DNA of 64,000 bases, taken from the NCBI GenBank assembly GCA_017465565.1, contig JAFTWA010000045.1:1-64000 (forward strand). Direction: 5' to 3'. The notes below the pieces were generated by a model. It saw only the letters and a list, made by a program, of their open reading frames with translations, was not told the DNA's origin and made no database searches. A program made the translations under genes and the position numbers. The DNA comes from Tyzzerella sp. Lineage in GTDB: Bacteria; Bacillota; Clostridia; Lachnospirales; Lachnospiraceae. This document shows, piece after piece, positions 1 through 64,000 of the stretch; within the stretch, counting starts at the first letter, position 1, and the number at the start of each line of letters is the position of its first letter.

Positions 1-37
1 AAGAATAAATATTGGCTGAAACTCTAAGCAAAAATAG

Positions 38-75
38 AAGAGGAAATGCGAACGCGCACCTCCTCTTGAATTTTG
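38..75 (-). terminator. Possible terminator of the MoxR/DUF58/DUF4129 operon
   Basis: On the minus strand AAGAGGA and TCCTCTT (67-61 and 44-38) can pair around a GC-rich loop and are followed by CTATTTTTG. It lies about 75 bases past the stop of the last gene of the minus-strand operon. The T run is short, so this is moderately supported. Confidence 0.45.
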
Positions 76-141
76 TATTTTTATAAAATTTATTCTCTAT
101 GATTTCCGAACTCCAACATTTGTTTTAGAGTCACTTTTTTA

Positions 142-1329
142 TCATTGTTTCAATAATTGATTTATCTGTTTCATCTTTTTTAAATCTGCTCTGGTCGCGT
201 CGTTATTATATCTGGCACGTATGTAAATCTCTCTCATTTCTTTCATCATATCTGGCGTTGGAAATATTTTACCGCCTTTTTCCGCAATGTCCGCACTGGT
301 GTCGGACGACAGAATTCTTTCTCCGTGTGTCATATACAATTTCAAAAACTTGCGGTATTGTCGTCGTACCTGATGAACGGTAGATGTTGCGTAGTCTCTT
401 TTTTTTGTATCATTTTTGGAATTTTCACTCCTAATAATATCTAAGCCATGAGCCCGTACCTCGTCCGTTTCCCAGCCAGAAGCAAGCCAGCGGAAGAAGA
501 AAAAAGCAGCTATTACCAGCACAATAATAATGATGGCGGTTACAACCTGCTCAAACATTATAGTGCTATTCGTGATATTTTGTTCCAGGTCTGAAAACAT
601 ATTCATTTCTCCAGACGAATTCACTTCACTGCCCTTATAGGTTAGTTTGCCAAATTTCAGCCATGAAAATAGCTTCATAAATAGCCCTATTATGGCTACA
701 ACACATGTAATCAAAAGTGAAAATATTGGAAGTATACAATTCATATAAATAAAATTGCATGCACTCCAGATGCTTTGAAATACAATTTCGCGGCTGGAAA
801 GCCAGGCCGCCATCAGCACGCTGCCAAGGAGAAGAATGTTTTTGGTTTGATACTGTCGGTTTAAATAAACTTCAGGGTCATGACGCAGCATACGAAGGAA
901 TAGGACAGACGCAAAAAGTGAAATAAGTGCCATAGGCAGCGAGTGACTCAAAACCAGCTGATATCTTGCTGCCATGCAAAGGCAGATTCCAGCTCCTAAA
1001 AATATTTTCCAGCTAATCAAAAACAATTCTGCCTGACGTTCCCAGGAAAATCCGTACTCTTCTTTATAAATCAGATATAGGATGTAGACGATTGGCGGAA
1101 CCAACGCAAGCCTGCCTGATTCGGGTAGAAAGAGAACCAAAACCGGAAGCAACCAGAAGATGCGGTTTCTGGAAAATTTTTGAATGTGCGCCAGAATTCC
1201 ATAGCACAGGCAAAGAAGCAGCATCTCTTTTAGCATAGAATTGCCGCCAAAAGATGCAACCACAAATTCTGCAAAAAAGAAATAGAAAGAAAGATCTACG
1301 ACCATCCGTAGCGTATTCATGAAAATCAT
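142..1329 (-). CDS. Multi-pass membrane protein with C-terminal DUF4129-like domain
   Basis: A 395-residue membrane protein, last gene of a MoxR-DUF58 operon. The first 190 residues form several hydrophobic helices, another pair of helices lies near 195-225, and a further helix (about 262-282, rich in Ile/Val then FFFFRW) precedes a charged cytoplasmic tail of about 110 residues. The tail resembles DUF4129, the domain often fused to or next to transglutaminase-like proteins in MoxR operons. The start at 1329 follows a GGGAGAG ribosome site by 7 bases. Function is unknown; the context suggests assembly or chaperoning of an envelope complex together with the MoxR ATPase. No transglutaminase domain is seen in this protein. 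Confidence 0.7.
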   Translation of the reverse strand: MIFMNTLRMVVDLSFYFFFAEFVVASFGGNSMLKEMLLLCLCYGILAHIQKFSRNRIFWLLPVLVLFLPESGRLALVPPIVYILYLIYKEEYGFSWERQAELFLISWKIFLGAGICLCMAARYQLVLSHSLPMALISLFASVLFLRMLRHDPEVYLNRQYQTKNILLLGSVLMAAWLSSREIVFQSIWSACNFIYMNCILPIFSLLITCVVAIIGLFMKLFSWLKFGKLTYKGSEVNSSGEMNMFSDLEQNITNSTIMFEQVVTAIIIIVLVIAAFFFFRWLASGWETDEVRAHGLDIIRSENSKNDTKKRDYATSTVHQVRRQYRKFLKLYMTHGERILSSDTSADIAEKGGKIFPTPDMMKEMREIYIRARYNNDATRADLKKMKQINQLLKQ

Positions 1330-1342
1330 ATCAAAACTCTCC

Positions 1343-2383
1343 CTACAATAAATGTGCCTTTAAAACTAAAATCTGGCCATCTGCTGATGACACAGGACTT
1401 TCATTTGGAGTGATTATAATCTTCCCTCTGTCCTTACCACCAGAATCTTCAGCCATTTTCATCAGCTTTTCCAAAGAAAACGCCGATATGTGCATGCTTC
1501 GGCCCAAAAGCTCCATCACCCTTGTGAAGTGGCGTGGACCCAGCCCTTCACTTACGGTGTAATCATCGCCGGTACCTCCTGCCATCTGTGCGTTGGTATA
1601 AAAATCATATTGCATGCCTCTTGCTTCTAAATTACTGCAGACTCTTCTGGCCAGCGAAAAGCATTTCTCTAACAACTCTTTATTATCGGCCAGCTCTGTT
1701 TCAACATTTACAAGGACAGAGATGACTGGCTCCACGGTGTGGTCATATTCTTTTACCATCAGCATTTGCCTCTGGGCACTTTGCTTCCAGGAAATCGTTT
1801 TCAAAGGTTCCCTGCCTGTGTATTCCCTGAAACCAAGTGTCAGCACAGGGTCTTCATGTATAAAACGGCGCACAGAATAATCTCCAAGAAATTTTCCCAA
1901 AACCTGTTTTACTTCCTGACTGTCATATTCCTTTGGCGCTACGACAACCTCCCGCATCTGTTCCATATTTTTTTTGCACTCTTTTAATCCGAGAAAATCT
2001 CCGCAATATAAACTAGGATGAACCAGTACGTATCGTCCGCGGCAGGATGCAGAAACAGGAACCTTTAGCTGCGCTTTTTGTCTTGGCTTCAACCAGGTGG
2101 AAATAGTCACCGTGTGGCCATCGATACTGCGATTTTTGGTTACCTTTTTCACTTTCGAATCTATCACGAATTCTTTGACGAACGGACATTGTACCTTTAT
2201 GTAGTACAGGGGCAGCCGTTTTTTATTTTTTAACTCAATAGACACATCAAAGGTTTCATCTGGGTCCACGACATTATCTTCCGGCCAGAAATTTCCCTCG
2301 ACTGCATCCAGGCTATTTTCCAATGTCCATTGCTGGACTATCAGAATCAAGATTACAAATAATAATACAAAACCTAAAATCAT
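1343..2383 (-). CDS. DUF58 domain protein
   Basis: A 346-residue protein with one N-terminal membrane helix (about residues 1-17), a beta-rich extracellular-type segment, and a DUF58 domain in the second half. The DUF58 signature is visible as FREYTGREPLKTISWKQSA near residues 186-205. DUF58 proteins are linked to MoxR AAA+ ATPases and often have a von Willebrand A-like fold; their substrate is generally unknown. Its ATG overlaps the stop of the MoxR gene in the classic ATGA arrangement (2380-2383), implying translational coupling, and the DUF4129 gene follows after 13 bases. The three genes therefore form one operon. Confidence 0.88.
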   Translation of the reverse strand: MILGFVLLFVILILIVQQWTLENSLDAVEGNFWPEDNVVDPDETFDVSIELKNKKRLPLYYIKVQCPFVKEFVIDSKVKKVTKNRSIDGHTVTISTWLKPRQKAQLKVPVSASCRGRYVLVHPSLYCGDFLGLKECKKNMEQMREVVVAPKEYDSQEVKQVLGKFLGDYSVRRFIHEDPVLTLGFREYTGREPLKTISWKQSAQRQMLMVKEYDHTVEPVISVLVNVETELADNKELLEKCFSLARRVCSNLEARGMQYDFYTNAQMAGGTGDDYTVSEGLGPRHFTRVMELLGRSMHISAFSLEKLMKMAEDSGGKDRGKIIITPNESPVSSADGQILVLKAHLL

Positions 2384-3321
2384 ACATTCTCCAATGGAAC
2401 TTGTACGTTCTCGATAATTTTATTTAAAAATTTAAGTGAAGCCCCAGTCTTTCCACTGTCACGAGAAATTCTGTGCGACAAAACATGTGGCGCTACGAGC
2501 TGTACATCTTCTGGAATCACATAATCGCGGCCTGCAAATGCTGCTGTCACCTGAGAGGCCTTGTAAAGAGCGATGGCACCACGTGTGGATACACCTGTCA
2601 CGAAATTATCCTCGGTTCGTGTCCGCTCAATAATATCCATCAGATAATGAAGGACTGGTTCCGATACATTCACTTCCGTATATGCACTGCAAACATAAGC
2701 TGTCTCTTCTGGAGAAACAACCTGTTCTAAAGAATCAATAATTGATACGGTATCTGGACGGCCAAGCACGCTCATTTCCTGTTCCCTATTCATATATCCC
2801 AAAGACAGGCGCATAAAGAAGCGGTCCATCTGTGCGTCTGGCAATGGAAATGTTCCATAGGATTCTAACGGATTTTGGGTAGCCATTACCATAAACGGCG
2901 CTTCAAGCTTCGAGGTTACTCCATCCACCGTAATCTGTTTTTCTTCCATAGCCTCCAATAAGCTGGACTGTGTTCTCGGCGTTGCACGGTTAATCTCGTC
3001 CGCCAAAATAATATTTGAAAACAGCGGGCCTGGGCGGAACTCAAAATCACCAGTTTTCTGGTTATAAAAATTAATCCCTGTCAAGTCAGATGGCAGTAAA
3101 TCAGGAGTGAATTGAATTCGTTTAAACTCCCCGCCAATCGTTTTTGCAAAAGCACGAAGGAGCATCGTTTTGCCGGTTCCCGGAATGTCCTCTAAGAGCA
3201 CATGACCAGAGCATACAAAACAGGTCAGTACCAGAGAAATTACATCATCCTTCCCTACGATTACCTTCGAGCAGTTTTTTACAATCTTATCATGGTATTC
3301 TACAAATCTTGAAATATCCAT
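2380..3321 (-). CDS. MoxR-family AAA+ ATPase
   Basis: A 313-residue AAA+ ATPase of the MoxR type. The Walker A motif is EDIPGTGKT at about residues 44-52, Walker B is IILADEINRA near 104-113, and sensor 1 is MVMATQNP. Length and architecture are full for the family. MoxR ATPases act as chaperones that mature or insert metal-binding or membrane complexes, working with DUF58 (VWA-like) partners, and that partner follows directly with a 4-base overlap. The ribosome site AAGGAGAACAAAATG supports the start. The gene diverges from spoIIID across about 150 bases that must carry promoters for both. Confidence 0.93.
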   Translation of the reverse strand: MDISRFVEYHDKIVKNCSKVIVGKDDVISLVLTCFVCSGHVLLEDIPGTGKTMLLRAFAKTIGGEFKRIQFTPDLLPSDLTGINFYNQKTGDFEFRPGPLFSNIILADEINRATPRTQSSLLEAMEEKQITVDGVTSKLEAPFMVMATQNPLESYGTFPLPDAQMDRFFMRLSLGYMNREQEMSVLGRPDTVSIIDSLEQVVSPEETAYVCSAYTEVNVSEPVLHYLMDIIERTRTEDNFVTGVSTRGAIALYKASQVTAAFAGRDYVIPEDVQLVAPHVLSHRISRDSGKTGASLKFLNKIIENVQVPLENV

Positions 3322-3404
3322 TTTGTTCTCCTTTTATTTCAACGATATTTTTCCCTATAATCATTATCTACGATTTGGACTGAGAAATAAAGTGTTTTCC
3401 TTTG

Positions 3405-3440
3405 AGAAGTATTGAATAACTGCAAAATTATCCGCATAGA
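3405..3440 (+). promoter_or_regulatory. Candidate SigE-like promoter of spoIIID
   Basis: Between the divergent MoxR and spoIIID genes, CATAGATT (about 3436) resembles the CATACAAT type -10 of mother-cell sigma factors, with AT-rich sequence upstream. In Bacillus and Clostridia spoIIID is transcribed by SigE. The -35 region is not clear, so this rests mainly on gene identity. Confidence 0.3.
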
Positions 3441-3471
3441 TTGTAAAAATACAAACTATTTGGAGATTTTT

Positions 3472-3750
3472 ATGAAGGATTACATTGAAGAAAGGGCAAT
3501 AGAGATTGCAAATTATATTATAGAGAACAATGCGACAGTAAGACAGACGGCAAAGGCTTTCGGAATTAGCAAGTCCACAGTGCACAAGGATGTAGCAGAG
3601 CGGCTTGGGCAAATCAATGCATCTCTGGCGGCAGAAGTGCGCAAGGTTCTCGACACCAATAAATCGGAGCGGCATATTCGTGGGGGACTCGCTACGAGAG
3701 AAAAATATTTACATATGGAACAAAAGCGCAACTGGTGGGGAATGATTTGA
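3472..3750 (+). CDS. spoIIID: Sporulation transcriptional regulator SpoIIID
   Basis: A 92-residue DNA-binding protein that switches mother-cell gene expression between the SigE and SigK phases of sporulation. The sequence has the family start MKDYIEERAIEIANYI, a helix-turn-helix around TVRQTAKAFGISKSTVHKDV (residues about 22-41), and the basic conserved tail with KSERHIRGGLATREKY. The ATG at 3472 follows GGAG by 6 bases and gives the normal family length, so a longer in-frame start at 3412 is rejected. It is the clearest sign that the organism forms endospores. It is monocistronic as far as can be seen, and an ECF sigma gene lies downstream. Confidence 0.96.
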   Translation: MKDYIEERAIEIANYIIENNATVRQTAKAFGISKSTVHKDVAERLGQINASLAAEVRKVLDTNKSERHIRGGLATREKYLHMEQKRNWWGMI

Positions 3751-3838
3751 GTCGTTCCCCTTTTTTTGTAAAAAATTTCATGATACAATGCAATAAAATA
3801 AACCGCTCGCGCATTATATTTATGACAGGAGGGAGACA

Positions 3839-4423
3839 ATGATATTTTTAGCGCTTTTACAAACGACACAAATTGCATATAATGCCGGCTCTCACCTGGA
3901 CGCACTTATGAGTAGGCTGGCTGTGGGTGACAAAGATGCGTTAGCGGAGCTCTACCACGAGACCCGGGCGGCAGTGTATGGATTTTCATTATCCATCACA
4001 AAGAACCCCGCAGATTCAGAAGACGTTTTGCAGGAAACCTATTTGAAGATATGGGCAAACGCAGAGCGCTACACTGCAAAAGGAACGCCAATGTCATGGA
4101 TACTTACGATAGCAAAGAATCTTTCTCTTATGAAGCTTCGCGAAAAGAAGCGTCACCAAGACTTGGAGCCGGAAGAGTGGGATATGTCTTTCCATATTCC
4201 AGATACGGCAGGGAATACAGAGGACAGGCATCTTCTGGAGGCAGCGCTTAATATTTTGACAGATGAGGAGAGGCATATTATTCTGCTTCATGCAGTCTCG
4301 GGACTCAAACACCGAGAAATAGCAGAATTACTTGATATGGCGCTTGCGACTGTTCTCTCAAAGTATCACAGAGCCCTCAAAAAGTTACGAAAATATATAG
4401 AAGGAGTGGAAGCTAATGACTGA
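3839..4423 (+). CDS. ECF-type RNA polymerase sigma factor
   Basis: A 194-residue sigma-70 family factor of the extracytoplasmic-function type. Region 2 spans about residues 30-95 (ALAELYHETRAAVYGF, then DVLQETYLKIW) and region 4 about 135-185 (ILTDEERHIILLHAVSGLKHREIAELLDM). AGGAGGGAGACAATG gives a strong start. The next gene, an RsgI-like membrane anti-sigma factor, overlaps it by 8 bases, so the two are translationally coupled. In this arrangement the sigma factor is normally held inactive at the membrane until an envelope signal releases it, and it usually activates its own operon. The signal sensed here is not evident. Confidence 0.93.
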   Translation: MIFLALLQTTQIAYNAGSHLDALMSRLAVGDKDALAELYHETRAAVYGFSLSITKNPADSEDVLQETYLKIWANAERYTAKGTPMSWILTIAKNLSLMKLREKKRHQDLEPEEWDMSFHIPDTAGNTEDRHLLEAALNILTDEERHIILLHAVSGLKHREIAELLDMALATVLSKYHRALKKLRKYIEGVEAND

Positions 4424-5390
4424 TCGTGAATTAGAACTTAGGTTTAAGAAAGCCGTAGAAGCATGTACGCCAGACGTTCTTGATAAGGTCATGGCTGAAT
4501 GCGACAACTACCAAGATAAAGTAATACCATTTGAAAGAAAACAGAACTATTTTAGAAAATTCACCGCTATAGCAGCAGCGTGCGTGGTAATTGCGGGAGC
4601 AGGAATTTTTGGATTCCTGAATCTGAGCGCCAGTAGAGTTGCAAGTATTGTATCGCTGGAAGTCAACCCAAGCATCGAGCTTAAGATTAATAAGGATGAA
4701 GAGGTTCTGGAGGCGAACGCAATGAACGCGGATGCCGAAGAAATCCTTGCTGGTATGAAACTCAAAGGACTTGATATTCATACGGCGACAAATGCACTCA
4801 TCGGCTCCCTTTTAAAACATGGATACATTGATGAACTGGCAAACTCGATTCTTCTCTCAGTAGAGGATGAAGACTCGGTACGTGGGGATGCACTTCAGGA
4901 AACGTTATCTGAGGAAATTAACGCAATCTTAACTGGTGCATCTGTAAACGCCTCGATTTTATCTCAATATGTGGATGGAGAAGTGGTAGATGCAGTTTCG
5001 CAGGAATATCAGATTTCTCATGGAAAGGCAGCGCTCATCGAACACATTTTGGCAGCTAACAGCAATTACACATTTGAAGAGCTTTCAAAGCTTTCTGTAA
5101 ATGAACTGAGCCTCATTATTTCCAATCCAAAGAACCAGGTTGAAGCTGTGAAAGCAACTGGTGAAGCGACAGAGCAGGCATACATTGGAGCTGAGCAGGC
5201 AAATATGATTGCCTTTGCACATGCGGGAATTGAAGAGAGCAGTGTGTATGATTTGGAAGTGGAAATCGACTATGAATACCACATGATGGTATACGATGTG
5301 GAATTTGAGAGTGGAGATGTTGAGTACGAATATTTCATCAATGCGATGACTGGTGAAGTAGTAGAATACGAAAAAGAATACGCTGAATAA
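4416..5390 (+). CDS. RsgI-like membrane anti-sigma factor with PepSY-like domain
   Basis: A 324-residue single-pass protein. Residues 1-45 form a charged cytoplasmic segment presumed to bind the sigma factor encoded by the overlapping upstream gene. A membrane helix lies at about 48-68. Outside is an RsgI-type middle domain beginning ASIVSLEVNPSIELKIN (about 75-91). The C-terminal 70 residues look like a PepSY domain (ANMIAFAHAGIEESSVYDLEVEIDYEYHMMVYDVEF). The role inferred is signal-dependent inhibition of the ECF sigma factor. A close paralogue without the cytoplasmic part follows at 6043. A terminator hairpin lies 35 bases after the stop. Confidence 0.85.
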   Translation: MTDRELELRFKKAVEACTPDVLDKVMAECDNYQDKVIPFERKQNYFRKFTAIAAACVVIAGAGIFGFLNLSASRVASIVSLEVNPSIELKINKDEEVLEANAMNADAEEILAGMKLKGLDIHTATNALIGSLLKHGYIDELANSILLSVEDEDSVRGDALQETLSEEINAILTGASVNASILSQYVDGEVVDAVSQEYQISHGKAALIEHILAANSNYTFEELSKLSVNELSLIISNPKNQVEAVKATGEATEQAYIGAEQANMIAFAHAGIEESSVYDLEVEIDYEYHMMVYDVEFESGDVEYEYFINAMTGEVVEYEKEYAE

Positions 5391-5408
5391 ATTAAAAAAT
5401 TAAAAATG

Positions 5409-5840
5409 TAATCAAGGGATTTTGGCCACCACTTCAATGAAGTGGTGGTTTTTGAGATTCAGATAGAGTAACACGTTTTTGTAATTTGGCTTTAAATGCA
5501 AGTGTTACAATGTTTCGATTTGTTAAATATCTGGGAAAAACGTCTAGATATCTAAAAACATTCACATCTATCTGTTGCAATTTCAATTCGAAGACACTGT
5601 CGGGCAGACAGTTTTGACTAAAACCTTCTTTCTATCTGTCAGCTTACTAGCTGCTTGTGATTTTAGAACGACTAGAAATGGTTCAAATGAAACTTCTATC
5701 TGCTACAATTTCATGTCGGAACTTGAATTAAACAGATAGAAAAACGATTTCTGCATATTTAGCCGATTTTGACAAGTAAATCTAACAATTATAAGCAGAT
5801 AGATAGGAAGTTTCCACGGTATCTAGACGTTTTTGTAAGT
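5409..5840. repeat. Structured non-coding repeat element A (TCTATCTG/CTAG array)
   Basis: This stretch has no supportable gene. It begins TAATCAAGGGAT followed by the terminator hairpin, then carries a degenerate 45-50 base unit whose core TCTATCTG occurs on the plus strand near 5567, 5631 and 5694 and as CAGATAGA near 5460, 5732 and 5795. In the best units CTAGA lies about 20 bases before the core and CAATTTCA follows it. The segments 5536-5583 and 5790-5836 are inverted copies of each other, starting with AAAAACGTCTAGATA and matching at roughly two thirds of about 48 positions. Element B at 38849-39228 shares several motifs. The function is unknown. Confidence 0.75.
5426..5453 (+). terminator. 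Terminator of the sigma/anti-sigma operon
   Basis: CCACCACTTC (5426-5435) and GAAGTGGTGG (5439-5448) form a perfect 10-bp stem with a 3-base loop followed by TTTTTG. It terminates the sigma/anti-sigma operon. It also lies inside the left part of the structured repeat element A and resembles the ACCACTT hairpin in element B at 38868-38882. Confidence 0.8.
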
Positions 5841-5895
5841 TTTTTTCATACGGAATCCCTACGATACTTTCATTAAAACCAAGTCACAAAGTAAA

Positions 5896-5910
5896 TGGGT
5901 CTCAGACCCA
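5896..5910. promoter_or_regulatory. Perfect 15-bp palindrome upstream of the second RsgI-like gene
   Basis: TGGGTCTCAGACCCA is a perfect palindrome with a single central base, 130-150 bases before the RsgI-like gene. It has no T run after it, so a protein-binding operator is more likely than a terminator. Which protein binds is unknown. Confidence 0.4.
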
Positions 5911-6042
5911 GCGAATCACTCCAAATTCAAAACAAACATGCTCTCAAATATAAATTTTTTTGAAATTTATGCAATAAAATGCCATTCTGTAACATTATCA
6001 TTACGAAAGGTGGAAATAATAAAAATGAAAGGTGGAAAATAT

Positions 6043-7245
6043 ATGAAGAATAATAAGAAAAAAATCGTTGCCGTAGTAGTGGCGTTGGCAGTAGTTTTAG
6101 CAGTTTGGGGAATAATTGAATTCTTAGATGAAATGGACGTAGCAAGTATCGTACAACTGGATGTAAATCCTAGTATCGAGCTTCAGGTAGATGATGACGC
6201 AGAAGTTATCAGAGCAGTTGCATTAAACCAAGATGCAGAAAAGGTTTTAGAAGGCATGAAGTTAAGAGGAGCAGATGCTGATACAGCAGTAAATGCAATT
6301 ATCGGTTCTCTTTTAAAGCATGGATATGTTGATGAGCTGGCTAATTCCATTCTTCTCTCTGTGGAAGATAAGAATGAAGCAAGAGGTGCCAAATTACAAG
6401 CAGAACTCACAGAAGAAATCAACCAGATTCTCAGTGCAACATCAGTGAATGCAGCGATTCTTGCGCAATATGTAAATGATGCTGGAGTAGATGAGATGGC
6501 AGATGAGCTTGACATTTCTAAAGGAAAAGCAGCATTGATTCAGAGCATTTTAGAAGTTAATAGCACTTATGAAGCAAAAGATTTGGCGAAACTTTCAGTA
6601 AATGAACTGAACCTCGTGTTATCAAATCCAAAGAATGAAGTGAAAGATGTAGTTTCAACAGGCAGTGCAAACGACAGTGCTTACATTGGAAGAGATAAAG
6701 CGAAAGAAGCAGCATTTGCTCACGCGGGAGTAGCAGCAAGTGATGTTCGGGATGTAGAAGTAGATTTCGATTACGAATATGGCAAGATGGTTTACGAAGT
6801 AGAGTTCGCAAGTGGCGAATATGAATACGATTACAGCATTGACGCTGAAAACGGCGAAGTGCTCTACTCACACAGAGAATACGATGAGGATAGGGCAGCA
6901 AGTTCATCGAACACAACGACATCTGATGCAGGTACGACAAATGCGGGAACCTCAAATACAGATTCCACAAATACAGGCTCACAAGCCACAGAGAATGCAG
7001 GAGCAGAAAGTAACAATTCAGAAGCGACAGATATTGGAAAAGAAAAAGCAAAATCAATTGCTTTAGCACAAGCAGGTTTCACAGAAAGTCAAGTAACAAG
7101 GCTGAAAGTGGAACGCGATATTGATGATGGAAGAATCGAATATAGTGTGGAATTTACAGCTGACGGTAAAGAATACGATTATGAAATCAGCGGAGCAGAT
7201 GGAAAGATTTTAGATTACGACGTTGAGAGAGAAGACAACGATTAG
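6043..7245 (+). CDS. RsgI-like membrane protein with two PepSY-like domains, no sigma-binding segment
   Basis: A 400-residue paralogue of the anti-sigma factor at 4416. It has only about 8 basic cytoplasmic residues, a membrane helix (about 9-27), the RsgI-type middle domain ([17 protein letters not shown]), a PepSY-like domain, a Ser/Thr/Asn-rich low-complexity linker (about residues 285-328) and a second PepSY-like domain at the C-terminus. Since the cytoplasmic inhibitory region is absent it probably cannot hold a sigma factor itself. Two nearly identical AAAGGTGGAAA sites precede ATGs at 6025 and 6043; the second has the better 7-base spacing, but translation from 6025 would add six residues. 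A longer reading to 5938 is unlikely. Confidence 0.82.
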
Positions 7246-7264
7246 AAATTTGAAGGGGAAAATG

Positions 7265-7291
7265 AGGTGTACGAAAGTACACCTTGTTTTT
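7265..7291 (+). terminator. GNRA-loop hairpin with T run between the RsgI-like gene and guaA
   Basis: AGGTGTAC (7265-7272), GAAA loop, GTACACCT (7277-7284), then TGTTTTTG form a textbook intrinsic terminator. It ends only about 8 bases before the guaA ribosome site, so it could act as an attenuator for guaA rather than a simple end of the upstream transcript. Confidence 0.8.
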
Positions 7292-7303
7292 GAGGAAAGA
7301 TTT

Positions 7304-8851
7304 ATGAAGCATGAGAAGGTCATTGTTCTCGACTTTGGCGGACAATACAATCAGTTGATTGCCAGACGTGTCAGAGAATGTAATGTTTATTGTGAAATTT
7401 ATTCTTATAAAAAAGATATAGAACAAATCAAAGCTATGAATCCAAAAGGAATCATTCTGACGGGCGGGCCAAATAGCTGTTATGAAGAAGGAGCACCAAC
7501 TTGTGATAAGTCATTATTTGAGCTTGGTGTTCCTGTACTTGGCATCTGCTACGGTGCGCAGCTTATGATGCATGTACTTGGCGGGAAAGTCGAGAAGGCG
7601 CCAGTCCGCGAATACGGGAAAACAGAAGTAATCGTTGATAAGACGGATTCTCTGCTTTTTCGTGGGATTTCTCCAAAAACAATTTGCTGGATGAGCCACT
7701 TCGATTATGTAAGTACCATTGCAGCAGAATTTGAAATTACTGCACACACGGCAGACTGTCCAGTGGCAGCCGCTGAAAATGCCTCAGCTGGTTTATATGC
7801 AGTTCAATATCACCCAGAAGTACTCCACAGCGTAGAAGGAAGTAAGATGTTATCAAACTTCCTATACAACGTTTGTGGATGTACTGGCGATTGGAGGATG
7901 GATTCTTTTGTGGAAAATTCCATTAAAGCAATCCGCGAAAAAGTTGGCGATGGAAAAGTACTCTGCGCATTATCAGGCGGCGTGGATTCCTCAGTTGCAG
8001 CAGTAATGCTTTCAAAAGCAGTTGGAAACCAGCTTACCTGCGTATTCGTAGACCACGGACTTCTCCGCAAAAATGAGGGCGATGAAGTGGAGGCAGTGTT
8101 TGGTGAGGCTGGCGAGTATGATTTGAATTTCATTCGTGTAAATGCACAGGAAAGATTCTATGAACGCCTAGCAGGAGTAGAGGAGCCAGAAGCGAAAAGA
8201 AAGATTATCGGTGAAGAATTCATTCGTGTATTCGAAGAAGAGGCAAAGAAAATTGGAGCCGTGGACTTCTTAGTGCAGGGAACCATTTACCCAGACATTG
8301 TAGAAAGCGGTGTTGGAGGCGAATCCGTTGTAATCAAATCACACCACAACGTAGGCGGACTCCCATCCGTAGTAAGCTTCAAAGAAATTATCGAGCCACT
8401 TCGCGATTTATTTAAAGACGAAGTGCGTAGGGCAGGACTTGAACTTGGAATTCCAGGGCATCTCGTATTCAGGCAACCATTCCCAGGTCCAGGACTTGGC
8501 GTACGTATCGTAGGCGAAGTAACAGAAGAGAAAGTAAAAATAGTACAAGATGCAGATGCAATTTACAGAGAAGAAATTGTAAAAGCAGGATTGTCTGGGG
8601 AAATTGGACAGTACTTTGCGGCGCTGACCAATATGAAAAGCGTAGGCTGTATGGGCGATGAAAGGACGTACGATTACGCAGTGGCACTCAGAGCAGTGAC
8701 GACGGTAGACTTCATGACGGCAGAGGCAGCAAGGGTACCGTGGGAAGTGCTGGAGAAGGTCATGAATAGGATAGTGAATGAAGTGGAACATGTGAATAGA
8801 GTACTTTATGATGTGACGAGTAAGCCTCCAGGGACGATAGAATTTGAGTAA
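7304..8851 (+). CDS. guaA: GMP synthase (glutamine-hydrolysing)
   Basis: A 515-residue enzyme that converts XMP to GMP using ATP and glutamine, the last step of de novo GMP synthesis. The N-terminal class I glutamine amidotransferase domain has GICYGAQ with nucleophile Cys82 and YHPEV with the catalytic His; the ATP-pyrophosphatase domain has the P-loop [11 protein letters not shown] near 220-230; the C-terminal dimerisation domain ends with the conserved [17 protein letters not shown] places the start at 7304; a longer in-frame reading to 7223 would cross the hairpin. No purine riboswitch is visible in the 58-base gap. A terminator-like hairpin sits directly upstream. Confidence 0.97.
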
Positions 8852-8877
8852 GAAAATTTCATAATGAACATTTCAAG

Positions 8878-8905
8878 TGGCAGATAATCATATGGTTATC
8901 TGCCA
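8878..8905 (+). terminator. Hairpin after guaA
   Basis: TGGCAGATAA (8878-8887) pairs with TTATCTGCCA (8896-8905) as a 10-bp stem with an 8-base loop, 27 bases after the guaA stop. No T run follows, so it may be a weak terminator or a 3-prime stabilising hairpin. Confidence 0.5.
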
Positions 8906-8969
8906 TATTGCATCCTTATTAAATTAAGAGTAAAATATGAATTATAAATAAACTCCCAAGGAGGCTCCT

Positions 8970-10823
8970 ATGCAAATCGAATTTCTCAGCATCCGAAATT
9001 TTAAATCTATCCGCGAACTTAAAATTCACGACATCGAGAATTCTCTAATCTTAGTAGGGAAGAACAACACTGGTAAGACGGTTGTGCTAGATGCAATTCG
9101 TGCCGTCACGGGCGATTATACTGTTAGGGAAACGGACTTTAACGAGAAAAAACAGAATATTGAGATTTCGATGGTTTTGGACATTACCGAGGAAGATTTG
9201 CACCAGTTTCATGCACATGGAATTGTGAGTCCTTACAAACGCTATGATGCATGGAAACGTGATTTTTGCGAAAAGCTTCCGTCCTATTCGAATGGTCAGC
9301 TTCAGTTTGTCTGTACTATTAATCAGAATCAAGAAATACGCTATCAGGACGGTTACCGCAAAAACAACCGCTATATTCCAGAGATTTTGCCGAAGATTTA
9401 TTTTATCGATACCAGTCGGAATTTAAAACCATTTCAGGAGGATTTGCTCTTGTTCCAGGAATCGGAGCAGCTTGCACGCCTGCGTTCCAGTGAGTGCATG
9501 TTTGACTCGGCAAAAAATTGTAATAAATGTTTTAGCTGTATCGGTCTTATTAACCAGAAGAAGCCTGAGGAACTAAAGCTATATGAAACTGCCCGTCTTT
9601 TGGAGTACAAAATGTACCAGCTGAACCTGAACGGTTTTTCGCAAAAGGTAAATGATAATTATCAAAAGAACGGTGGGCAGGAGGAAATTTTGTATACGCT
9701 GTCTTGCAATCCAGACGAACTGTTTCGCGTGAAAGTGGATGCATGGCATGAGGAACAGCAGCATTTACGGCCGGTAGAGCAGCTTGGAAATGGTATGAAA
9801 AGCATCTACATGCTGTCGCTTTTGGAGACTTATATTGAGGATGAGAAGCGAATTCCAAGCATTATTATCGTAGAATATCCAGAATTGTTTCTGCATCCAT
9901 CGCTGCAGAAAAATGCAAGCCGGATTCTCTATCGGCTTTCTAAGAAGAATCAGGTGATTTTCACCACGCATTCGCCGAACATGGTTGCGAATTTTACCAG
10001 ACGGCAGATTTGCCAGATGATTTTGGATGATGACGGCTATTCTGTCGTTCGCCAAAATGCGGATATCGATGATATTCTGGACGATTTGGGTTACAGCGCG
10101 AATGACTTTTTGAATGTGGATTTTGTGTTTATCGTAGAAGGCAAGCAGGATAAGAGCCGACTTCCGCTGCTTTTAGAAAAGTATTATTCGGAGGTGCACG
10201 ACGAGAAGGGCGATTTGTCCCGCATGGCTATCATCACCACAAACAGCTGTACCAATATCAAAACTTACGCAAACCTAAAGTATATGAATCAGCTTTATTT
10301 GCGCGACCAGTTTTTGATGATTCGTGACGGTGATGGAAAAGACCCAGAGGAGCTGGCTGGCCAGCTTTGTAAATATTATAGCGAACGCAGTAATGAGGAC
10401 ATTGACAAGCTGCCAAGAGTTCGCAGGGAAAATGTGTTGATTTTGAAATATTATTCCTTTGAAAATTATTTCCTAAATCCAAAGGTCATGGCAGAGATTG
10501 GAGTTGTCAAAAGTGAGGAGGATTTTTGGGAGATTTTGTTCTCTAAGTGGAAGCAATATTTACACAGACTATCCAGTGGAGAGCATCTTACGGAAGTATT
10601 GGGTAAGAAAATTGATTCAATTTCCGAATTAAAAGAGCATTTTGAAGAATTTAGGATTTACATGCGGGGACATAACCTGTATGATATCTTTTATGGACGT
10701 TTCCGCAATAATGAAACGGAACTTCTTCGCAAATATTTAGAGTTGGCTCCAAGGGATGACTTTAAAGATATCCTGGATGCGATAGACTCTTTTGCTTTTT
10801 TTGATAGTCGAAAAATAGAATGA
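8970..10823 (+). CDS. OLD-family ATP-dependent endonuclease with Cys4 cluster
   Basis: A 617-residue protein with an N-terminal ABC/SMC-like ATPase and a C-terminal TOPRIM nuclease domain. Walker A is GKNNTGKT (30-37), the signature-like segment QLGNGMKS is at 271-278, Walker B is IIIVEYPE (298-305), the H-loop is THSP (333-336), and the TOPRIM acidic residue is in FIVEGKQD (E390). Between Walker A and the signature lies C176-x7-C184-x2-C187-x2-C190, a possible Zn or Fe-S site not usual for the family. OLD proteins act in DNA repair or phage defence; the Gabija nuclease GajA is one type, but no GajB helicase is adjacent. AAGGAGG supports the start. Confidence 0.85.
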   Translation: MQIEFLSIRNFKSIRELKIHDIENSLILVGKNNTGKTVVLDAIRAVTGDYTVRETDFNEKKQNIEISMVLDITEEDLHQFHAHGIVSPYKRYDAWKRDFCEKLPSYSNGQLQFVCTINQNQEIRYQDGYRKNNRYIPEILPKIYFIDTSRNLKPFQEDLLLFQESEQLARLRSSECMFDSAKNCNKCFSCIGLINQKKPEELKLYETARLLEYKMYQLNLNGFSQKVNDNYQKNGGQEEILYTLSCNPDELFRVKVDAWHEEQQHLRPVEQLGNGMKSIYMLSLLETYIEDEKRIPSIIIVEYPELFLHPSLQKNASRILYRLSKKNQVIFTTHSPNMVANFTRRQICQMILDDDGYSVVRQNADIDDILDDLGYSANDFLNVDFVFIVEGKQDKSRLPLLLEKYYSEVHDEKGDLSRMAIITTNSCTNIKTYANLKYMNQLYLRDQFLMIRDGDGKDPEELAGQLCKYYSERSNEDIDKLPRVRRENVLILKYYSFENYFLNPKVMAEIGVVKSEEDFWEILFSKWKQYLHRLSSGEHLTEVLGKKIDSISELKEHFEEFRIYMRGHNLYDIFYGRFRNNETELLRKYLELAPRDDFKDILDAIDSFAFFDSRKIE

Positions 10824-10837
10824 GATGAGGTGTAACT

Positions 10838-12160
10838 ATGAACAAAAGAGAATCTTTTAGAACGAGATGGGGATTTATTCTTGCATGTATCGGCTCCGCG
10901 GTTGGTATGGGAAATATTTGGATGTTTCCAACCAGAGTATCCCTTTACGGCGGCGGTTCCTTTATTATTCCATATTTTATCTTTGTAATCTTAATTGGTT
11001 CAACCGGAATTATTGGAGAGATGAGCTTTGGACGCGCAACAAAGTCAGGACCGGTAAATGCATTTGGAACTGCCTGTGAAATGAAGGGCAAAAGAAAAAT
11101 AGGGGAAGCAATCGGTTTGATTCCAGTTTTAGGTTCCTTGGCAATGGCAATCGGCTACACAGTTGTTCTTGGCTGGATTGTGAAATATATGGTTGGTGCT
11201 TTTACAGGAACTACATTGGCAGCAAATGATGTGGATGGTTTTAGCGCTGCATTTGGCGGCATGGCTTCTGCATTCGGTAATAATGGCTGGCTCCTTTCGT
11301 CGCTTACTATTGCAATTGTGATTCTGATGCTGGGTATCGGAAGCGGGATTGAAAAAGCGAACAAAATTATGATGCCTTTATTTTATGTATTATTTATCAT
11401 TCTTGGAATTTACGTATTCCTCCAGCCAGGTTCGGCCGATGGATATCGTTACATATTCCGCGTAGACCCAAAGGCGTTAGCAGACCCTACAACATGGATT
11501 TATGCATTAGGCCAGGCATTTTTCTCTTTGTCAATTGCAGGAAATGGAACTCTGATTTACGGTTCTTATCTTTCGGATTCAGAGAATATTCCGGCATCAG
11601 CAGCACGTGTGGCGATTTTTGATACGATGGCGGCGCTCCTTGCGGCTTTCGTAATTATTCCAGCCATGGCAACTGCGGGAACACAATTAAATCAGGGTGG
11701 TCCGGGACTCATGTTTATCTTCCTTCCAAACCTGTTTAAATCTATGCCAGGCGGAACGATTGTTGCTATGATTTTCTTTGTGGCAGTTTTCTTTGCAGGG
11801 ATGACATCCTTGATTAATTTATACGAAGCGCCAATTGCAACGGTGCAGGAAAAGTTTGGATTAAAGCGTGTGCCGGCATGCGCAGTTGTAGGTGTGTTCA
11901 GTGCAGTTGTGGCAACCTGTATCCAAGGTATTGTATCTGGCTGGATGGACGTTTTATCTATCTACATCTGTCCACTAGGAGCAGGCCTTGCGGCAATTAT
12001 GTTCTTCTGGGTTTGTGGAAAGAAATATGTGGAGACACAGGTAAATAAAGGACGGGAAAACCCAATCAGTGATAAATTTTACCCTGCCTGTAAATATATT
12101 TTCTGTCCAGTTTGCTTCTTGGTATTGCTTCTTGGAATTTTTATGGGTGGTATCGGTTAA
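10838..12160 (+). CDS. Sodium-dependent transporter of the SNF (LeuT) family
   Basis: A 440-residue membrane protein of the sodium:neurotransmitter symporter family, which in bacteria takes up amino acids with sodium. The unwound first helix signature GSAVGMGNIWMFPTR appears at residues about 18-32, and GQAFFSLSIAGNGTL matches the conserved helix 6 region. About 11-12 hydrophobic segments are seen, normal for bacterial members. GAGGTG precedes the ATG and the gap from the OLD gene is only 14 bases, so the two may be co-transcribed, although no functional link is known. The substrate cannot be read from sequence. Confidence 0.92.
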   Translation: MNKRESFRTRWGFILACIGSAVGMGNIWMFPTRVSLYGGGSFIIPYFIFVILIGSTGIIGEMSFGRATKSGPVNAFGTACEMKGKRKIGEAIGLIPVLGSLAMAIGYTVVLGWIVKYMVGAFTGTTLAANDVDGFSAAFGGMASAFGNNGWLLSSLTIAIVILMLGIGSGIEKANKIMMPLFYVLFIILGIYVFLQPGSADGYRYIFRVDPKALADPTTWIYALGQAFFSLSIAGNGTLIYGSYLSDSENIPASAARVAIFDTMAALLAAFVIIPAMATAGTQLNQGGPGLMFIFLPNLFKSMPGGTIVAMIFFVAVFFAGMTSLINLYEAPIATVQEKFGLKRVPACAVVGVFSAVVATCIQGIVSGWMDVLSIYICPLGAGLAAIMFFWVCGKKYVETQVNKGRENPISDKFYPACKYIFCPVCFLVLLLGIFMGGIG

Positions 12161-12174
12161 AAACAATAGTTATA

Positions 12175-12203
12175 TTGCATAATAAAAAGTCTTATGATAT
12201 ACT
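12175..12203 (+). promoter_or_regulatory. SigA-type promoter for the phosphoribosyltransferase-like gene
   Basis: TTGCAT (12175-12180), a 17-base spacer and TATACT (12198-12203) with TGA just before it (extended -10) form a strong housekeeping promoter about 45 bases before the start codon. Confidence 0.75.
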
Positions 12204-12247
12204 GAACCTAGTAAAAATTCACAAAAGTGATATAAAGGAGGATGCAT

Positions 12248-12889
12248 ATGGATGAAAGATTAGTGGACCTTCGCTCAACGAAGAACCCAAAAGCACGAAT
12301 CAAAATTTTGAAAGGTCACTTTGCTACCAGCAACTCTCATATCAATACATACATCGATATGTCGACGGTAAAGGTTAGACATAACAACTGTAGAGAGACA
12401 GCAAAAGTTTTAGCAGAAGAATATTCACATACAGTATATGTAGATACTATTGTATGTTTGGAAGAGACAGACACAATTGGAACATTTATGGCAGAACAGC
12501 TGGCAGACACTAGTAGACAGTCATTAAGCCACGGCAATAATATTTCCATTGTTTCCCCTGAATATCATCAAAATGGATTAATCCTATTCCGTGATAATGT
12601 GCAGCGAATGATTAGGAACAAACAAGTACTGATTCTGGCACCATCTATCACAACTGGGAAATCAGTGAAACGTGCAATCGAAGCAGTTTTATACTACGGT
12701 GGTACAGTTTGCGGAATTTGTTCCGTTTTCAGTTCCATCAATAAGATAAATGGACTTGAAGTTAAGACAATCTTTACCAGCAGGGATATTCCAGATTACC
12801 GTGCATACGCACCAAACGAATGTCCATTGTGTAAAGAAGGCAAGAGAATCGAAGCGATTGTAAATAGCTACGGATATTCAGAATTATAG
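12248..12889 (+). CDS. Phosphoribosyltransferase-like protein with altered PRPP loop
   Basis: A 213-residue protein with a type I phosphoribosyltransferase fold of the orotate PRTase kind. The region that should carry the PRPP signature (hydrophobic strand, two acidic residues, then a TTG loop) reads VLILAPSITTGKS: the TTGKS loop is kept but the acidic pair is replaced by Ala-Pro. The C-terminus has CPLCKEG, a CxxC pair. The ATG at 12248 lies 6 bases after AAAGGAGG; the in-frame ATG at 12242 touches the ribosome site and is rejected. A strong promoter and a terminator frame it as a single gene. Function is uncertain: enzyme, or a PRPP- or purine-responsive protein that no longer catalyses. 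Confidence 0.75.
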   Translation: MDERLVDLRSTKNPKARIKILKGHFATSNSHINTYIDMSTVKVRHNNCRETAKVLAEEYSHTVYVDTIVCLEETDTIGTFMAEQLADTSRQSLSHGNNISIVSPEYHQNGLILFRDNVQRMIRNKQVLILAPSITTGKSVKRAIEAVLYYGGTVCGICSVFSSINKINGLEVKTIFTSRDIPDYRAYAPNECPLCKEGKRIEAIVNSYGYSEL

Positions 12890-12906
12890 ACATATGAAGA
12901 TAAGGG

Positions 12907-12942
12907 AGCACATCTCAGAAATTGGGATGTGCTTTTTATTTT
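12907..12942 (+). terminator. Intrinsic terminator
   Basis: AGCACATC (12907-12914) pairs with GATGTGCT (12926-12933) followed by TTTTTATTTTT, 17 bases after the phosphoribosyltransferase-like gene. Confidence 0.88.
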
Positions 12943-13020
12943 TATAACTAGCAATTTGGAAGAAAATGGATTAAGATAGAAAATATTAAGGAATATACGA
13001 ATGAAAAGGAGATTCTCAAA

Positions 13021-14223
13021 ATGCAAGTGATTTTTCTTGTAATTGTTTTTCTTACAATTATCGGTTTGATGACACTTAAGCGTCCACTATATCAGGCAAT
13101 TTTAGGCGGCTTAGTGGTCACAATTTTATTATATAAAATACCATTAACGGAGGCGGCCGGCAAAACAGTTTCAGTTCTTACAAACTGGTCGTCCCTGTCA
13201 GTTTTGGTGACCTTTTATTTGATTACATTTCTGCAGAGAGTATTGGAAGCGCGTGACCAATTGAAGCTGGCGCAGGCGGACCTGAATGGAATCTTCCACA
13301 ACCGTAGAATCAACACCGCAGGCTCAGCTATTTTCATCGGGTTACTGCCAGCGGCGGCAGCCATGGCATTATGCAGTCAAATTGTAAAGGATGCCACAGA
13401 CGGGTACCTCAACAAAAAGGAACAGGCTTTTGTGACAAGCTGGGTTCGACACATCCCGGAAAGTATACTTCCAACGTACACAGGCGTTTTGCTTATGCTG
13501 AACCTGTCAGGTGTAGAAGTATCAGCATTTGTAATGGGAATGATTGTACCGGTGATCGTGTTAATGCTGCTTGGATATGTGACTTGTCTCCGTAAGATTC
13601 CAAAAGACCCGGGAACGCCGAAAAGTGAAAATAGAAAACAAGATGCCATCAATCTTTTCAAGCATTTGTGGTCACTGATTCTGATAGTAGTATTGATTCT
13701 AGTGGTAAAATTGGAAGTTGTCTGGGCGGTTCTGATTGTAAATGTTCTCTGCCTTTTTGTATATCGCATTAAGATTGATGAGCTGAAGAAAATTGTTGTC
13801 TCTGCGGTTGAGAAACGATTGCTCTTTAATACATTTCTTGTATTAGTATTGAAAGAATTTATCGCGCATACGGGAGTTTTGGAAATCCTGCCAGAGATGA
13901 TGCAGTCACTTCCACTTCCTACATATCTCATATTTGCGCTGCTGTTTTTCATCGTGACAGTCATCAGTGGTTCCTCAGGAGCCATTGCCATGGGCGCGCC
14001 ACTTGCATTTGCGGCGATGCCGGCAACTATGCCGCTTGCAGTATATTTGATGTCTATCACCCATGCGGCAAGCCAGGTGGGACTGACACATATGTGTCTT
14101 GTGGTGGCAGCAGAATATTTTGATGTAACCTTCGGGGAGTTGGTGAAGAAAACGCTGCCAGTTGCGATAGTGTTCTGCGCACTGATGACAGTATATTACA
14201 ATGTACTGATGATGATATTTTAA
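13021..14223 (+). CDS. DUF401-family permease-like membrane protein
   Basis: A 400-residue, highly hydrophobic protein with about 10 membrane segments. It matches the DUF401 family (related to GntP/DctM-type ion transporters) in overall pattern, with a conserved GLLPAAAAMALCSQIV loop in the first half and SGSSGAIAMGAPLAF in the second, which look like paired re-entrant segments of an inverted-repeat transporter. AAAAGGAGATTCTCAAA ATG supports the start. Substrate is unknown; no enzyme neighbour gives a hint. A terminator lies about 50 bases downstream. Confidence 0.75.
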   Translation: MQVIFLVIVFLTIIGLMTLKRPLYQAILGGLVVTILLYKIPLTEAAGKTVSVLTNWSSLSVLVTFYLITFLQRVLEARDQLKLAQADLNGIFHNRRINTAGSAIFIGLLPAAAAMALCSQIVKDATDGYLNKKEQAFVTSWVRHIPESILPTYTGVLLMLNLSGVEVSAFVMGMIVPVIVLMLLGYVTCLRKIPKDPGTPKSENRKQDAINLFKHLWSLILIVVLILVVKLEVVWAVLIVNVLCLFVYRIKIDELKKIVVSAVEKRLLFNTFLVLVLKEFIAHTGVLEILPEMMQSLPLPTYLIFALLFFIVTVISGSSGAIAMGAPLAFAAMPATMPLAVYLMSITHAASQVGLTHMCLVVAAEYFDVTFGELVKKTLPVAIVFCALMTVYYNVLMMIF

Positions 14224-14272
14224 ATAAATTATTTACACGGAGGCGTGAGGATATTTCTAGATTTACACATAT

Positions 14273-14307
14273 AAAAGCACATTCCCATGGTGAATGTGCT
14301 TTTTTTG
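14273..14307 (+). terminator. Intrinsic terminator after the DUF401 gene
   Basis: AAAAGCACATTC (14273-14284) pairs with GAATGTGCTTTT (14292-14303) and continues into a T run. Confidence 0.88.
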
Positions 14308-14358
14308 ACCGTTTTTTCATATATATTAGTAATATTTTAAATATGGAGAAATGTGAAA

Positions 14359-14832
14359 ATGAAAAAGAATAAGGGATTGTTGTTAAAATGTATTGCGATT
14401 CCGCTCCTTGTAGGTGCTTTGGCGTCGTTGTTGTCGGGTGGTGGAATGGAAATGTTTGAGACTTTAAATAAGCCGCCACTTTCACCGCCAGGTTGGCTCT
14501 TTCCGATTGTATGGACAATTTTATACATACTGATGGGGATTAGTTCTTATCTAATCATTGTGTCTGATGCAGAGGAGAAGGAAAAATACGAAGCACTCGT
14601 TTTGTATGGTTATCAGCTTGTAGTAAATTTCCTTTGGCCGACGTTCTTCTTTAACTTTCAATGGTATCTGTTTTCGCTTGCGTGGCTGGTACTCTTGTGG
14701 GTGTTAGTGCTGCTTATGATTGAAAAGTTCTGGGGAATCGATAAAAGGGCAGCGTGGCTGAACATTCCGTATTTGGTATGGCTGACATTTGCTGCGTATC
14801 TGAATGCGGGGATATGGTGGTTAAATAGGTGA
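14359..14832 (+). CDS. tspO: TspO/MBR family membrane protein
   Basis: A 157-residue protein with five membrane helices of the translocator/peripheral benzodiazepine receptor family, which bind porphyrins and related ligands and are tied to oxidative or tetrapyrrole stress. Visible family features are LNKPPLSPPGWLFPIVWTILYILMG-type sequence in the first third (given here only in part: KPPLSPPGWLFPIVWT), NFLWPTFFF, and the C-terminal WLTFAAYLNAGIWWLN. The ATG at 14359 sits 9 bases after GGAGA; the GTG at 14353 is only 3 bases from it and is less likely. A convergent terminator separates it from the aldo/keto reductase gene. Confidence 0.92.
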   Translation: MKKNKGLLLKCIAIPLLVGALASLLSGGGMEMFETLNKPPLSPPGWLFPIVWTILYILMGISSYLIIVSDAEEKEKYEALVLYGYQLVVNFLWPTFFFNFQWYLFSLAWLVLLWVLVLLMIEKFWGIDKRAAWLNIPYLVWLTFAAYLNAGIWWLNR

Positions 14833-14845
14833 TTTTTTATGTAAA

Positions 14846-14890
14846 AAGCATGCCTCTTGAATATTATTCTGAGAGGCATGCTTCATTTTA
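14846..14890. terminator. Bidirectional terminator between tspO and the aldo/keto reductase
   Basis: AAGCATGCCTCT (14846-14857) and AGAGGCATGCTT (14872-14883) form a perfect 12-bp stem; T-rich sequence lies on both outer sides (ATTTTACG to the right, TTTTTATG to the left read on the opposite strand), fitting a shared terminator for convergent genes. Confidence 0.85.
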
Positions 14891-14908
14891 CGTTTTGAGT
14901 GGGGTATT

Positions 14909-16087
14909 TTAGAACGCTTTGAATAATTTTACTATTTTTCGTACGATTTTATAGAGTGGTCCTTCTAATTCATTTGCGGCATTCTTCAATTCCTTTCGAA
15001 TCTCAATGTGTTGTGGACAATGCTTTTCACACTTGCCACACTGTACACAGTTTGATGCGGCAGTTGAGTTCTTGCGAAGTGCCGTGCACATCATGTAATC
15101 AAAAAATCCACCGTACTTGCTTTCCGTAAATCTGCGATTGTATGCAGAAAATGTTCCTGGAATGTCTACGTTTTTCGGACAAGGCATGCAGTAGCCGCAG
15201 CCAGTACAGCCGACCTTCATCTTTGAGTTAATCGCCTTTACAACATTCTGAAGCATTTCTTCTTCTTTCTTGCCAAGTTCGCCGACGGTTACAGTTGAAG
15301 CAGTCTCAATATTATCCAAAACCATTTCCATGGAATTCATACCCGATAAAACACAGGTCACTTCTGGCTGATTCCAAAGCCAACGGAATGCCCACTGTGC
15401 AGGCGTGTGCTTGATAGGATAATTTTCGAAAATGCGAGTTGCTTCCTCTGGAAGGAGATTTACCAGCTTGCCACCGCGGAGTGGTTCCATAATAATAACT
15501 GGAAGTCCTTTACCGTGAGCGTGGTTCAGGCCTTTGCGCCCTGCCTGAGAGTGCTCATCCATGTAGTTGTACTGAATCTGGCAGAAATCCCAGTCGTAGG
15601 CATCAATCAATTGGCAGAACATATCCGAATTCCCATGATAAGAAAAGCCAATCTGGCGAATTTCACCAGTCTTCTTCTTGTTCGCAATCCATTCCTCAAT
15701 GCCAAGCGATTTCAAGCGCTCCCATGTATCAATGTCAGTTAACATATGCATCAAATAATAGTCGATGTGGTCCGTTCGTAGACGCACTAATTCTTCAGCA
15801 AAAAGTTTATCTAACGTGCCCGCGCTCTTAATCAAATAGTGAGGGAGTTTCGTCGCAATGTAAACCTGGTCGCGCAGGTTATTCTTTTCTAAAATCTCAC
15901 CGAGGGTGGCTTCGCTGCCTGGGTAGACATAGGCAGTGTCAAAATAGTTGACGCCTGACTCAATGGCAGTGAGGATTTCACGTTCCGTTTCGGTGAAGTT
16001 GATCTTGCCAGCGGAGCGTGGGAAACGCATGCAGCCGAAGCCGAGGATGGAGATGGGGTTGTGGTATTTGTCATGACGGTAGTTCAT
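14909..16087 (-). CDS. Aldo/keto reductase with C-terminal 4Fe-4S ferredoxin domain
   Basis: A 392-residue fusion. Residues 1-270 form an aldo/keto reductase TIM barrel with the tetrad Asp and Tyr in FDTAYVYPGSE (about 49-59) and Lys in YIATKLPHY. The C-terminus carries two cysteine clusters, CTGCGYCMPCPKNVDIP and CVQCGKCEKHCPQHIEI, for two 4Fe-4S centres, so electrons probably come from or go to an iron-sulphur relay rather than only NADPH. Such fusions are common in anaerobic Clostridia; substrates are unknown. CAGGAGG supports the start. A paralogue lies at 23504. Confidence 0.93.
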   Translation of the reverse strand: MNYRHDKYHNPISILGFGCMRFPRSAGKINFTETEREILTAIESGVNYFDTAYVYPGSEATLGEILEKNNLRDQVYIATKLPHYLIKSAGTLDKLFAEELVRLRTDHIDYYLMHMLTDIDTWERLKSLGIEEWIANKKKTGEIRQIGFSYHGNSDMFCQLIDAYDWDFCQIQYNYMDEHSQAGRKGLNHAHGKGLPVIIMEPLRGGKLVNLLPEEATRIFENYPIKHTPAQWAFRWLWNQPEVTCVLSGMNSMEMVLDNIETASTVTVGELGKKEEEMLQNVVKAINSKMKVGCTGCGYCMPCPKNVDIPGTFSAYNRRFTESKYGGFFDYMMCTALRKNSTAASNCVQCGKCEKHCPQHIEIRKELKNAANELEGPLYKIVRKIVKLFKAF

Positions 16088-16117
16088 GGTGGCCTCCTGA
16101 AAAGTGTTTATAAGGAT

Positions 16118-16146
16118 AGTATAATGGATAAAGGGAGATGGGGCAA
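16118..16146 (-). promoter_or_regulatory. SigA-type promoter for the aldo/keto reductase
   Basis: On the minus strand TTGCCC (16146-16141), a 17-base spacer and TATACT (16123-16118) form a good housekeeping promoter about 30 bases before the start codon at 16087. Confidence 0.65.
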
Positions 16147-16293
16147 ATGGAATTTGGGGAGGGACTTGCTGAATGAGTTGTTCTTCCGCAAAAAGTCAAA
16201 AACAAATTGATATTTTGCGGAAGATAATGCATAATCTGCGTAAAGGGCTTCAAATTGGCACTACAGAAATTATTAAAAGAAGGTGTAATAGTT

Positions 16294-17130
16294 GTGAGTA
16301 GAGATGACAATGTACAGATGTTTCAAGATACAGAAAGAATGTGTGAGGAAAATGGTAAATTAAAAGCTGCTATCAGAAAATCGATCTCACATCAGAAACT
16401 AATATTGGAAAATGACGCGATTTCCGAGATTGATAAAAAGAGATACGAGGAGCCTGCACAGGTTATTGTATCGAAGAAAAGAAGTTATGAGGCGGCATCT
16501 GCCTACAAAAATCAAAATGTATGTGTACATAATTTCGCATCGGCATCCAATCCTGGTGGCGGTGTTACACACGGTGCAAGTGCGCAAGAAGAATGTTTGT
16601 GCCGATGCTCTGATTTATATTTCTGTTTGAATACACCGAAAATGTGGAACGGGTTTTATAAACCACATAGAATTGCCAAGAATCCGATTCATAATGATGA
16701 CATTATCTATACGCCGGATGTTGTTGTATTTAAGACAGACACGGCTAGTCCCCAATTAATGGAAGAATCCGATTGGTACAATGTAAATGTACTCACATGT
16801 GCAGCACCAAATCTCAGAGAACGTCCAAGTAATATGTTTAATTCGGGAGATGGAGATAAATGCATTAAAATATCAGACGATGAACTAATGGAAATTCATG
16901 AAAAGAGACTTGGAAGAATTCTGGATATTGCCGCCAATGAAAAAAACGACGTTGTTATTCTCGGAGCATTTGGATGTGGCGCCTTTTCAAATAATCCGAC
17001 AGTAGTTGCGAAGGCTGCGAAAAATGTGATTGAGGAATATAAATATACATTTAAGACGATTGAGTTTGCGGTGTATTGCAGTCCGAGAGATGAGCGGAAT
17101 TATACCATTTTTAAGAAAACCTTTTCTTAA
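16294..17130 (+). CDS. PARG-like macrodomain protein, TIGR02452 type
   Basis: A 278-residue protein of the bacterial poly(ADP-ribose) glycohydrolase-like family. The signature NPGGGVTHGASAQEECLCR near residues 85-103 contains the PARG-type GGG-x(6-8)-QEE catalytic motif, and GAFGCGAFSNNP near the C-terminus is the conserved phosphate-binding loop of macrodomains. It would remove ADP-ribose from proteins or nucleic acid. A GTG at 16294 lies about 8 bases after AAGAAGGTG and gives a normal N-terminus; the in-frame reading from 16255 has no ribosome site. It sits directly before the restriction-modification locus, a common kind of neighbourhood for ADP-ribose hydrolases. Confidence 0.88.
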   Translation: MSRDDNVQMFQDTERMCEENGKLKAAIRKSISHQKLILENDAISEIDKKRYEEPAQVIVSKKRSYEAASAYKNQNVCVHNFASASNPGGGVTHGASAQEECLCRCSDLYFCLNTPKMWNGFYKPHRIAKNPIHNDDIIYTPDVVVFKTDTASPQLMEESDWYNVNVLTCAAPNLRERPSNMFNSGDGDKCIKISDDELMEIHEKRLGRILDIAANEKNDVVILGAFGCGAFSNNPTVVAKAAKNVIEEYKYTFKTIEFAVYCSPRDERNYTIFKKTFS

Positions 17131-17259
17131 ATAATAATCGTCAAAAGGTAAAAAGTAAGCACTCTTTTATTGAGCACTTACGGAATAGCGGGTATTCAAT
17201 GTAAGTTTTAGAGTTATTTCTGCATTCTGGATCTAAGAACCTGTTTGCCGGACAAAGTA

Positions 17260-17288
17260 TTGACAATGTACTACAATACACATAAAAT
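17260..17288 (+). promoter_or_regulatory. Promoter with embedded TGTAcTACA palindrome for the R-M locus
   Basis: TTGACA (17260-17265), a 17-base spacer and TAAAAT (17283-17288) precede the RHH gene by about 20 bases. Between them TGTACTACA is an odd palindrome of the size expected for an RHH dimer. Autoregulation by the RHH protein is inferred, not shown. Confidence 0.65.
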
Positions 17289-17309
17289 ATAATTGGAGGT
17301 AAGCATATC

Positions 17310-17501
17310 ATGAAAAAGACAACGTCAATAAGTATTCGTGTAAGCGAAGATGAATTAGAAAAATTAAAAAAAGCAGCAAGGTTGGAAGCCTATTCTTCTT
17401 ATAGTGAATTTGTAAGACGCACATCTTTAATAGAGGCTTCAAGAATCATCAAAGAGAATGGCGAAGAACTAGAAAGAGAGGGAAAATACAATGAATCATA
17501 G
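17310..17501 (+). CDS. Ribbon-helix-helix (antitoxin-like) regulator of the R-M locus
   Basis: A 63-residue protein with a typical RHH beginning: TTSISIRVSEDELEKLKKAA (about 4-23) forms the beta strand and first helix, and SSYSEFVRRTSLIEA the second helix. The C-terminal 15 residues are acidic (ENGEELEREGKYNES), as in antitoxins. Its stop overlaps the start of the DNA methyltransferase by 11 bases, so it is coupled to the R-M operon rather than to a toxin. Likely role: repressor or timing control, in place of the helix-turn-helix C protein found in many R-M systems. GGAGGTAAGCATATC precedes the ATG. Confidence 0.8.
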   Translation: MKKTTSISIRVSEDELEKLKKAARLEAYSSYSEFVRRTSLIEASRIIKENGEELEREGKYNES

Positions 17502-18900
17502 TCTCATTGAAAGAATGAGAAACGAAAATTATCAGTTAGTTAGCATTGACCTCTTTTCTGGTCCTGGGGGATTGTGCACAGGGTTTAAGTGGGCTGGAAT
17601 ACTTCCGCTTATTGCAGTGGAGTGGACAGACACAACTGTGGAAACATATTCTCTTAGCCACAACGCAGAAGTCATGCATTTGTCGGAATATTTTGATGAG
17701 AATGGAACTCGTGAGGAATATTTACAGCGGTTTATGTATGAAAGTACCAGAACGCTTTTGATTCATGGAGATATAAATCTCGTGGACAGTGAAATGATAC
17801 GAGATTTATTGCAGGCTCGTTACGGTATAGATTCGCAGAATGAGACTGTAGATGTGGTTTCCGGGGGTGCTCCCTGTGAAAGTTTTAGTATGGCGGGGAC
17901 AAGAACTCTTGGTGATGAAAGAGATGATTTGTTTAGCAATATTGTCCGTATATCCAGAGCGGTAAATACAAAGGCTATCTTATTTGAAAATGTAAAGGGT
18001 ATGCTTTCAAAGAAAAATGCTGATGGAGAACGCGGAGGTATCTTTAGATATATATGTGACACATTTGAAAATGAAGACATAAATCCAAGCTATAAATTGG
18101 CATCAAGGGAACAGGAGAATATTTTGCTAAGAGCTTGCGATTATGGTGTTCCGCAAGCAAGAGAACGTTTATTCCTTGTTGGTATTAGAAGAGATTTGGA
18201 AAATGTGAATTTTGTATATCCAGAGAAGACGCATGGACCAGGGTGTGCGAATTCGTATGTGACTGTAGAAGATGCTATTTCAGACCTTCCAATAGTCGGA
18301 ATGGGTGAAGGTGATGATGTAATTGAATATCAGCGGCCAGAACAGTACCAGACAGATAATCAGCGCAGATTTGTTTCAATTATGCGGGGAGACTATGAGG
18401 AGAGAGGTTTCGATTCTCATGTACCACAACATCTGATTGATGCAGAAATATATAATGATCATAATGTAAGTTCACATAGGGGACCAGGTCATATTCAGAG
18501 AAAACAGCAATTGCTTGCATTAATTCCTCCGAGAAGTAGTATGAGAGCTACTTTTCAGCGATTGACAGAAACTGGGGAAATTGAACAGTATAGACATTTG
18601 TTTCCAAACACTATCTATGGAAGCCGAAATAGAAGATTATTATGGGATGAACCAAGTTTTACGGTCACTTCGCATTGTCTTGATGAAATTTTACATCCAG
18701 AAATTAACAGGGCAATAACACCTCGTGAAGCTGCACGTTTGCAGAGCTTTCCAGATTGGTATCAGTTTGCAGGACCATATGTACAGTTCCATGGTGATAA
18801 AGTACAGGACAAATATGAACAGATAGGAGATGCAATCCCCCCACTGCTTGCTTATGCAATAGCAAGACAGTTTGTGCAGTGTCTTCCACACATCATATAG
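17491..18900 (+). CDS. DNA (cytosine-5) methyltransferase
   Basis: A 469-residue C5 methyltransferase that protects host DNA from the neighbouring endonuclease. Motif I is DLFSGPGGLCTGF (20-32), motif IV is GGAPCESFSMAG with catalytic Cys129, motif VI is ENVKG (166-170), motif VIII is QARERLFLVG, motif IX ends in ITPREAARLQSFPD and motif X is QIGDAIPPLLAYAIA. The target-recognition region lies between about 250 and 390. The presence of a Vsr enzyme downstream fits 5-methylcytosine production. The recognition site cannot be read; the MspI-like nucleases hint at a short, C-rich site. Confidence 0.96.
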   Translation: MNHSLIERMRNENYQLVSIDLFSGPGGLCTGFKWAGILPLIAVEWTDTTVETYSLSHNAEVMHLSEYFDENGTREEYLQRFMYESTRTLLIHGDINLVDSEMIRDLLQARYGIDSQNETVDVVSGGAPCESFSMAGTRTLGDERDDLFSNIVRISRAVNTKAILFENVKGMLSKKNADGERGGIFRYICDTFENEDINPSYKLASREQENILLRACDYGVPQARERLFLVGIRRDLENVNFVYPEKTHGPGCANSYVTVEDAISDLPIVGMGEGDDVIEYQRPEQYQTDNQRRFVSIMRGDYEERGFDSHVPQHLIDAEIYNDHNVSSHRGPGHIQRKQQLLALIPPRSSMRATFQRLTETGEIEQYRHLFPNTIYGSRNRRLLWDEPSFTVTSHCLDEILHPEINRAITPREAARLQSFPDWYQFAGPYVQFHGDKVQDKYEQIGDAIPPLLAYAIARQFVQCLPHII

Positions 18901-18919
18901 AGGGGAAAGGAGCAGAAAG

Positions 18920-20095
18920 ATGGCACAAGAAAGCGAAAACGCTAATAAAAACGAACATGGAGCGAATGGAATTATTTCACTGGAACAAATGATAAATTCC
19001 TTAAAAGAAAAAGATTATATTGCAACGTCACAGAAGAAGTACAGGGTTGCTGACCCTAATTATGAAGAGGAACAATTTTACTTCCAGTTTCTCATAGAAT
19101 TTCAGGATAAGGAGCAGTGGATATTACATTCCACAACTTCGATACGGGACCGCATTACTGAGCAACAATGGCATAGTGAACACATAAAGAGGCTTAATGC
19201 TTACGTGAAAAAAGCATATGTAGTTGTCCCGGATGGACTTAATGCAAAAGAAAGAACGAATGCTGCCAATTATAACAATAAGATAATTCAAAAGAAAATA
19301 TACTCAGCGTTGGATGGTGTCATACCATTTGAAACGGCATATAGGATGATAGAACACAAAGCTGCTAGTCTTATGAATTCTGGAAAGGCGCATGCGAAAC
19401 TGGGACTTCACTTCGAAGAAAAATTAGTTGATGCCCTAAATAATCAACAGAATTTTGATAAATGGAAAAACCAATCTGCCACATCAGTTGGGTATTTGTA
19501 TTCACTCTATGTTGATGTTATGAAAAAACTTTGCGTAGATTCGCGAGAAGTGTTATCTGTTAAGGCTACATCTGATATTCCGAAGCTTCCATCTGGAGGA
19601 ACACCCAAAACAGATGTTTTGCTGGAAATTAATACACTCAATGGTACACTTGAGTATTCTTTTAGCTGCAAAAGAAGTTCGGCTGATAGAGTAAGTGTAC
19701 ACGAGTACACAGCCGATGCTTTCTCAAGAGTTTTAAATCCTGATGATGAAGAATTAAGAAGTCTATTGCTTGAGTTTCAGACAGCTGGTGGTGTTCGGGC
19801 TATGAACTCTGAAAGCGCAAATCAACTGGAGAAGCACTTGATAAAATATAGGGACCGATTGTGTAAATGGGTGTTGGCTGGAATCGGCGGAGAAGGAGAA
19901 CCAAAGGTACAGTGGGCTTCCCACATCATTACTGTGAACGAAAATCTGAATGAGTACAAGATTAGTTCGATTGATGAATATATTAAAGAATATGATATTC
20001 AAGGTGTGACAGGGCAACTAGGTACACCATTTCAGTGGACATATCCTTCAGGCGGCAAAGGGAAACGGATACAACTTAAGGGCAAGATGATTTAA
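18920..20095 (+). CDS. MspI-like type II restriction endonuclease protein 1
   Basis: A 391-residue protein. Near residues 230-251 it has PKTDVLLEI then SFSCKRS: Asp232, Ser249 and Lys251 are spaced 17 and 2 apart, close to the D-x17-N-x-K active site reported for R.MspI. An N-terminal region shares with the next protein the pattern F-x3-F-x-I-x(6)-W then TS and W. The start follows AAAGGAG, after a 19-base gap from the methyltransferase. Together with protein 2 it is probably the nuclease of this R-M system. No HNH or GIY-YIG motif is seen. Family assignment rests on the spacing of the active site and synteny. Confidence 0.75.
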   Translation: MAQESENANKNEHGANGIISLEQMINSLKEKDYIATSQKKYRVADPNYEEEQFYFQFLIEFQDKEQWILHSTTSIRDRITEQQWHSEHIKRLNAYVKKAYVVVPDGLNAKERTNAANYNNKIIQKKIYSALDGVIPFETAYRMIEHKAASLMNSGKAHAKLGLHFEEKLVDALNNQQNFDKWKNQSATSVGYLYSLYVDVMKKLCVDSREVLSVKATSDIPKLPSGGTPKTDVLLEINTLNGTLEYSFSCKRSSADRVSVHEYTADAFSRVLNPDDEELRSLLLEFQTAGGVRAMNSESANQLEKHLIKYRDRLCKWVLAGIGGEGEPKVQWASHIITVNENLNEYKISSIDEYIKEYDIQGVTGQLGTPFQWTYPSGGKGKRIQLKGKMI

Positions 20096-20107
20096 AAAGG
20101 AGGACAT

Positions 20108-21346
20108 ATGGCAGAACATTCAGATAATGCAGAGAAACAAATGAGGGGTGCTGCGTTTAAGAAAATGGTAAAAGCGCAGTTAGAAACTTTAGATGAGGTG
20201 CGTGCAATCCAGAAAAGAACTTTTAGATATCCAGACAGTAGACAGGAATTTGGATTCGATTTTGACATTCTCTTGAATAATGATGAACATTGGTTAATAC
20301 AGTGTCAAACATCGTTAGGAGATATTACACAAAAACATGAATGGCGTGCCTACAATATTCAAAAGATACAGGAAATGAACAAGGAATCACTCGAACGGGT
20401 AAAGAGATATTATATTGTTTTTGAAGATACAGCAGAACACGGTAGCTATTCTTTGGCGCATCGTCATAAAGCAGGAGAGATTAAGTCAGTTATTGATGGT
20501 TATGTGTCTGTAAAGGAAATGGTAGAAACAATACAAGAATACGCTTTTGAAACAGGGGAAAGAAGCTCGGGTGCACAATATGCTTTGCGGGGATTGAAAA
20601 AAGAAAAGTATATTAAACAAATTTTGGAGAATCCTGAAAATTTCCGTAGATATTTCAGAAAAGAGAATATACCTGGATTAGATTACTATGTTTATGTAAA
20701 AATATTATCTAAATTAGGCATAAGTTGTGATGAAGCGGTGTCATCTCTTAAAGCCTTTGATAATGCAAGGGTAATAGGTAAGCTTAGAGGAGCAAATGGT
20801 AGGCCTTCTAATGCTAAAACGGATGTTGTTTTAAAGGTTATATATAATGATGGAAGTGAAAAAGCATATACGCTTTCATTAAAGCGATCTACAGGGCGCA
20901 GAAAAGATATTAGTGTTTACCAGACTTCGGTGCCTCATTTATGCAAATGTATAGGTATAGGTGATGCAAAATTAGAAGAAGCATTGAATCATTTTCAAGA
21001 ATGCGGTAGTGGCGACAAATTGGATGAAAAGTATCCTAAAGATAGGGAGATAATTACAAGACGTATTAAGCCTTTTATTTCTGAAATAGAGAGTTGTGCT
21101 TTCTCGGGAAGAGGTATTCCATGTGCGGGAGAAGAGCAGTATCAATATGCAGATTATCTTGTATTGATAGGGAAGAATGAAGTGCTAATATATACCATTG
21201 ATGAGTATATTCAAATCTTGCGTGATATGAAAATTGAGCGTATGTTTGGAACTGTCTTTACATGGAGCTATCAGGGAACCCGTGGGAAATCAATTCAACT
21301 TAACACGGCAAGCTTGCTCGCAAGAATTGAAGGTAAAACTAAGTAG
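20108..21346 (+). CDS. MspI-like type II restriction endonuclease protein 2
   Basis: A 412-residue paralogue of the preceding protein. AKTDVVLKV then LSLKRS gives Asp239, Ser257 and Lys259, with exactly 18 and 2 spacing as in R.MspI. Both proteins end alike (YTIDEYIQILRDM ... GTVFTWSYQG here; SSIDEYIKEYDI ... GTPFQWTYPSGG in protein 1), and both end with a basic segment then IQL. The N-terminal half contains DFDILLNNDEHWLIQCQTS, shared in pattern with protein 1. Diverged sequence but equal architecture suggests two subunits, or a duplication in which one copy was retuned. AAAGGAGGACATATG gives a strong start, 12 bases after protein 1. Confidence 0.76.
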   Translation: MAEHSDNAEKQMRGAAFKKMVKAQLETLDEVRAIQKRTFRYPDSRQEFGFDFDILLNNDEHWLIQCQTSLGDITQKHEWRAYNIQKIQEMNKESLERVKRYYIVFEDTAEHGSYSLAHRHKAGEIKSVIDGYVSVKEMVETIQEYAFETGERSSGAQYALRGLKKEKYIKQILENPENFRRYFRKENIPGLDYYVYVKILSKLGISCDEAVSSLKAFDNARVIGKLRGANGRPSNAKTDVVLKVIYNDGSEKAYTLSLKRSTGRRKDISVYQTSVPHLCKCIGIGDAKLEEALNHFQECGSGDKLDEKYPKDREIITRRIKPFISEIESCAFSGRGIPCAGEEQYQYADYLVLIGKNEVLIYTIDEYIQILRDMKIERMFGTVFTWSYQGTRGKSIQLNTASLLARIEGKTK

Positions 21347-21354
21347 GTACCATT

Positions 21355-21813
21355 ATGCAAGAAACTAGAGATAAACTTACTCCAGAACAGCGCAAGAAAA
21401 ATATGAAGAGCATTAGGTCGAAAAACACGCGAATAGAGATTGTTCTGAGAAGGGCGCTATGGGCTAAAGGTTATAGGTATAGAAAAAATTATGTAAAAAT
21501 ACCGGGAAAGCCGGATATAGTACTCACAAAATACAAAATAGCTATTTTCTGTGATGGGGAATTTTTTCACGGAAAAGATTGGGAGGTGTTAAAGCCTCGT
21601 TTAGAACGTGGAAAGAATAGTGATTTTTGGATAAATAAAATCTCTCGTAATAAAGAAAGAGATGAAGAAGTGAATAAGCAATTGTTGTTTATGGGCTGGA
21701 CAGTAATACGATTTTGGGGAGATGACATTAAGAAAAATACAGATGAATGCATAAGAGTTATCGAAGAAACAATATTTGAACAAAAAATGGAGGATCCAAT
21801 GATATGGGAGTGA
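21355..21813 (+). CDS. vsr: Very-short-patch repair endonuclease Vsr
   Basis: A 152-residue Vsr-type mismatch endonuclease that nicks at T:G mismatches created when 5-methylcytosine deaminates. Motifs visible: MKSIRSKNTRIEI (about 17-29), PGKPDIV with the metal-binding Asp54, FCDGEFFHGKDW with the catalytic His72 region, and FWINKISRNKERD. Length is normal. It ends the R-M operon, 8 bases after endonuclease 2, and supports the idea that the upstream methyltransferase makes 5-methylcytosine. No terminator is obvious in the 75 bases that follow. Confidence 0.93.
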   Translation: MQETRDKLTPEQRKKNMKSIRSKNTRIEIVLRRALWAKGYRYRKNYVKIPGKPDIVLTKYKIAIFCDGEFFHGKDWEVLKPRLERGKNSDFWINKISRNKERDEEVNKQLLFMGWTVIRFWGDDIKKNTDECIRVIEETIFEQKMEDPMIWE

Positions 21814-21888
21814 ATATCTCGGCCTAGATTAATAGTACTCCCAGGAAATACGATATAAAATGCTTCCAAAGCAAAAGTGAGGTACATA

Positions 21889-23514
21889 ATGAAAACAATT
21901 TATTACAACGGACAAATTTATACAGGGGAGTTGCCCTTAAAACAAGCCTTCGTTGAGGAGAACGGCCATTTCCTCTACGCTGGCGATTCAGAAACAGCCA
22001 AAAGCATGGCGGAACCAGGCGATGCCTTAATCGACCTCCGCGGCCGCTTCGTCTGCTCGGGCTTCAACGACAGTCACATGCATCTCCTTGGCCTTGGCAA
22101 GATGCTTCGACAAGCGCTCCTCTCCGAACACACGGAAAGCCTCTCAGACATGCTCGCCTGTCTTAAGGCTTTCGAAGGTCAACCAGAAGACACCGGTCTC
22201 TGGCTCCTCGGCCGCGGCTGGAACCAAGACTTTTTCACGGACGTGCATCGTATGCCAAACCGCTATGACTTAGACACCGTTTCTACAACTAGACCTATCT
22301 GCATCACGCGTGCCTGTGGTCATTGTCTTGTGGTGAATAGCAAAGCCCTTGAATTATTACATATCACCGAGGAAACTCCTAGCCTAGAAGGCGGAGTTAT
22401 CGGCAAGGAAGATGGCGTACTCGACGGAAGATTTTATGACAATGCGATGGACCTAATTACAGCAGCCTTCCCTGCACCGAGCAAGGAGGAAGTGAAGCAG
22501 ATGCTTCGTGTGGCTTGTAAGAAGCTGAATTCCTACGGAGTGACAAGCTGTCAGTCGGACGATTATTGTATGTTCCGCAACGTGCCATGGGCGACAGTGA
22601 ATGAAGCCTACCGCGAGTTGGAAGAATCGGGAGAGCTTACGGTTCGTGTTTACGAGCAGAGCAACCATACTACAGTGGAAGATTTGAGAGAATTTGTGGA
22701 AGCAGGGAATGTGACTGGAGCGGGAACGGATTTGTTTAAGATAGGACCGCTTAAGATGCTGGGAGATGGTGCGTTAGGTGCAAGAACGGCTTTCCTATCG
22801 ATTCCGTATGCGGATGATGCGACGACAAAAGGAATCCCTGTATTTACGAAGAAGCAGTTTGAGGATATGATTGGTTATGCCAATGCTCAGGGAATGCAGG
22901 TTGCAGTCCACGCTATCGGGGATGCATGCCTGGACTGGGTGTTAGGCGCGATTGAGAAGGCGCTGAAGGAGAATCCTAGAGAAGACCACCGCCATGGAAT
23001 TGTGCATTGTCAGATTACGAGACAAGACCAGTTGGAGAAAATCAAAGAACTGAATTTGCATGTATATGCGCAGACGATTTTCCTGGATTATGATATTAAC
23101 ATCGTAGAACCTAGAGTTGGAAAAGAGTTGGCATCTACAAGCTATCGCTGGAAGACTTTGATGAACGACGGTGTATCGGTAAGTAATGGTTCGGATTGTC
23201 CAGTGGAACTCCCAGATGTTATGGCAGGTATCCAGTGTGCAGTGACGCGAAGACCATTAAAGAGCGCAGCGACAGACACATCAAAAGTATATCATCCAGA
23301 GGAAGCATTTACGGTTCAGGAAGCGCTGGACAGCTACACGACGAAAAGTGCAGAAGGCAGCTTCGAAGAAAAGGGAAAAGGCAAGATTCAGAAGGGAATG
23401 CTGGCAGATTTTGTAGTGCTGGAGCAGAATCCTTTTGAAACGAATCCAGAGGAACTAAAAGACATTGCAATTTATGCTACTTATTTAGGAGGAAAAAGGG
23501 TCTATGGAAAATAA
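21889..23514 (+). CDS. YtcJ-like metal-dependent amidohydrolase
   Basis: A 541-residue amidohydrolase (TIM-barrel metal hydrolase, amidohydrolase 3 type). NDSHMHLLG carries the HxH metal ligands, VHAIGDACLDW the further His and Asp region, and SDCPVE the final Asp. The substrate is unknown. GTGAGG precedes the ATG at 21889; an upstream in-frame reading from 21877 starts inside that site. The aldo/keto reductase start overlaps its end by 11 bases, so the two are co-translated. The first 500 bases are visibly richer in C-ending codons than the rest, suggesting a mosaic origin. Confidence 0.9.
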   Translation: MKTIYYNGQIYTGELPLKQAFVEENGHFLYAGDSETAKSMAEPGDALIDLRGRFVCSGFNDSHMHLLGLGKMLRQALLSEHTESLSDMLACLKAFEGQPEDTGLWLLGRGWNQDFFTDVHRMPNRYDLDTVSTTRPICITRACGHCLVVNSKALELLHITEETPSLEGGVIGKEDGVLDGRFYDNAMDLITAAFPAPSKEEVKQMLRVACKKLNSYGVTSCQSDDYCMFRNVPWATVNEAYRELEESGELTVRVYEQSNHTTVEDLREFVEAGNVTGAGTDLFKIGPLKMLGDGALGARTAFLSIPYADDATTKGIPVFTKKQFEDMIGYANAQGMQVAVHAIGDACLDWVLGAIEKALKENPREDHRHGIVHCQITRQDQLEKIKELNLHVYAQTIFLDYDINIVEPRVGKELASTSYRWKTLMNDGVSVSNGSDCPVELPDVMAGIQCAVTRRPLKSAATDTSKVYHPEEAFTVQEALDSYTTKSAEGSFEEKGKGKIQKGMLADFVVLEQNPFETNPEELKDIAIYATYLGGKRVYGK

Positions 23515-24622
23515 GTTTTTTGATAACATTAAGCGTAATTTTGGTTTTGGATTTATGAGACTTCCAATGAACGGCGAAGAAGTGGATTATGAAGAAACCA
23601 CAAAAATGGTGGATACATTTATGGCAAATGGTTTCAACTATTTTGACACTGCTCATGGCTATATCGGTGGCAAGAGTGAGATTGCGCTGAGAGAATGTCT
23701 TGTGAAGCGTTATCCAAGAGAAGATTACATAATCACAAATAAGTTGTCGCCTTCTCATTTTGAAAAGGAAGAAGATATTCGCCCATTATTTGAAAGTCAA
23801 TTAGAGGCTTGTGGGGTGGATTATTTTGATTTTTACTTAATGCATACACAGGATGCAGAGTACTTTGAAAAGTATAAGAAATGCAGAGCTTATGAGACAG
23901 CGTTTGAACTGAAAAAAGAAGGAAAAGTGAAGCATGTTGGTTTCTCTTTCCATGATAAGGCTGAGGTGTTAGACCAGATTTTAACAGAGTATCCTGGGAT
24001 TGAAGTGGTTCAGATTCAGTTCAATTATTTGGATTATGAAGCCCCAGGCATTGAAAGTCGAAAATGCTATGAGGTGTGCGTGAAACACGGCAAACCAGTG
24101 ATTGTTATGGAACCGGTAAAAGGTGGACATTTGGTGAATTTCACAGAAGAAGCGCAGCAAGTGTTTGATGAGCTTCAAGGCGGAAGTAATGCAAGTTATG
24201 CGATTCGTTTTGCAGCAGGCTTTGACAATATGATGATGGTGCTTTCAGGAATGAGCAACATGGAGCAGATGGAAGACAATGTGAGCTTCATGAAAGACTT
24301 TAAACCATTGACAGAAAAAGAGCAGGCCGCAATTCAGAAGGTCTGTGAGATTATTAAAGCACAGAATTCGATTCCATGTACCGCTTGTAAGTACTGTGTG
24401 GATGGATGTCCAAAGAAGATTGCAATTCCAGATTTATTTGCGGATTTGAATGCGAAGAAGGTATATAGGGACTGGAATAGCAAGGACTATTATATGGAGC
24501 ATACAAAAGACGGCGGTAAGGCATCGGATTGTATTAAATGCGGCAAGTGTGAAAAGGTTTGTCCACAGCATTTGGAGATTCGAAAGTTGTTAGAAGAAGT
24601 AGCAGAAGCATTCGATAAATAA
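23504..24622 (+). CDS. Aldo/keto reductase with C-terminal 4Fe-4S ferredoxin domain
   Basis: A 372-residue paralogue of the protein at 14909. The barrel carries FDTAHGYIGGKSE with Asp and Tyr (about 47-59) and NKLSPSHF with the Lys; CTACKYCVDGCPKKIAIP and CIKCGKCEKVCPQHLEI hold two 4Fe-4S clusters. It overlaps the amidohydrolase gene by 11 bases, and TTAGGAGGAAAAAGG lies upstream, so both are one operon and may act on the same compound. The substrate is unknown. A terminator follows. Confidence 0.93.
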   Translation: MENKFFDNIKRNFGFGFMRLPMNGEEVDYEETTKMVDTFMANGFNYFDTAHGYIGGKSEIALRECLVKRYPREDYIITNKLSPSHFEKEEDIRPLFESQLEACGVDYFDFYLMHTQDAEYFEKYKKCRAYETAFELKKEGKVKHVGFSFHDKAEVLDQILTEYPGIEVVQIQFNYLDYEAPGIESRKCYEVCVKHGKPVIVMEPVKGGHLVNFTEEAQQVFDELQGGSNASYAIRFAAGFDNMMMVLSGMSNMEQMEDNVSFMKDFKPLTEKEQAAIQKVCEIIKAQNSIPCTACKYCVDGCPKKIAIPDLFADLNAKKVYRDWNSKDYYMEHTKDGGKASDCIKCGKCEKVCPQHLEIRKLLEEVAEAFDK

Positions 24623-24643
24623 CATTTGTTTGAGAGCCACAAA

Positions 24644-24700
24644 ATAAGGCTTCGAAATTCGGAACAATAAAAATCCTGAATATCGAAGCCTTTGCTTTTG
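24644..24700. terminator. Bidirectional terminator between convergent genes
   Basis: AAGGCTTCGAAATTC (24646-24660) pairs with GAATATCGAAGCCTT (24678-24692) with one mismatch, between the aldo/keto reductase (plus) and DUF362 (minus) genes, followed by TGCTTTTG. Confidence 0.75.
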
Positions 24701-24739
24701 GCTGCATTTTCGTAATCCAAACCTTGGATAAAGGAGCCA

Positions 24740-25606
24740 TTACACCTCAGTCAATTCATATTCTCTAGAACCAAATCCCAACTTTGCAGACGCCTCTACT
24801 GTCAGCACACCATTTCTACTCTCAATTCTTTCAAGAAGATGTGCCTGTCCTGGGTCATCTGTTGCCGCGTAAACCAAGTCTAGACATGCCTGGTCGATGG
24901 CAATCGGGTCGAGCGAAATTAAGATTCCGATGTCTTCCATACATGGATCTTCTGCAACCGCACAGCAGTCGCAGTCTACAGACATATTTTTCATAACATT
25001 GATATACACAGCTTCTCCGTGGAAATAGTCTACAACCGAAGATGCTGCATCCGCCATGCTTTCGAGGAAGGAGTCGTGGTCAGCAGTCCAGATTTTTTCT
25101 GGCTCGCCAGCGCCATGAATATACGCTTTCCCAAAGGAAGATGCAACGCCGATAGCCAATTGCTTCAATGCTCCGCCGTAACCGCCCATTGGATGTCCTT
25201 TGAAATGGGAAAGTACCAAGAGGGAATCATATTTTGCCAGATGACTTCCTACATAATTTTGTTTGATATGTTTTCCGTTTGGAATAGGAAGCACGAGGTC
25301 TGGACCTTCAGAATCCATGATGTCTACTGTGAATTCACTGCTCCAGCCATGTTCCTCCATGGTTTTCATATGCTTGTCTGTAGTGTTTCGTGTGCCTTCG
25401 TAAGCCGTGTTGCATTCTACAACGGTTCCGCCAACGTGTGAAATGAGTGGTTTCCAGAATTCTGGTCTGAGGAAGTTCTGATTTCCTGTCTCACCGGAAT
25501 GTACCTTGATTGCCACATTTCCAGTAAGGGTTTTGCCTAACAGTTTATAAAGTTCTAATACTTTTTCTGGTGTAATTTCTCTTGAAAAATAAACTTTTGC
25601 TTTCAT
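24740..25606 (-). CDS. DUF362 domain protein
   Basis: A 288-residue DUF362 protein. The family core is visible in NVAIKVHSGETGNQNFLRP (about 30-48), LVLSHFKGHPMGGYGGALKQLAIG (here abbreviated to SHFKGHPMGGYGGALK, about 132-147) and DCCAVAEDPCMEDIGIL. Many DUF362 proteins carry ferredoxin domains; this one does not. Family function is poorly known, with links to iron-sulphur or carbohydrate redox metabolism in Clostridia. AAGGAGGAAATGAGAC precedes the ATG. It lies 21 bases after the KtrA gene on the same strand and may be part of that transcript. Confidence 0.88.
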   Translation of the reverse strand: MKAKVYFSREITPEKVLELYKLLGKTLTGNVAIKVHSGETGNQNFLRPEFWKPLISHVGGTVVECNTAYEGTRNTTDKHMKTMEEHGWSSEFTVDIMDSEGPDLVLPIPNGKHIKQNYVGSHLAKYDSLLVLSHFKGHPMGGYGGALKQLAIGVASSFGKAYIHGAGEPEKIWTADHDSFLESMADAASSVVDYFHGEAVYINVMKNMSVDCDCCAVAEDPCMEDIGILISLDPIAIDQACLDLVYAATDDPGQAHLLERIESRNGVLTVEASAKLGFGSREYELTEV

Positions 25607-25627
25607 GTCTCATTTCCTCCTTTTTCT

Positions 25628-26278
25628 TTATTTTAATTTATTTAATTTTGCAGTGTTTGCAATCACAATCAGCTTCATGGATTCTTCTAATACTTTTTCG
25701 GGTTCGATATTGACACATACATCGGTTCCCTGACAGATTGCAACGATATTGATAGAATATTTTTTTCTGAGATTTAATTCGAGAATCGTTTTGCCTATCC
25801 ATTCTGGCTTTACATCAAGCTCTACCATGGAGACATCTCTGGAAAGTTCCACGATATCTATAAATCCAGAACTCAGAAGATTTTTGGCTAATCTGGTGCC
25901 AGATTCACTTTCTGGCAGGACAACTTTGTCTGCGCCTACCTTGTCGAGTATCTTTTTATGCATTTCAGTAGCACATTTTGCGATAACAGTTTTAACCCCG
26001 GCTTCCTTACAAAGCATAATTGCCATTACGCTTGCCTCTAGGTTACTAGCCATAGCAATAACCACGACATCTATATTGGAAATACCTAGTTGCTTTATTA
26101 CTTCAGCATCTGTAATATCAGCACATTTGCATAATGGAATCTCAGTAATTGCAGCGTCGACAACGTCTTCATCAATATCAACTGCTAAAACCTCCGCACC
26201 ATTTTCTATAAGTTCTTTTGCTACAGCTGTTCCATATCTTCCAAGTCCAAATACAGCATATGATTGATGTATACTCAT
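25628..26278 (-). CDS. ktrA: KtrA-type potassium uptake regulatory subunit
   Basis: A 216-residue cytoplasmic RCK protein. The N-terminal Rossmann domain starts YAVFGLGRYGTAVAKEL (7-23) with the GxGxxG NAD/ATP-binding loop and DID at the end of strand 2; a TrkA-C domain fills residues about 135-216. One RCK unit, and not two, matches KtrA rather than TrkA of enterics. It gates the membrane subunit KtrB, encoded directly upstream in the same operon (17-base gap), in response to ATP/ADP and often c-di-AMP. GAAAGGCGG supports the start. Confidence 0.92.
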   Translation of the reverse strand: MSIHQSYAVFGLGRYGTAVAKELIENGAEVLAVDIDEDVVDAAITEIPLCKCADITDAEVIKQLGISNIDVVVIAMASNLEASVMAIMLCKEAGVKTVIAKCATEMHKKILDKVGADKVVLPESESGTRLAKNLLSSGFIDIVELSRDVSMVELDVKPEWIGKTILELNLRKKYSINIVAICQGTDVCVNIEPEKVLEESMKLIVIANTAKLNKLK

Positions 26279-26295
26279 AAATGATTCCGCCTTTC

Positions 26296-27657
26296 TTAAC
26301 CTACACTTATTTTCTCGGTAGGATTTTTAATAATATTTTGTCGCTCTTTTCTTGTGTTAAATGCAATTGCAAGGGAAATAGGCCCGATTCTTCCCAAAAA
26401 CATAGTTAAAATGATAATGATTTTTCCCCATATGTTCAGTGAAGGTGTTAGATTCCTTGTCAAGCCTACTGTTGCTGTTGCACTGACAGACTCGTAAAAA
26501 ATATCCAATGCATCGGCATCTGTAACCGCTGCAAGAAGAACTGTGGAGAGGAACATTATAATAAATGACATGCTAACCACTGCAACGGCTTTGCTAAGGG
26601 TCTGTTTTTCGATATCTCTATTAAAAAGTACAACTTCATTTTTGTTTTTTATAGTAGCAATCATAAACGCAATCAATACAGCAAAGGTAACTGTTTTTGC
26701 GCCGCCTGCCGTTCCTACAGGAGAACCGCCTATAAACATCAGTAATAGACATGTAATTGCAGAAGCATTCGTCAGATTTTGCTGCGGAATGGTTGCAAAA
26801 CCGGCAGTTCTCGTTGTTACCGATTGAAAGAATGAGACTTCTATTTTTTCGAGTAATGAATAGCTTTTTATGGTGAGAGGATTATTGTATTCAAAAACAA
26901 AAACGGCAATCGTTCCCAAAACGATAAGAATGACTGTTGTCCAAATAGCAATTTTACTATGCAGGGTCAGATTTCTAAAACATTTTAATTTCTGTTTTCT
27001 TATATTCTTCAAAACTCTTATTACATCCCACCAGACAACAAAGCCTATGCCTCCAAGAATGATCAATGCACATGTTACAATATTAATGATAGGATTTAAA
27101 GTATATTCACATAAACTATTTTCAGAAATAATATCAATTCCAGCATTGCAAAAAGCCGATATCGAATTAAATATGGAGATCCATATTCCTTTTGCTCCAA
27201 ACTTTGGGATAAATATTATCATGTATAAAAGGGCCCCTACTCCTTCGATGACCAAAGTGCCCATAATCACTTTCTTAATAAATTTCACAAGACCTGATAA
27301 TGTATTTAAATTAAAAGCATCCTGAATCAGTACCCTATCTTTGATGCCTATTTTTTGGTGAAATGTAATCATCAGTGCAGATATAATAGTAACAACTCCT
27401 AAGCCTCCAATTTGTATCAAAATCAGAATAATAACTTGTCCGAAAATACTCCAGGTTGTTATGGTTGGAAGCGTTACTAAGCCCGTCACACATATGGCGG
27501 TGGTTGACATAAACAATGCATCTATATATGAAACTGATTCTCCAGCCGCAGAGCTAATTGGCAGAGCAAGTAATACGCTGCCTATCATTATTGCGAAGAA
27601 GAAACTTAGCATAATGACTTGTGTTGTAGATAAATCAAAATGAAATTTTCTTTTCAT
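26296..27657 (-). CDS. ktrB: KtrB/TrkH-type potassium transporter, membrane subunit
   Basis: A 453-residue channel-like transporter with the fourfold M1-P-M2 pattern. The selectivity-filter loops are visible as STTAICVTGL (about 50-59), SISAFCNAGID, SVTTRTAGFATIP and SATATVGLTRNLTP. It imports potassium with sodium or protons under control of the RCK subunit that follows. Ribosome site AGAAAGG. It starts 17 bases after the patatin gene, so patatin, ktrB and ktrA may share a transcript. Confidence 0.94.
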   Translation of the reverse strand: MKRKFHFDLSTTQVIMLSFFFAIMIGSVLLALPISSAAGESVSYIDALFMSTTAICVTGLVTLPTITTWSIFGQVIILILIQIGGLGVVTIISALMITFHQKIGIKDRVLIQDAFNLNTLSGLVKFIKKVIMGTLVIEGVGALLYMIIFIPKFGAKGIWISIFNSISAFCNAGIDIISENSLCEYTLNPIINIVTCALIILGGIGFVVWWDVIRVLKNIRKQKLKCFRNLTLHSKIAIWTTVILIVLGTIAVFVFEYNNPLTIKSYSLLEKIEVSFFQSVTTRTAGFATIPQQNLTNASAITCLLLMFIGGSPVGTAGGAKTVTFAVLIAFMIATIKNKNEVVLFNRDIEKQTLSKAVAVVSMSFIIMFLSTVLLAAVTDADALDIFYESVSATATVGLTRNLTPSLNIWGKIIIILTMFLGRIGPISLAIAFNTRKERQNIIKNPTEKISVG

Positions 27658-27674
27658 GATTAAGCCTTTCTTTT

Positions 27675-28514
27675 CTAGTTGATAAACTCTTTTACTTTTG
27701 TAGCAACAGCTAAACCGTCATGATATCCGATGTTGTAAATTGCTTCTATTTTCTCAGGGTCACTCTCCAGTCTTCCAATATTAAGTGGCTCTGCAGGACG
27801 AATGACCAGAACCTTTCCATCGGCCTCCAGCTGTTTGATTTCTTTTAGTGTTTCATTGTAGTTCATATGGCGGTTTTGCAGTGCCTTTACAAACGCAGGA
27901 TATTTGCGGTAACCAATTTTAGAGAGTCCTGCATGCTCAGGTTTCTTCACGTAACCATCCTCACGTGTGAGTACAACTACATTGCGCTCGTATCCCATTT
28001 CTTGAAATGCTTTCACAGGCACACTGTCAGCAACCGCGCCGTCCAGATATTTCTTGCCATCTAAAATGACTGGCTTTGAAAAATAAGGGAGGGAGGCTGA
28101 GGCACGGAGATAGTCGATTTCCTCGTGCATGTCGGTCATGTGTTTATAGAGCGCTTTTCCAGTTTCGAGGTCCGTGCAAGGCACGTAAAACTTGGTGTTT
28201 GATTTATTAAAGGTGTCATAATCATAGATGTCCAGTTTTTCTGGAAGCTCATGGTAGCAGAAGTCTGCGCCCACGAAATCTCCAGTGAGAATCAGACTGC
28301 GAAAACTCATGAAGCGTGGATCTTTGCAGTATTTTTTGTAATATCGTATGCTTCGCCCTTTCTGGCGGGAAACGAAGGAGCAGCCGTGGATGGCACCCGC
28401 GGAAACGCCGATGACTCCATCAAACTCTATATTATTTTCTAAGAATGCATCTAAAACGCCAGCGGTGTAAATACCGCGCATACCGCCGCCTTCTAAAACA
28501 AGTCCGGTTTTCAT
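27675..28514 (-). CDS. Patatin-like phospholipase
   Basis: A 279-residue patatin-family lipid acyl hydrolase of the RssA/YjjU type. The oxyanion loop is LVLEGGGMRGIYTAGVLDA (4-22), the nucleophile elbow is GVSAGA (Ser near residue 41), and the Asp of the Ser-Asp dyad is in DGAVADSVP (about 165-173). The ATG at 28514 lies 10 bases after GAAAGGA, whereas the in-frame TTG six codons upstream overlaps that site. It diverges from the polymerase Y gene across 99 bases. Substrate is likely membrane phospholipid. Confidence 0.92.
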   Translation of the reverse strand: MKTGLVLEGGGMRGIYTAGVLDAFLENNIEFDGVIGVSAGAIHGCSFVSRQKGRSIRYYKKYCKDPRFMSFRSLILTGDFVGADFCYHELPEKLDIYDYDTFNKSNTKFYVPCTDLETGKALYKHMTDMHEEIDYLRASASLPYFSKPVILDGKKYLDGAVADSVPVKAFQEMGYERNVVVLTREDGYVKKPEHAGLSKIGYRKYPAFVKALQNRHMNYNETLKEIKQLEADGKVLVIRPAEPLNIGRLESDPEKIEAIYNIGYHDGLAVATKVKEFIN

Positions 28515-28613
28515 ACAATTATTTCCTTTCAAAATCGCTTTTTGCCCTATGCGTAAGGTATGAATCTATTGTATTATAGAAAGTGTGAAAAAGAAAGTAA
28601 AAAGGGGTATAAA

Positions 28614-29882
28614 ATGGAAAATAGAGTATATGTGTGTATCGATTTGAAATCCTTTTATGCTTCCGTAGAGTGCAGGGAGCGGGGGCTTGACCCGATTCGT
28701 ACGCGGCTTGTGGTGGCAGACCCGGAACGCTCGGAGAAAACGATTTGTCTTGCGGTATCACCTGCCCTGAAAGCACTTGGTATTCCGGGTCGCTGCAGGG
28801 TGTTTGAGATTCCGCAGGGAATTGATTATATTATGGCACCGCCGCGCATGCAGCTTTATATTGATTACGCAGCGGAAATTTATAGTATTTATCTGAAATA
28901 CATTGCGAAGGAGGACATCCATGTGTACAGTATTGATGAGGTTTTCATGGATGTGACAGATTATCTTGCTATGTACCAGATGACGGCGAAAGAGCTGGGG
29001 ATAACCATCATGCAGGATGTGCATAGGTCTACTGGAATTACGGCGACCTGTGGAATTGGAACAAACCTGTATCTTGCGAAGATTGCACTTGATATTACGG
29101 CGAAGCATGTGGAGGACCATATTGGAATTCTGGACGAGGAGTCTTACCGAAAAACGCTCTGGAATCATCGCCCGCTCACCGATTTCTGGAGAGTAGGCAA
29201 AGGGATCGCGAAACGTCTGGAGTCCCAAGGGATTTACACCATGGGACAGCTTGCGAAGGCAGATGAAGATATGCTTTACCGCATGTTTGGAGTTGATGCG
29301 GAGCTTTTGATTGACCATGCATGGGGACGTGAGACGACGCTTATGTCGGATATAAAGGCTTATAAGGCAAAGACGAATTCCATTTCCAGCGGTCAGGTCT
29401 TATCCAGAGATTACAATTTTGAAGAGGGAAAGCTCATAGCAAAGGAAATGGCAGATTTGCTTGCTTTAGAGCTGGTGGAAAAGGGACTCGTGACCGATTC
29501 CATTACGCTTCATGTGGGATACTCGAACCGTTCGGAGGCAAAACCTGCCCATGGAACTATTCCGATGACAATCACGACGAGTTCAGCAAAGCAGCTCATG
29601 GTTTATACGGAACAATTATATGAGAGGATTGTAAATAGAAATCAGTTGGTCCGCAGAATGACATTGACATTTAACCGCGTGGTGGATGAAGTGTATAAGC
29701 AGTATGATCTGTTCACAGACCCGGCAGAAATGGAGCGGGAGCATCAGCTTCAGAAGGCGATGCTGGATATCAAGGAAAAGTATGGAAAGAATGCGATTTT
29801 GAAGGGAATGAATCTGGAGAAAGGCGCAACAACCATAGAGCGAAATCAGCAGATAGGAGGGCATAAAAGTGGTGAGACATAA
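28614..29882 (+). CDS. Y-family DNA polymerase (UmuC/UvrX-like)
   Basis: A 422-residue translesion DNA polymerase. VYVCIDLKSFYASVEC (5-20) contains the first catalytic Asp, and VYSIDEVFMDVTDY the Asp-Glu pair; YLAKIALDITAKH is the family-specific segment after it. It is of the UmuC/UvrX kind found next to YolD-like proteins. AAAAGGGGTATAAA ATG sets the start. Its 3-prime end overlaps the YolD gene by 14 bases. I looked for a LexA box (GAAC-N4-GTTC type) in the upstream gap and saw none. Confidence 0.94.
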   Translation: MENRVYVCIDLKSFYASVECRERGLDPIRTRLVVADPERSEKTICLAVSPALKALGIPGRCRVFEIPQGIDYIMAPPRMQLYIDYAAEIYSIYLKYIAKEDIHVYSIDEVFMDVTDYLAMYQMTAKELGITIMQDVHRSTGITATCGIGTNLYLAKIALDITAKHVEDHIGILDEESYRKTLWNHRPLTDFWRVGKGIAKRLESQGIYTMGQLAKADEDMLYRMFGVDAELLIDHAWGRETTLMSDIKAYKAKTNSISSGQVLSRDYNFEEGKLIAKEMADLLALELVEKGLVTDSITLHVGYSNRSEAKPAHGTIPMTITTSSAKQLMVYTEQLYERIVNRNQLVRRMTLTFNRVVDEVYKQYDLFTDPAEMEREHQLQKAMLDIKEKYGKNAILKGMNLEKGATTIERNQQIGGHKSGET

Positions 29883-30198
29883 AATGAGCCGGGAAGAGCG
29901 GGCAAAACAATTTATGCCTTTCGCAGCATTGAAGGGCTATCCAGAAGCACTTCGAAAGAAAGAAAAAATCGTAGTGGAAAAGCAGGAGCTTTCGGAGGAA
30001 TACAAAGAAGCACTGGATTTTGAACTTCGTCAGGTGCAGAAAAATGATATTATCACTGTAGTGTATTTTTGCAAGGATGAATATCTGAAGATGACGGGGA
30101 TGGTGTCAAAGATTGATGAGACAGCACGTATTCTGAAGATTGTAAATACGAAAATACCTTTTGATGACTTGTACAAAATAGATAGAGGAGAAAATTAA
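29869..30198 (+). CDS. YolD-like protein
   Basis: A 109-residue YolD-like protein, the usual partner gene of UmuC-type polymerases in Firmicutes. The family motif MSREERAKQFMPFAAL is at residues 6-21. It probably modulates the polymerase, by analogy with UmuD, although no protease-like features are present. The start is GTG at 29869, 7 bases after AGGAGGG, within the polymerase gene. Its stop overlaps the first base of ccdA. Confidence 0.9.
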   Translation: MVRHKMSREERAKQFMPFAALKGYPEALRKKEKIVVEKQELSEEYKEALDFELRQVQKNDIITVVYFCKDEYLKMTGMVSKIDETARILKIVNTKIPFDDLYKIDRGEN

Positions 30199-30860
30199 TG
30201 CAATACTTTATTTCATTTTTGGAGGGAATTATTACGTTTATCTCTCCGTGTTTATTACCAATGATACCGATTTATATCTCTTACTTTGCAGGAGGCGGCG
30301 AGCGTACTATGAGAAAGACGCTGAAAAGTGCGATTGGATTTGTGTTCGGATTTACCGTTGTCTTTATTGCTATGGGGGCACTTGCTGGAACAGTCGGCAG
30401 TTTCCTACGAGAATATCAGACGGCGGTCAACATTGTTTCGGGACTTGTGGTAATTATTTTTGGATTAAATTTCTTAGGGGTATTTCAATTGAATTTATTC
30501 CGTGGAAATCGTGGGAACTTTAATGCAAATAATATGGGCTTCTTTTCGGCATTTGTTTTCGGGCTGGTGTTCTCACTGGGCTGGACGCCTTGTGTAGGAG
30601 CATTTCTCGGCTCGGCACTGATGCTGGCATCTCAGCAAGGACATGTGCTCACAGGGGTACTGATGCTCTTGGCATATTCAGCTGGACTTGGTATTCCATT
30701 TATTGTAAGCGCAGTTTTGGTAGATAAGCTGAAAACAACCTTTGATTTTATCAAGAAACACTATGGCATTATTAATAAAATAAGTGGTGGGCTGCTTATT
30801 GTAATTGGTATTTTGATGGCAACAGGCATGCTTGGCAGATGGCTGGCATTGTTGAGTTAG
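30198..30860 (+). CDS. ccdA: CcdA-type membrane thiol-electron transporter
   Basis: A 220-residue protein with six membrane helices that passes reducing equivalents from cytoplasmic thioredoxin to extracytoplasmic thiol proteins. The conserved pairs are FISPCLLPMIPIYISYFAGG-type sequence (Cys in SPCLLP, about residue 18) and GWTPCVGAFLG (Cys about 135). GAGGAGAAAATTA precedes the ATG. The next gene encodes a TlpA-like thioredoxin, its likely electron acceptor, 8 bases downstream. Confidence 0.93.
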   Translation: MQYFISFLEGIITFISPCLLPMIPIYISYFAGGGERTMRKTLKSAIGFVFGFTVVFIAMGALAGTVGSFLREYQTAVNIVSGLVVIIFGLNFLGVFQLNLFRGNRGNFNANNMGFFSAFVFGLVFSLGWTPCVGAFLGSALMLASQQGHVLTGVLMLLAYSAGLGIPFIVSAVLVDKLKTTFDFIKKHYGIINKISGGLLIVIGILMATGMLGRWLALLS

Positions 30861-30868
30861 GAGGCATT

Positions 30869-31480
30869 ATGAAAAAACAGACAAGTTTGGTTTTAATTAT
30901 ATTGGCATTTGCCGTGCTGTTTATAGTTGCGACCGCCGTGTATGAGCATTTGGGCGAAGAGTATAAACCAGATTCTCTTGTGACAGAGGGAGATAAAGGG
31001 GATTCTGGGGACGATTCAGAGGACTCGGCGGAGGACGAGGGGAAAACGGAGGCAAATCCGGCAACCGATTTTACCGTTGTTGACAAGGAGGGCAATGAAG
31101 TCAAACTCTCGGATTTGAAAGGAAAACCAGTCGTGTTGAACTTCTGGGCAAGCTGGTGTGGACCGTGTAAGAGTGAAATGCCAGATTTCCAGAGTACTTA
31201 TGAAGAATATCGAGAAGAAATACATTTTATGATGGTGAATCTGACAGACGGCGCCCAGGAGACAGTGGATTCAGCTGCCGCTTTCATAAATGACGCTGGC
31301 TACACGTTTCCTGTATATTATGACACAATGCTCGAGGCAGCAACTGCGTACAATATATATTCTGTGCCACAAACATTTTTTATTGATGCGGAGGGAAATC
31401 TTGTGGCTTATGTGACGGGTGCCATTGACGAAAGTATCCTTCTTGAAGGAATCGGCATGATTTACGAAAATAATGAATAG
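30869..31480 (+). CDS. Membrane-anchored TlpA/ResA-like thioredoxin
   Basis: A 203-residue thioredoxin-fold protein with an N-terminal membrane anchor (about 5-24), an acidic Asp/Glu/Ser-rich linker (about 38-65) and a TlpA domain with FWASWCGPCKSEMPDF, the CxxC active site near residues 98-101. VPQTFFID holds the cis-Pro. It likely reduces extracytoplasmic disulphides using electrons from CcdA encoded just upstream. TAGGAGGCATT gives the start at 30869; the in-frame reading from 30839 overlaps ccdA and lacks a site. Confidence 0.92.
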   Translation: MKKQTSLVLIILAFAVLFIVATAVYEHLGEEYKPDSLVTEGDKGDSGDDSEDSAEDEGKTEANPATDFTVVDKEGNEVKLSDLKGKPVVLNFWASWCGPCKSEMPDFQSTYEEYREEIHFMMVNLTDGAQETVDSAAAFINDAGYTFPVYYDTMLEAATAYNIYSVPQTFFIDAEGNLVAYVTGAIDESILLEGIGMIYENNE

Positions 31481-31493
31481 AAGAAAATGGGTC

Positions 31494-31522
31494 TTGACAT
31501 CCTATATTTAATTGCATACAAT
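31494..31522 (+). promoter_or_regulatory. Consensus SigA promoter of the gpx-ohrR operon
   Basis: TTGACA (31494-31499), a 17-base spacer and TACAAT (31517-31522) form a near-perfect housekeeping promoter. The -10 lies inside an OhrR-type operator half-site, so strong expression is expected only when the repressor is oxidised. Confidence 0.88.
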
Positions 31523-31557
31523 TGAATTGGAATAAATTAAATTCAATTTAATTGTAT
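31516..31557. promoter_or_regulatory. OhrR-type operator (TACAATT/AATTGTA repeats)
   Basis: ATACAATTGAATT (31516-31528) and AATTTAATTGTAT (31545-31557) are inverted copies with one difference, with another AATTCAATT between them. They match the TACAATTAAATTGTA type operator known for OhrR. The left half covers the -10 hexamer, fitting repression by the OhrR encoded in the same operon. Confidence 0.8.
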
Positions 31558-31580
31558 AAAATTGAATGGAGGATGCTAAT

Positions 31581-32123
31581 ATGAGTATTTATGATTTTAC
31601 TGTAAAAGCGCAAGATGGAAGCGAAGTTTCTTTAGAAAACTATCGTGGAAAGGTTCTTTTAATTGTTAACACAGCGACAGGATGTGGATTTACACCACAA
31701 TATGATGAGCTTGAAAATATTTACGAAGAATTCCAAAAAGATGGTTTGGAAATTCTCGATTTCCCATGTAACCAATTTGGAAATCAGGCTCCTGGTACAG
31801 ACGAAGAAATTCAATCCTTCTGTACAGTGAAATACGGAACTACATTTCCTAGATTTGCAAAAATTGATGTAAATGGTGAAAATGCGATTCCTTTATTTAA
31901 ATGGTTAACAGACAACACAACTTTCGGTGGATTTGATAAGAATCCAATGGGACTTATGTTGGGACAAATGCTTAAAAAAGCAGATAAAGATTTCAAAACT
32001 AGCAGTGCTGTAAAATGGAATTTCACAAAATTCTTAATTGACCGTGAAGGAAATGTTGTGGCAAGATTTGAACCAATGACTTCTTTAAAGAAAGTAAAAG
32101 AACAAATAGCGAAGGTGTTATAA
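31581..32123 (+). CDS. Glutathione peroxidase family protein (thiol peroxidase)
   Basis: A 180-residue Gpx-family peroxidase. NTATGCGFTPQYDELENIY has the peroxidatic Cys (about 36-37) that replaces selenocysteine, CNQFGNQAPGT holds the conserved Gln motif and second Cys, and VKWNFTKFLID the Trp-Asn of the tetrad. In bacteria such enzymes use thioredoxin to reduce organic hydroperoxides. TGGAGGATGCTAAT ATG gives the start. ohrR follows after one base, and the promoter carries an OhrR-type operator, so this gene takes the place of the usual ohr. Confidence 0.94.
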   Translation: MSIYDFTVKAQDGSEVSLENYRGKVLLIVNTATGCGFTPQYDELENIYEEFQKDGLEILDFPCNQFGNQAPGTDEEIQSFCTVKYGTTFPRFAKIDVNGENAIPLFKWLTDNTTFGGFDKNPMGLMLGQMLKKADKDFKTSSAVKWNFTKFLIDREGNVVARFEPMTSLKKVKEQIAKVL

Positions 32124-32124
32124 T

Positions 32125-32556
32125 ATGGAAAAATATGATGCTTTGAAAATTGAAAATCAAATATGCTTTCCACTCTATGCTTGTTCCAGAGAGATTATCA
32201 AGCAGTACAAGCCATTTCTGGATGAGTTGGATTTGACTTACACACAGTACCTTGTGATGATGGTGCTTTGGGAGAAGAAGGTGGCAACGGTGAAGGAGCT
32301 GGGAACCACGTTGTATTTAGATTCCGGAACCTTAACCCCACTTTTGAAAAAGTTAGAATCGAAGGGGTTAATTACCCGCGCGCGTTCAAAAACAGATGAG
32401 CGTAATCTCGATGTTGCAATTACAGAGCAGGGAGAAGAACTGAAAGAGCAAGCACTTTCTGTGCCAGAGCAGATTGCCAAATGTTCCAATCTTGAACCAG
32501 AAGAAGCAGTGATGCTCTATAAGATTTTATATAAAATATTGAAGCAGGGGACGTAG
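32125..32556 (+). CDS. ohrR: OhrR-type MarR family peroxide-sensing repressor
   Basis: A 143-residue MarR-family protein. NQICFPLYACSREI (residues 11-24) matches the OhrR N-terminus with the reactive Cys of the CFxLYxxSRE motif, oxidised by organic peroxides. The winged helix spans about 55-105 with LYLDSGTLTPLLKKLESKGLI and the wing RSKTDERNLDV. It is co-transcribed with the glutathione peroxidase gene and very likely represses both through the operator at 31516-31557. Its stop codon lies inside a perfect 35-bp palindrome. Confidence 0.92.
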   Translation: MEKYDALKIENQICFPLYACSREIIKQYKPFLDELDLTYTQYLVMMVLWEKKVATVKELGTTLYLDSGTLTPLLKKLESKGLITRARSKTDERNLDVAITEQGEELKEQALSVPEQIAKCSNLEPEEAVMLYKILYKILKQGT

Positions 32557-32581
32557 TAAAATTAAATTTTACTACGTCCCC
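32547..32581. repeat. Perfect 35-bp palindrome at the ohrR end
   Basis: GGGGACGTAGTAAAATT (32547-32563) and AATTTTACTACGTCCCC (32565-32581) are exact inverted copies around one base. It contains the ohrR stop codon and is followed by more GGGGAC-type sequence (on the minus strand, near 32626-32597), which encodes the last residues of the convergent glycosyltransferase. It can serve as a terminator for both genes, but the GGGGAC motifs suggest a REP-like repeat. Confidence 0.8.
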
Positions 32582-32589
32582 AATTGCGT

Positions 32590-33642
32590 TTAGTGGTGTC
32601 CCTTTTTGAACATACCCCTGTCCCCAAATTGAGAATAGAACTTTCTCCACTTCTCAGCAACATTTCTCTCACTATATTCAATACTGCCTGTTTGCGAGCA
32701 TTTGCTGCAATGACGATAGAATGCTTTATCCTGTTGTAGCTTGCGTATACAAGCCACAAACTCTTCTGTACTATTTGCATACTGCACATAGTCAAATAGA
32801 ATGTCATCGTAAAGTTCCAGCTGTCTCACCAGAATTGGCACTTCGCATTGCATGGCTTCCAAGACCGTCATTGGAAACAATTCCTCATAAGATGGGAGAA
32901 TCATCATATCACAGGCATTGTAGAGTGCATTCATTTTTTCACGGTCAACCAGCCCTAAAAATGTTACATTTGCAGGAGGATTTTCCACGACTTGTTTTAT
33001 CTTTGCATAGTCTTGCGTAATTTTTCCGAAAGAGAAATCACCTGCCCACACAAAATGAACATCAGGCATTTGCCCTGCCATTTCAATGAAGTCGAATACA
33101 CCTTTGCGCTTTTGGAGCTGACCAGCGCAGAGGACGATAAAGGAATCTTTCGGCAAAGCAAATTCTGCCCGGGCTTCCTTTCTTTCGATTTCAGAAAGTG
33201 GATAAAAATTTGCAGAGGACACCACATTCGGAATGTAAGAAACTTTGTTTCGAGGGAAGCCGTAATTCTTTTCCAGTACATCCACAAAATATGGATTGAC
33301 GGTAACCAGCGTATCCATGCGGCGATAGAAAAAAAGCACATATTTATAATACAGCCACTCAATCGGTTTTGGCAGACTGATGCTGTTTTTCAATGTTTCA
33401 GGAAGAAAATGAACATAGCCAATATTTTGTGTGCCACGGCATTTTCCAAGGAATGCGTTAAATAAAAATTCTGGGTTGATGGTGTGAAAATGGTTAAGCT
33501 GGCATTGTTGGTATCCGTATTCTAGTACTTCAAAATCATCGGAAAGATAGTTTTTTACAAGCGCCACCTGTTCATCGTGGGCACTTAAGACTCCGTGCCC
33601 TTGTGCCATATCAGCTTTGGAATACATGCGAATCGAGACCAT
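32590..33642 (-). CDS. GT4 glycosyltransferase, BgsA-like (diglucosyl-diacylglycerol synthesis)
   Basis: A 350-residue retaining GT4 glycosyltransferase. It begins VSIRMYSKADMAQGHGVLSA, closely resembling the start of enterococcal BgsA-type enzymes, and the C-terminal half has LCAGQLQKRKG and the E-x7-E nucleotide-sugar motif in SYEELFPMTVLEAMQ. BgsA-type enzymes add the second glucose to monoglucosyl-diacylglycerol. AAGGAGG precedes the ATG at 33642, inside the end of the upstream glycosyltransferase gene (58-base overlap). The last residues (GDRGMFKKGHH) are encoded by REP-like GGGGAC sequence. Confidence 0.82.
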   Translation of the reverse strand: MVSIRMYSKADMAQGHGVLSAHDEQVALVKNYLSDDFEVLEYGYQQCQLNHFHTINPEFLFNAFLGKCRGTQNIGYVHFLPETLKNSISLPKPIEWLYYKYVLFFYRRMDTLVTVNPYFVDVLEKNYGFPRNKVSYIPNVVSSANFYPLSEIERKEARAEFALPKDSFIVLCAGQLQKRKGVFDFIEMAGQMPDVHFVWAGDFSFGKITQDYAKIKQVVENPPANVTFLGLVDREKMNALYNACDMMILPSYEELFPMTVLEAMQCEVPILVRQLELYDDILFDYVQYANSTEEFVACIRKLQQDKAFYRHCSKCSQTGSIEYSERNVAEKWRKFYSQFGDRGMFKKGHH

Positions 33643-34799
33643 AGTCTTTTTTCCTCCTTGTCGGTAATCGTTTTTAGATAAAATTGCAATGCTCTGCGGG
33701 CAAAAGTTTCTTTGGAAAAATCAGAGGCAGTCTGCAGGGCGTGCTTTTGCATGCTTTGGATTTGTGAAGGTGTTTGTATCAGTTCAGCCAACTGTTCTAT
33801 GAACTCCACTGAATTTTGGAAAAAATATCCGTTATATCCAGGGGTTAAAATGGACTGCAGACATAGGTCTTTCATGCAAAATAGCGGAAGACCACACGCA
33901 AGAGCTTCTATGTAAGTGAGTCCTTGCGTTTCGCTGCTAGACGCTGATACGAACAAATCCCCAAGGCGATAATATTTGGACACCTCTTCTGGTGCGACCA
34001 TTCCAGTAAAGTGAACAGTTCCTTCAAGGCCCAGTTCAGATACCAGAGATTCCAGGCGTTCACGGTCTGGTCCATCCCCTACAATGACAAAATGAAGATT
34101 CTGGAGTCTTGCATCTGTCATTTGCTTTATGAGAAAATCCACGTTTTTTTCCCGGGCGAGGCGTCCAAGCGTCACAATCACAGGTACATTTTCTGGAATA
34201 TGAAGCTGTGCCTTTAATTCTTGGACAATCTCTGGTGAAACAGGCTTTTGCAAACGTTCCAGGGAGAGACCCGTTGGAATGATACCAATCGGAACGTCTA
34301 CCTCATAGCCTTCCAGAATCCGTGCGGTCTTTTCGGTAGGAGCAATCACCGCATCAGCCTGATTGCAGATAAATCTGGATCCCAGTGCCACAATCTTTTT
34401 ACCTAGTGTTTCACTTGGACAGAAGTAGTGGGTGTAGTATTCATACAATGTGTGATAGGTGTGAACAATTGGAATACTAAGCTTTCTTGCAATTTTCTTC
34501 GCAAATATAAATGTAAAGAATTCACTTTGGGAGTGAATAATGTCAGGTTTCCACTCCAGAATGTCTTTTAATAGCGTATCTTGGAAGGCGAAAGTTGCCC
34601 GCACATCAGGATATATTTTGAGCTTTCTTGAACGAATATAATACACATCCTCATCTTTGTAAGAAAAATGGTTTGGAGACAAAGTAAGAATACGCACTTC
34701 ATTTCCGGACGCCTTGAGCGCAGTGTAAAGATTGTGAACGGATACGGAAACGCCGTTAATCATATTTGTATATGCGTCAGTTGTAATTAGTATTTTCAT
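33585..34799 (-). CDS. GT4 glycosyltransferase, BgsB-like (monoglucosyl-diacylglycerol synthesis)
   Basis: A 404-residue GT4 glycosyltransferase. MKILITTDAYTNMINGVSVS at the start and HTYHTLYEYYTHYF near residue 110 match 1,2-diacylglycerol 3-glucosyltransferases, where an HTYHTMYEDY segment is typical. The donor site shows VTLGRLAREKN and E-x7-E in SSSETQGLTYIEALACG. It would make the monoglucosyl lipid used by the next enzyme. GAGGGGGATTCTT precedes the ATG at 34799. It follows a VTT membrane protein gene with a 15-base gap; the three genes form one operon. Confidence 0.82.
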   Translation of the reverse strand: MKILITTDAYTNMINGVSVSVHNLYTALKASGNEVRILTLSPNHFSYKDEDVYYIRSRKLKIYPDVRATFAFQDTLLKDILEWKPDIIHSQSEFFTFIFAKKIARKLSIPIVHTYHTLYEYYTHYFCPSETLGKKIVALGSRFICNQADAVIAPTEKTARILEGYEVDVPIGIIPTGLSLERLQKPVSPEIVQELKAQLHIPENVPVIVTLGRLAREKNVDFLIKQMTDARLQNLHFVIVGDGPDRERLESLVSELGLEGTVHFTGMVAPEEVSKYYRLGDLFVSASSSETQGLTYIEALACGLPLFCMKDLCLQSILTPGYNGYFFQNSVEFIEQLAELIQTPSQIQSMQKHALQTASDFSKETFARRALQFYLKTITDKEEKRLWSRFACIPKLIWHKGTES

Positions 34800-34814
34800 A
34801 AGAATCCCCCTCAA

Positions 34815-35399
34815 TTATTTCATAAATAGTGTTGCAAACTGTGTAAGAATCGTGGTAAGTCCCATGCTGTAAAGAAGGATGGAACAGGGTTTGCAAAGTG
34901 TAATAATCATTACAAATTTCTGGAAGGTCATCTTGGTGAGACCAGCCAGCATACATAAAAAATCGTCTGGAGCCACCGGTAAAAAGATTGCAATAGCAAA
35001 TAGCTTGTCAAACCGCTCCCCTTTATCGAGCCAGCCCACATATTTGTCATAGACCTTCTGCGAAGAAAGCTGGACAAGCAGTGGTTTACCGTATTTTCGA
35101 ATCAAAAGAAAGTTGAAGCAGGAGCCGATACAGATACTGATGTAGTTGTAAACAAATCCCCACACAGGTCCGAAGCAAATGACTCCAGCAACACAGGTGA
35201 TTCCACCCGGGATAATCGGAAAAATAACCTGTGTGATTTGAATCACCATGAAAAGCAGCGGTGCCCAGAGACCGAACTGCATTAAGTATTCTTGTAATGT
35301 TTCAGGAGAGACAAAAACCTGCTTCTGGAAACAAATGATTATAAAGACAATGGCGGCAATGATGCCGACAATAGAACCGTATTTTATAAATTTTTTCAT
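34815..35399 (-). CDS. VTT-domain (TVP38/DedA-like) membrane protein
   Basis: A 194-residue membrane protein of the TVP38/TMEM64 (VTT) family with about five helices. The conserved segment is PIIPGGITCVAGVICFGPVWG (here quoted as PGGITCVAGVICFGPVWGF), followed by NYISICIGSCFNFLLIRKYG and PVAPDDFLCMLAGLTKM. Such proteins are thought to move or scramble lipids. It heads the glycolipid glycosyltransferase operon, so a role in supplying or flipping lipid is plausible. The ATG at 35399 follows AGGTGGGTT, and that site lies in the right arm of a small hairpin. Confidence 0.85.
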   Translation of the reverse strand: MKKFIKYGSIVGIIAAIVFIIICFQKQVFVSPETLQEYLMQFGLWAPLLFMVIQITQVIFPIIPGGITCVAGVICFGPVWGFVYNYISICIGSCFNFLLIRKYGKPLLVQLSSQKVYDKYVGWLDKGERFDKLFAIAIFLPVAPDDFLCMLAGLTKMTFQKFVMIITLCKPCSILLYSMGLTTILTQFATLFMK

Positions 35400-35401
35400 A
35401 A

Positions 35402-35417
35402 CCCACCTCATTTCGAT
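35402..35417 (-). promoter_or_regulatory. Hairpin covering the VTT gene ribosome site
   Basis: On the minus-strand transcript CCUCAU-CGAA-AUGAGG (35417-35402) forms a 6-bp stem; the ribosome site GAGGUGG begins in its right arm, 5-10 bases before the start. It could limit translation initiation. Confidence 0.4.
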
Positions 35418-35650
35418 GAGGTTATTATAGGGGATTAAGTTAAAGATGAACGGAAATGAAATTTAAGAAAGTATGAAATAAAATGGAAGAGTTTCTTAAG
35501 ATAAAAAAAGGCAAAAAAATAGAACGCCGTCGTAACGTCGTCCGTACAAAAACATATGAGTTTTTTTATCTGTTTATATTATATGTAAAGGGGAAGAAGA
35601 AGTCAACAATTTATTACTAATAATACTTATTGCTTTATTGTACTAAATGG
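35418..35650. other. Intergenic region before the YfcC gene
   Basis: The 325-base gap between the VTT gene and the YfcC gene holds no supportable gene. I see an inverted repeat TTAAGAAA/TTTCTTAA (about 35463-35470 and 35492-35499), a short GC-rich patch GAACGCCGTCGTAACGTCGT, and a YfcC promoter near its right end. Nothing else is recognised. Confidence 0.5.
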
Positions 35651-35679
35651 TTGAAATTGCTAGCCATACTTTCTATAAT
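35651..35679 (+). promoter_or_regulatory. SigA-type promoter of the YfcC gene
   Basis: TTGAAA (35651-35656), a 17-base spacer and TATAAT (35674-35679) lie 45 bases before the start codon. Confidence 0.75.
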
Positions 35680-35724
35680 AATTCTAAAGTTCAATTAGTT
35701 ACTACGGAAAATCGAGGTTATAAA

Positions 35725-37053
35725 ATGAGTAAACAATCAGAAAAAACAGGACTTAATATTAGTGTGAAATCTTTTATCACAGCAATTGTAGTTATTTTTA
35801 TCTTAATGGTATTAACATACGGTCTGACATTTATCATCCCAGGAGGCGGCATTCCATTCTGGAAATGGGCTTTATCACCAGTTTTAGTACTTGGTGCGGA
35901 TGGAAATGTGTCCCTAATCGCGGTAATTGTGTTCCTGCTAGTAATTGGCGGAGTCTTCAATTGCTTAGATAAGTGCGGTCTTATGAAATACATGCTTGAT
36001 ACAATCACGTATCGTTTTGGCAAGGAAAGATATAAACTTTTGGCACTTGTAACCCTTTTCTTTATGGCAATGGGTTCATTTATCGGTTCTTTTGAAGAAT
36101 CAGTGCCACTGGTTCCAATCGTAGTTGCCTTGGCAATCCGCTTAGGCTGGGACGCATTAGTAGGTGTTGGAATGAGCCTTCTTGCAATCGGCTCTGGATT
36201 TGCAGCAGGCGTATGCAATCCATTTACAGTAGGCGTTGCCCAGGAACTTGCGGGACTTCCAATGTTCTCAGGAATGTGGTTCCGTGCCATCGCATTTATT
36301 CTTGTGTATGCGCTGCTATTAGGATTTCTGTATCGCTATGCGAAAAAAATCGAGAAACCATTAGATGTGGAACTGGCAAGAGGAACATTTGTTGCAGATA
36401 AGAAAATGACACGCGGATTAGTGTGCTTTGCATCGCTTATGTGTGCAGGAATTCTCGTTGTTTTAAGCTCAGTATTCCTTACATTTTTACAAGACTATAC
36501 GATGATTATCGTTGCCTTAACCTTCCTTGCGGCAGGACTTATTGCAACTGGGGTCTCAGGTCAAGGTATAAAAATGGGAAAAACATTCGGAAGTGGTGTA
36601 ATGAGTGTTCTGCCAGCGGTGCTTATGATTTTGATGGCAAATTCAATTAAATACACATTAGAAGAAGGAAAAATTTTAGAAACAATCCTTCAAGGAATGG
36701 TCTCTACAGCAGAAACGCTTCCAAGATGGTCAGTTATTTTATTTATCTATCTTATTACGTTAATTATGAACTTTTTTATCGCCTCTGGCTCAGCAAAGGC
36801 GTTTTTACTCATACCACTTATTGTGCCGATTGCAGAGGTGTTCGGTATCTCAGCACAGCTCTGTATCGTTGCATATGCATTTGGTGATGGATTCTCAAAT
36901 GTATTTTACCCAACAAACCCAGTTCTGCTCATTGGACTTGGCGTGGCAGATATAGATTATGGTAAATGGGTGAAATGGAGCTGGAAGTACCAGGTTATGA
37001 ATCTGGTGCTGACAAGCGGATTATTACTTTTGGGATTGGCAATAGGATATTAA
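35725..37053 (+). CDS. YfcC/DcuC-family permease
   Basis: A 442-residue membrane protein of the YfcC family (DcuC superfamily), with about 12 helices. The conserved LTFIIPGGG after the first helix, GSFEESVPLVPI near 135, and NPFTVGVAQELAGLP and FGDGFSNVFYPTNPVLLIGLG (abbreviated here to DGFSNVFYPTNPVL) match this family. Members move amino acids or peptides, or short carboxylates; the substrate is not readable. CGAGGTTATAAA ATG sets the start at 35725 rather than 35647. A transglutaminase-like gene follows after one base. Confidence 0.9.
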   Translation: MSKQSEKTGLNISVKSFITAIVVIFILMVLTYGLTFIIPGGGIPFWKWALSPVLVLGADGNVSLIAVIVFLLVIGGVFNCLDKCGLMKYMLDTITYRFGKERYKLLALVTLFFMAMGSFIGSFEESVPLVPIVVALAIRLGWDALVGVGMSLLAIGSGFAAGVCNPFTVGVAQELAGLPMFSGMWFRAIAFILVYALLLGFLYRYAKKIEKPLDVELARGTFVADKKMTRGLVCFASLMCAGILVVLSSVFLTFLQDYTMIIVALTFLAAGLIATGVSGQGIKMGKTFGSGVMSVLPAVLMILMANSIKYTLEEGKILETILQGMVSTAETLPRWSVILFIYLITLIMNFFIASGSAKAFLLIPLIVPIAEVFGISAQLCIVAYAFGDGFSNVFYPTNPVLLIGLGVADIDYGKWVKWSWKYQVMNLVLTSGLLLLGLAIGY

Positions 37054-37054
37054 A

Positions 37055-38074
37055 ATGGAAAATTATTATTACAACCGATTAAATAAAGCGCAGCAGAATA
37101 CATACCATGCAATCAAAACGGGCTTGCAGTCGCTGGCACCGTCTTTTCAGGTTCCTCGCTTGGAGCATAAGGAACTGGCGGATGTATACTTTATGGTGCG
37201 CCTTGATAATCCAGAGATTTTTTATTCAGTAAATTTTAAATACCGTTTTTATCCGGAATCAGGAAATGCAGAAATGATTCCAGAATATTTATTTGATAAG
37301 AACAAAATCAAGGACCACCAGAAGGCGATGAAGTCTCGAGTGGAAAAGCTTGCAAGACCAGCTGCGAAGTTGAGTGAATGGGAAAAGGTACAATATGTGC
37401 ATGATTTCATTTGCCAGAATGTTTATTATGACAAACTCAAAAAAGCATATTCTCACGAAATTATTGGTCCTTTGGGACAAGGCGTGGGAGTCTGCGAAGG
37501 CATTGCAAAAGCAGTGAAAATCCTGTGTGATGCGCTTGGAATCTGGTGTATTATTGCACTTTCAGAAGCGAATCCAGAAAAGGGAATTAAGTATCGCCAT
37601 GCGTGGAATGTAATACGTATTAATGGACAATATTATCACCTGGATGCAACCTTTGATAATACGCTTGGAAAGTCCGCAGATGTAATTCGCTATGATTACT
37701 TTTGTCTGAGTGATAAGCACTTATTCCGTGACCATCAGCCACTTGTGTGGATGATTCCAGCTTGTGAGGATGGAGACCATTTTTACTATAAGGAAAAGAA
37801 ACTTTCATTTACGAAGATGGAAGATGTGAGAAAGCGTGCTGCTCAGTCGGTGAAAAAAGGTAAGGTTCTGACGTTTCATTGGAGAGGTGGATACCTCACA
37901 AAAGAAGTGGTGATGGAGATGCTTCAGATTTTCGAAGACGAGGCAGTCAAGAAAGGGAAGCATGCGAGAGTATCAATTAATTGGCCACAGGCGGTGTTGC
38001 AGGTGAGGTTCGAAGAGCAGGCACCAGTGGAGCAGGTGACACTTGAGGAAGCCAATGAAGGAGAAAAGGAGTAA
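37055..38074 (+). CDS. Transglutaminase-like domain protein
   Basis: A 339-residue protein with a transglutaminase/cysteine-protease-like core. The triad is visible: Cys in GVGVCEGIAKAVKILC (about residue 148), His in YRHAWNVIRI (about 183), and Asp in HLDATFDNT (about 197). No signal peptide is seen, so it appears cytoplasmic. Many clostridial proteins of this type have unknown substrates. It follows the YfcC permease directly and precedes an EFR1 gene by 3 bases, so the three form an operon; this suggests peptide uptake and processing, an inference only. Confidence 0.85.
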   Translation: MENYYYNRLNKAQQNTYHAIKTGLQSLAPSFQVPRLEHKELADVYFMVRLDNPEIFYSVNFKYRFYPESGNAEMIPEYLFDKNKIKDHQKAMKSRVEKLARPAAKLSEWEKVQYVHDFICQNVYYDKLKKAYSHEIIGPLGQGVGVCEGIAKAVKILCDALGIWCIIALSEANPEKGIKYRHAWNVIRINGQYYHLDATFDNTLGKSADVIRYDYFCLSDKHLFRDHQPLVWMIPACEDGDHFYYKEKKLSFTKMEDVRKRAAQSVKKGKVLTFHWRGGYLTKEVVMEMLQIFEDEAVKKGKHARVSINWPQAVLQVRFEEQAPVEQVTLEEANEGEKE

Positions 38075-38077
38075 ACT

Positions 38078-38824
38078 ATGATTTTATATTATACAGGCAC
38101 AGGAAATAGTGCATATGTAGCAAAGAAAATTGGAGAAAAGATTGAAGACGAGGTTCTGGACCTTTTTGAACGAATCCGAAATCATGATTATTCAGAGATT
38201 CATTCAGATAAGCCACTTATCTTTGTGTATCCAACCTATGGATGGCAAATGCCAAGAATTTTGGCAGATTGGATTCGCAAGACAAAATTTACAGGTGAGA
38301 AAAAAGCATACTTTGTAGCAACCTGTGGTTCTAGCAAAGGTGATACAGACAAGAATCTACAGAAACTTTGTAAAGACATGGGATTTGAATATAGAGGATG
38401 TGCTGGCGTTCAGATGCCAGAAAATTATATTGCTATGTTTCCGGTGCCGGATGAAGAAATTGCGAAGAAGATTATTATTGTTGCTGGGCGTACGATTCTT
38501 AGAATTGTAAAAGCAATTAAAAATGATAAATATTTGGAACTTGGCAAGGTTCCTCTCGCTGATAAGATTTGCAGTACGGTTGTAAATAAAGCTTTCTATG
38601 CATTTATTGTAAAAGCGAAGAAGTTTTATTCAAAAGATACTTGTATTAGCTGTGGAAAATGTGAAAAGGTGTGTCCACTTAGCAATGTCACTTTGGTGGA
38701 TGGAAAGCCAAAGTGGGGCAAGGATTGTACGCATTGTATGGCGTGCATTTGCAAATGTCCGACAGAGGCAATTGAGTATGGCAAGGCGAGTCAAGGGAAG
38801 CCAAGATATCAGTGTCCGATGTAG
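38078..38824 (+). CDS. EFR1-type flavodoxin/ferredoxin fusion
   Basis: A 248-residue protein. The N-terminal flavodoxin-like domain starts ILYYTGTGNSAYVAKKI with the FMN phosphate loop TGTGNS (6-11); the C-terminus has two 4Fe-4S motifs, CISCGKCEKVCPL and CTHCMACICKCPTEAI. This is the EFR1 (flavodoxin-ferredoxin) family common in anaerobic Clostridia, thought to shuttle electrons; partners are unknown. GGAGAAAAGGAG precedes the ATG. The structured repeat element B lies right behind it. Confidence 0.92.
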   Translation: MILYYTGTGNSAYVAKKIGEKIEDEVLDLFERIRNHDYSEIHSDKPLIFVYPTYGWQMPRILADWIRKTKFTGEKKAYFVATCGSSKGDTDKNLQKLCKDMGFEYRGCAGVQMPENYIAMFPVPDEEIAKKIIIVAGRTILRIVKAIKNDKYLELGKVPLADKICSTVVNKAFYAFIVKAKKFYSKDTCISCGKCEKVCPLSNVTLVDGKPKWGKDCTHCMACICKCPTEAIEYGKASQGKPRYQCPM

Positions 38825-38848
38825 AAAGGCTATTGTCAGAACAAAAGC

Positions 38849-39228
38849 ATAATCAAGGATGTGGGGCTACCACTTGTGTGGTGAAGACGCCTAGATTCCT
38901 AAAATCCATCACATCTATCTGACATTTTTTCCTTGTCTAGCGTGTCGACTCGCCTAGAAGAAGAACATGTAGAATGTCTAGTCGTATAGAATTAGCTTGT
39001 TTATAACTTGTTGGAGATATGGGGCCGCCTAGAAGTGGAGGTTGTTGATTAACCTAGACGTCAAAAAAGAACTTGCTTAAGATGCAAAGACACCTAGGAG
39101 AAGAAAATATAAATCATCTAGGCGTATAGATTTAACTTGTTTAGAACGTGGAGGCGTCCAAAAGTTAAAACCCAGAACAATCTAGGCGTCACCACCACAC
39201 AAGTGGTAGCCCCCCAATTTTTGATTAT
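38849..39228. repeat. Structured non-coding repeat element B (CTAG-rich, inverted terminal repeats)
   Basis: A 380-base element bounded by imperfect inverted repeats of about 50 bases (38849-38897 and 39179-39228), each ATAATCAA, a G run, CTACCACTTGTGTGGTG, then GACGCCTAGATT at the inner side. The tips contain a hairpin ACCAC-TTGT-GTGGT. Inside, CTAG occurs nine times (about 38891, 38937, 38955, 38978, 39030, 39053, 39094, 39118, 39182), mostly as CGCCTAGA in either direction. Segments 38953-39017 and 39093-39157 are degenerate direct repeats, 140 bases apart. TCTATCTG occurs once at 38914-38921. No gene is seen. Element A at 5409-5840 is related. Confidence 0.85.
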
Positions 39229-39273
39229 ACTTTTTGATTTTTAATTTTGCAACATCATCTTTGGGCATCAGAA

Positions 39274-40014
39274 TCAGCGGATGAATACATATTCATCATC
39301 TGACGATAGTTCTTCATGGTATTCAAATCCTAATCCTTTGAAGTTCTTTATTAATTCCAAGTCTACGACTTGATTATCTGCCATAAATCGTACCATTTCT
39401 CCCCGTGCCATCTTGGCAAGTGTCCCCTTTTGTACAATCTTCCCATTCATTTTTTCACCGAATATGCAGGTTACAAATCTGTCCTCAGATGTTAAGTATT
39501 TTTCAATGCACTTAGAATATTCTTTAGAAGCCAGATTTAAAATTGTATGGTCATTATCAATTACTTCTTGATACAAAGAATTGCCCCAGTAATCATACAA
39601 ATCTTTTGAAGTCCTTATCTTTGTTTTTGCCTGCATTTCTAAACGATAAGGAGTGACTCCGTCAAACGGCTTTAGTACCCCATAAAATCCAGACAGAATT
39701 CGTAAATGGTTTTCAATATATTCCAAAGCTTCTTCTGAAAAGACGGAAGGTGCCATATATTGATACTGAATTCCCTCGTAGGAAACGATGGCAGGGGTTA
39801 AATGTTTCTCCAAATTCATTTCTTGAAAACGCTCAAAATTCTGTTTTGCAATCTTATCGTTGCATCCCCAGAGTTTTTTTGCTTCCATAAACGACAGGGT
39901 TCTCATATAATTCATAATCTCTTTGCTTTGTGTAAGAAAGATTGGAAGATTACGGTAAGCCAATATGTCGGTATCGATATTCATTTTCTTGGCAGGGGAA
40001 ATAATAATTCTCAT
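39274..40014 (-). CDS. yaaA: YaaA family peroxide-stress protein
   Basis: A 246-residue protein of the YaaA/UPF0246 family. The N-terminal MRIIISPAKKMN, the central SGFYGVLKPFDGVTPYRLEM and the C-terminal segment GEMVRFMADNQVVDLELIKNF are family signatures. In E. coli YaaA lowers free iron and protects DNA under hydrogen peroxide stress, and the fold binds DNA. GAAAGAGGTCACTAC precedes the ATG. It is a single gene on the minus strand, ending next to element B. Confidence 0.93.
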   Translation of the reverse strand: MRIIISPAKKMNIDTDILAYRNLPIFLTQSKEIMNYMRTLSFMEAKKLWGCNDKIAKQNFERFQEMNLEKHLTPAIVSYEGIQYQYMAPSVFSEEALEYIENHLRILSGFYGVLKPFDGVTPYRLEMQAKTKIRTSKDLYDYWGNSLYQEVIDNDHTILNLASKEYSKCIEKYLTSEDRFVTCIFGEKMNGKIVQKGTLAKMARGEMVRFMADNQVVDLELIKNFKGLGFEYHEELSSDDEYVFIR

Positions 40015-40143
40015 GTAGTGACCTCTTTCAAATAGATTATCTGCTTAATTGTAACACATTTTACAGAGAATTTAGAGACAAAATATGATAAAAGATGGTA
40101 ATATATATAGTAGAATAAACTCATAAGAACAGGAGGAATAAGT

Positions 40144-41475
40144 ATGGGATTAATTAAAGCTATAACTGGTGCAGCTGGCGGTGTGCTGGGTGACCAATGG
40201 AAAGAATACATTTATTGCAGTGCAATGGCAGAGGATGTCATTGTAACAAAAGGACAGAAGAAGGTTTCTGGTCGTTCTTCCAACAAAAAAGGCGTGGAAA
40301 ATATTATTACAGACGGGTCTATCGTAGTAGTTAACGAAGGACAGTGTATGTTAATCGTAGAACAAGGCAAGGTAGTAGATATCTGTTCGGAAGCAGGAGA
40401 ATACACCTATGATGCCTCTACAGAACCATCTTTATTCTGTGGCGATTTGGCTGACAGCATCTTAGAAGTATTTTCGAATATTGGAAAGAGATTTACATTT
40501 GGCGGCGAAGCTCCAAAGGACCAGAGAGTTTATTATGTAAATACAAAGGAACTCGTGGGAAATAAATACGGAACTCCAAGTCCAGTTCCATTCCGTGTAG
40601 TTGATGCGAACATTGGGCTTGATATCGATATCGCAATCCGTTGTTTTGGAGAATACAGCTACAAAGTAACAAATCCGATTCTTTTCTATACAAACGTATG
40701 TGGAAATGTGGATACTGCATACACTCGTGAAGAACTGGACAGCCAATTAAAGACAGAGCTTCTCACTGCTCTTCAGCCAGCATTTGGCAAGATTTCAGCT
40801 ATGGGAATCCGCTACAGTGCACTTGTGGGACACACAACAGAAATCGCAGATGCATTAAACGATATTCTTTCAGAAAAGTGGAAAGACCTTCGCGGAATCG
40901 AGATTGTTTCTTTTGGAATCTCTAGTGTGAAAGCTTCCGATGAAGATGAAGCAATGATTAAAGAGCTTCAAAGAACGGCCGTATACCGTAATCCAAACAT
41001 GGCGGCAGCACAGCTTGTGGGTGCACAGGCAGATGCAATGCGTTCTGCGGCAGCAAATCCAAATGCAGGTCCAGCTATGGCATTTATGGGTATGAATATG
41101 GCGCAGAATGCAGGTGGTGCAAATCTTCAGGACCTCTATGCGATTGGAGCGCAGCAGCAACAAGCATCTCCACAACCAACAGCTCAGCAGGCAGCGGGTT
41201 CTCTTGGAAACGCCTGGAAATGTTCTTGCGGTGCAGACGGCAACACTGGAAAGTTCTGTGGAGAGTGTGGTGCGCCAAGACCAGCAGAGGGCTGGACATG
41301 TGCATGTGGTACTGTAAATAAAGGAAAGTTCTGTATGGAATGTGGTGCGAAGAAGCCAGCAGGTGCTGTACAGTACAAATGTGATAAATGTGGATGGGAG
41401 CCAGCAGACAAGACAAAACCACCAAAGTTCTGTCCGGAATGCGGTGACCCATTTGACAATGATGATATTCAGTAA
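40144..41475 (+). CDS. YdjI-like SPFH-domain protein with C-terminal zinc ribbons
   Basis: A 443-residue protein. Residues about 30-290 form an SPFH/prohibitin-like domain of the virion-core or YdjI type (start MGLIKAITGAAGGVLGDQWK). A Gln/Ala-rich linker (about 300-352) leads to three zinc-ribbon units: CSCG-x(7)-KFCGECG, CACG-x(4)-KFCMECG and CDKCG-x(10)-KFCPECG. AGGAGGAATAAGT gives the start. The next two genes match YdjG and YdjH of Bacillus subtilis, where they act with YdjI and the PspA-like YdjF on membrane stress. No pspA-like gene is present here. Confidence 0.87.
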   Translation: MGLIKAITGAAGGVLGDQWKEYIYCSAMAEDVIVTKGQKKVSGRSSNKKGVENIITDGSIVVVNEGQCMLIVEQGKVVDICSEAGEYTYDASTEPSLFCGDLADSILEVFSNIGKRFTFGGEAPKDQRVYYVNTKELVGNKYGTPSPVPFRVVDANIGLDIDIAIRCFGEYSYKVTNPILFYTNVCGNVDTAYTREELDSQLKTELLTALQPAFGKISAMGIRYSALVGHTTEIADALNDILSEKWKDLRGIEIVSFGISSVKASDEDEAMIKELQRTAVYRNPNMAAAQLVGAQADAMRSAAANPNAGPAMAFMGMNMAQNAGGANLQDLYAIGAQQQQASPQPTAQQAAGSLGNAWKCSCGADGNTGKFCGECGAPRPAEGWTCACGTVNKGKFCMECGAKKPAGAVQYKCDKCGWEPADKTKPPKFCPECGDPFDNDDIQ

Positions 41476-41519
41476 TTGGCTTTCGTATAGTTGTTTTAAA
41501 GAAATGGAGGCGGATATAG

Positions 41520-42602
41520 ATGTCACAAATCTTAGAATATAAATGTCCGTGCTGTGGCGGTGCGGTGGAATTTAATAGTACGGTTCAGAAAATGAAGTGT
41601 CCATACTGTGATACCGAGTTTGAAATGGATGTACTCCAATCTTACAATGAAGACCTTCAGAATGAAAAGCCTGATGATTTAAATTGGGAGACGCAGGCAG
41701 GCTGTGAGTGGCAGGAGGGTGAGACAGAAGGGATGAGAGTCTATATCTGTCAATCCTGTGCAGGCGAAATTGTGGGTGATGAAAACCTTGGGGCTACCAC
41801 CTGTCCATACTGTGGAAACAATGTTGTCATTAAAGGTCAGTTTGCCGACGCGTTGAAACCAGACTATGTCATTCCATTTAAGTTAGACAAGAAGGCGGCA
41901 AAAGAAGGCTTGAAGAAGCATTTACAAGGGAAACGTCTTCTTCCAAAGCTTTTTAAAGACGAAAATCATCTGGATGAAGTCAAAGGGATGTATGTTCCGT
42001 TTTGGCTCTTTGATGCAGAAGTGGATGGGCATGTGCGCTATAGAGGAACCAGAGTACGCGTGTGGGGCGACTCTGATTATACATATACGGAGACCAGCTT
42101 TTACTCCATCACTCGTGGCGGAAAGGTTGGATTTGAACGTGTTCCTGTAGATGGATCGACACGAATGCTGGATGAACTGATGGAATCCTTAGAGCCTTAT
42201 GATTTCTCGGAGGCAGTGGATTTCCAGACAGCATATCTTGCCGGATATTTTGCAGACAAATATGATGTGTCCGCAGAGGAAAGCATCAATCGTGCAAATA
42301 CCAGAATCAGACAGAGCACAGAGGATGTTCTTGCATCTACCATTAATGGTGGATATGCGACACTGGTCAAAGAAAATAGCAACATACGCATTCAGAACGG
42401 TAAGGCAAAATATGCTCTTTACCCAGTGTGGGTGCTACAGACAACCTGGCAGGGCAAGAGTTATCTCTTTGCTATGAACGGGCAGACAGGAAAGTTCGTG
42501 GGAGAGCTTCCAGTTGACAAGGGTGCATATTGGAAATATTGGGGCATGTTTACGGCAGGATTTGCAGCGGTTGCATTTATCATTTCGCTGTTTTTTCACT
42601 AG
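41520..42602 (+). CDS. YdjG-like TFIIB-type zinc-ribbon protein
   Basis: A 360-residue protein with two zinc ribbons near the N-terminus (CPCCGG-x(11)-KCPYCD and CQSCAG-x(12)-CPYCGN), a long middle domain of unknown fold and one C-terminal membrane helix (about 340-358). This matches YdjG of Bacillus subtilis and proteins annotated as TFIIB-type zinc ribbon. It is inferred to anchor a complex of the SPFH protein (upstream) and TPM protein (downstream) to the membrane. AATGGAGGCGGATATAG precedes the ATG, 44 bases after the previous stop. Confidence 0.85.
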   Translation: MSQILEYKCPCCGGAVEFNSTVQKMKCPYCDTEFEMDVLQSYNEDLQNEKPDDLNWETQAGCEWQEGETEGMRVYICQSCAGEIVGDENLGATTCPYCGNNVVIKGQFADALKPDYVIPFKLDKKAAKEGLKKHLQGKRLLPKLFKDENHLDEVKGMYVPFWLFDAEVDGHVRYRGTRVRVWGDSDYTYTETSFYSITRGGKVGFERVPVDGSTRMLDELMESLEPYDFSEAVDFQTAYLAGYFADKYDVSAEESINRANTRIRQSTEDVLASTINGGYATLVKENSNIRIQNGKAKYALYPVWVLQTTWQGKSYLFAMNGQTGKFVGELPVDKGAYWKYWGMFTAGFAAVAFIISLFFH

Positions 42603-42619
42603 AATAGGAGGGATGTAAG

Positions 42620-43402
42620 ATGAGAAAGATTTCGAAGATTTTAATGGCAGGCATCCTGACTATGATGATGATTTTGTCGATAAATGTGCAGGCGGAGAGC
42701 GGGCACCCATCTAGAGTAGTAGATGATGCAGACCTGCTTGAAACCTATGAAGAAGAGGAACTTCTCAAAGAGTTAGATGAGATTAGCGAACGATTGGACT
42801 TTGATATTGTAGTTGTGACAACGAACTCTACAGAAGGAAAATCAGCGGAGGCTTATGCGGATGATTACTTTGATTACAATGGTTATGGCATGGGCGACAG
42901 TTACGATGGAGCATTGCTTTTAGTTAACATGGGAAACCGTGAATGGCATATTTCCACAACAGGATATGGAATTACTGCTTTGAGTGACAATGATTTGGAT
43001 TACATTGGAGAAGAAGTGGCAGACTATTTGAGTTATGGTGATTATGCAAGTGCTTTTGAAACCTTCGCAGAGCTCGTGGAGGAAGAAGTGCTAGATGCAA
43101 AAGACGGAGAAACTCTTGAGATTGGCGAAGTACTTGTGAAGATTCCAATTGCACTTCTCATTGGCGGGCTTATTGCATTTATTCCAGTAACTGTGATGAA
43201 AAAGAAGATGGATAACGTGGAGATGCGTTCAGAAGCGTCAGATTATGTGATGCGGAATCGCGTTGCAATCACAGAACAAAGAGACATGTTCTTATATCGA
43301 ACAGTTAACAGAAGAAGAAAACCGAAGGATAGCGGTGGTGGCAGCAGTACGCATAGAAGTTCGTCTGGCAGGTCACACGGCGGTCGCGGTGGAAGATTTT
43401 AA
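42620..43402 (+). CDS. YdjH-like TPM-domain membrane protein
   Basis: A 260-residue protein with a signal peptide (about 1-25, cut near VQAES), an extracytoplasmic TPM domain (about 28-160, with VVDDADLLE at its start and DGALLLVNMGNREWHISTTG (20 residues) in the core), a membrane helix (about 174-194), and a basic Ser/Gly/Arg-rich tail. TPM domains have been called phosphatase-like, with weak evidence. It closes the ydj-type operon, 17 bases after YdjG. A terminator follows directly. Confidence 0.88.
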   Translation: MRKISKILMAGILTMMMILSINVQAESGHPSRVVDDADLLETYEEEELLKELDEISERLDFDIVVVTTNSTEGKSAEAYADDYFDYNGYGMGDSYDGALLLVNMGNREWHISTTGYGITALSDNDLDYIGEEVADYLSYGDYASAFETFAELVEEEVLDAKDGETLEIGEVLVKIPIALLIGGLIAFIPVTVMKKKMDNVEMRSEASDYVMRNRVAITEQRDMFLYRTVNRRRKPKDSGGGSSTHRSSSGRSHGGRGGRF

Positions 43403-43408
43403 ATAAGA

Positions 43409-43435
43409 GGAGAGGTGCAAACCTCTCCTTTAATT
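43409..43435 (+). terminator. Terminator of the ydj-type operon
   Basis: GGAGAGGT (43409-43416), GCAA loop, ACCTCTCC (43421-43428), then TTTAATT. Confidence 0.75.
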
Positions 43436-43448
43436 GTGAAAAGTGCGT

Positions 43449-43497
43449 TTTATTCAGCGGTTAGAAGTAAATAAAACGGTGTTGACCGCTGAATAAA
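43449..43497. repeat. Inverted repeat at the truncated end of an ATPase gene
   Basis: TTTATTCAGCGGTTA (43449-43463) and TGACCGCTGAATAAA (43483-43497) are inverted copies with one mismatch. They lie just upstream of the point where the ATPase reading frame begins without its N-terminal third. They could be a terminator or the scar of an excised element. Confidence 0.6.
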
Positions 43498-43505
43498 ATA
43501 ATTCA

Positions 43506-44717
43506 TTGTTACTTCAAGGTATGAAGAAAGGTAAAAAGCCAGAAAATTGGTTGGAAGCATTCTATATGCTTGAAAAGTATTTGGATGAAATTGATGACGG
43601 AAGTAGACAACTGATTTTTTTGGATGAGCTGCCTTGGCTAGACACACCTCGTTCGGGATTTGTGACTGCTTTCGAGGGGTTTTGGAACACTTGGGGATGC
43701 CATAGAGATAATTTGATGGTTGTAGTTTGCGGTAGTGCAAACTCGTGGATACTAGATAAATTAATTAATAATCATGGCGGATTATATAACAGAGTTACTT
43801 ACGAGATAAAACTTGCACCATTTACTTTAAATGAATGTGAGAAATTTTATACAAGTAAAAATGTAAAACTTTCAAGATATGATATTGCGCAGAGTTATAT
43901 GATTCTTGGTGGGATTCCGTATTATATGGGATATTTTCAAAGTGGAATGAGTTTAGCCCAAAACATAGATAATATTTTGTTTTCAAAACAGGGGAAACTC
44001 CGAGACGAGTACAATAGGTTATTTGCTTCTATTTTTAGCAATCCTGAATTAATGAAAAAAATTGTCGCTCTCTTATACACAAGGAATGCAGGATATACCA
44101 GAACTGAAATTGCAGAGAAGGTCAGTATGAATGATGGAGGAACACTGTCACAAAGTTTAAATGCTCTTATTGCTAGTGACTTTGTTATTAAATATATTCC
44201 ATTTGGTAAAGGAAAAAGAGAACATTATAAGTTAGTAGATCCGTTTTGTATGTTTTATCTTCATTTTGTGGATAAGAAAAAGAAGATGGATGATAAGTTT
44301 TGGCAACAGAATGTATCAACGCAGCAGATTGTAAGCTGGCGAGGATTTGCATATGAAAATGTATGCTTTAATCATGTTTCGCAGATAAAGAAAGCACTCG
44401 GTATTAGTGGAGTCATTACCACACATTCTGCTTGGTCTAAAAGAAGTGATGATACGGAGGGGGCACAGATTGATTTACTGATTTCGCGTAATGATAATGT
44501 TGTAAATATGTGTGAAATCAAATATTATGGCGGTGAGTTTGTAGTTGGCAAGGAATATTATCAGGTACTACTTAAACGGCAAGAAATTTTGGCGAAAGAA
44601 ATATCGCCTAAGATTTCGATTCATAATACATTGATAACAACATTTGGGCTAGCTTACAATGAGTACAGTGGTGTGTTCTCTAATGTGCTAACCTTGGATG
44701 ATTTGTTTGCTGAGTAA
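43506..44717 (+). pseudogene. N-terminally truncated DUF234-type ATPase
   Basis: The frame encodes about 403 residues of an ATPase of the archaeal-type/DUF234 family. Walker B is present (LIFLDELPWLDTPRSGF, about 37-53), as is VVVCGSANSWI, a winged-helix region, and the C-terminal nuclease-like DUF234 domain with DLLISRND and CEIKYYGG. The N-terminal 90-100 residues with the FxGR and Walker A motifs are missing; in-frame stops occur at 43494, right in an inverted repeat. The first codon is TTG at 43506, or ATG at 43521, with no clear ribosome site. It is probably a broken gene, cut by deletion. Confidence 0.8.
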
Positions 44718-44747
44718 TATGAAATTAAATAATGGGAGTGGATGTGT

Positions 44748-45197
44748 TTATTCTAAAACATTCACTCCTTCTTCGTATAGTAGTTCGTTGGTCTGTTGTA
44801 CGGTAAGACCATTTTCTAATGCGAAAATAATAATAGAATCTTTCTTACGTCTTGGATATAATTTGCCGCATTCTGCAAGTGCGAGAGCACGCTGCGTTTC
44901 TTCGTATGTCATATGTGCGGCAAGGCAGAGTGCAAGAACTTTATCACGTCCTGGCTTTTTTGTCCCATTTAGAATTTGATATGCATAATTGCGCTGGATT
45001 AATGAAGCGTGAATGATTTCACTTTCTACAAGGTTATGGGTCTGTAAGTATGCAAAGAAATATTCAGAAAAAGAATGATAACTGGTATTTTCAGGAAGCA
45101 ACTCTGTGTATTCATTTAGTTTTGAAACGGAATTCACTGAATGTAAAATTTTTAAAAGTTCATCTGTGGTAAGGTTTTTCTTTTGTACATCAGACAT
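44748..45197 (-). CDS. Helix-turn-helix regulator divergent from a Ser/Thr kinase
   Basis: A 149-residue protein with an XRE-like helix-turn-helix in the middle: NLVESEIIHASLIQRNYAYQ (about 57-76) then ILNGTKKPGRDKVLALCLAA. The C-terminal third (RRKKDSIIIFALENGLTVQQ) is a second helical part. AAGGAGAACTATC precedes the ATG at 45197; a longer reading to 45332 runs into the kinase gene. It faces the kinase across 77 bases that hold the kinase promoter. Regulation of the kinase gene, or being its substrate, is inferred from the arrangement. Confidence 0.75.
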   Translation of the reverse strand: MSDVQKKNLTTDELLKILHSVNSVSKLNEYTELLPENTSYHSFSEYFFAYLQTHNLVESEIIHASLIQRNYAYQILNGTKKPGRDKVLALCLAAHMTYEETQRALALAECGKLYPRRKKDSIIIFALENGLTVQQTNELLYEEGVNVLE

Positions 45198-45211
45198 GAT
45201 AGTTCTCCTTC

Positions 45212-45240
45212 TTGCGTAAAAACTGGTTGTATTATATAAT
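45212..45240 (+). promoter_or_regulatory. SigA-type promoter of the Ser/Thr kinase gene
   Basis: TTGCGT (45212-45217), a 17-base spacer and TATAAT (45235-45240) lie 35 bases before the kinase start codon. Confidence 0.72.
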
Positions 45241-45274
45241 TTTTCCAGGAGAAAAGCAAGAATGGAGAAAAACA

Positions 45275-46366
45275 ATGGGACTTGCAGAGGAATACAAGAT
45301 ATCGGTATATCAAGATTATGGGCCACTTGCAACCAAAGAACATATAAGACTTGTCCGAAATAAGCAAACGGGACAAATTTGTGTAAAGAAAGTCATAGAT
45401 TACACGCAACGGGATGTAATAGAATTTCGGAGAAAGAGCACGAATTCTTATTTTCCTCAATTGTTTGATGTAATTGAGGAAAATGGAAAATATATTATTA
45501 TTGAAGAGTATGTGAATGGCGTTACTCTAGAAGAGTATATGATGGGAGAAGCGCTTTCGGAAGAAAAAGCGGTTAAAATTGGTCGCCAGGTTTGTAAAGC
45601 ACTCATAGATTTACACCATGCAGAGCCTATGATTGTATATAGGGACTTAAAAGCTGAAAATATTATGGTGACTTCAAATGATGATGTAAAACTTGTCGAT
45701 TTCAATATTTCGCGGACATTTCAAGAGGGAAAGAAACGGGATACGGTTCTTTTAGGGACTGCGGAGTATGCAGCACCAGAACAGTTTGGTTATTTTCAGA
45801 CGGATAATAGAACAGATATTTATGCATTTGGAGTATTGTTCAATTATATGCTGACAGGGAAATTTCCAATTGAATACATAACAGAAGGGAAATACGCTGA
45901 CTTGGTGCAAAAATGTATAGAATTAGAACCATCCAAACGCTATCAGGAAATAGAAAAAATACTGGAAGAATTAGGTGGGGATGAATCGGACAAGAAAGAA
46001 ATCTCAACGGTATCGGATGTATCTTGGACAATTCCAGGATTTCGCAGTAAAACGGGTTGGAAAATGATAACGGCGACTTTGGGCTATCTTTTGGTTTTGT
46101 ATATGGGATTGTCAATGGAGTTTGTCAAGGAAAATGGGGAGGTATATCCATTGGTCTTACTATGGATATATAGGCTTTCGATAACTGCAGCCCAGATAGC
46201 AACGATATTTTTCGTATGTAATTATCGTGGAATATCTAATATAATTCCGATATATAAACATCGTTTTCTTATAATACGGGTAATCAGTTACATTGCTACA
46301 TGGTTTGTTTTCTTTTTGATGGCAATTATGGTGGCAGGCATCATTGAAACGATAATAAATATATAA
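45275..46366 (+). CDS. Membrane-anchored Ser/Thr protein kinase
   Basis: A 363-residue Hanks-type kinase. Its catalytic Lys is probably in QICVKKVID (about residue 35), the hinge is IIIEEYVNG, the catalytic loop is VYRDLKAENIMV (about 125-136), the metal-binding motif is VDFNIS (DFN in place of DFG), and the activation segment ends AAPEQFG. The last 100 residues hold three or so membrane helices and no PASTA repeats, so it is not a PknB-type muropeptide sensor. GGAGAAAAAC precedes the ATG. It is divergent from an HTH gene and has no phosphatase neighbour. Confidence 0.88.
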   Translation: MGLAEEYKISVYQDYGPLATKEHIRLVRNKQTGQICVKKVIDYTQRDVIEFRRKSTNSYFPQLFDVIEENGKYIIIEEYVNGVTLEEYMMGEALSEEKAVKIGRQVCKALIDLHHAEPMIVYRDLKAENIMVTSNDDVKLVDFNISRTFQEGKKRDTVLLGTAEYAAPEQFGYFQTDNRTDIYAFGVLFNYMLTGKFPIEYITEGKYADLVQKCIELEPSKRYQEIEKILEELGGDESDKKEISTVSDVSWTIPGFRSKTGWKMITATLGYLLVLYMGLSMEFVKENGEVYPLVLLWIYRLSITAAQIATIFFVCNYRGISNIIPIYKHRFLIIRVISYIATWFVFFLMAIMVAGIIETIINI

Positions 46367-46410
46367 ATTGTATGCTGACAGCATACCATAATCTAAGAAT
46401 GAGTATATAA

Positions 46411-46448
46411 AATAAGAGACATGGAAAAATGCCATGTCTCTTATTTTT
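46411..46448. terminator. Bidirectional terminator between the kinase and the small RHH gene
   Basis: AATAAGAGACATGG (46411-46424) and CCATGTCTCTTATT (46432-46445) form a 14-bp stem, followed by TTTG to the right. Its right arm contains the stop codon of the small minus-strand RHH gene. Confidence 0.85.
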
Positions 46449-46587
46449 GAGAATTTTTAAGATAGTCTTTCAGTATTAAGTTTATGTATTGGGAAAATGA
46501 ACGGTCATCTTTTTCTGCTAGTTCTTTGATTTTCTCAATAACATCTGTGTCGAGCGTAATGCTGACTTTATTTTTTAACGGTTTCAT
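46441..46587 (-). CDS. Small ribbon-helix-helix protein (48 residues)
   Basis: This short gene reads MKPLKNKVSITLDTDVIEKI at the start and ends DYLKNSQK. The pattern KVSITLD (strand), TDVIEKIKELAEK (helix 1) and SFSQYINLILKDYL (helix 2) is a classic Arc/CopG-type RHH. AGAGGTGGAACC precedes the ATG. There is no toxin gene beside it: upstream lies a zinc-ribbon DUF4352 gene on the other strand. It may be an orphan antitoxin or a small repressor. Coding is supported by the ribosome site, the fold pattern and the terminator at the stop. Confidence 0.82.
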   Translation of the reverse strand: MKPLKNKVSITLDTDVIEKIKELAEKDDRSFSQYINLILKDYLKNSQK

Positions 46588-46707
46588 GGTTCCACCTCTC
46601 TTGCGTATAATATATCAGTTTATGCGAAAGCGGATTGACTTATGCTACAAAATAGGATAAAGTAGGATAAAAGAGGATAATACAATACAACTAAAGGAGA
46701 AATTATT

Positions 46708-47337
46708 ATGAGTAAAGAAGAACAAACAAAGGTATGTAAGCATTGCCAGACGGAAATACCAAAGAAAGCAAAGGTGTGCCCAAACTGTCGTAAAAAGCAA
46801 GGTGGGATTTTAAAATGGATTATCATTATAGTGATAGTAATTGCTGCGATAAGTGCTATGACCGGTGGAGATGATGAACCGAAAAAAGTAGGAGATGTTC
46901 AATCTGGAGAAGAAGGTAACAAAGAAACGGGCAAAGAAACCAAAGACACATTTTCACTCGGAGAAATTGCAGAGCTTGATGGTGTTAGGGTTACAATGAC
47001 TAATTATCAGGAAAGTGCTGGAAGTGAATGGAATAAACCTACGGATGGAAATGTATTCATGCTCGTCGAATTTGAAATTGAAAACAATTCAGAAGAAGAA
47101 ATTGTTGTAAGCAGTATGATGAGTTTTGAAGCTTATGCAGATGATTATGCAGCAAATGTGTCATTTGGTGCTTTAGTGGAAAATGAGCAAACACAATTAG
47201 ATGGAACAGTTGCGCCTGGAAAGAAAATGAAAGGCTGGATTGGATATGAAATTCCAAGCGATTGGGCAGATTTTGAAATTCATTTTATTGATAGCGTTTG
47301 GAGCGATACTCCATTCAAATTTACAATTGAGAAATAA
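46708..47337 (+). CDS. Zinc-ribbon, membrane-anchored DUF4352-type protein
   Basis: A 209-residue protein. A zinc ribbon occupies residues 9-32 (CKHCQTEIP then CPNCRKKQG), followed by a membrane helix (about 35-51), an acidic linker and an extracytoplasmic beta-sandwich of the DUF4352/telomeric-repeat-binding-like type (about 75-209; EFEIENNSEEEIVV, APGKKMKGWIGYEIP). Such proteins are common surface or lipoprotein-like proteins of unknown role in Firmicutes. AAAGGAGAAATTATT precedes the ATG. Three AGGATAAA repeats lie upstream at about 46649-46680. A terminator follows. Confidence 0.82.
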   Translation: MSKEEQTKVCKHCQTEIPKKAKVCPNCRKKQGGILKWIIIIVIVIAAISAMTGGDDEPKKVGDVQSGEEGNKETGKETKDTFSLGEIAELDGVRVTMTNYQESAGSEWNKPTDGNVFMLVEFEIENNSEEEIVVSSMMSFEAYADDYAANVSFGALVENEQTQLDGTVAPGKKMKGWIGYEIPSDWADFEIHFIDSVWSDTPFKFTIEK

Positions 47338-47345
47338 TGTATAGT

Positions 47346-47384
47346 AAAACCGCCTCATACCATTAATTGGAAGAGGCGGTTTTG
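47346..47384. terminator. Terminator between the DUF4352 gene and proC
   Basis: AAAACCGCCTC (47346-47356) pairs with GAGGCGGTTTT (47373-47383). With A run on the left and T run on the right it can work in both directions, between convergent genes. Confidence 0.85.
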
Positions 47385-47413
47385 TCGTGTAAGATTATTG
47401 GTCAAACAATTGG

Positions 47414-48211
47414 TTACAAACGTTTTGATTTTTCGGTGCCGGCATTAATGCAATCCATCACCGCATATCTCATGCCACCGCGTTCCAGTGCCTCACATCC
47501 CTCAATTGTAGTTCCACCCGGAGATGTTACCATGTCTTTTAACTGTCCTGGATGAATTCCTTTTTCAAGAATCATTTTTGCCGTTCCAAGGCAGGTCTGT
47601 GCTGCAAGGCGATAAGCGGTTGCGCGAGGAAGCCCATTTTTTACACCACCGTCTGCCATCGCTTCGATAAACATTGCAACGTAAGCTGGACCGCCGCCGC
47701 TTAATCCACATACGGCATCAATCAGGTGCTCAGGAATCATTTCTACGACACCGATGCTTTCATAAATTTCTTTTGCAGCAGCTAACTCTTCTTCAGTGAA
47801 ATCATTATCTGAACAAAGAGCAAATGCACCTTCAAATACAAGTGCAGGGGTGTTTGGCATGATGCGGAGAATTCTAACATTTCCATCTATCATGTTTTTG
47901 AGGCGTTCTACAGTAATACCGGCAATAATTGACATAATTGCTTTTCCGTCCAGGACCTTGCCACATTCTGCAAGGACTTCTGGGGTGTACTGTGGTTTGA
48001 CACCAAGTAAAATAATGTCACTCTTTTGGCATAAATCTTCTAAATTCGATGCGAGATTTACTCCGGTTTTCTTTGCATTTTCCATTGCTGCAGGATTGAC
48101 ATCATAAACATATGCCTGTGAAGGAGCGATAACACCGCTTTCGATTGCGCCGCAAAGAATGGCACCGCCCATATTTCCGTATCCAATAACACCTATTTTT
48201 TGTGTAATCAT
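47414..48211 (-). CDS. proC: Pyrroline-5-carboxylate reductase
   Basis: A 265-residue enzyme that makes proline from pyrroline-5-carboxylate with NAD(P)H. IGVIGYGNMGGAILCGAIES carries the Rossmann GxGxMG loop, GVKPQYTPEVL the conserved middle, and SGGGPAYVAMFIEAMADGGV plus TSPGGTTIEGCEAL the C-terminal ProC signature (quoted in part). AAGGAGGATTTAGAT precedes the ATG at 48211. It ends an operon with an M20 peptidase and an ATC-hydrolase-like gene, which is an unusual setting for proC. Confidence 0.95.
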   Translation of the reverse strand: MITQKIGVIGYGNMGGAILCGAIESGVIAPSQAYVYDVNPAAMENAKKTGVNLASNLEDLCQKSDIILLGVKPQYTPEVLAECGKVLDGKAIMSIIAGITVERLKNMIDGNVRILRIMPNTPALVFEGAFALCSDNDFTEEELAAAKEIYESIGVVEMIPEHLIDAVCGLSGGGPAYVAMFIEAMADGGVKNGLPRATAYRLAAQTCLGTAKMILEKGIHPGQLKDMVTSPGGTTIEGCEALERGGMRYAVMDCINAGTEKSKRL

Positions 48212-48224
48212 ATCTAAATCCTCC

Positions 48225-49520
48225 TTATTTTGTACCATTATGGAATTTCCAGGTTTTCTTTAAATTTTCTGGGTCCGAAAGCAATAGTTTTGTTCCCTCT
48301 GCCATACATCTTGCTGCGTAGAACATTCCTTTTTGTCCAATGCTCATTCCAGATTGTTTGGTTGTAGACCAGTGATGGAGTGGTGTTCCCTTGCACATGG
48401 TTGCAGCACTTAGTGTTATGGTAGGAATTGTATGGCTTACTTCCGCTACATCTGTCCCGATTGGCATAGGAACTGGTTCATCCTCCAAAGGCCAGAGACC
48501 GCTAAAGTAATCGCCGTCATTAGAGAGGCCGGCTTTTTCTGTAATCTCAGCAGCCACATCCAATTCCTCTTGTGTATATTCAGGTGTTGGAATGTGCGTC
48601 ATTGCTTCATAATAAATTTTTGCAAGTACACGGTTTACTTTCATTTCTTTACAGCATGTAACAAGCTCGATATCGACTGTTGTTCCAGTCATAAGAGCAG
48701 CACCTCTTGCGCAGTTGTCCACGCGTTCGCTCACTTCTTCTGTAAGTGCACGCTTATAAGAGCGGATAAAATAATTGGTCTTTGCATAATCTGGGACAAC
48801 ATTAGCTGGAATACCATTGTCTTTGTATGCATAGTGCATGCGGCATTCTGTTGGCACATGTTCACGAAGGTAGTTTACTCCGATGTTCATAAGCTCCGCC
48901 GCATCTAGTGCACTTCGCCCTTCTTCCGGTGCCTTTGCAGCATGGGAAGTACGTCCGTGGAAGGTGTAATTTTTAATATCCTGCGCCTGCCAGATGTCGT
49001 TGCTGACACGGTTCCTGTCGAATGGATGCCATGTAACAGCCACGTCTAAATTATCAAAGATTCCTTTGTCATTCATGATGATTTTCCCAGACATGATTTC
49101 TTCCGCAGGGCATCCGTAAACAATCAGTGTACCGCCATCAGTGACAGCGTTTGTTTCCATATCAGCCTTGAGTGCACAGGCAGCACCTGCCACAGCGGTT
49201 CCGAGCAGATTGTGACCGCAGGCGTGTCCGATTTCCGCGAGAGCGTCGTATTCAGCAAGGAAACCAACATATGGTTTTCCGCTTCCCCAAGTTGCAGTAA
49301 ATGCAGTGTCAATGTCGGCTGTATTCCATTCTACTTTAAATCCATTCGCTTCCAGATATTCACCGAGATATTTGGAAGAAAGTTTTTCCTGATAAGCTGT
49401 TTCTGGATGGTTGAAAATGTAATCAGCAGTCTGAATCATATCTGCTTCGTGTGAGAGCAGCCAGTTTGTAATCGCATTTTCGTTCTTCATCCAGCTCTGT
49501 AAAATACTAGAATTCTGCAT
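48225..49520 (-). CDS. M20-family amidohydrolase (AbgB-like)
   Basis: A 431-residue metal-dependent amidohydrolase/peptidase of the M20D type, as in AbgB or aminoacylases. The metal ligands are in GHACGHNLLGTAVAGAA (His-Asp/Cys-His region, about 107-123) and the later PAEEIMSG with catalytic Glu; the C-terminal lid contains HHWSTT. It likely cleaves an N-acyl or N-carbamoyl amino acid. AGGAG lies 8 bases before the ATG at 49520, within the last 14 bases of the upstream gene, so the two are coupled. proC follows after 13 bases. Confidence 0.9.
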   Translation of the reverse strand: MQNSSILQSWMKNENAITNWLLSHEADMIQTADYIFNHPETAYQEKLSSKYLGEYLEANGFKVEWNTADIDTAFTATWGSGKPYVGFLAEYDALAEIGHACGHNLLGTAVAGAACALKADMETNAVTDGGTLIVYGCPAEEIMSGKIIMNDKGIFDNLDVAVTWHPFDRNRVSNDIWQAQDIKNYTFHGRTSHAAKAPEEGRSALDAAELMNIGVNYLREHVPTECRMHYAYKDNGIPANVVPDYAKTNYFIRSYKRALTEEVSERVDNCARGAALMTGTTVDIELVTCCKEMKVNRVLAKIYYEAMTHIPTPEYTQEELDVAAEITEKAGLSNDGDYFSGLWPLEDEPVPMPIGTDVAEVSHTIPTITLSAATMCKGTPLHHWSTTKQSGMSIGQKGMFYAARCMAEGTKLLLSDPENLKKTWKFHNGTK

Positions 49521-50211
49521 GGTCAATTTCTCCTAATACGTCAAAATATTCTTGTCCAAATTTTTCGATATATTCCTCGATAGCTTTTTGGACAGCAATT
49601 TCACCTGTTTCACCTAATTCTTCCTTCAAGGTGTTTCCAACTGTATGTAATAAGTGTGCTGTGTGGAAATTAAAGTCCTTCATACAGCTGCTTCCGAGAG
49701 CCTTTTTCTTTTCAGCCAATAAAGTCACTTCTTCGGCTGTTAAAGGATGTCCCCAGTCAAACTCGCAGCGTTCCCCGCCCCAGCTAAGTGCAGTGGTAGT
49801 AGGTGTACATACGAAATCAGGGCGGAATCCCTGATAAACAGCGTTGTCTACGTTAACGCAATAATATTTTCCATATTCAGTTAAATTGTGTTTTTTCCAG
49901 GCATCGCACCAGGCGCATTTCGCGATGTAAGTCTGAAGTGTTGGTTCCGTATGAATGGTTCCGAAATCCATTTGTCCAGCATAGTCAGGCTTCCATTCGC
50001 CATACGCCTGATTTGTCATTGTGGTGAGATCATCTCCGTTGGCAAGGGCGTTCTTTGCCATACGGGCACCCCGTTCATTTCCGTACTTTGTCATTCCTTT
50101 TAGAATTGCTTCCTTTCCAGCTTCTCCAGCAAGAGTGATAGCGCTTTTTGACAGGAGAGCAAAAAGAATTGCATGATGTTCAATTTTACAAGTTATGGTT
50201 TTATCTGACAT
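49507..50211 (-). CDS. L-2-amino-thiazoline-4-carboxylate hydrolase-like protein
   Basis: A 234-residue protein of the ATC hydrolase-like family. Family features are HAILFALLSKSAITLAGEAG near the start, KYGNERGARMAKNA, and the cysteine-containing KCAWCDAWKKH and CVNVDNAVYQGFRP. In Pseudomonas ATC hydrolase opens the thiazoline ring to N-carbamoyl-cysteine, which a second amidohydrolase converts to cysteine. Here an M20 amidohydrolase gene overlaps it by 14 bases, giving the same gene pairing, but the true substrate is unknown. AAAGGAGTTTTATT precedes the ATG. Confidence 0.85.
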   Translation of the reverse strand: MSDKTITCKIEHHAILFALLSKSAITLAGEAGKEAILKGMTKYGNERGARMAKNALANGDDLTTMTNQAYGEWKPDYAGQMDFGTIHTEPTLQTYIAKCAWCDAWKKHNLTEYGKYYCVNVDNAVYQGFRPDFVCTPTTTALSWGGERCEFDWGHPLTAEEVTLLAEKKKALGSSCMKDFNFHTAHLLHTVGNTLKEELGETGEIAVQKAIEEYIEKFGQEYFDVLGEIDHAEF

Positions 50212-50254
50212 AATAAAACTCCTTTCGTACTTGATAGGGATATTTGTTGTACCT

Positions 50255-50283
50255 ATTATACTCCATAACTTGTTAGTATGAAA
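50255..50283 (-). promoter_or_regulatory. Candidate promoter of the ATC-hydrolase/M20/proC operon
   Basis: On the minus strand TATAAT (50260-50255) lies 17 bases after a weak -35 TTTCAT (50283-50278), about 45 bases before the start at 50211. Confidence 0.5.
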
Positions 50284-50413
50284 AGGGGTTTTAAAGTTAG
50301 TTGACTGAGCTTGGGTTGTCGTATATTATAATTATATAGGATATGGTGATAAGAACCATGTCCTATGGGGAAAAGAATTAAGAAATATTTTGCCAATTAG
50401 AGTCTACAATAAT

Positions 50414-50861
50414 ATGATAGACATAATAATTGATAATCTGACTAATTGCCTTGAAGTCAGAGAAACAGGAGAAATTGCGAAAACCTACTACAAGAGAAAT
50501 GTAAAAAAGTTTACTAGTGAAGAAATCAGAAGAATGCATATGGAAGGATGGAGTGAAAATTTTAATTGGAAATCCATTCAAGAGCAAGGTTTTGAAGTAT
50601 TCGAATTACATACAAAACATGATGATGTAATTCAAGGCTGTATTGCATTAAATCATATAAAAGACCAGTATTTCACATTTGTACCTCTTGTGGAAAGTGC
50701 ACCTTGGAATATAGGTGTTAAAGGGAAATATCAAGGTGTAGGCGGACATTTATTTGCAATAGCATGTAAGGAAAGCTGGGATAGTGGGAATGACGGTTAT
50801 GTAGTGTTTGAGTCAAAAGTATTTTTATGCGGAGGAGGATGAAAATGAGAACAATGACTAA
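50414..50861 (+). pseudogene. GNAT-like gene with internal deletion and frameshift
   Basis: The frame from ATG 50414 reads 142 residues (MIDIIIDNLTNCLEVRETGE to FESKVFLCGGG) and contains YQGVGGHLFAIACKESWD, a GNAT-like acetyl-CoA loop. After VVFESK (about 50819) the frame gives a few unnatural residues and stops, while another frame from 50820 reads YFYAEEDENENND then stop, which looks like the natural acidic C-terminus. A deletion not divisible by three, removing roughly the last 40-50 residues, best explains this. No strong ribosome site is seen; a TTG at 50390 is an alternative start. The conserved small gene behind it remains intact. Confidence 0.6.
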
Positions 50862-51021
50862 ACGAAACCCTATATATGAATTAGATGAAGTGCTTACAAC
50901 TGGTATATTGTGTGAATGTTTAGACTTTAAACCATTCAGAGCTAGAGAAGCATTAGAACTTGTAAAGCACCTTGGGCGTCCTCTTACAGATGAGGAAATG
51001 AAACAATTCGAGATAGACTAA
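50845..51021 (+). CDS. Small conserved-type protein next to the GNAT-like gene (58 residues)
   Basis: A 58-residue protein, MRTMTKRNPIYELDEVLTTG at the start and LTDEEMKQFEID at the end. GGAGGAGG lies 6 bases before the ATG at 50845; in-frame ATGs at 50827 and 50839 are too close to the ribosome site. I recall similar small proteins beside such GNAT-like genes in Lachnospiraceae, but cannot name a function. The reading frame is clean and is followed by a strong terminator, so the pair was once a two-gene operon. Confidence 0.7.
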   Translation: MRTMTKRNPIYELDEVLTTGILCECLDFKPFRAREALELVKHLGRPLTDEEMKQFEID

Positions 51022-51038
51022 TTTTAGGTCAAACAAAG

Positions 51039-51066
51039 CGGCGGGAAGAAATTTCCCGCCGTTTTT
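51039..51066 (+). terminator. Intrinsic terminator
   Basis: CGGCGGGAA (51039-51047) pairs with TTTCCCGCCG (51052-51061) and is followed by TTTTT. It can also serve the convergent CPA2 antiporter gene ending at 51081. Confidence 0.88.
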
Positions 51067-51080
51067 ATGATAATAGAAAC

Positions 51081-52370
51081 CTATGCTTTTATACTCACTG
51101 GTGGTTTTGGCTGATTGAGGCTTCTTGCGCTTGTCTTGCCATCTGTAATTTCGCCAGCAGCCTGTAATGAACGTTTTGTTAGTGCTGGACCAACTAATTC
51201 ATATACTAATACGCTGAATAAAACAACGTTACGAACAATTGCACCGTCCGAAAGTGCAGTGGCAGTAAGTGCCATTCCAAGAGCTACACCGGCTTGTGGA
51301 AGAAGTGTAATACCAAGGTTATCGGTAATCTTCTTGTTACACTTTGTAAGTTTACAGCTTCCATATGAGCCGAAATATTTACCAAGTGATCTGGCAATAA
51401 TGTAAACCACGCCGATTAATAATACAGTTGGTTTACTGAGAATCTGTAAATCTAATTCTGCGCCGGAAAGCACAAAGAATAAGATGTTGAGCGGTACAGT
51501 CCAGCCGTCTACACGGCCCATCAACTCTTCTGATGTCTCACAGACATTGCAGAAAACGGTACCCGTCATCATACATACAAGTAACAGTGAGAAACCACAG
51601 TGTACGCCAGCAATTTCAAATTTTATCATAGAAAGTCCAACTGCAAGAAGAACGAAACTAAGCGAAATTGCAAGACGTTTGCTTCGAGAGTGGAAGAACT
51701 GTTCGACATAGTTTAATATAAGACCGATAATCGCGCCAAGTCCAAGTGAAATTATAATTTCAACCGCTGGTTCTACAACGATTCCAATCATATCGACATT
51801 TCCTGATTCCAATGCGTTTGCAATGCCAAATGAAACCGCAAAAAGTACAAGACCAACAGCGTCGTCAATTGCAACAACAAGCATCAAAAGTCTTGTCAAA
51901 GGACCGTCTGCTTTATACTGCTTGATAACCATCAAGGTTGCAGCAGGTGCGGTAGCTGAGGCAATTGCACCAAGTGTGATTGCGGCTGGTAATGAAATTA
52001 AATTAGGATTTGCAAAATGTACTGCGATTAATGCCAGGTCTACAAAAATGGTAGTTACAACAGCTTGTAGGATACCGATTGTAATTGCCTGACCTCCCAT
52101 ATGTTTTAAAGAGTCCAAGCGAAACTCATTTCCGATTGCAAAAGCGATAAATCCTAATGCAGCGTTTGAAATAAAACTAATTGTTTCTACTTGCTCTAAC
52201 GAGTTGAAGCCTAATCCTGAGATGTCAAGTGCACCGATGCAATAAGGACCAAGTAATAATCCTGCTACCAGATAAGCGGTAACTGCAGGTAGATGGAGCT
52301 TTTTGGCAACACGTGACATCATGAGCCCGCCAATAATAGCAATGGCTAAACTGATGAAATACGTTTCCAT
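51081..52370 (-). CDS. CPA2-family cation:proton antiporter
   Basis: A 429-residue membrane protein with about 12-13 helices of the Na+/H+ or K+/H+ exchanger type. It begins with the usual helix pair (SLAIAIIGGLMMSRVAKKLH and LPAVTAYLVAGLLLGP), and has the ion-site region ASATAPAATLMVIKQY (about 139-154) followed by VVAIDDAVGLVLFAVSFG with the paired Asp residues. No C-terminal RCK/TrkA-N domain is present. Ion preference is unknown. AGAGGGAAAATTTTT precedes the ATG. Confidence 0.92.
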   Translation of the reverse strand: METYFISLAIAIIGGLMMSRVAKKLHLPAVTAYLVAGLLLGPYCIGALDISGLGFNSLEQVETISFISNAALGFIAFAIGNEFRLDSLKHMGGQAITIGILQAVVTTIFVDLALIAVHFANPNLISLPAAITLGAIASATAPAATLMVIKQYKADGPLTRLLMLVVAIDDAVGLVLFAVSFGIANALESGNVDMIGIVVEPAVEIIISLGLGAIIGLILNYVEQFFHSRSKRLAISLSFVLLAVGLSMIKFEIAGVHCGFSLLLVCMMTGTVFCNVCETSEELMGRVDGWTVPLNILFFVLSGAELDLQILSKPTVLLIGVVYIIARSLGKYFGSYGSCKLTKCNKKITDNLGITLLPQAGVALGMALTATALSDGAIVRNVVLFSVLVYELVGPALTKRSLQAAGEITDGKTSARSLNQPKPPVSIKA

Positions 52371-52522
52371 AAAAATTTTCCCTCTTTTCCTAAAAATATT
52401 CCTATTTCCAAAACATCAGTATCATAGCACCAGAGAACTAAAATAGCAAGTTAAGAATTGGTATTTTTTTCAATACAAAAGCATATCTATTATATCAATG
52501 AAATAAAATGGGGGAGATATGT

Positions 52523-52957
52523 ATGAAATTAGAAGTGGGAAAGACGGTAATTGGGAGTGAAGAGGATTGCGAAGAATTATTTTCTTTTGAAATACAGGTG
52601 CGTCCAGATGAAAAAAATGAGTGGAGTGAAAGCTTTGCTTTTGAGTTGAGCCACGATTTGGCGTTTGAATTTACCATTCCATATGGATATCAATATCGGA
52701 TAAAAGAGGCAGATTATTCAGGGGATGGGTACCACACAACCATAAATGCGGACGGAGAAAATATGAAAAATAGTCTGGTCTATGAAGGAACTATGCTGGA
52801 ATCACAACGAGTGGAGTACATAAACGAAAAGATAGACGCAGTCGGGGCTGCAAGTGAGTCAAATAATACACCACACTCGCAGTTTGTGTTTTGGGGAATT
52901 GGTATCTGCATTGTGCTAATAGTGGGCAGACTCCTTAAAAAAAGAAAGCTGGAATAA
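52523..52957 (+). CDS. Short Cna-B/DUF7601-like protein with C-terminal membrane anchor
   Basis: A 144-residue protein. It opens at once with a beta-sandwich domain (LEVGKTVIGSEEDCEELFSF, then DLAFEFTIPYGYQYRIKEADYS-like pattern, with YRIKEADYSGDGY visible) that resembles pilin-type DUF7601/Cna-B domains, then has a hydrophobic anchor (FVFWGIGICIVLIVGRLLKK) and a basic end. There is no signal peptide, and no LPxTG sorting motif is found. It is likely the tail of a larger surface protein whose front was lost, though GGGGGAGAT before ATG 52523 could allow translation. Confidence 0.6.
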   Translation: MKLEVGKTVIGSEEDCEELFSFEIQVRPDEKNEWSESFAFELSHDLAFEFTIPYGYQYRIKEADYSGDGYHTTINADGENMKNSLVYEGTMLESQRVEYINEKIDAVGAASESNNTPHSQFVFWGIGICIVLIVGRLLKKRKLE

Positions 52958-53015
52958 TGGCAATCGTCATGTTTTAATGGTATAATAATGCAAACAGCGA
53001 AAAAGGAGAATCGGT

Positions 53016-53885
53016 ATGAGATTGGAAAATGATTTTTTGTGCGTGGAAATCGCAGAACATGGTGCTGAGGTGACACGCATTTATGACAAACAAAATGAAA
53101 CAGACGTGTTGTGGGAAGGGAATCCAGAATTCTGGAAAAGACATTCGCCAGTCTTATTTCCAAATGTAGGGAAGACCTATCAGAATGTCATCCGTGCAAA
53201 TGGAGTGGAGTATCCAACTGTGCAGCATGGATTTGCAAGAGATAAGGACTTCTTCTGTATCAATGCTACTTCAAATACTGCTTTCTTTATGCTCTGTTCC
53301 TCAGAAGAAACGAAGAAAGTTTATCCGTATGATTTTACATTATTTATCAATTATTATTTGCATGGAAAAGAGCTGACAGTGGAGTGGGTAGTGAAAAATG
53401 ATTCTAAAGAAACTATTTACTTTACAATTGGAGCGCATCCAGCATTTCGCTTTGCAAAACCGGAGGAGAAAAAGGCAGACTATGTGCTCAAATTCCCTGG
53501 CAAAGAGAAATTAGAATATATTCTTCTTGATCCTCAGACAGGAACGGGTGTGCCAGAGAAGGTATACACGATGGAATTAGAAAATGAGATGTATCCGCTG
53601 TCAGAGGAAATGTTTGCACATGATGCGCGCGTTTTTGATCATACACAAATCGAAGAGGCTTGGATTTGCAAGAAAGACGGAACGCCTTACGTGGGGCTTC
53701 GCTCAAAGGATTTCCCTAATTACGGAATCTGGTCTGTGAAGGATGCGCCATTTGTATGTTTGGAGCCATGGGCAGGGCGCTGTGATAATGTAGGATTCAC
53801 GGGAGATATTTCCGAAAAGGCTGGAATTAACAAGTTGGATTCGGGAAGACAATTTACAAGAAATTATACAATCGTAGTAGCTTAA
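53016..53885 (+). CDS. Aldose 1-epimerase family protein (LacX-like)
   Basis: A 289-residue galactose mutarotase-like protein. Family features are FWKRHSPVLFPNVGK (about 46-60), QHGFARDK (70-77) with catalytic His, GAHPAFRF (about 140-147), and CLEPWAGRCDN near the C-terminus. It would interconvert sugar anomers or act on a phosphorylated sugar as in LacX. AAAAGGAGAATCGGT precedes the ATG. The glycerate kinase gene follows after 16 bases. Confidence 0.92.
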   Translation: MRLENDFLCVEIAEHGAEVTRIYDKQNETDVLWEGNPEFWKRHSPVLFPNVGKTYQNVIRANGVEYPTVQHGFARDKDFFCINATSNTAFFMLCSSEETKKVYPYDFTLFINYYLHGKELTVEWVVKNDSKETIYFTIGAHPAFRFAKPEEKKADYVLKFPGKEKLEYILLDPQTGTGVPEKVYTMELENEMYPLSEEMFAHDARVFDHTQIEEAWICKKDGTPYVGLRSKDFPNYGIWSVKDAPFVCLEPWAGRCDNVGFTGDISEKAGINKLDSGRQFTRNYTIVVA

Positions 53886-53901
53886 TACGGAGGTACGGGA
53901 A

Positions 53902-55044
53902 ATGAAAGTGACTGTGGCAATTGATTCATTAAAGGGGAGCCTTAGTTCCATGGAAGCAGGTTATGCAATTTCAGAAGGGATAACCAGAGTTTATCCAGAT
54001 GCAGAGACTATCGTGCGCCCGTTGGCAGATGGCGGGGAAGGCACAGTAGAGGCTCTGGTTGCCGGCATGGACGGCGTGTACCGCACAGTGACTGTGACGG
54101 GACCATTAGGCGAACTGGTGGAAGCAAAATACGGTGTAATCGAAGAAACGAAAACTGCTATTATGGATATGTCGCAGGCAGCAGGCATTACATTAGTTCC
54201 GATAGAGAAACGGAATCCGCTCTATACAACTACTTATGGGGTGGGTGAAATGATACAGGATGCAATGGAGCAGGGTTGCCGCCGATTTATCGTAGGAATC
54301 GGTGGAAGCGCGACAAATGATGGCGGTGTTGGCATGCTGCAGGCGCTTGGCTTCCAGTTCTTAAATGGCGAAGGCGATTCCATTGCAGATGGGGCAAGAG
54401 GCCTTAAGGAATTACATAAAATTTCTGGAGAAAATGTACATCCACTGCTTGCAGAATGTGAATTTCATATTGCGTGTGATGTGACCAACCCACTTTGTGG
54501 TGAACGTGGCTGCAGCGCAGTTTTTGGGCCACAAAAGGGCGCAACACCAGAGATGGTGGAAGAGATGGATGAGTGGCTTCTCAACTATGCAACATTAGCA
54601 TGTGAGCAATATCCAAAGGCAAACCCTGTATATCCGGGAACTGGAGCGGCAGGTGGTCTTGGCTTTGCATTTTTAACATTTACAAATGCAGTTTTAGAGT
54701 CTGGAGTAAAACTTGTTTTGGAAGAGACGAGGCTTCGGGATTATGTAAAGGATGCTGATATTGTAATCACAGGCGAAGGACGTCTGGACGAGCAGACGGC
54801 CATGGGAAAAGCTCCAAGTGGAGTGGCAAAGCTTGCGAAAGAATATGGAAAGCCAGTCCTCGCATTTGCAGGTGCAGTGACCAAGGATGCGGTGGTTTGC
54901 AATGAAAATGGAATCGATGCATTTTTTCCAATTTTACGTTCTGTAGTGACGCTGGAGGAGGCCATGGATTCAGAAAAGGCGGCAAAGAATATGGCAGATA
55001 CCGTAGAACAGGTATTCCGCGTGATTCAAATGATGAAGAAATAA
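53902..55044 (+). CDS. glxK: Glycerate kinase, GarK/GlxK type
   Basis: A 380-residue kinase that phosphorylates glycerate to 2-phosphoglycerate. Family features are VTVAIDSLKGSLSSMEAG (3-20), RPLADGGEGTVEAL (about 41-54), GIGGSATNDGGVGMLQALG (about 133-151) and VITGEGRLDEQTAMGKAP (about 290-307). CGGAGGTACGGGAA precedes the ATG. It shares an operon with the epimerase-like gene. A terminator shared with the convergent capA-like gene follows. Confidence 0.95.
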   Translation: MKVTVAIDSLKGSLSSMEAGYAISEGITRVYPDAETIVRPLADGGEGTVEALVAGMDGVYRTVTVTGPLGELVEAKYGVIEETKTAIMDMSQAAGITLVPIEKRNPLYTTTYGVGEMIQDAMEQGCRRFIVGIGGSATNDGGVGMLQALGFQFLNGEGDSIADGARGLKELHKISGENVHPLLAECEFHIACDVTNPLCGERGCSAVFGPQKGATPEMVEEMDEWLLNYATLACEQYPKANPVYPGTGAAGGLGFAFLTFTNAVLESGVKLVLEETRLRDYVKDADIVITGEGRLDEQTAMGKAPSGVAKLAKEYGKPVLAFAGAVTKDAVVCNENGIDAFFPILRSVVTLEEAMDSEKAAKNMADTVEQVFRVIQMMKK

Positions 55045-55045
55045 G

Positions 55046-55079
55046 AAAAAAGACGGCTGAATCAATCAGTCGTCTTTTC
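55046..55079. terminator. Shared terminator between glycerate kinase and the CapA-like gene
   Basis: AGACGGCTGA (55051-55060) and TCAGTCGTCT (55066-55075) form a 10-bp stem with one G-T pair, with AAAAA before it and TTTT after it. It overlaps the 3-prime end of the minus-strand CapA-like gene. Confidence 0.8.
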
Positions 55080-56243
55080 TGTAATAACCCCATTTGAATC
55101 AATATCTATATTAATCGATAAATCCTCTAGAAACGTATATAATTCTTCTTGTTCTTCAGGCGTATCCAGATACTGTGTCGTGTAACCCGTCTGCAATGCT
55201 GGCACAAAGGACATTTCCTCCAAACCATCCAAACCGATGCGCAATTGCAATAGCCCCGTGTATTTCGTTTCACTATTAAACCAGAAATCTCCAAGGCTAT
55301 AAACAATTGGTTTCCCATCCACATATTCCATCCCCTGTAGTACATGAGGGTGTCCGCCGACCACGATATCAGCTCCGCAGTCTAAAAATTCTCGTCCTTC
55401 CGCTTGCTGCCTGTCGTTCAAATAATTGGAATCCTCTGTTCCCCAGTGCATGTAGGCAATCAGATAATCACAATTTTTTGAAGCCTCTTCAATGACCTTT
55501 TTGAATTCAGTGGTGTCGTATGCAAGCAGAATGCCTGGTGAATCCTCCGTCGCCTGAGGGGTATAGCGATTCTTCTCTGCATTTGAAGCGGCTACGAATC
55601 CTATTTTAATGCCGTTGACTTCAAAGTAAATTGGCTCCGTTGCTTCCTCAAAATTTCTTCCGCCACCCACGTATGCGATTCCCGTTTCGTCCAATAAATC
55701 ACAGGTATCATAAAGGGCATCTGCGCCATAATCAAAAACATGGTTGTTTGCCAGACACACCAAATCCGTGCCCATTTCCTCTAAAAGTGACATGCGGGAA
55801 GGATTGGCGCGGAAAGTATAGTATTTTCCTGCTAAAGCACTGCCTCGGTCACTGATACAGTACTCGTGATTCAAATAAAAAATATCTGACTCATTCATAA
55901 TGTTCAAAAGTTCTGGAGAAATGCATTGTTTCAAATCGTTGACCGTATCATAGTGGTCAAGAACAAAACCTTCCTCTGCAAAGCAGACATCTCCGGCAAT
56001 TGTAATTACCGCCTCTTTAACAGGACGCTCATATTCCTCGTACAATGGCTCTTCTGCCAATTGTTTTTCCATCTCTTGCAGCGCTTTTTCTCCGCCATTG
56101 TTCTGGAAGAATCGAACAGTGCCTGCTATTAAAAAAATAACCAAAAGCAGGCATGCCAGCATGCTGCAAACTAAAATTCTTCTTTTTATAATTGCTCTGC
56201 GACGCCGCTCTAAGCGTCTGCGTCTTATCTCTTGCTTATCCAT
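55062..56243 (-). CDS. CapA-like metallophosphatase-fold protein
   Basis: A 393-residue protein of the CapA (PGA_cap) family. After a short basic cytoplasmic start (MDKQEIRRRRLERRRRA) a membrane helix (about 22-42) anchors an extracytoplasmic domain with the calcineurin-like metal motifs GDVCFAEEG, LANNHVFDYG, MHWGTE and GGHPHVLQGMEYVDGKPIVYSLG (shown in part). In Bacillus CapA is needed for poly-gamma-glutamate export, but many homologues lie outside such operons, as here. AAAGGAATTTTTTT precedes the ATG at 56243. Confidence 0.9.
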   Translation of the reverse strand: MDKQEIRRRRLERRRRAIIKRRILVCSMLACLLLVIFLIAGTVRFFQNNGGEKALQEMEKQLAEEPLYEEYERPVKEAVITIAGDVCFAEEGFVLDHYDTVNDLKQCISPELLNIMNESDIFYLNHEYCISDRGSALAGKYYTFRANPSRMSLLEEMGTDLVCLANNHVFDYGADALYDTCDLLDETGIAYVGGGRNFEEATEPIYFEVNGIKIGFVAASNAEKNRYTPQATEDSPGILLAYDTTEFKKVIEEASKNCDYLIAYMHWGTEDSNYLNDRQQAEGREFLDCGADIVVGGHPHVLQGMEYVDGKPIVYSLGDFWFNSETKYTGLLQLRIGLDGLEEMSFVPALQTGYTTQYLDTPEEQEELYTFLEDLSINIDIDSNGVITEKTTD

Positions 56244-56391
56244 AAAAAAATTCCTTTTGTAAATTGATACTGTAATCATACCACGAATTGTTGGAAATGT
56301 TCCTTTTTTATTGTAAGTTTTTCATTTTTGACATATAATTTTATAAATGTGTTGATATCACGCAAGGCACGTAAAAGAAAGGCAGTCATGT

Positions 56392-58422
56392 ATGAGCAGG
56401 GGAACAGAGCATCTGAAACTGGTTACAGAAAAACTGAATACAAAAATTGCAGAAATGAGTGATACTATCCAGGAAGTCCAGAAGGATATCGAGAGCATGA
56501 ACGATTACTACTGGGAAAATTATAATGAGATGGATGAGTATGGCTACGAGAATTTTGATAATCAGAGAGCCCTCCTTACTCAGGTAAATGCCAACGAGGC
56601 AAACCGCGCGGCACTTCACCGCATGAAAAAGATGGTCGCAGCCCCGTTTTTTGGCAGTGTGGAATTTCAATACGAGGGAGATGATGATGCAGAACATTTC
56701 TACATTGGCATCGGAAATTTTGCAGAGCGCACGGGAAGTGTACCGCTTATCTACGATTGGAGAGCGCCGGTCAGTGGCCTCTTTTATGACTACGATAAAG
56801 GCGAAGCTTCCTATGAAGCACCAGGCGGAACCATGGAAGGGGAAATCCTTTCCAAATGGCAGTACAAAATCCGCGATGGCAAAATGATTTATGAATTTGA
56901 AAGTGACGTCAAGATTGACGATGATATTCTAAAGCAGGAGCTTGGAAATAATGGGGACGTGCAACTGAAGAATATTGTGCGCACCATTCAGAAAGAGCAG
57001 AATGCCATTATCCGCAATACGAAGGACAAGGTAATGGTGATTCAAGGCGCGGCAGGAAGCGGAAAGACTTCGGTGGCGCTCCATCGGATTGCATATCTTC
57101 TCTACCACGACCGAGAACGATTAAAATCATCCAATATTTTAATCCTCTCGCCAAACAGCGTCTTTTCAGACTATATTTCACACGTGCTTCCAGAGCTTGG
57201 CGAGGAGCACATTCGGGAAATGAGCTTTGATTTGTTTGCATATCGTGAACTGAAAGAGATTGTGGGAGACTGCGAGGACCGCTACAATCATATTGAAAAG
57301 CGCATCCGTGATATAAATAAAGAAAGCGAGGCACGCTATCACTGGAAGCAGTCAGGAGACTACGTGGGAGCTGTGGAAAGCTTTTTGGTTCTTTTAGAAG
57401 ATGACCTTATGAACTTTAAGGATTTCGAATATAGGAACTTTAAGAAATCAGCAGATGACTTGCTAAAGCTATTTTATTACAAGTTTCCAGAGCTTCCTCT
57501 TCTATCACGCATGGAATCGGTGATGGAGTATGTGATTGACGAGTACGAAACACTGGCAAACCGCAGCATACCAGAAGAGGAAATGCAGCTCATCCGCGAA
57601 TGGTTCATGAGCATGTACGAAACCATGGACATTTACAAAATCTACAATTGGATTCTGGAGGAAAATGGCTGGCCGGTACTGTCAGATGTGCCGAAAGAGC
57701 AGCGCGTGCTGGCATACGAGGATGTTTATCCGATGCTGTATCTGAAATACCGCTTGTGTGCAGTGAAAAAGCACAAGGATATCCGCCATCTGGTAATCGA
57801 CGAGATGCAGGATTATTCTTATCTGCAGTATGTGATATTGCAAAATATGTTCTCATGCAATATGACAATCTTGGGCGACCGGGCGCAGACAGTTGACGAT
57901 ACGCCTCAGGATGTGCTAAGATTCCTGCCAAAAATATTTGGAAAACAGATTCGCAGGATTGAGATGAACAAGAGCTACCGTAACACACTTGAGATTGCGG
58001 AATATGCGGCGAAGATTACAGGAATTTCAGATATCAAGTTCTTAGAAAGACATGGAAAACCTGTGGTCGAAGAAAAATATAATCTGATAGTGGAAGCTGT
58101 GGAGAAGATTTTACAGCAAGTAAATGTGGGCGTGGATGGCTATGAAACGGTTGCGGTTCTGACTATGACGGAGGATGAGGCGAAAGACGTTTATGCATAT
58201 CTGCGAAATAAACGAAAAGATGTGTTCTATATTGATAGAGATAGCTCGGCATTCCGAAAAGGAATTACGGTTACCACTTATTATCTGGCAAAGGGATTGG
58301 AATTTGACCAGGTATTCGTGATGGGAGGGCGGAAGGAGAATCCGTTCTATCCACAGTTTAAATATATCAGTGCCACGAGGGCGCTGCATGAATTATATGT
58401 ATATGAAAAAATGGACCCATAA
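56392..58422 (+). CDS. helD: HelD-like UvrD/Rep-type helicase acting on RNA polymerase
   Basis: A 676-residue superfamily 1 helicase-like ATPase of the HelD type. An N-terminal coiled-coil arm (about 1-75) inserts into RNA polymerase in known HelD proteins. Walker A is VIQGAAGSGKTSVALHRIAY (about 217-236), motif II VIDEMQDYS, motif III LGDRAQTVDD, and motif VI-like SATRALHELYVYE near the end. HelD removes stalled RNA polymerase from DNA. It has nothing in common with GajB beyond the fold, and is far from the OLD gene. AAAGG lies 9 bases before the ATG. The terminator overlaps its last codons. Confidence 0.9.
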   Translation: MSRGTEHLKLVTEKLNTKIAEMSDTIQEVQKDIESMNDYYWENYNEMDEYGYENFDNQRALLTQVNANEANRAALHRMKKMVAAPFFGSVEFQYEGDDDAEHFYIGIGNFAERTGSVPLIYDWRAPVSGLFYDYDKGEASYEAPGGTMEGEILSKWQYKIRDGKMIYEFESDVKIDDDILKQELGNNGDVQLKNIVRTIQKEQNAIIRNTKDKVMVIQGAAGSGKTSVALHRIAYLLYHDRERLKSSNILILSPNSVFSDYISHVLPELGEEHIREMSFDLFAYRELKEIVGDCEDRYNHIEKRIRDINKESEARYHWKQSGDYVGAVESFLVLLEDDLMNFKDFEYRNFKKSADDLLKLFYYKFPELPLLSRMESVMEYVIDEYETLANRSIPEEEMQLIREWFMSMYETMDIYKIYNWILEENGWPVLSDVPKEQRVLAYEDVYPMLYLKYRLCAVKKHKDIRHLVIDEMQDYSYLQYVILQNMFSCNMTILGDRAQTVDDTPQDVLRFLPKIFGKQIRRIEMNKSYRNTLEIAEYAAKITGISDIKFLERHGKPVVEEKYNLIVEAVEKILQQVNVGVDGYETVAVLTMTEDEAKDVYAYLRNKRKDVFYIDRDSSAFRKGITVTTYYLAKGLEFDQVFVMGGRKENPFYPQFKYISATRALHELYVYEKMDP

Positions 58423-58454
58423 TTGGTTTTTAAACTGATTATGGGTCTTTTTTT
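58414..58454 (+). terminator. Terminator of helD
   Basis: GACCCATAAT (58414-58423) pairs with ATTATGGGTC (58438-58447) and is followed by seven T. The left arm contains the helD stop codon. Confidence 0.9.
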
Positions 58455-58473
58455 GCGCCAAAATATGAAAGAG

Positions 58474-58493
58474 TTTTTGCAAATTTGCAAAAA
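58474..58493. promoter_or_regulatory. 20-bp palindrome upstream of the G3P-dehydrogenase-like gene
   Basis: TTTTTGCAAATTTGCAAAAA is a perfect palindrome lying 23 bases before the -35 of the promoter at 58516. It is likely an operator for a regulator of the downstream sugar-type operon. The protein that binds it is unknown. Confidence 0.5.
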
Positions 58494-58515
58494 ATTTCAA
58501 GTTTCCCGCCACCGA

Positions 58516-58544
58516 TTGACGCCTATAAATACACATTTTATTAT
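58516..58544 (+). promoter_or_regulatory. SigA-type promoter of the G3P-dehydrogenase-like gene
   Basis: TTGACG (58516-58521), a 17-base spacer and TATTAT (58539-58544) lie about 65 bases before the start codon. Confidence 0.7.
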
Positions 58545-58609
58545 TAAAGAACAAGGAAGAAAAAGATGGCGCATATTTGCCAGAATAAATAATAAGGAGG
58601 CCGATGAAA

Positions 58610-59662
58610 ATGGCGGTAGTAACAATTATTGGAGCGGGTATGATGGGTTCAGCATTAGCGTTCCCAGCAAGAGAAAATGGACATGAGGTACGTTTAGTAG
58701 GAACACACTTAGACAGAGATATTATTGATGCTTGTAAAAAGGAAGACAAACATCCAAAGTTTGACAGAGTGTTCCCAGCAGGAATTAAATACTACCAAAT
58801 CGAGGAAGTGGAAGAAGCTATTGAGGGGTCTACATTTATCATTGGTGGAGTTTCAAGTTTTGGTGTTGACTGGTTTGGCAATGTGATTTTACCAATGATT
58901 CCAGAAACAATTCCAGTACTCAGCGTAACAAAGGGTCTTGTAGATACAGAAGAAGGTAAATTACTTACATACCCAGATGTTTGGGAAGCTAAATGTAAAA
59001 AAATGGGTAAGAAACTTTCTATCAACGCTATTGGCGGACCATGTACAAGCTATGAACTTGTATTCCATGATCAAACAGAGGTTGCATTCTGTGGACGCGA
59101 CATGGAAATCTTAAAGATGATGAAAGAAGCTATGACAACGGATTACTACCACATCAGTCTTTCAACAGACGTAACGGGTATCGAAAGTGCAGTAGCATTG
59201 AAGAACGGATATGCACTTGGAATTGCACTTACAATCGGCTTAAACCAAAAAGAATTTGGCATTGACAGCCAGCTTCATTTCAATTCACAGGCAGCTATCT
59301 TTGGTCAGGCAGTAAAAGAGATGTACAGACTTCTTGCATACCAAGGGGCAGCAACATTGGAAAACATGACAGTTGGTTATGGCGACCTTTACGTAACAGT
59401 ATATGGTGGAAGAACAAGACTTGTTGGTATTCTTTTAGGACGTGGTCTTAACATTGACGAAGCAAAAGAAGAACTCAACGGTGTAACATTAGAATCGTTG
59501 GTTGTTGCAGAACGTGTAGCTCGCGCAGTAAAAGCTGCATCAGCAAGAGGCGCTCTTGATGCAAAGGATTTCCCACTTCTTATGCACGTAGATGAAATTA
59601 TCTGCAATAAGAAAGAAGTTGAGATTCCATGGGAAGACTTTACATTCATGTATGAAAAATAA
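58610..59662 (+). CDS. NAD(P)-dependent glycerol-3-phosphate dehydrogenase family protein
   Basis: A 350-residue dehydrogenase. VVTIIGAGMMGSALAFP (3-19) is the Rossmann loop, SVTKGLVDTEEGKLL the conserved SxTKG segment, ALKNGYALGIAL the K-N active-site region, and GDLYVTVYGGRTRLVGILLGRG (in part GGRTRLVGILLG) the C-terminal domain. It differs from standard GpsA in several places and lies in a probable carbohydrate operon with a FAD oxidoreductase gene, so its substrate may be another phosphorylated sugar alcohol. ATG 58610 has 9-base spacing from AAGGAGG; ATG 58604 has only 3. Confidence 0.82.
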   Translation: MAVVTIIGAGMMGSALAFPARENGHEVRLVGTHLDRDIIDACKKEDKHPKFDRVFPAGIKYYQIEEVEEAIEGSTFIIGGVSSFGVDWFGNVILPMIPETIPVLSVTKGLVDTEEGKLLTYPDVWEAKCKKMGKKLSINAIGGPCTSYELVFHDQTEVAFCGRDMEILKMMKEAMTTDYYHISLSTDVTGIESAVALKNGYALGIALTIGLNQKEFGIDSQLHFNSQAAIFGQAVKEMYRLLAYQGAATLENMTVGYGDLYVTVYGGRTRLVGILLGRGLNIDEAKEELNGVTLESLVVAERVARAVKAASARGALDAKDFPLLMHVDEIICNKKEVEIPWEDFTFMYEK

Positions 59663-59674
59663 GAGGAGCATTTT

Positions 59675-59983
59675 ATGGGACAAAAAATGGAAGAAAAGAT
59701 TTTTTTTCAAACAGAAATTAGTTCATATGGATATTATGATGTGGTAGTTCTAGGTGGTGGACCGTCCGGCGTATGCGCTGCTGTGGAAGCGGCACGTAAC
59801 GGAGCCAAAGTAATGCTTGTAGAAGCGGCAGGAATGCTGGGAGGCATGGCGACAACCGCTATGGTAGGACCATTTATGACAAGCTATGACCGTGACGGGA
59901 ATCAGCCAACAGTAGGAAGAGTAACCAGGAAATCAAAGTCTCATTTAAGAAATGTGAAGGATATAACTTTACTGGAGAAGTAA
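59675..59983 (+). pseudogene. 5-prime fragment of an FAD-dependent oxidoreductase
   Basis: The first 76 or so residues belong to an FAD-dependent oxidoreductase (DVVVLGGGPSGVCAAVEAAR is the dinucleotide-binding motif, then GMLGGMATTAMVGPFMTSYD). After SYDRDGNQ (about 59905) the remaining 26 residues are unrelated and come from reading the next gene fragment in the wrong frame. Members of this family are about 400 residues or more, so most of the gene is missing. It starts 12 bases after the G3P-dehydrogenase-like gene with AGAGGAGC as ribosome site. It shares a deletion junction with the fragment that follows. Confidence 0.85.
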
Positions 59984-60789
59984 AAGATGGTGATACTCCA
60001 TTGACATCTACCGTAATGTTAAAAGGTCTTACCAATAAGGCGTTATACTATGAAGTTGCTACAGCAGGAGTGAAGGGCTTTGCAGCCATGGTTCCTGCAG
60101 GGAAATATGAAGTAACTATCACTACAGAAGGATACCAGACGATTCTTGATACGATTACGATTACGAAGGATGTATCGAAGAAATACACGGCTTCGCTTTC
60201 ACAGTTTGTAGAAAAAGTGAAAGTGAATGAAAAAGAGGTTAAATCTAAGATAACTGCATGGAATACAGAGAATGAACATCTGAAGGAGGTTACAACCTCT
60301 TATGATGCGGGCGGTAAAACTGCACCATTGTATTTCAATAAGACAGCTAAGGATTTTGTTATGGAAGCTACAATTGATTACACAACGATATTCAAAACTG
60401 GTCAAGAATACCAGCCAGACCTTATGGGCGGATTCGTTTTCAACGATGGTACAAACAGTGGCTGGATTATGGCAAGAAAGAGCGGTATCGTATATACTGG
60501 CTGGGAAAAACTTACTGGTTTGATTGATTACGATATGCTTACCTATCCAGATAAGAAAACAGCGAACTTTGCTATCGCGAAGGTAGGCGATGAGGTTTCT
60601 GTTTACCTGGATGGCAGACTTGTAGAGACTTTGAAATGGTCTGTAATTGCACCAAAGATTAATGCAAAATCAGAGGTGGCAATTGGACTTTACATGGTAG
60701 CGGATAAAGATGCAGATATTAAGTTTAGTAATATCAGTATTTCGACAGATGCAAATGTAGTATCTAGCTATATTTCGACAAATAAGTAA
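59905..60789 (+). pseudogene. 3-prime fragment of a large surface protein
   Basis: In the frame of 60001 the open reading extends back to about 59893 and reads EIKVSFKKCEGYNFTGEVKD, then DGDTPLTSTVMLKGLTNKAL, a carboxypeptidase-regulatory-like repeat. The rest (about residues 100-280) is a concanavalin-like lectin/glucanase-type domain (FVMEATIDYTT, GGFVFNDGTNSGWIMARK, VSVYLDGRLVETLKW). There is no signal peptide or start with a ribosome site, so it is the tail of a big exported protein joined by deletion to an FAD oxidoreductase gene. A terminator follows it. Confidence 0.82.
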
Positions 60790-60795
60790 AATATA

Positions 60796-60830
60796 GATGC
60801 AGGTTGATGTGATATCAGCCTGCATCTTTT
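60796..60830 (+). terminator. Terminator after the surface-protein fragment
   Basis: GATGCAGG (60796-60803) pairs with CCTGCATC (60819-60826), with further weak pairs inside, followed by TTTT. Confidence 0.8.
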
Positions 60831-60872
60831 GGCGCTAAAAATGAGTAAATGTGAGAAATAGGATATAAAATA

Positions 60873-60901
60873 TTGAAATTCTTTGACCGCAGAGATATAT
60901 T
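60873..60901 (+). promoter_or_regulatory. SigA-type promoter of the sugar isomerase/epimerase gene
   Basis: TTGAAA (60873-60878), a 17-base spacer and TATATT (60896-60901) lie 45 bases before the start codon. Confidence 0.7.
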
Positions 60902-60946
60902 ATTTTTACAAAGGATAACCAGAATGAAATAGGGGACATAGAAGGT

Positions 60947-61786
60947 ATGAAAAAAACAAAATTATGTTTAGGGCTCAATAGCCAATTTGAAAAAGAGAAT
61001 AAGGAGCAAATAGCTCTTATAAAAAAGGCAGGTTTTGATGCGTATTTTATAAATTGGAAGCCTGATCTTGATGTGAAAGAATTAAAGACCTATGGAGATG
61101 AATTAGGCATGATTTGCCAGTCTATGCATGCACCGTTTGGAAAAATGGCGGACATGTGGGAAGAAGGCGAAAAGGCTGAGACAGCAACAAACGAGCTTCT
61201 CCGCTGCGTAGAGGACTGCTTTGAAAATCAGATTCCAATACTGGTATGTCACTGTTTTATTGGCTTTGGTCCAGAAAATCCAAACGAAACCGGTGTTAAG
61301 AATTTTGAAAAGGTTGTTTTGAAGGCAAAAGAGCTTGGTATCAAGATTGCCTTTGAAAATACAGAGGGTGAAAGTTATCTTGATACCTTGATGGTCGCTT
61401 TCGAAAAGTATGAGAATGTAGGGTTCTGCTGGGACACGGGGCATGAGATGTGCTACAATCACAGCAAGGATTTGCTGGCGAAATACGGCTCAAGATTAAT
61501 TGGCACACATCTAAATGACAATTTGGGAATTTCTTCAGAAGAGGGTGTGATTACATATTTGGATGACCTTCATCTGTTGCCGTTTGACGGAATTGCAGAC
61601 TGGACAGGAATTGTGAAACGGTTAAATCAGTGGGGATTTGAGGATATTTTGACTTTTGAACTGAATACCAAGAGCAAGCCAGGCAGACATGAAAATGATG
61701 TTTATGATGCAATGGAGCTGGAAGATTATCTGGCAGAGGTATATAAGCGTGCTTGCCAGGTGGCTGAGATGAAAAATAATAAATGA
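60947..61786 (+). CDS. Sugar phosphate isomerase/epimerase (AP endonuclease 2-type TIM barrel)
   Basis: A 279-residue TIM-barrel protein of the xylose isomerase-like/AP endonuclease 2 family. Metal-binding positions appear as the Glu in IAFENTEGESY (about 140-150), the Asp and His in FCWDTGHE (about 164-171), HLNDN (about 189-193) and the final Glu in LTFELNTKSK. It probably isomerises or epimerises a sugar or inositol derivative. AGAAGGT precedes the ATG. It has its own promoter and ends with two hairpins. Confidence 0.88.
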   Translation: MKKTKLCLGLNSQFEKENKEQIALIKKAGFDAYFINWKPDLDVKELKTYGDELGMICQSMHAPFGKMADMWEEGEKAETATNELLRCVEDCFENQIPILVCHCFIGFGPENPNETGVKNFEKVVLKAKELGIKIAFENTEGESYLDTLMVAFEKYENVGFCWDTGHEMCYNHSKDLLAKYGSRLIGTHLNDNLGISSEEGVITYLDDLHLLPFDGIADWTGIVKRLNQWGFEDILTFELNTKSKPGRHENDVYDAMELEDYLAEVYKRACQVAEMKNNK

Positions 61787-61794
61787 TTAATTTG

Positions 61795-61816
61795 GGAGTC
61801 CAGAAATATGGACTCC
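61795..61816 (+). other. Hairpin GGAGTCC/GGACTCC
   Basis: GGAGTCC (61795-61801) and GGACTCC (61810-61816) form a 7-bp stem with an 8-base loop just after the isomerase gene. No T run follows. Together with the next hairpin it forms a two-stem leader for the small membrane protein gene. Confidence 0.55.
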
Positions 61817-61827
61817 TAATGTGAGAT

Positions 61828-61863
61828 AATCTCCATATCAAGAAACAGATATGGAGGTTTTTT
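61828..61863 (+). terminator. Terminator-like hairpin that includes the next gene's ribosome site
   Basis: CTCCATATC (61831-61839) pairs with GATATGGAG (61848-61856), extended to 12 pairs by flanking bases, and is followed by TTTTTT. The GGAGG ribosome site of the gene at 61866 lies in the right arm, so the stem both can end transcription and would hide the site. Confidence 0.7.
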
Positions 61864-61865
61864 AT

Positions 61866-62045
61866 ATGAAAAGTACAAATAAAAATAGAATTTCAGACGC
61901 TTTAACAATTATCTTTTTAGCAATTTTTGCAATGCCATTTTTCGGCGGTTACTTAATGTTGGATAAAGAAATAGAAACGAAAGTACTTGGTGGAATTCTT
62001 TGCATTGTGGGGCTTGTCATTTGGTTCTTGTTTGGGCTAAACTAG
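61866..62045 (+). CDS. Small membrane protein (59 residues)
   Basis: A 59-residue protein beginning MKSTNKNRISDALTIIFLAI with two hydrophobic helices (about 10-30 and 39-57) joined by a short polar turn (MLDKEIETK). I recognise no family. The ATG lies 8 bases after GGAGG (61853-61857). It stands between the isomerase and the WYL regulator and ends 27 bases before the latter. Expression may be limited by the hairpin that covers its ribosome site. Confidence 0.65.
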   Translation: MKSTNKNRISDALTIIFLAIFAMPFFGGYLMLDKEIETKVLGGILCIVGLVIWFLFGLN

Positions 62046-62072
62046 TGTTATCAATTACTTAGGGGAAAGAAG

Positions 62073-63089
62073 ATGGCGGCACAAAATCAAAAGAAAAAAT
62101 TACTGGCGGTTATGCAAATTCTTTTGCAGAAAACGGACGAAAAACATATGATGACGGCACTAGATATTCGCAGTGCTTTAAAGAGTGTATATGGAATTGA
62201 TGCAGAGCGAAAAAGTATTTATGCAGACGTGGAAGCTTTGATGGACATGGGGATTGATATCGTACAAAGCAGGGGACGTGCGCCGGGTTATTACGTGGCA
62301 TCTCGAGACTTTGAATTGCCAGAATTAAAGCTTTTAGTAGATGCAGTTCAAGCCTCAAAATTTATTACTAGTAATAAATCAGAAAAACTGATAAAAAAAC
62401 TGGAGGGGCTTACCAGCACATATGAGGCACAACAGCTGCAGCGCCAGGTATTCATCTGCGACCGTCCAAAGACAGAGAATGAAATGATTTTTTATAGTGT
62501 AGACGATATTCATAAAGCTCTTTTTGAAAATGTGCAGATTACCTTTCAATATACAGAATGGACATCTCAAAAAGAGCTTCGCCTAAAGAAAAATGGCGAA
62601 TATTATGTAGTAAGCCCGTGGGCGCTGATATGGGCCGACGAGAATTATTACCTAGTGGCATTTGATAAGAAGGCGGATATGCTGAAACATTATCGCGTGG
62701 ATAAGATGAAGAATCTTTCTTTATTAAAAGAGAAGCGGTTAGGGAAAGAAAAATTTCAGGATTTTGATTTGCCGGCTTTTGCAAAGAAGACCTTTGCCAT
62801 GTATGGCGGATATGATGAGAAGGTTTCGCTTTTGTGCCGTAATGAAATGGCTGGAGTTATGATAGACCGGTTTGGAAAGGATGTTATGATGATTCCAGTG
62901 GATGAGGCTCATTTTAAAGTAAGTGCGCTTATGACGGTAAGTGAACAATTCTTTGGCTGGATTACAGGGCTTGGATTAGGAGTTAAGATTGTGGGACCGA
63001 AGAATGTACGAGAAGAATACCAGAACTACTTGCAGGGGATTTTGAAAGGATATGGTTGGGGGATTGGACCTGATTCATCGCTCTTTTGA
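62073..63089 (+). CDS. WYL-domain transcriptional regulator
   Basis: A 338-residue regulator. The N-terminal helix-turn-helix (about 8-75) includes MMTALDIRSALKSVYGIDAE; the WYL domain (about 135-215) includes VVSPWALIWADENYYLVAFD, and a C-terminal WCX-type part follows (about 240-325). WYL domains bind nucleic acid or other ligands and often control defence or DNA-repair genes. TAGGGGAAAGA precedes the ATG. No defence gene adjoins it here; its target is unknown. GGTCCAA-type hairpins follow it. Confidence 0.9.
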   Translation: MAAQNQKKKLLAVMQILLQKTDEKHMMTALDIRSALKSVYGIDAERKSIYADVEALMDMGIDIVQSRGRAPGYYVASRDFELPELKLLVDAVQASKFITSNKSEKLIKKLEGLTSTYEAQQLQRQVFICDRPKTENEMIFYSVDDIHKALFENVQITFQYTEWTSQKELRLKKNGEYYVVSPWALIWADENYYLVAFDKKADMLKHYRVDKMKNLSLLKEKRLGKEKFQDFDLPAFAKKTFAMYGGYDEKVSLLCRNEMAGVMIDRFGKDVMMIPVDEAHFKVSALMTVSEQFFGWITGLGLGVKIVGPKNVREEYQNYLQGILKGYGWGIGPDSSLF

Positions 63090-63094
63090 GAGCT

Positions 63095-63233
63095 GGGTCC
63101 AAAAATCACGAGTTTTTTGGACCTCTTTCTGATTTTCAGACTAGTTTTTACATATAGAAGCAGTTGGCTTATGCAGGTCCAATATTTACAGTAAATTTGG
63201 ACCCCTACAAGGTTTTTAACTTGCTGGGCCCAA
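63095..63233. repeat. Array of inverted GGTCCAA motifs
   Basis: GGTCCAAAAA (63096-63105) pairs with TTTTTTGGACC (63113-63123) and acts as terminator of the WYL gene. A second stem GGTCCAATATTTA (63176-63188) pairs with TAAATTTGGACC (63192-63203), and a third unit GGGCCCAA lies at 63226-63233. Units alternate in direction over about 140 bases between the WYL gene and the convergent ybaK gene. The other TTGGACC lies inside the end of the WYL gene. Confidence 0.7.
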
Positions 63234-63260
63234 ATTCAAGTCTAAAATATAAGTTTAAAT

Positions 63261-63752
63261 TTAGAATTTAATCTGAATTACATCGATATCAAGATTCCAT
63301 AAGAACTTGTCCAAATCCTTGAATGATAAGAATACAGTTGCTGTGTTATCACATGGATGAATTCCTAGACTCTTACATTTTGACAGACTGCGGTCGATAA
63401 AGAATTCTACTGCATGGTCTGTATCGTTGATTAATCCAAATGGAGTTACACTTCCTTGTTTTAATTTTAAATATTTTTCTAAGCGTTCTTCAGAAGCGAA
63501 GCTAAGGCTGCTTGTTCCGAGCTGGCGAGCCAATGATTTTAAATCCACTTTTGATTTTTCATCAGCAGTTACAAGGAAGTGGCGTTTTCCTTTTGCGTCG
63601 CGGAGGAATAAGTTTTTACAGAGTGTTCCTTTTTCAGGAAGTCCTAAGCGGTCCATATCTTCCATTGTATGTACTGGTTCGTGTTCAACTACTTCATATT
63701 TGATTTTCATTTTGTTTAATTCGTCGTAAATACGTTGTTTTTGATTTTCCAT
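63261..63752 (-). CDS. YbaK/ProX-type aminoacyl-tRNA deacylase
   Basis: A 163-residue editing-domain protein that hydrolyses mischarged tRNA, such as Ala- or Cys-tRNA-Pro. Features are EHEPVHTMEDM (about 23-33), GTLCKNLFLRDAKGKRHFL (about 41-59) with the key Lys, and QGSVTPFGLIND (about 99-110) with the GxxxPxG-type loop. It matches the ProX/PrdX branch more than YbaK of enterics. AAGGAGAACAATCTC precedes the ATG. It is a single minus-strand gene. Confidence 0.9.
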   Translation of the reverse strand: MENQKQRIYDELNKMKIKYEVVEHEPVHTMEDMDRLGLPEKGTLCKNLFLRDAKGKRHFLVTADEKSKVDLKSLARQLGTSSLSFASEERLEKYLKLKQGSVTPFGLINDTDHAVEFFIDRSLSKCKSLGIHPCDNTATVFLSFKDLDKFLWNLDIDVIQIKF

Positions 63753-63866
63753 GAGATTGTTCTCCTTTTGCGAATATTATAATGAATATTATATTGAATA
63801 TGGCGGAAAATGTAAAGAAAGGATATAATAGTTTTATTAATAAAAAGGAAAGAATGTGGTGATTTC

Positions 63867-64000
63867 ATGAAGAAAAGATATGGAATTCTAATGGGGTTTT
63901 TAATAGGTATTATTTTAATACTTGCGATTGCAGGCATTGTCGTTTCTTCCAATCGTAAGAGAGAGGAAGAAAATAAAGAGGCTTCTAATTCAAAAGTAGA
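63867..64000 (+). CDS. Start of a membrane-anchored protein (partial, runs off the window)
   Basis: The frame begins MKKRYGILMGFLIGIILILA, a basic start followed by one hydrophobic helix, then charged residues (SNRKREEENKEASNSKV) up to the window edge with no stop. GGTGATTTC precedes the ATG. It is an exported or membrane-anchored protein of unknown family; only 44 residues are visible. Confidence 0.6.
   Translation, partial: MKKRYGILMGFLIGIILILAIAGIVVSSNRKREEENKEASNSKV

What the first reader, a model, noticed from the sequence alone, without database searches (positions are those of the whole stretch)
38849..39228. Unrecognised 380-base structured element with 50-base inverted ends and nine CTAG sites
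Seen directly: the ends (38849-38897 and 39179-39228) are inverted copies over about 50 bases, each with its own small ACCAC-TTGT-GTGGT hairpin; the inside has nine CTAG tetramers, mostly CGCCTAGA in both directions, and a 65-base degenerate direct repeat with period 140. There is no gene in it. It could be a non-autonomous mobile element, a structured RNA, or a cluster of protein-binding sites (for example a chromosome-organising or replication-control site). CTAG is often rare in bacterial genomes, so such density is notable, though I have not counted it genome-wide.
Basis: seen in the sequence. Interest (0 to 1): 0.78.

Follow-up and report, generated by a model that had tools for sequence, protein, structure and literature searches.

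The report
Decayed member of giant-palindrome repeat family
The stretch is a worn copy of a family of long, gene-free, mirror-image DNA repeats scattered through one bacterial genome, often between converging genes, whose better-kept members fold almost perfectly back on themselves and carry ready-made transcription stop signals.

Summary
In detail: inverted ends, small hairpins and nine CTAG sites are real and beyond chance. The element is larger (about 38828-39262) and not unique. It belongs to a dispersed family of about 40 loci in this 3.2 Mb genome (hand count). The best-kept members are near-perfect palindromes of 0.4-1.07 kb; 17 of 27 scored lie between convergent genes (8 of 60 gene pairs in the window do), and 12 of 23 carry mirror-image inward terminator hairpins at both ends. 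Eight members, and loci in three sister species, hold a conserved about 150-nt hairpin core, found in 17 of 397 genomes of the bacterial family (own included) and without an Rfam match. The window copy lacks the core and the terminator T-tracts; it has a CTAG-hairpin module seen only in this genome (none of 115 others). I read it as a decayed, MITE-like element whose relatives act as bidirectional terminators and whose arms are kept alike mainly by DNA-level copying. Mobility rests on 8-bp duplications in 3 of 3 testable members with ISL3-like ends; 13 members with this copy's end type show none, and no autonomous partner was found. A structured-RNA role for this copy is not supported.

The parts
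38828..39262 (.). Whole element, wider than the finding
   Evidence: Family end at 39236-39253 reversed; end-to-end alignment; boundaries approximate on the left
38843..38897 (+). Left inverted end
   Evidence: 88% match to 39179-39234 reversed
39179..39234 (-). Right inverted end
   Evidence: 88% match to 38843-38897 reversed
38869..38882 (+). Small hairpin ACCAC-TTGT-GTGGT, the family's terminator stem without its T-tract
   Evidence: Sequence; no inward terminator
39194..39207 (-). Mirror copy of the small hairpin, also without T-tract
   Evidence: Sequence; no inward terminator
38884..38984 (+). Lead segment of the CTAG module plus first CTAG hairpin
   Evidence: Alignment A5 of 7 copies; model R2, 107 bits, by construction
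38951..38984 (+). CTAG hairpin unit 1 (8-bp stem, 18-nt loop)
   Evidence: Alignment A4
39026..39060 (+). CTAG hairpin unit 2
   Evidence: Alignment A4
39091..39124 (+). CTAG hairpin unit 3
   Evidence: Alignment A4
5391..5960 (.). Second family member in the window; starts after a stop codon, lies between two rightward genes, right end approximate
   Evidence: R2 matches at 5537-5620 and 5733-5833; sequence; self-complement score 96 against a shuffle maximum of 67; genes
1..132 (-). End piece of a third member with an ISL3-like end, cut by the contig start
   Evidence: 117 of 130 aligned columns identical to the right arm of C2:113012-113667; end motif at 111-132

Best explanation
It is a decayed, non-autonomous, MITE-like repeat of a large palindromic family. 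Shown: dispersed relatives; palindromic build of the better-kept ones; frequent position at the 3' ends of convergent genes; mirrored terminator-like hairpins at both ends of 12 of 23 scored members; in 6 of 13 compared pairs more pairing-preserving double changes than single-sided ones. Inferred: copies were spread by transposition (an ISL3-type transposase for the GGCTCTA-ended subgroup, an unknown agent for the GGGGCTGTTGC-ended groups to which this copy belongs); they persist at convergent gene ends because they bring a terminator for each gene; the two arms are kept complementary by DNA-level copying of one arm from the other (template switching in the fold-back). The window copy has lost the T-tracts and lacks the conserved core, holds CTAG hairpin units of unknown use, and is probably no longer maintained.
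For: Relatives in the own genome: 24 match rows outside the element itself, 72 and 86 rows with two longer relatives (both strands and self counted). Palindromes: C48 1058 bp with 91.4% Watson-Crick pairs, C32 1066 bp 92.1%, C37:112166-113240 1075 bp 93.4%. Terminators in mirror image in 12 of 23. Convergent flanks 17 of 27 against 8 of 60, Fisher P 5e-6. Duplications of 8/8, 7/8, 7/8. Double changes include 74 transversions of 186 in 7 pairs, which a G-U intermediate does not explain, and are clustered (combined P 3e-5).
Against: No duplication in 13 of 13 members with this end type. No ISL3 transposase in the own genome. In 7 of 13 pairs single-sided changes outnumber double ones, including both CTAG-type copies (1 to 49). 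Compared pairs share elements, so the combined P is not from independent tests; single-sided changes also cluster in one pair (P 0.004). A mirrored-indel test gave few mirrored cases. The second window copy lies between tandem genes. Promoter-like and terminator-like scans are consensus matches only.
Confidence: 0.6

Rival explanations
1. The family is a structured noncoding RNA: the hairpin core is transcribed from one strand and selected as RNA, and the window copy is a coreless derivative.
For: Core alignment of 12 sequences: 84.1% of cells paired and 27 of 57 pairs doubly changed, 0 of 500 shuffles reaching either. Core in 17 of 397 genomes. G-T exceeds A-C on the motif strand in other genera (74 to 45, P 0.01); pooled 166 to 122, P 0.011.
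Against: In the own genus the excess is small (92 to 77, P 0.28, one element of arbitrary orientation removed). The model's structure was drawn from the same sequences, and one of five measures was reached by 24 of 500 shuffles. Orientation in other genera was set by the model. No Rfam family over the core. Inward terminators at both ends would shield the inside from read-through. The window copy has no core.
Confidence: 0.2
2. The outer ends are not transposon ends but bidirectional intrinsic terminator stems, and the elements grew or were copied into such hairpins by recombination rather than transposition.
For: No duplication next to GGGGCTGTTGC ends in 13 of 13. The end motif occurs once each in 5 of 298 other genomes, at least once as a plain terminator-like hairpin (L146). 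Complementarity of the outermost bases is stronger within loci than between loci to about 12 bp (0-6 bp 0 of 5000 permutations, 6-12 bp 145 of 5000).
Against: Whole 0.7-1 kb sequences are shared between loci, which needs dispersal of the body. Beyond 12 bp the flanks are not complementary.
Confidence: 0.25
3. The CTAG units of the window copy are an array of protein-binding sites, and the palindromic frame is incidental.
For: About 65-bp units with an 8-bp CTAG stem and 18-nt loop, three in the window copy and four aligned free-standing at C19:33486-33741.
Against: Seen only in this genome (1 of 116); no partner protein was looked for.
Confidence: 0.08

Closest known systems
Bacterial MITEs (RUP, NEMIS, ERIC, YPAL, Bcr1, Nezha; PMC2229807 and PMC3733652, passages)
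   Same: No coding capacity, inverted ends, dispersed, fold into stem-loops; a subgroup has target duplications
   Different: Palindromic to the centre and up to 1.07 kb against 70-300 bp; mirrored terminators; core shared between genera; no duplication for this copy's end type
Pneumococcal SPRITE, BOX and RUP repeats (PMC3049150, passages)
   Same: Enriched between convergent genes; SPRITE resembles a long terminator; BOX has a repeated inner module, as the CTAG units are
   Different: Much longer palindromes, terminators at both ends; no sequence comparison with them was made
Long inverted repeats with homogenised arms (template switching; PMC8604942 and PMC13155455, passages)
   Same: Arms kept alike, changes mirrored on the other arm
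   Different: Here a multi-copy family with shared sequence at many loci
Integron attC sites (recalled, not tested)
   Same: Folded shape kept while stem sequence varies
   Different: No integron integrase or cassette context was looked for; an analogy only

Membership tests
MITE | No coding capacity | tested here: met
   No frame of 60 aa or more inside 38849-39228
MITE | Terminal inverted repeats | tested here: met
   88% over 55 bp for the window copy; left outermost part degraded
MITE | Target-site duplication | tested here: inconclusive
   3 of 3 testable members with ISL3-like ends; 13 of 13 with this copy's end type show none; the window copy itself has a degraded left end
MITE | Autonomous element with the same ends | tested here: inconclusive
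   None found: PF01610 absent from the own genome; an ISL3-like N-terminal piece beside such an end in G006 is a recalled likeness, its test failed
MITE | Length of about 70-300 bp | tested here: not met
   About 435 bp here, up to 1075 bp in relatives; range from PMC3733652
REP element with RAYT transposase | 20-40 bp unit | tested here: not met
   Hundreds of bp
REP element with RAYT transposase | RAYT gene in the genome | not tested
   No search made
Intrinsic bidirectional terminator | Stem-loop plus T-tract at both ends | tested here: not met
   Window copy: none at either end, one weak terminator-like match inside; 12 of 23 members do have it
Catalogued structured RNA (Rfam 15) | Match to a family | tested here: not met
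   None in the window at gathering scores; over the cores only plant microRNA models below their cut-offs
This family's core hairpin | Match to core model R1 | tested here: not met
   No match in the window up to E 10

The most novel reading that the evidence does not exclude
A previously undescribed class of fold-back elements in Lachnospiraceae recognised by shape: a conserved middle and tip (TTTGAGCGNAGCGAGTTT), tip stems that differ between genera but are shared, with compensated changes, within a genome, and base stems that differ between the five examined copies of one genome yet stay self-complementary. The arms would be rewritten from each other as DNA and the element moved or recognised as a folded strand or cruciform. 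The window copy would be a coreless, decayed offshoot.
Probability: 0.17. Interest if true: 0.82.

Novelty: new variant of a known kind. Interest (0 to 1): 0.55.

Why it matters
Near-perfect palindromes of up to 1 kb are expected to be unstable in bacteria (general knowledge), yet this genome keeps many. Their paired differences are a natural record for telling arm-to-arm DNA copying from RNA selection, both of which produce covariation; if copying is confirmed, covariation in palindromic repeats is not by itself proof of an RNA. The core spread over many genera is a handle for finding what moves or uses it. For the flagged copy alone the interest is modest.

Tried and rejected
Rfam on the window and on selected loci: nothing over the element or the core. 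End pattern in named genome contigs: 0. Core pattern: 2 loci, both in Tyzzerella sp. RGIG2081, in named genomes and 0 in viral contigs. ISL3 transposase in the own genome: not found. Insertion into an existing terminator loop as a general rule: flanks are complementary within loci to about 12 bp only; one element, C53, goes further. itself held two rows with a false anchor (C36, C37c); one search repeats it without them. Mirrored indels as proof of arm copying: few found; by eye the window copy lacks about 100 bp at the same place in both arms relative to C40a, which I treat as suggestive only. An earlier count said tip stems are unrelated within a genome; one search shows this is wrong for G139 and G409, and the report is mended. 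The orientation of element C36 was arbitrary (no core), so it was removed from the strand test.

Literature: ten searches showed no description of this family in the listings; that is not proof of absence, since most subscription journals are not held. Passages only were read of PMC3049150, PMC8604942, PMC2229807, PMC13155455, PMC3733652 and PMC8040213.

Rows dropped from the convergence count: four elements cut by contig ends, three CTAG-only loci, C30 (left flank too short) and the four sister-genome rows; the second window copy (tandem genes) was not in that call and would make it 17 of 28. Gene calls there are the longest frame within 1.5 kb and are rough. The reversed-pattern control is not independent, because the motif is nearly mirror-symmetric.

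Full report
What was checked. The described features are in the sequence. The two ends are 88% complementary over about 55 bp. Nine CTAG lie at 38891-39182, where 0.42 are expected from the window's own density. The stretch 38828-39262 folds 7.0-7.6 standard deviations better than dinucleotide shuffles. The repeat 'with period 140' is two periods of a 65-75 bp unit. The right outer end is an exact family end; the left one is degraded.

Not unique. A search of the own genome with the element gave 27 rows, of which 3 are the element itself and 24 lie elsewhere. Two longer relatives gave 72 and 86 rows, both strands and self included. By hand I count about 40 loci. Eleven of the 124 contig ends appear to lie in members (C2, C5, C10, C14, C16, C26, C29, C37, C38, C54, C59), as expected of repeats that break assemblies. 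Searched with the window element itself, 40 related genomes had no match.

Anatomy of the family. Aligned with their own reverse complements, the longer members are palindromes to the centre: C48 1058 bp with 91.4% Watson-Crick pairs, C32 1066 bp with 92.1%, C37:112166-113240 1075 bp with 93.4%, C9 744 bp with 94.4%. The CTAG-type copies are worse (C40a 80.6%, C15 76.2%), and in the window copy only the ends align under the same scoring. In 12 of 23 scored elements the same stem-loop with a T-tract stands near both ends and faces inward, mostly 41-53 bp in and 70-73 bp in C37c; 4 of 23 have one end or unlike ends, and 7 of 23, the window copy among them, have none. Taking the longest frame in each flank, 17 of 27 elements lie between convergent genes, 9 of them with both stop codons within 25 bp, against 8 of 60 neighbouring pairs in the window.

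Two interiors. Eight own-genome members hold a conserved hairpin core of about 150 nt: seven and C2a. Other long ones do not, by the model, in the pieces tested (C9, C33, C36). A model from 12 sequences has 84.1% of cells paired and 27 of 57 pairs doubly changed; 0 of 500 shuffles reached either, 24 of 500 reached the count of further pair types, and slid versions pair at 33-48%. The structure was drawn from the same sequences. The core was found in 17 of 397 genomes of the bacterial family, own included, in 16 of 334 genera, under strict filters, and in sister species G007 and G003 by DNA search and G009 by motif. The two named loci are in a goat-colon MAG labelled Tyzzerella sp. RGIG2081. 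The window has no core match. Its interior is a second module: a lead segment and units of an 8-bp CTAG stem with an 18-nt loop, with 9 matches in the own genome and none in 115 others under strict filters.

Mobility. Three members with ends like GGCTCTANNACAAATGTTGGGG at both sides could be tested; all have a direct repeat outside the ends, at 8/8, 7/8 and 7/8 positions (chance of 7 or more about 0.0004 each). Two of these sit in the T-tract of a terminator-like hairpin (by eye). Thirteen members with GGGGCTGTTGC-type ends, to which the window copy belongs, match at 0-4 of 8 positions. That end motif also occurs once each in 5 of 298 other genomes, where the neighbourhood shows short hairpins and no obvious transposase. 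An ISL3 transposase was not found in the own genome. A likeness of a neighbouring frame in G006 to ISL3 transposases is recalled, not tested.

How the arms stay alike. At homologous pairs, double pairing-preserving against other differences are 45:37, 42:28, 40:16, 18:9, 14:6 and 10:2 in six pairs of elements, but 17:25, 3:26, 3:12, 5:7, 4:9, 3:11 and 1:49 in seven. In seven pairs analysed further 74 of 186 double changes are transversions, and they cluster (combined P 3e-5; 2 of 7 below 0.02), but the pairs share elements and single-sided changes cluster in one pair too. G-T against A-C mismatches are 92:77 in oriented own-genus elements and 74:45 in other genera. I read this as DNA-level arm copying more than RNA selection, without excluding the latter; the decision needs experiments.

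Other genera. In 24 loci the core sits in hairpins of about 120-530 bp. In G139 the five examined copies share the middle and tip and, with compensated changes in one copy, the tip stem, but have different self-complementary base stems. In G409 the tip stems are related with compensated changes. This shape-kept, sequence-replaced base stem is the most unusual observation and lies outside the window.

Compared with what is known. The nearest kinds are bacterial MITEs (passages) and the pneumococcal SPRITE, BOX and RUP repeats, also enriched between convergent genes (passages). Size, palindromy to the centre, mirrored terminators and the cross-genus core differ. Arm homogenisation by template switching is described in PMC8604942 (passages), and symmetric insertions and deletions in long bacterial inverted repeats in PMC13155455 (passages). 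A frequency-of-GT-pairing argument for transcription of REPs is made in PMC3733652 (passages).

Verdict. The flagged stretch is a real but decayed member of a remarkable repeat family. Its CTAG density belongs to one interior module seen so far only in this genome. The family deserves more attention than this copy.

Noticed in passing
window 5391-5960: Second member of the family with an intact left terminator hairpin and an inverted pair of CTAG lead segments; between two rightward genes, both resembling each other (frames 4416-5390 and 5938-7245).
   Followed up: partly
window 1-132: Cut end of a member with an ISL3-like end; the same end motif stands at the start of contig C16.
   Followed up: partly
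L045 484-740 (C19:33483-33740): Free-standing tandem array of four CTAG units outside any palindrome.
   Followed up: partly
L034 3471-3499 and 4480-4508: Promoter-like TTGCAA-17-TATAAT inside both ends of the C48 element, pointing inward just before the terminator; 3 promoter-like sites found against 3.6 in shuffles, so not beyond chance.
   Followed up: no
L148 1074-1171 and L149 1501-1598: Two similar about 98-bp elements with GGGGCTGTTGC-type ends in two other genera; possible small repeat or terminator family.
   Followed up: no
L098-L125, other genera: Core tip motif TTTGAGCGNAGCGAGTTT is nearly mirror-symmetric; exact copies in 16 of 397 genomes.
   Followed up: partly
L043 64042-64225 (C54) and L057 (C5): Members interrupted near a contig end by sequence that looks like an insertion-sequence end (by eye).
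   Followed up: no
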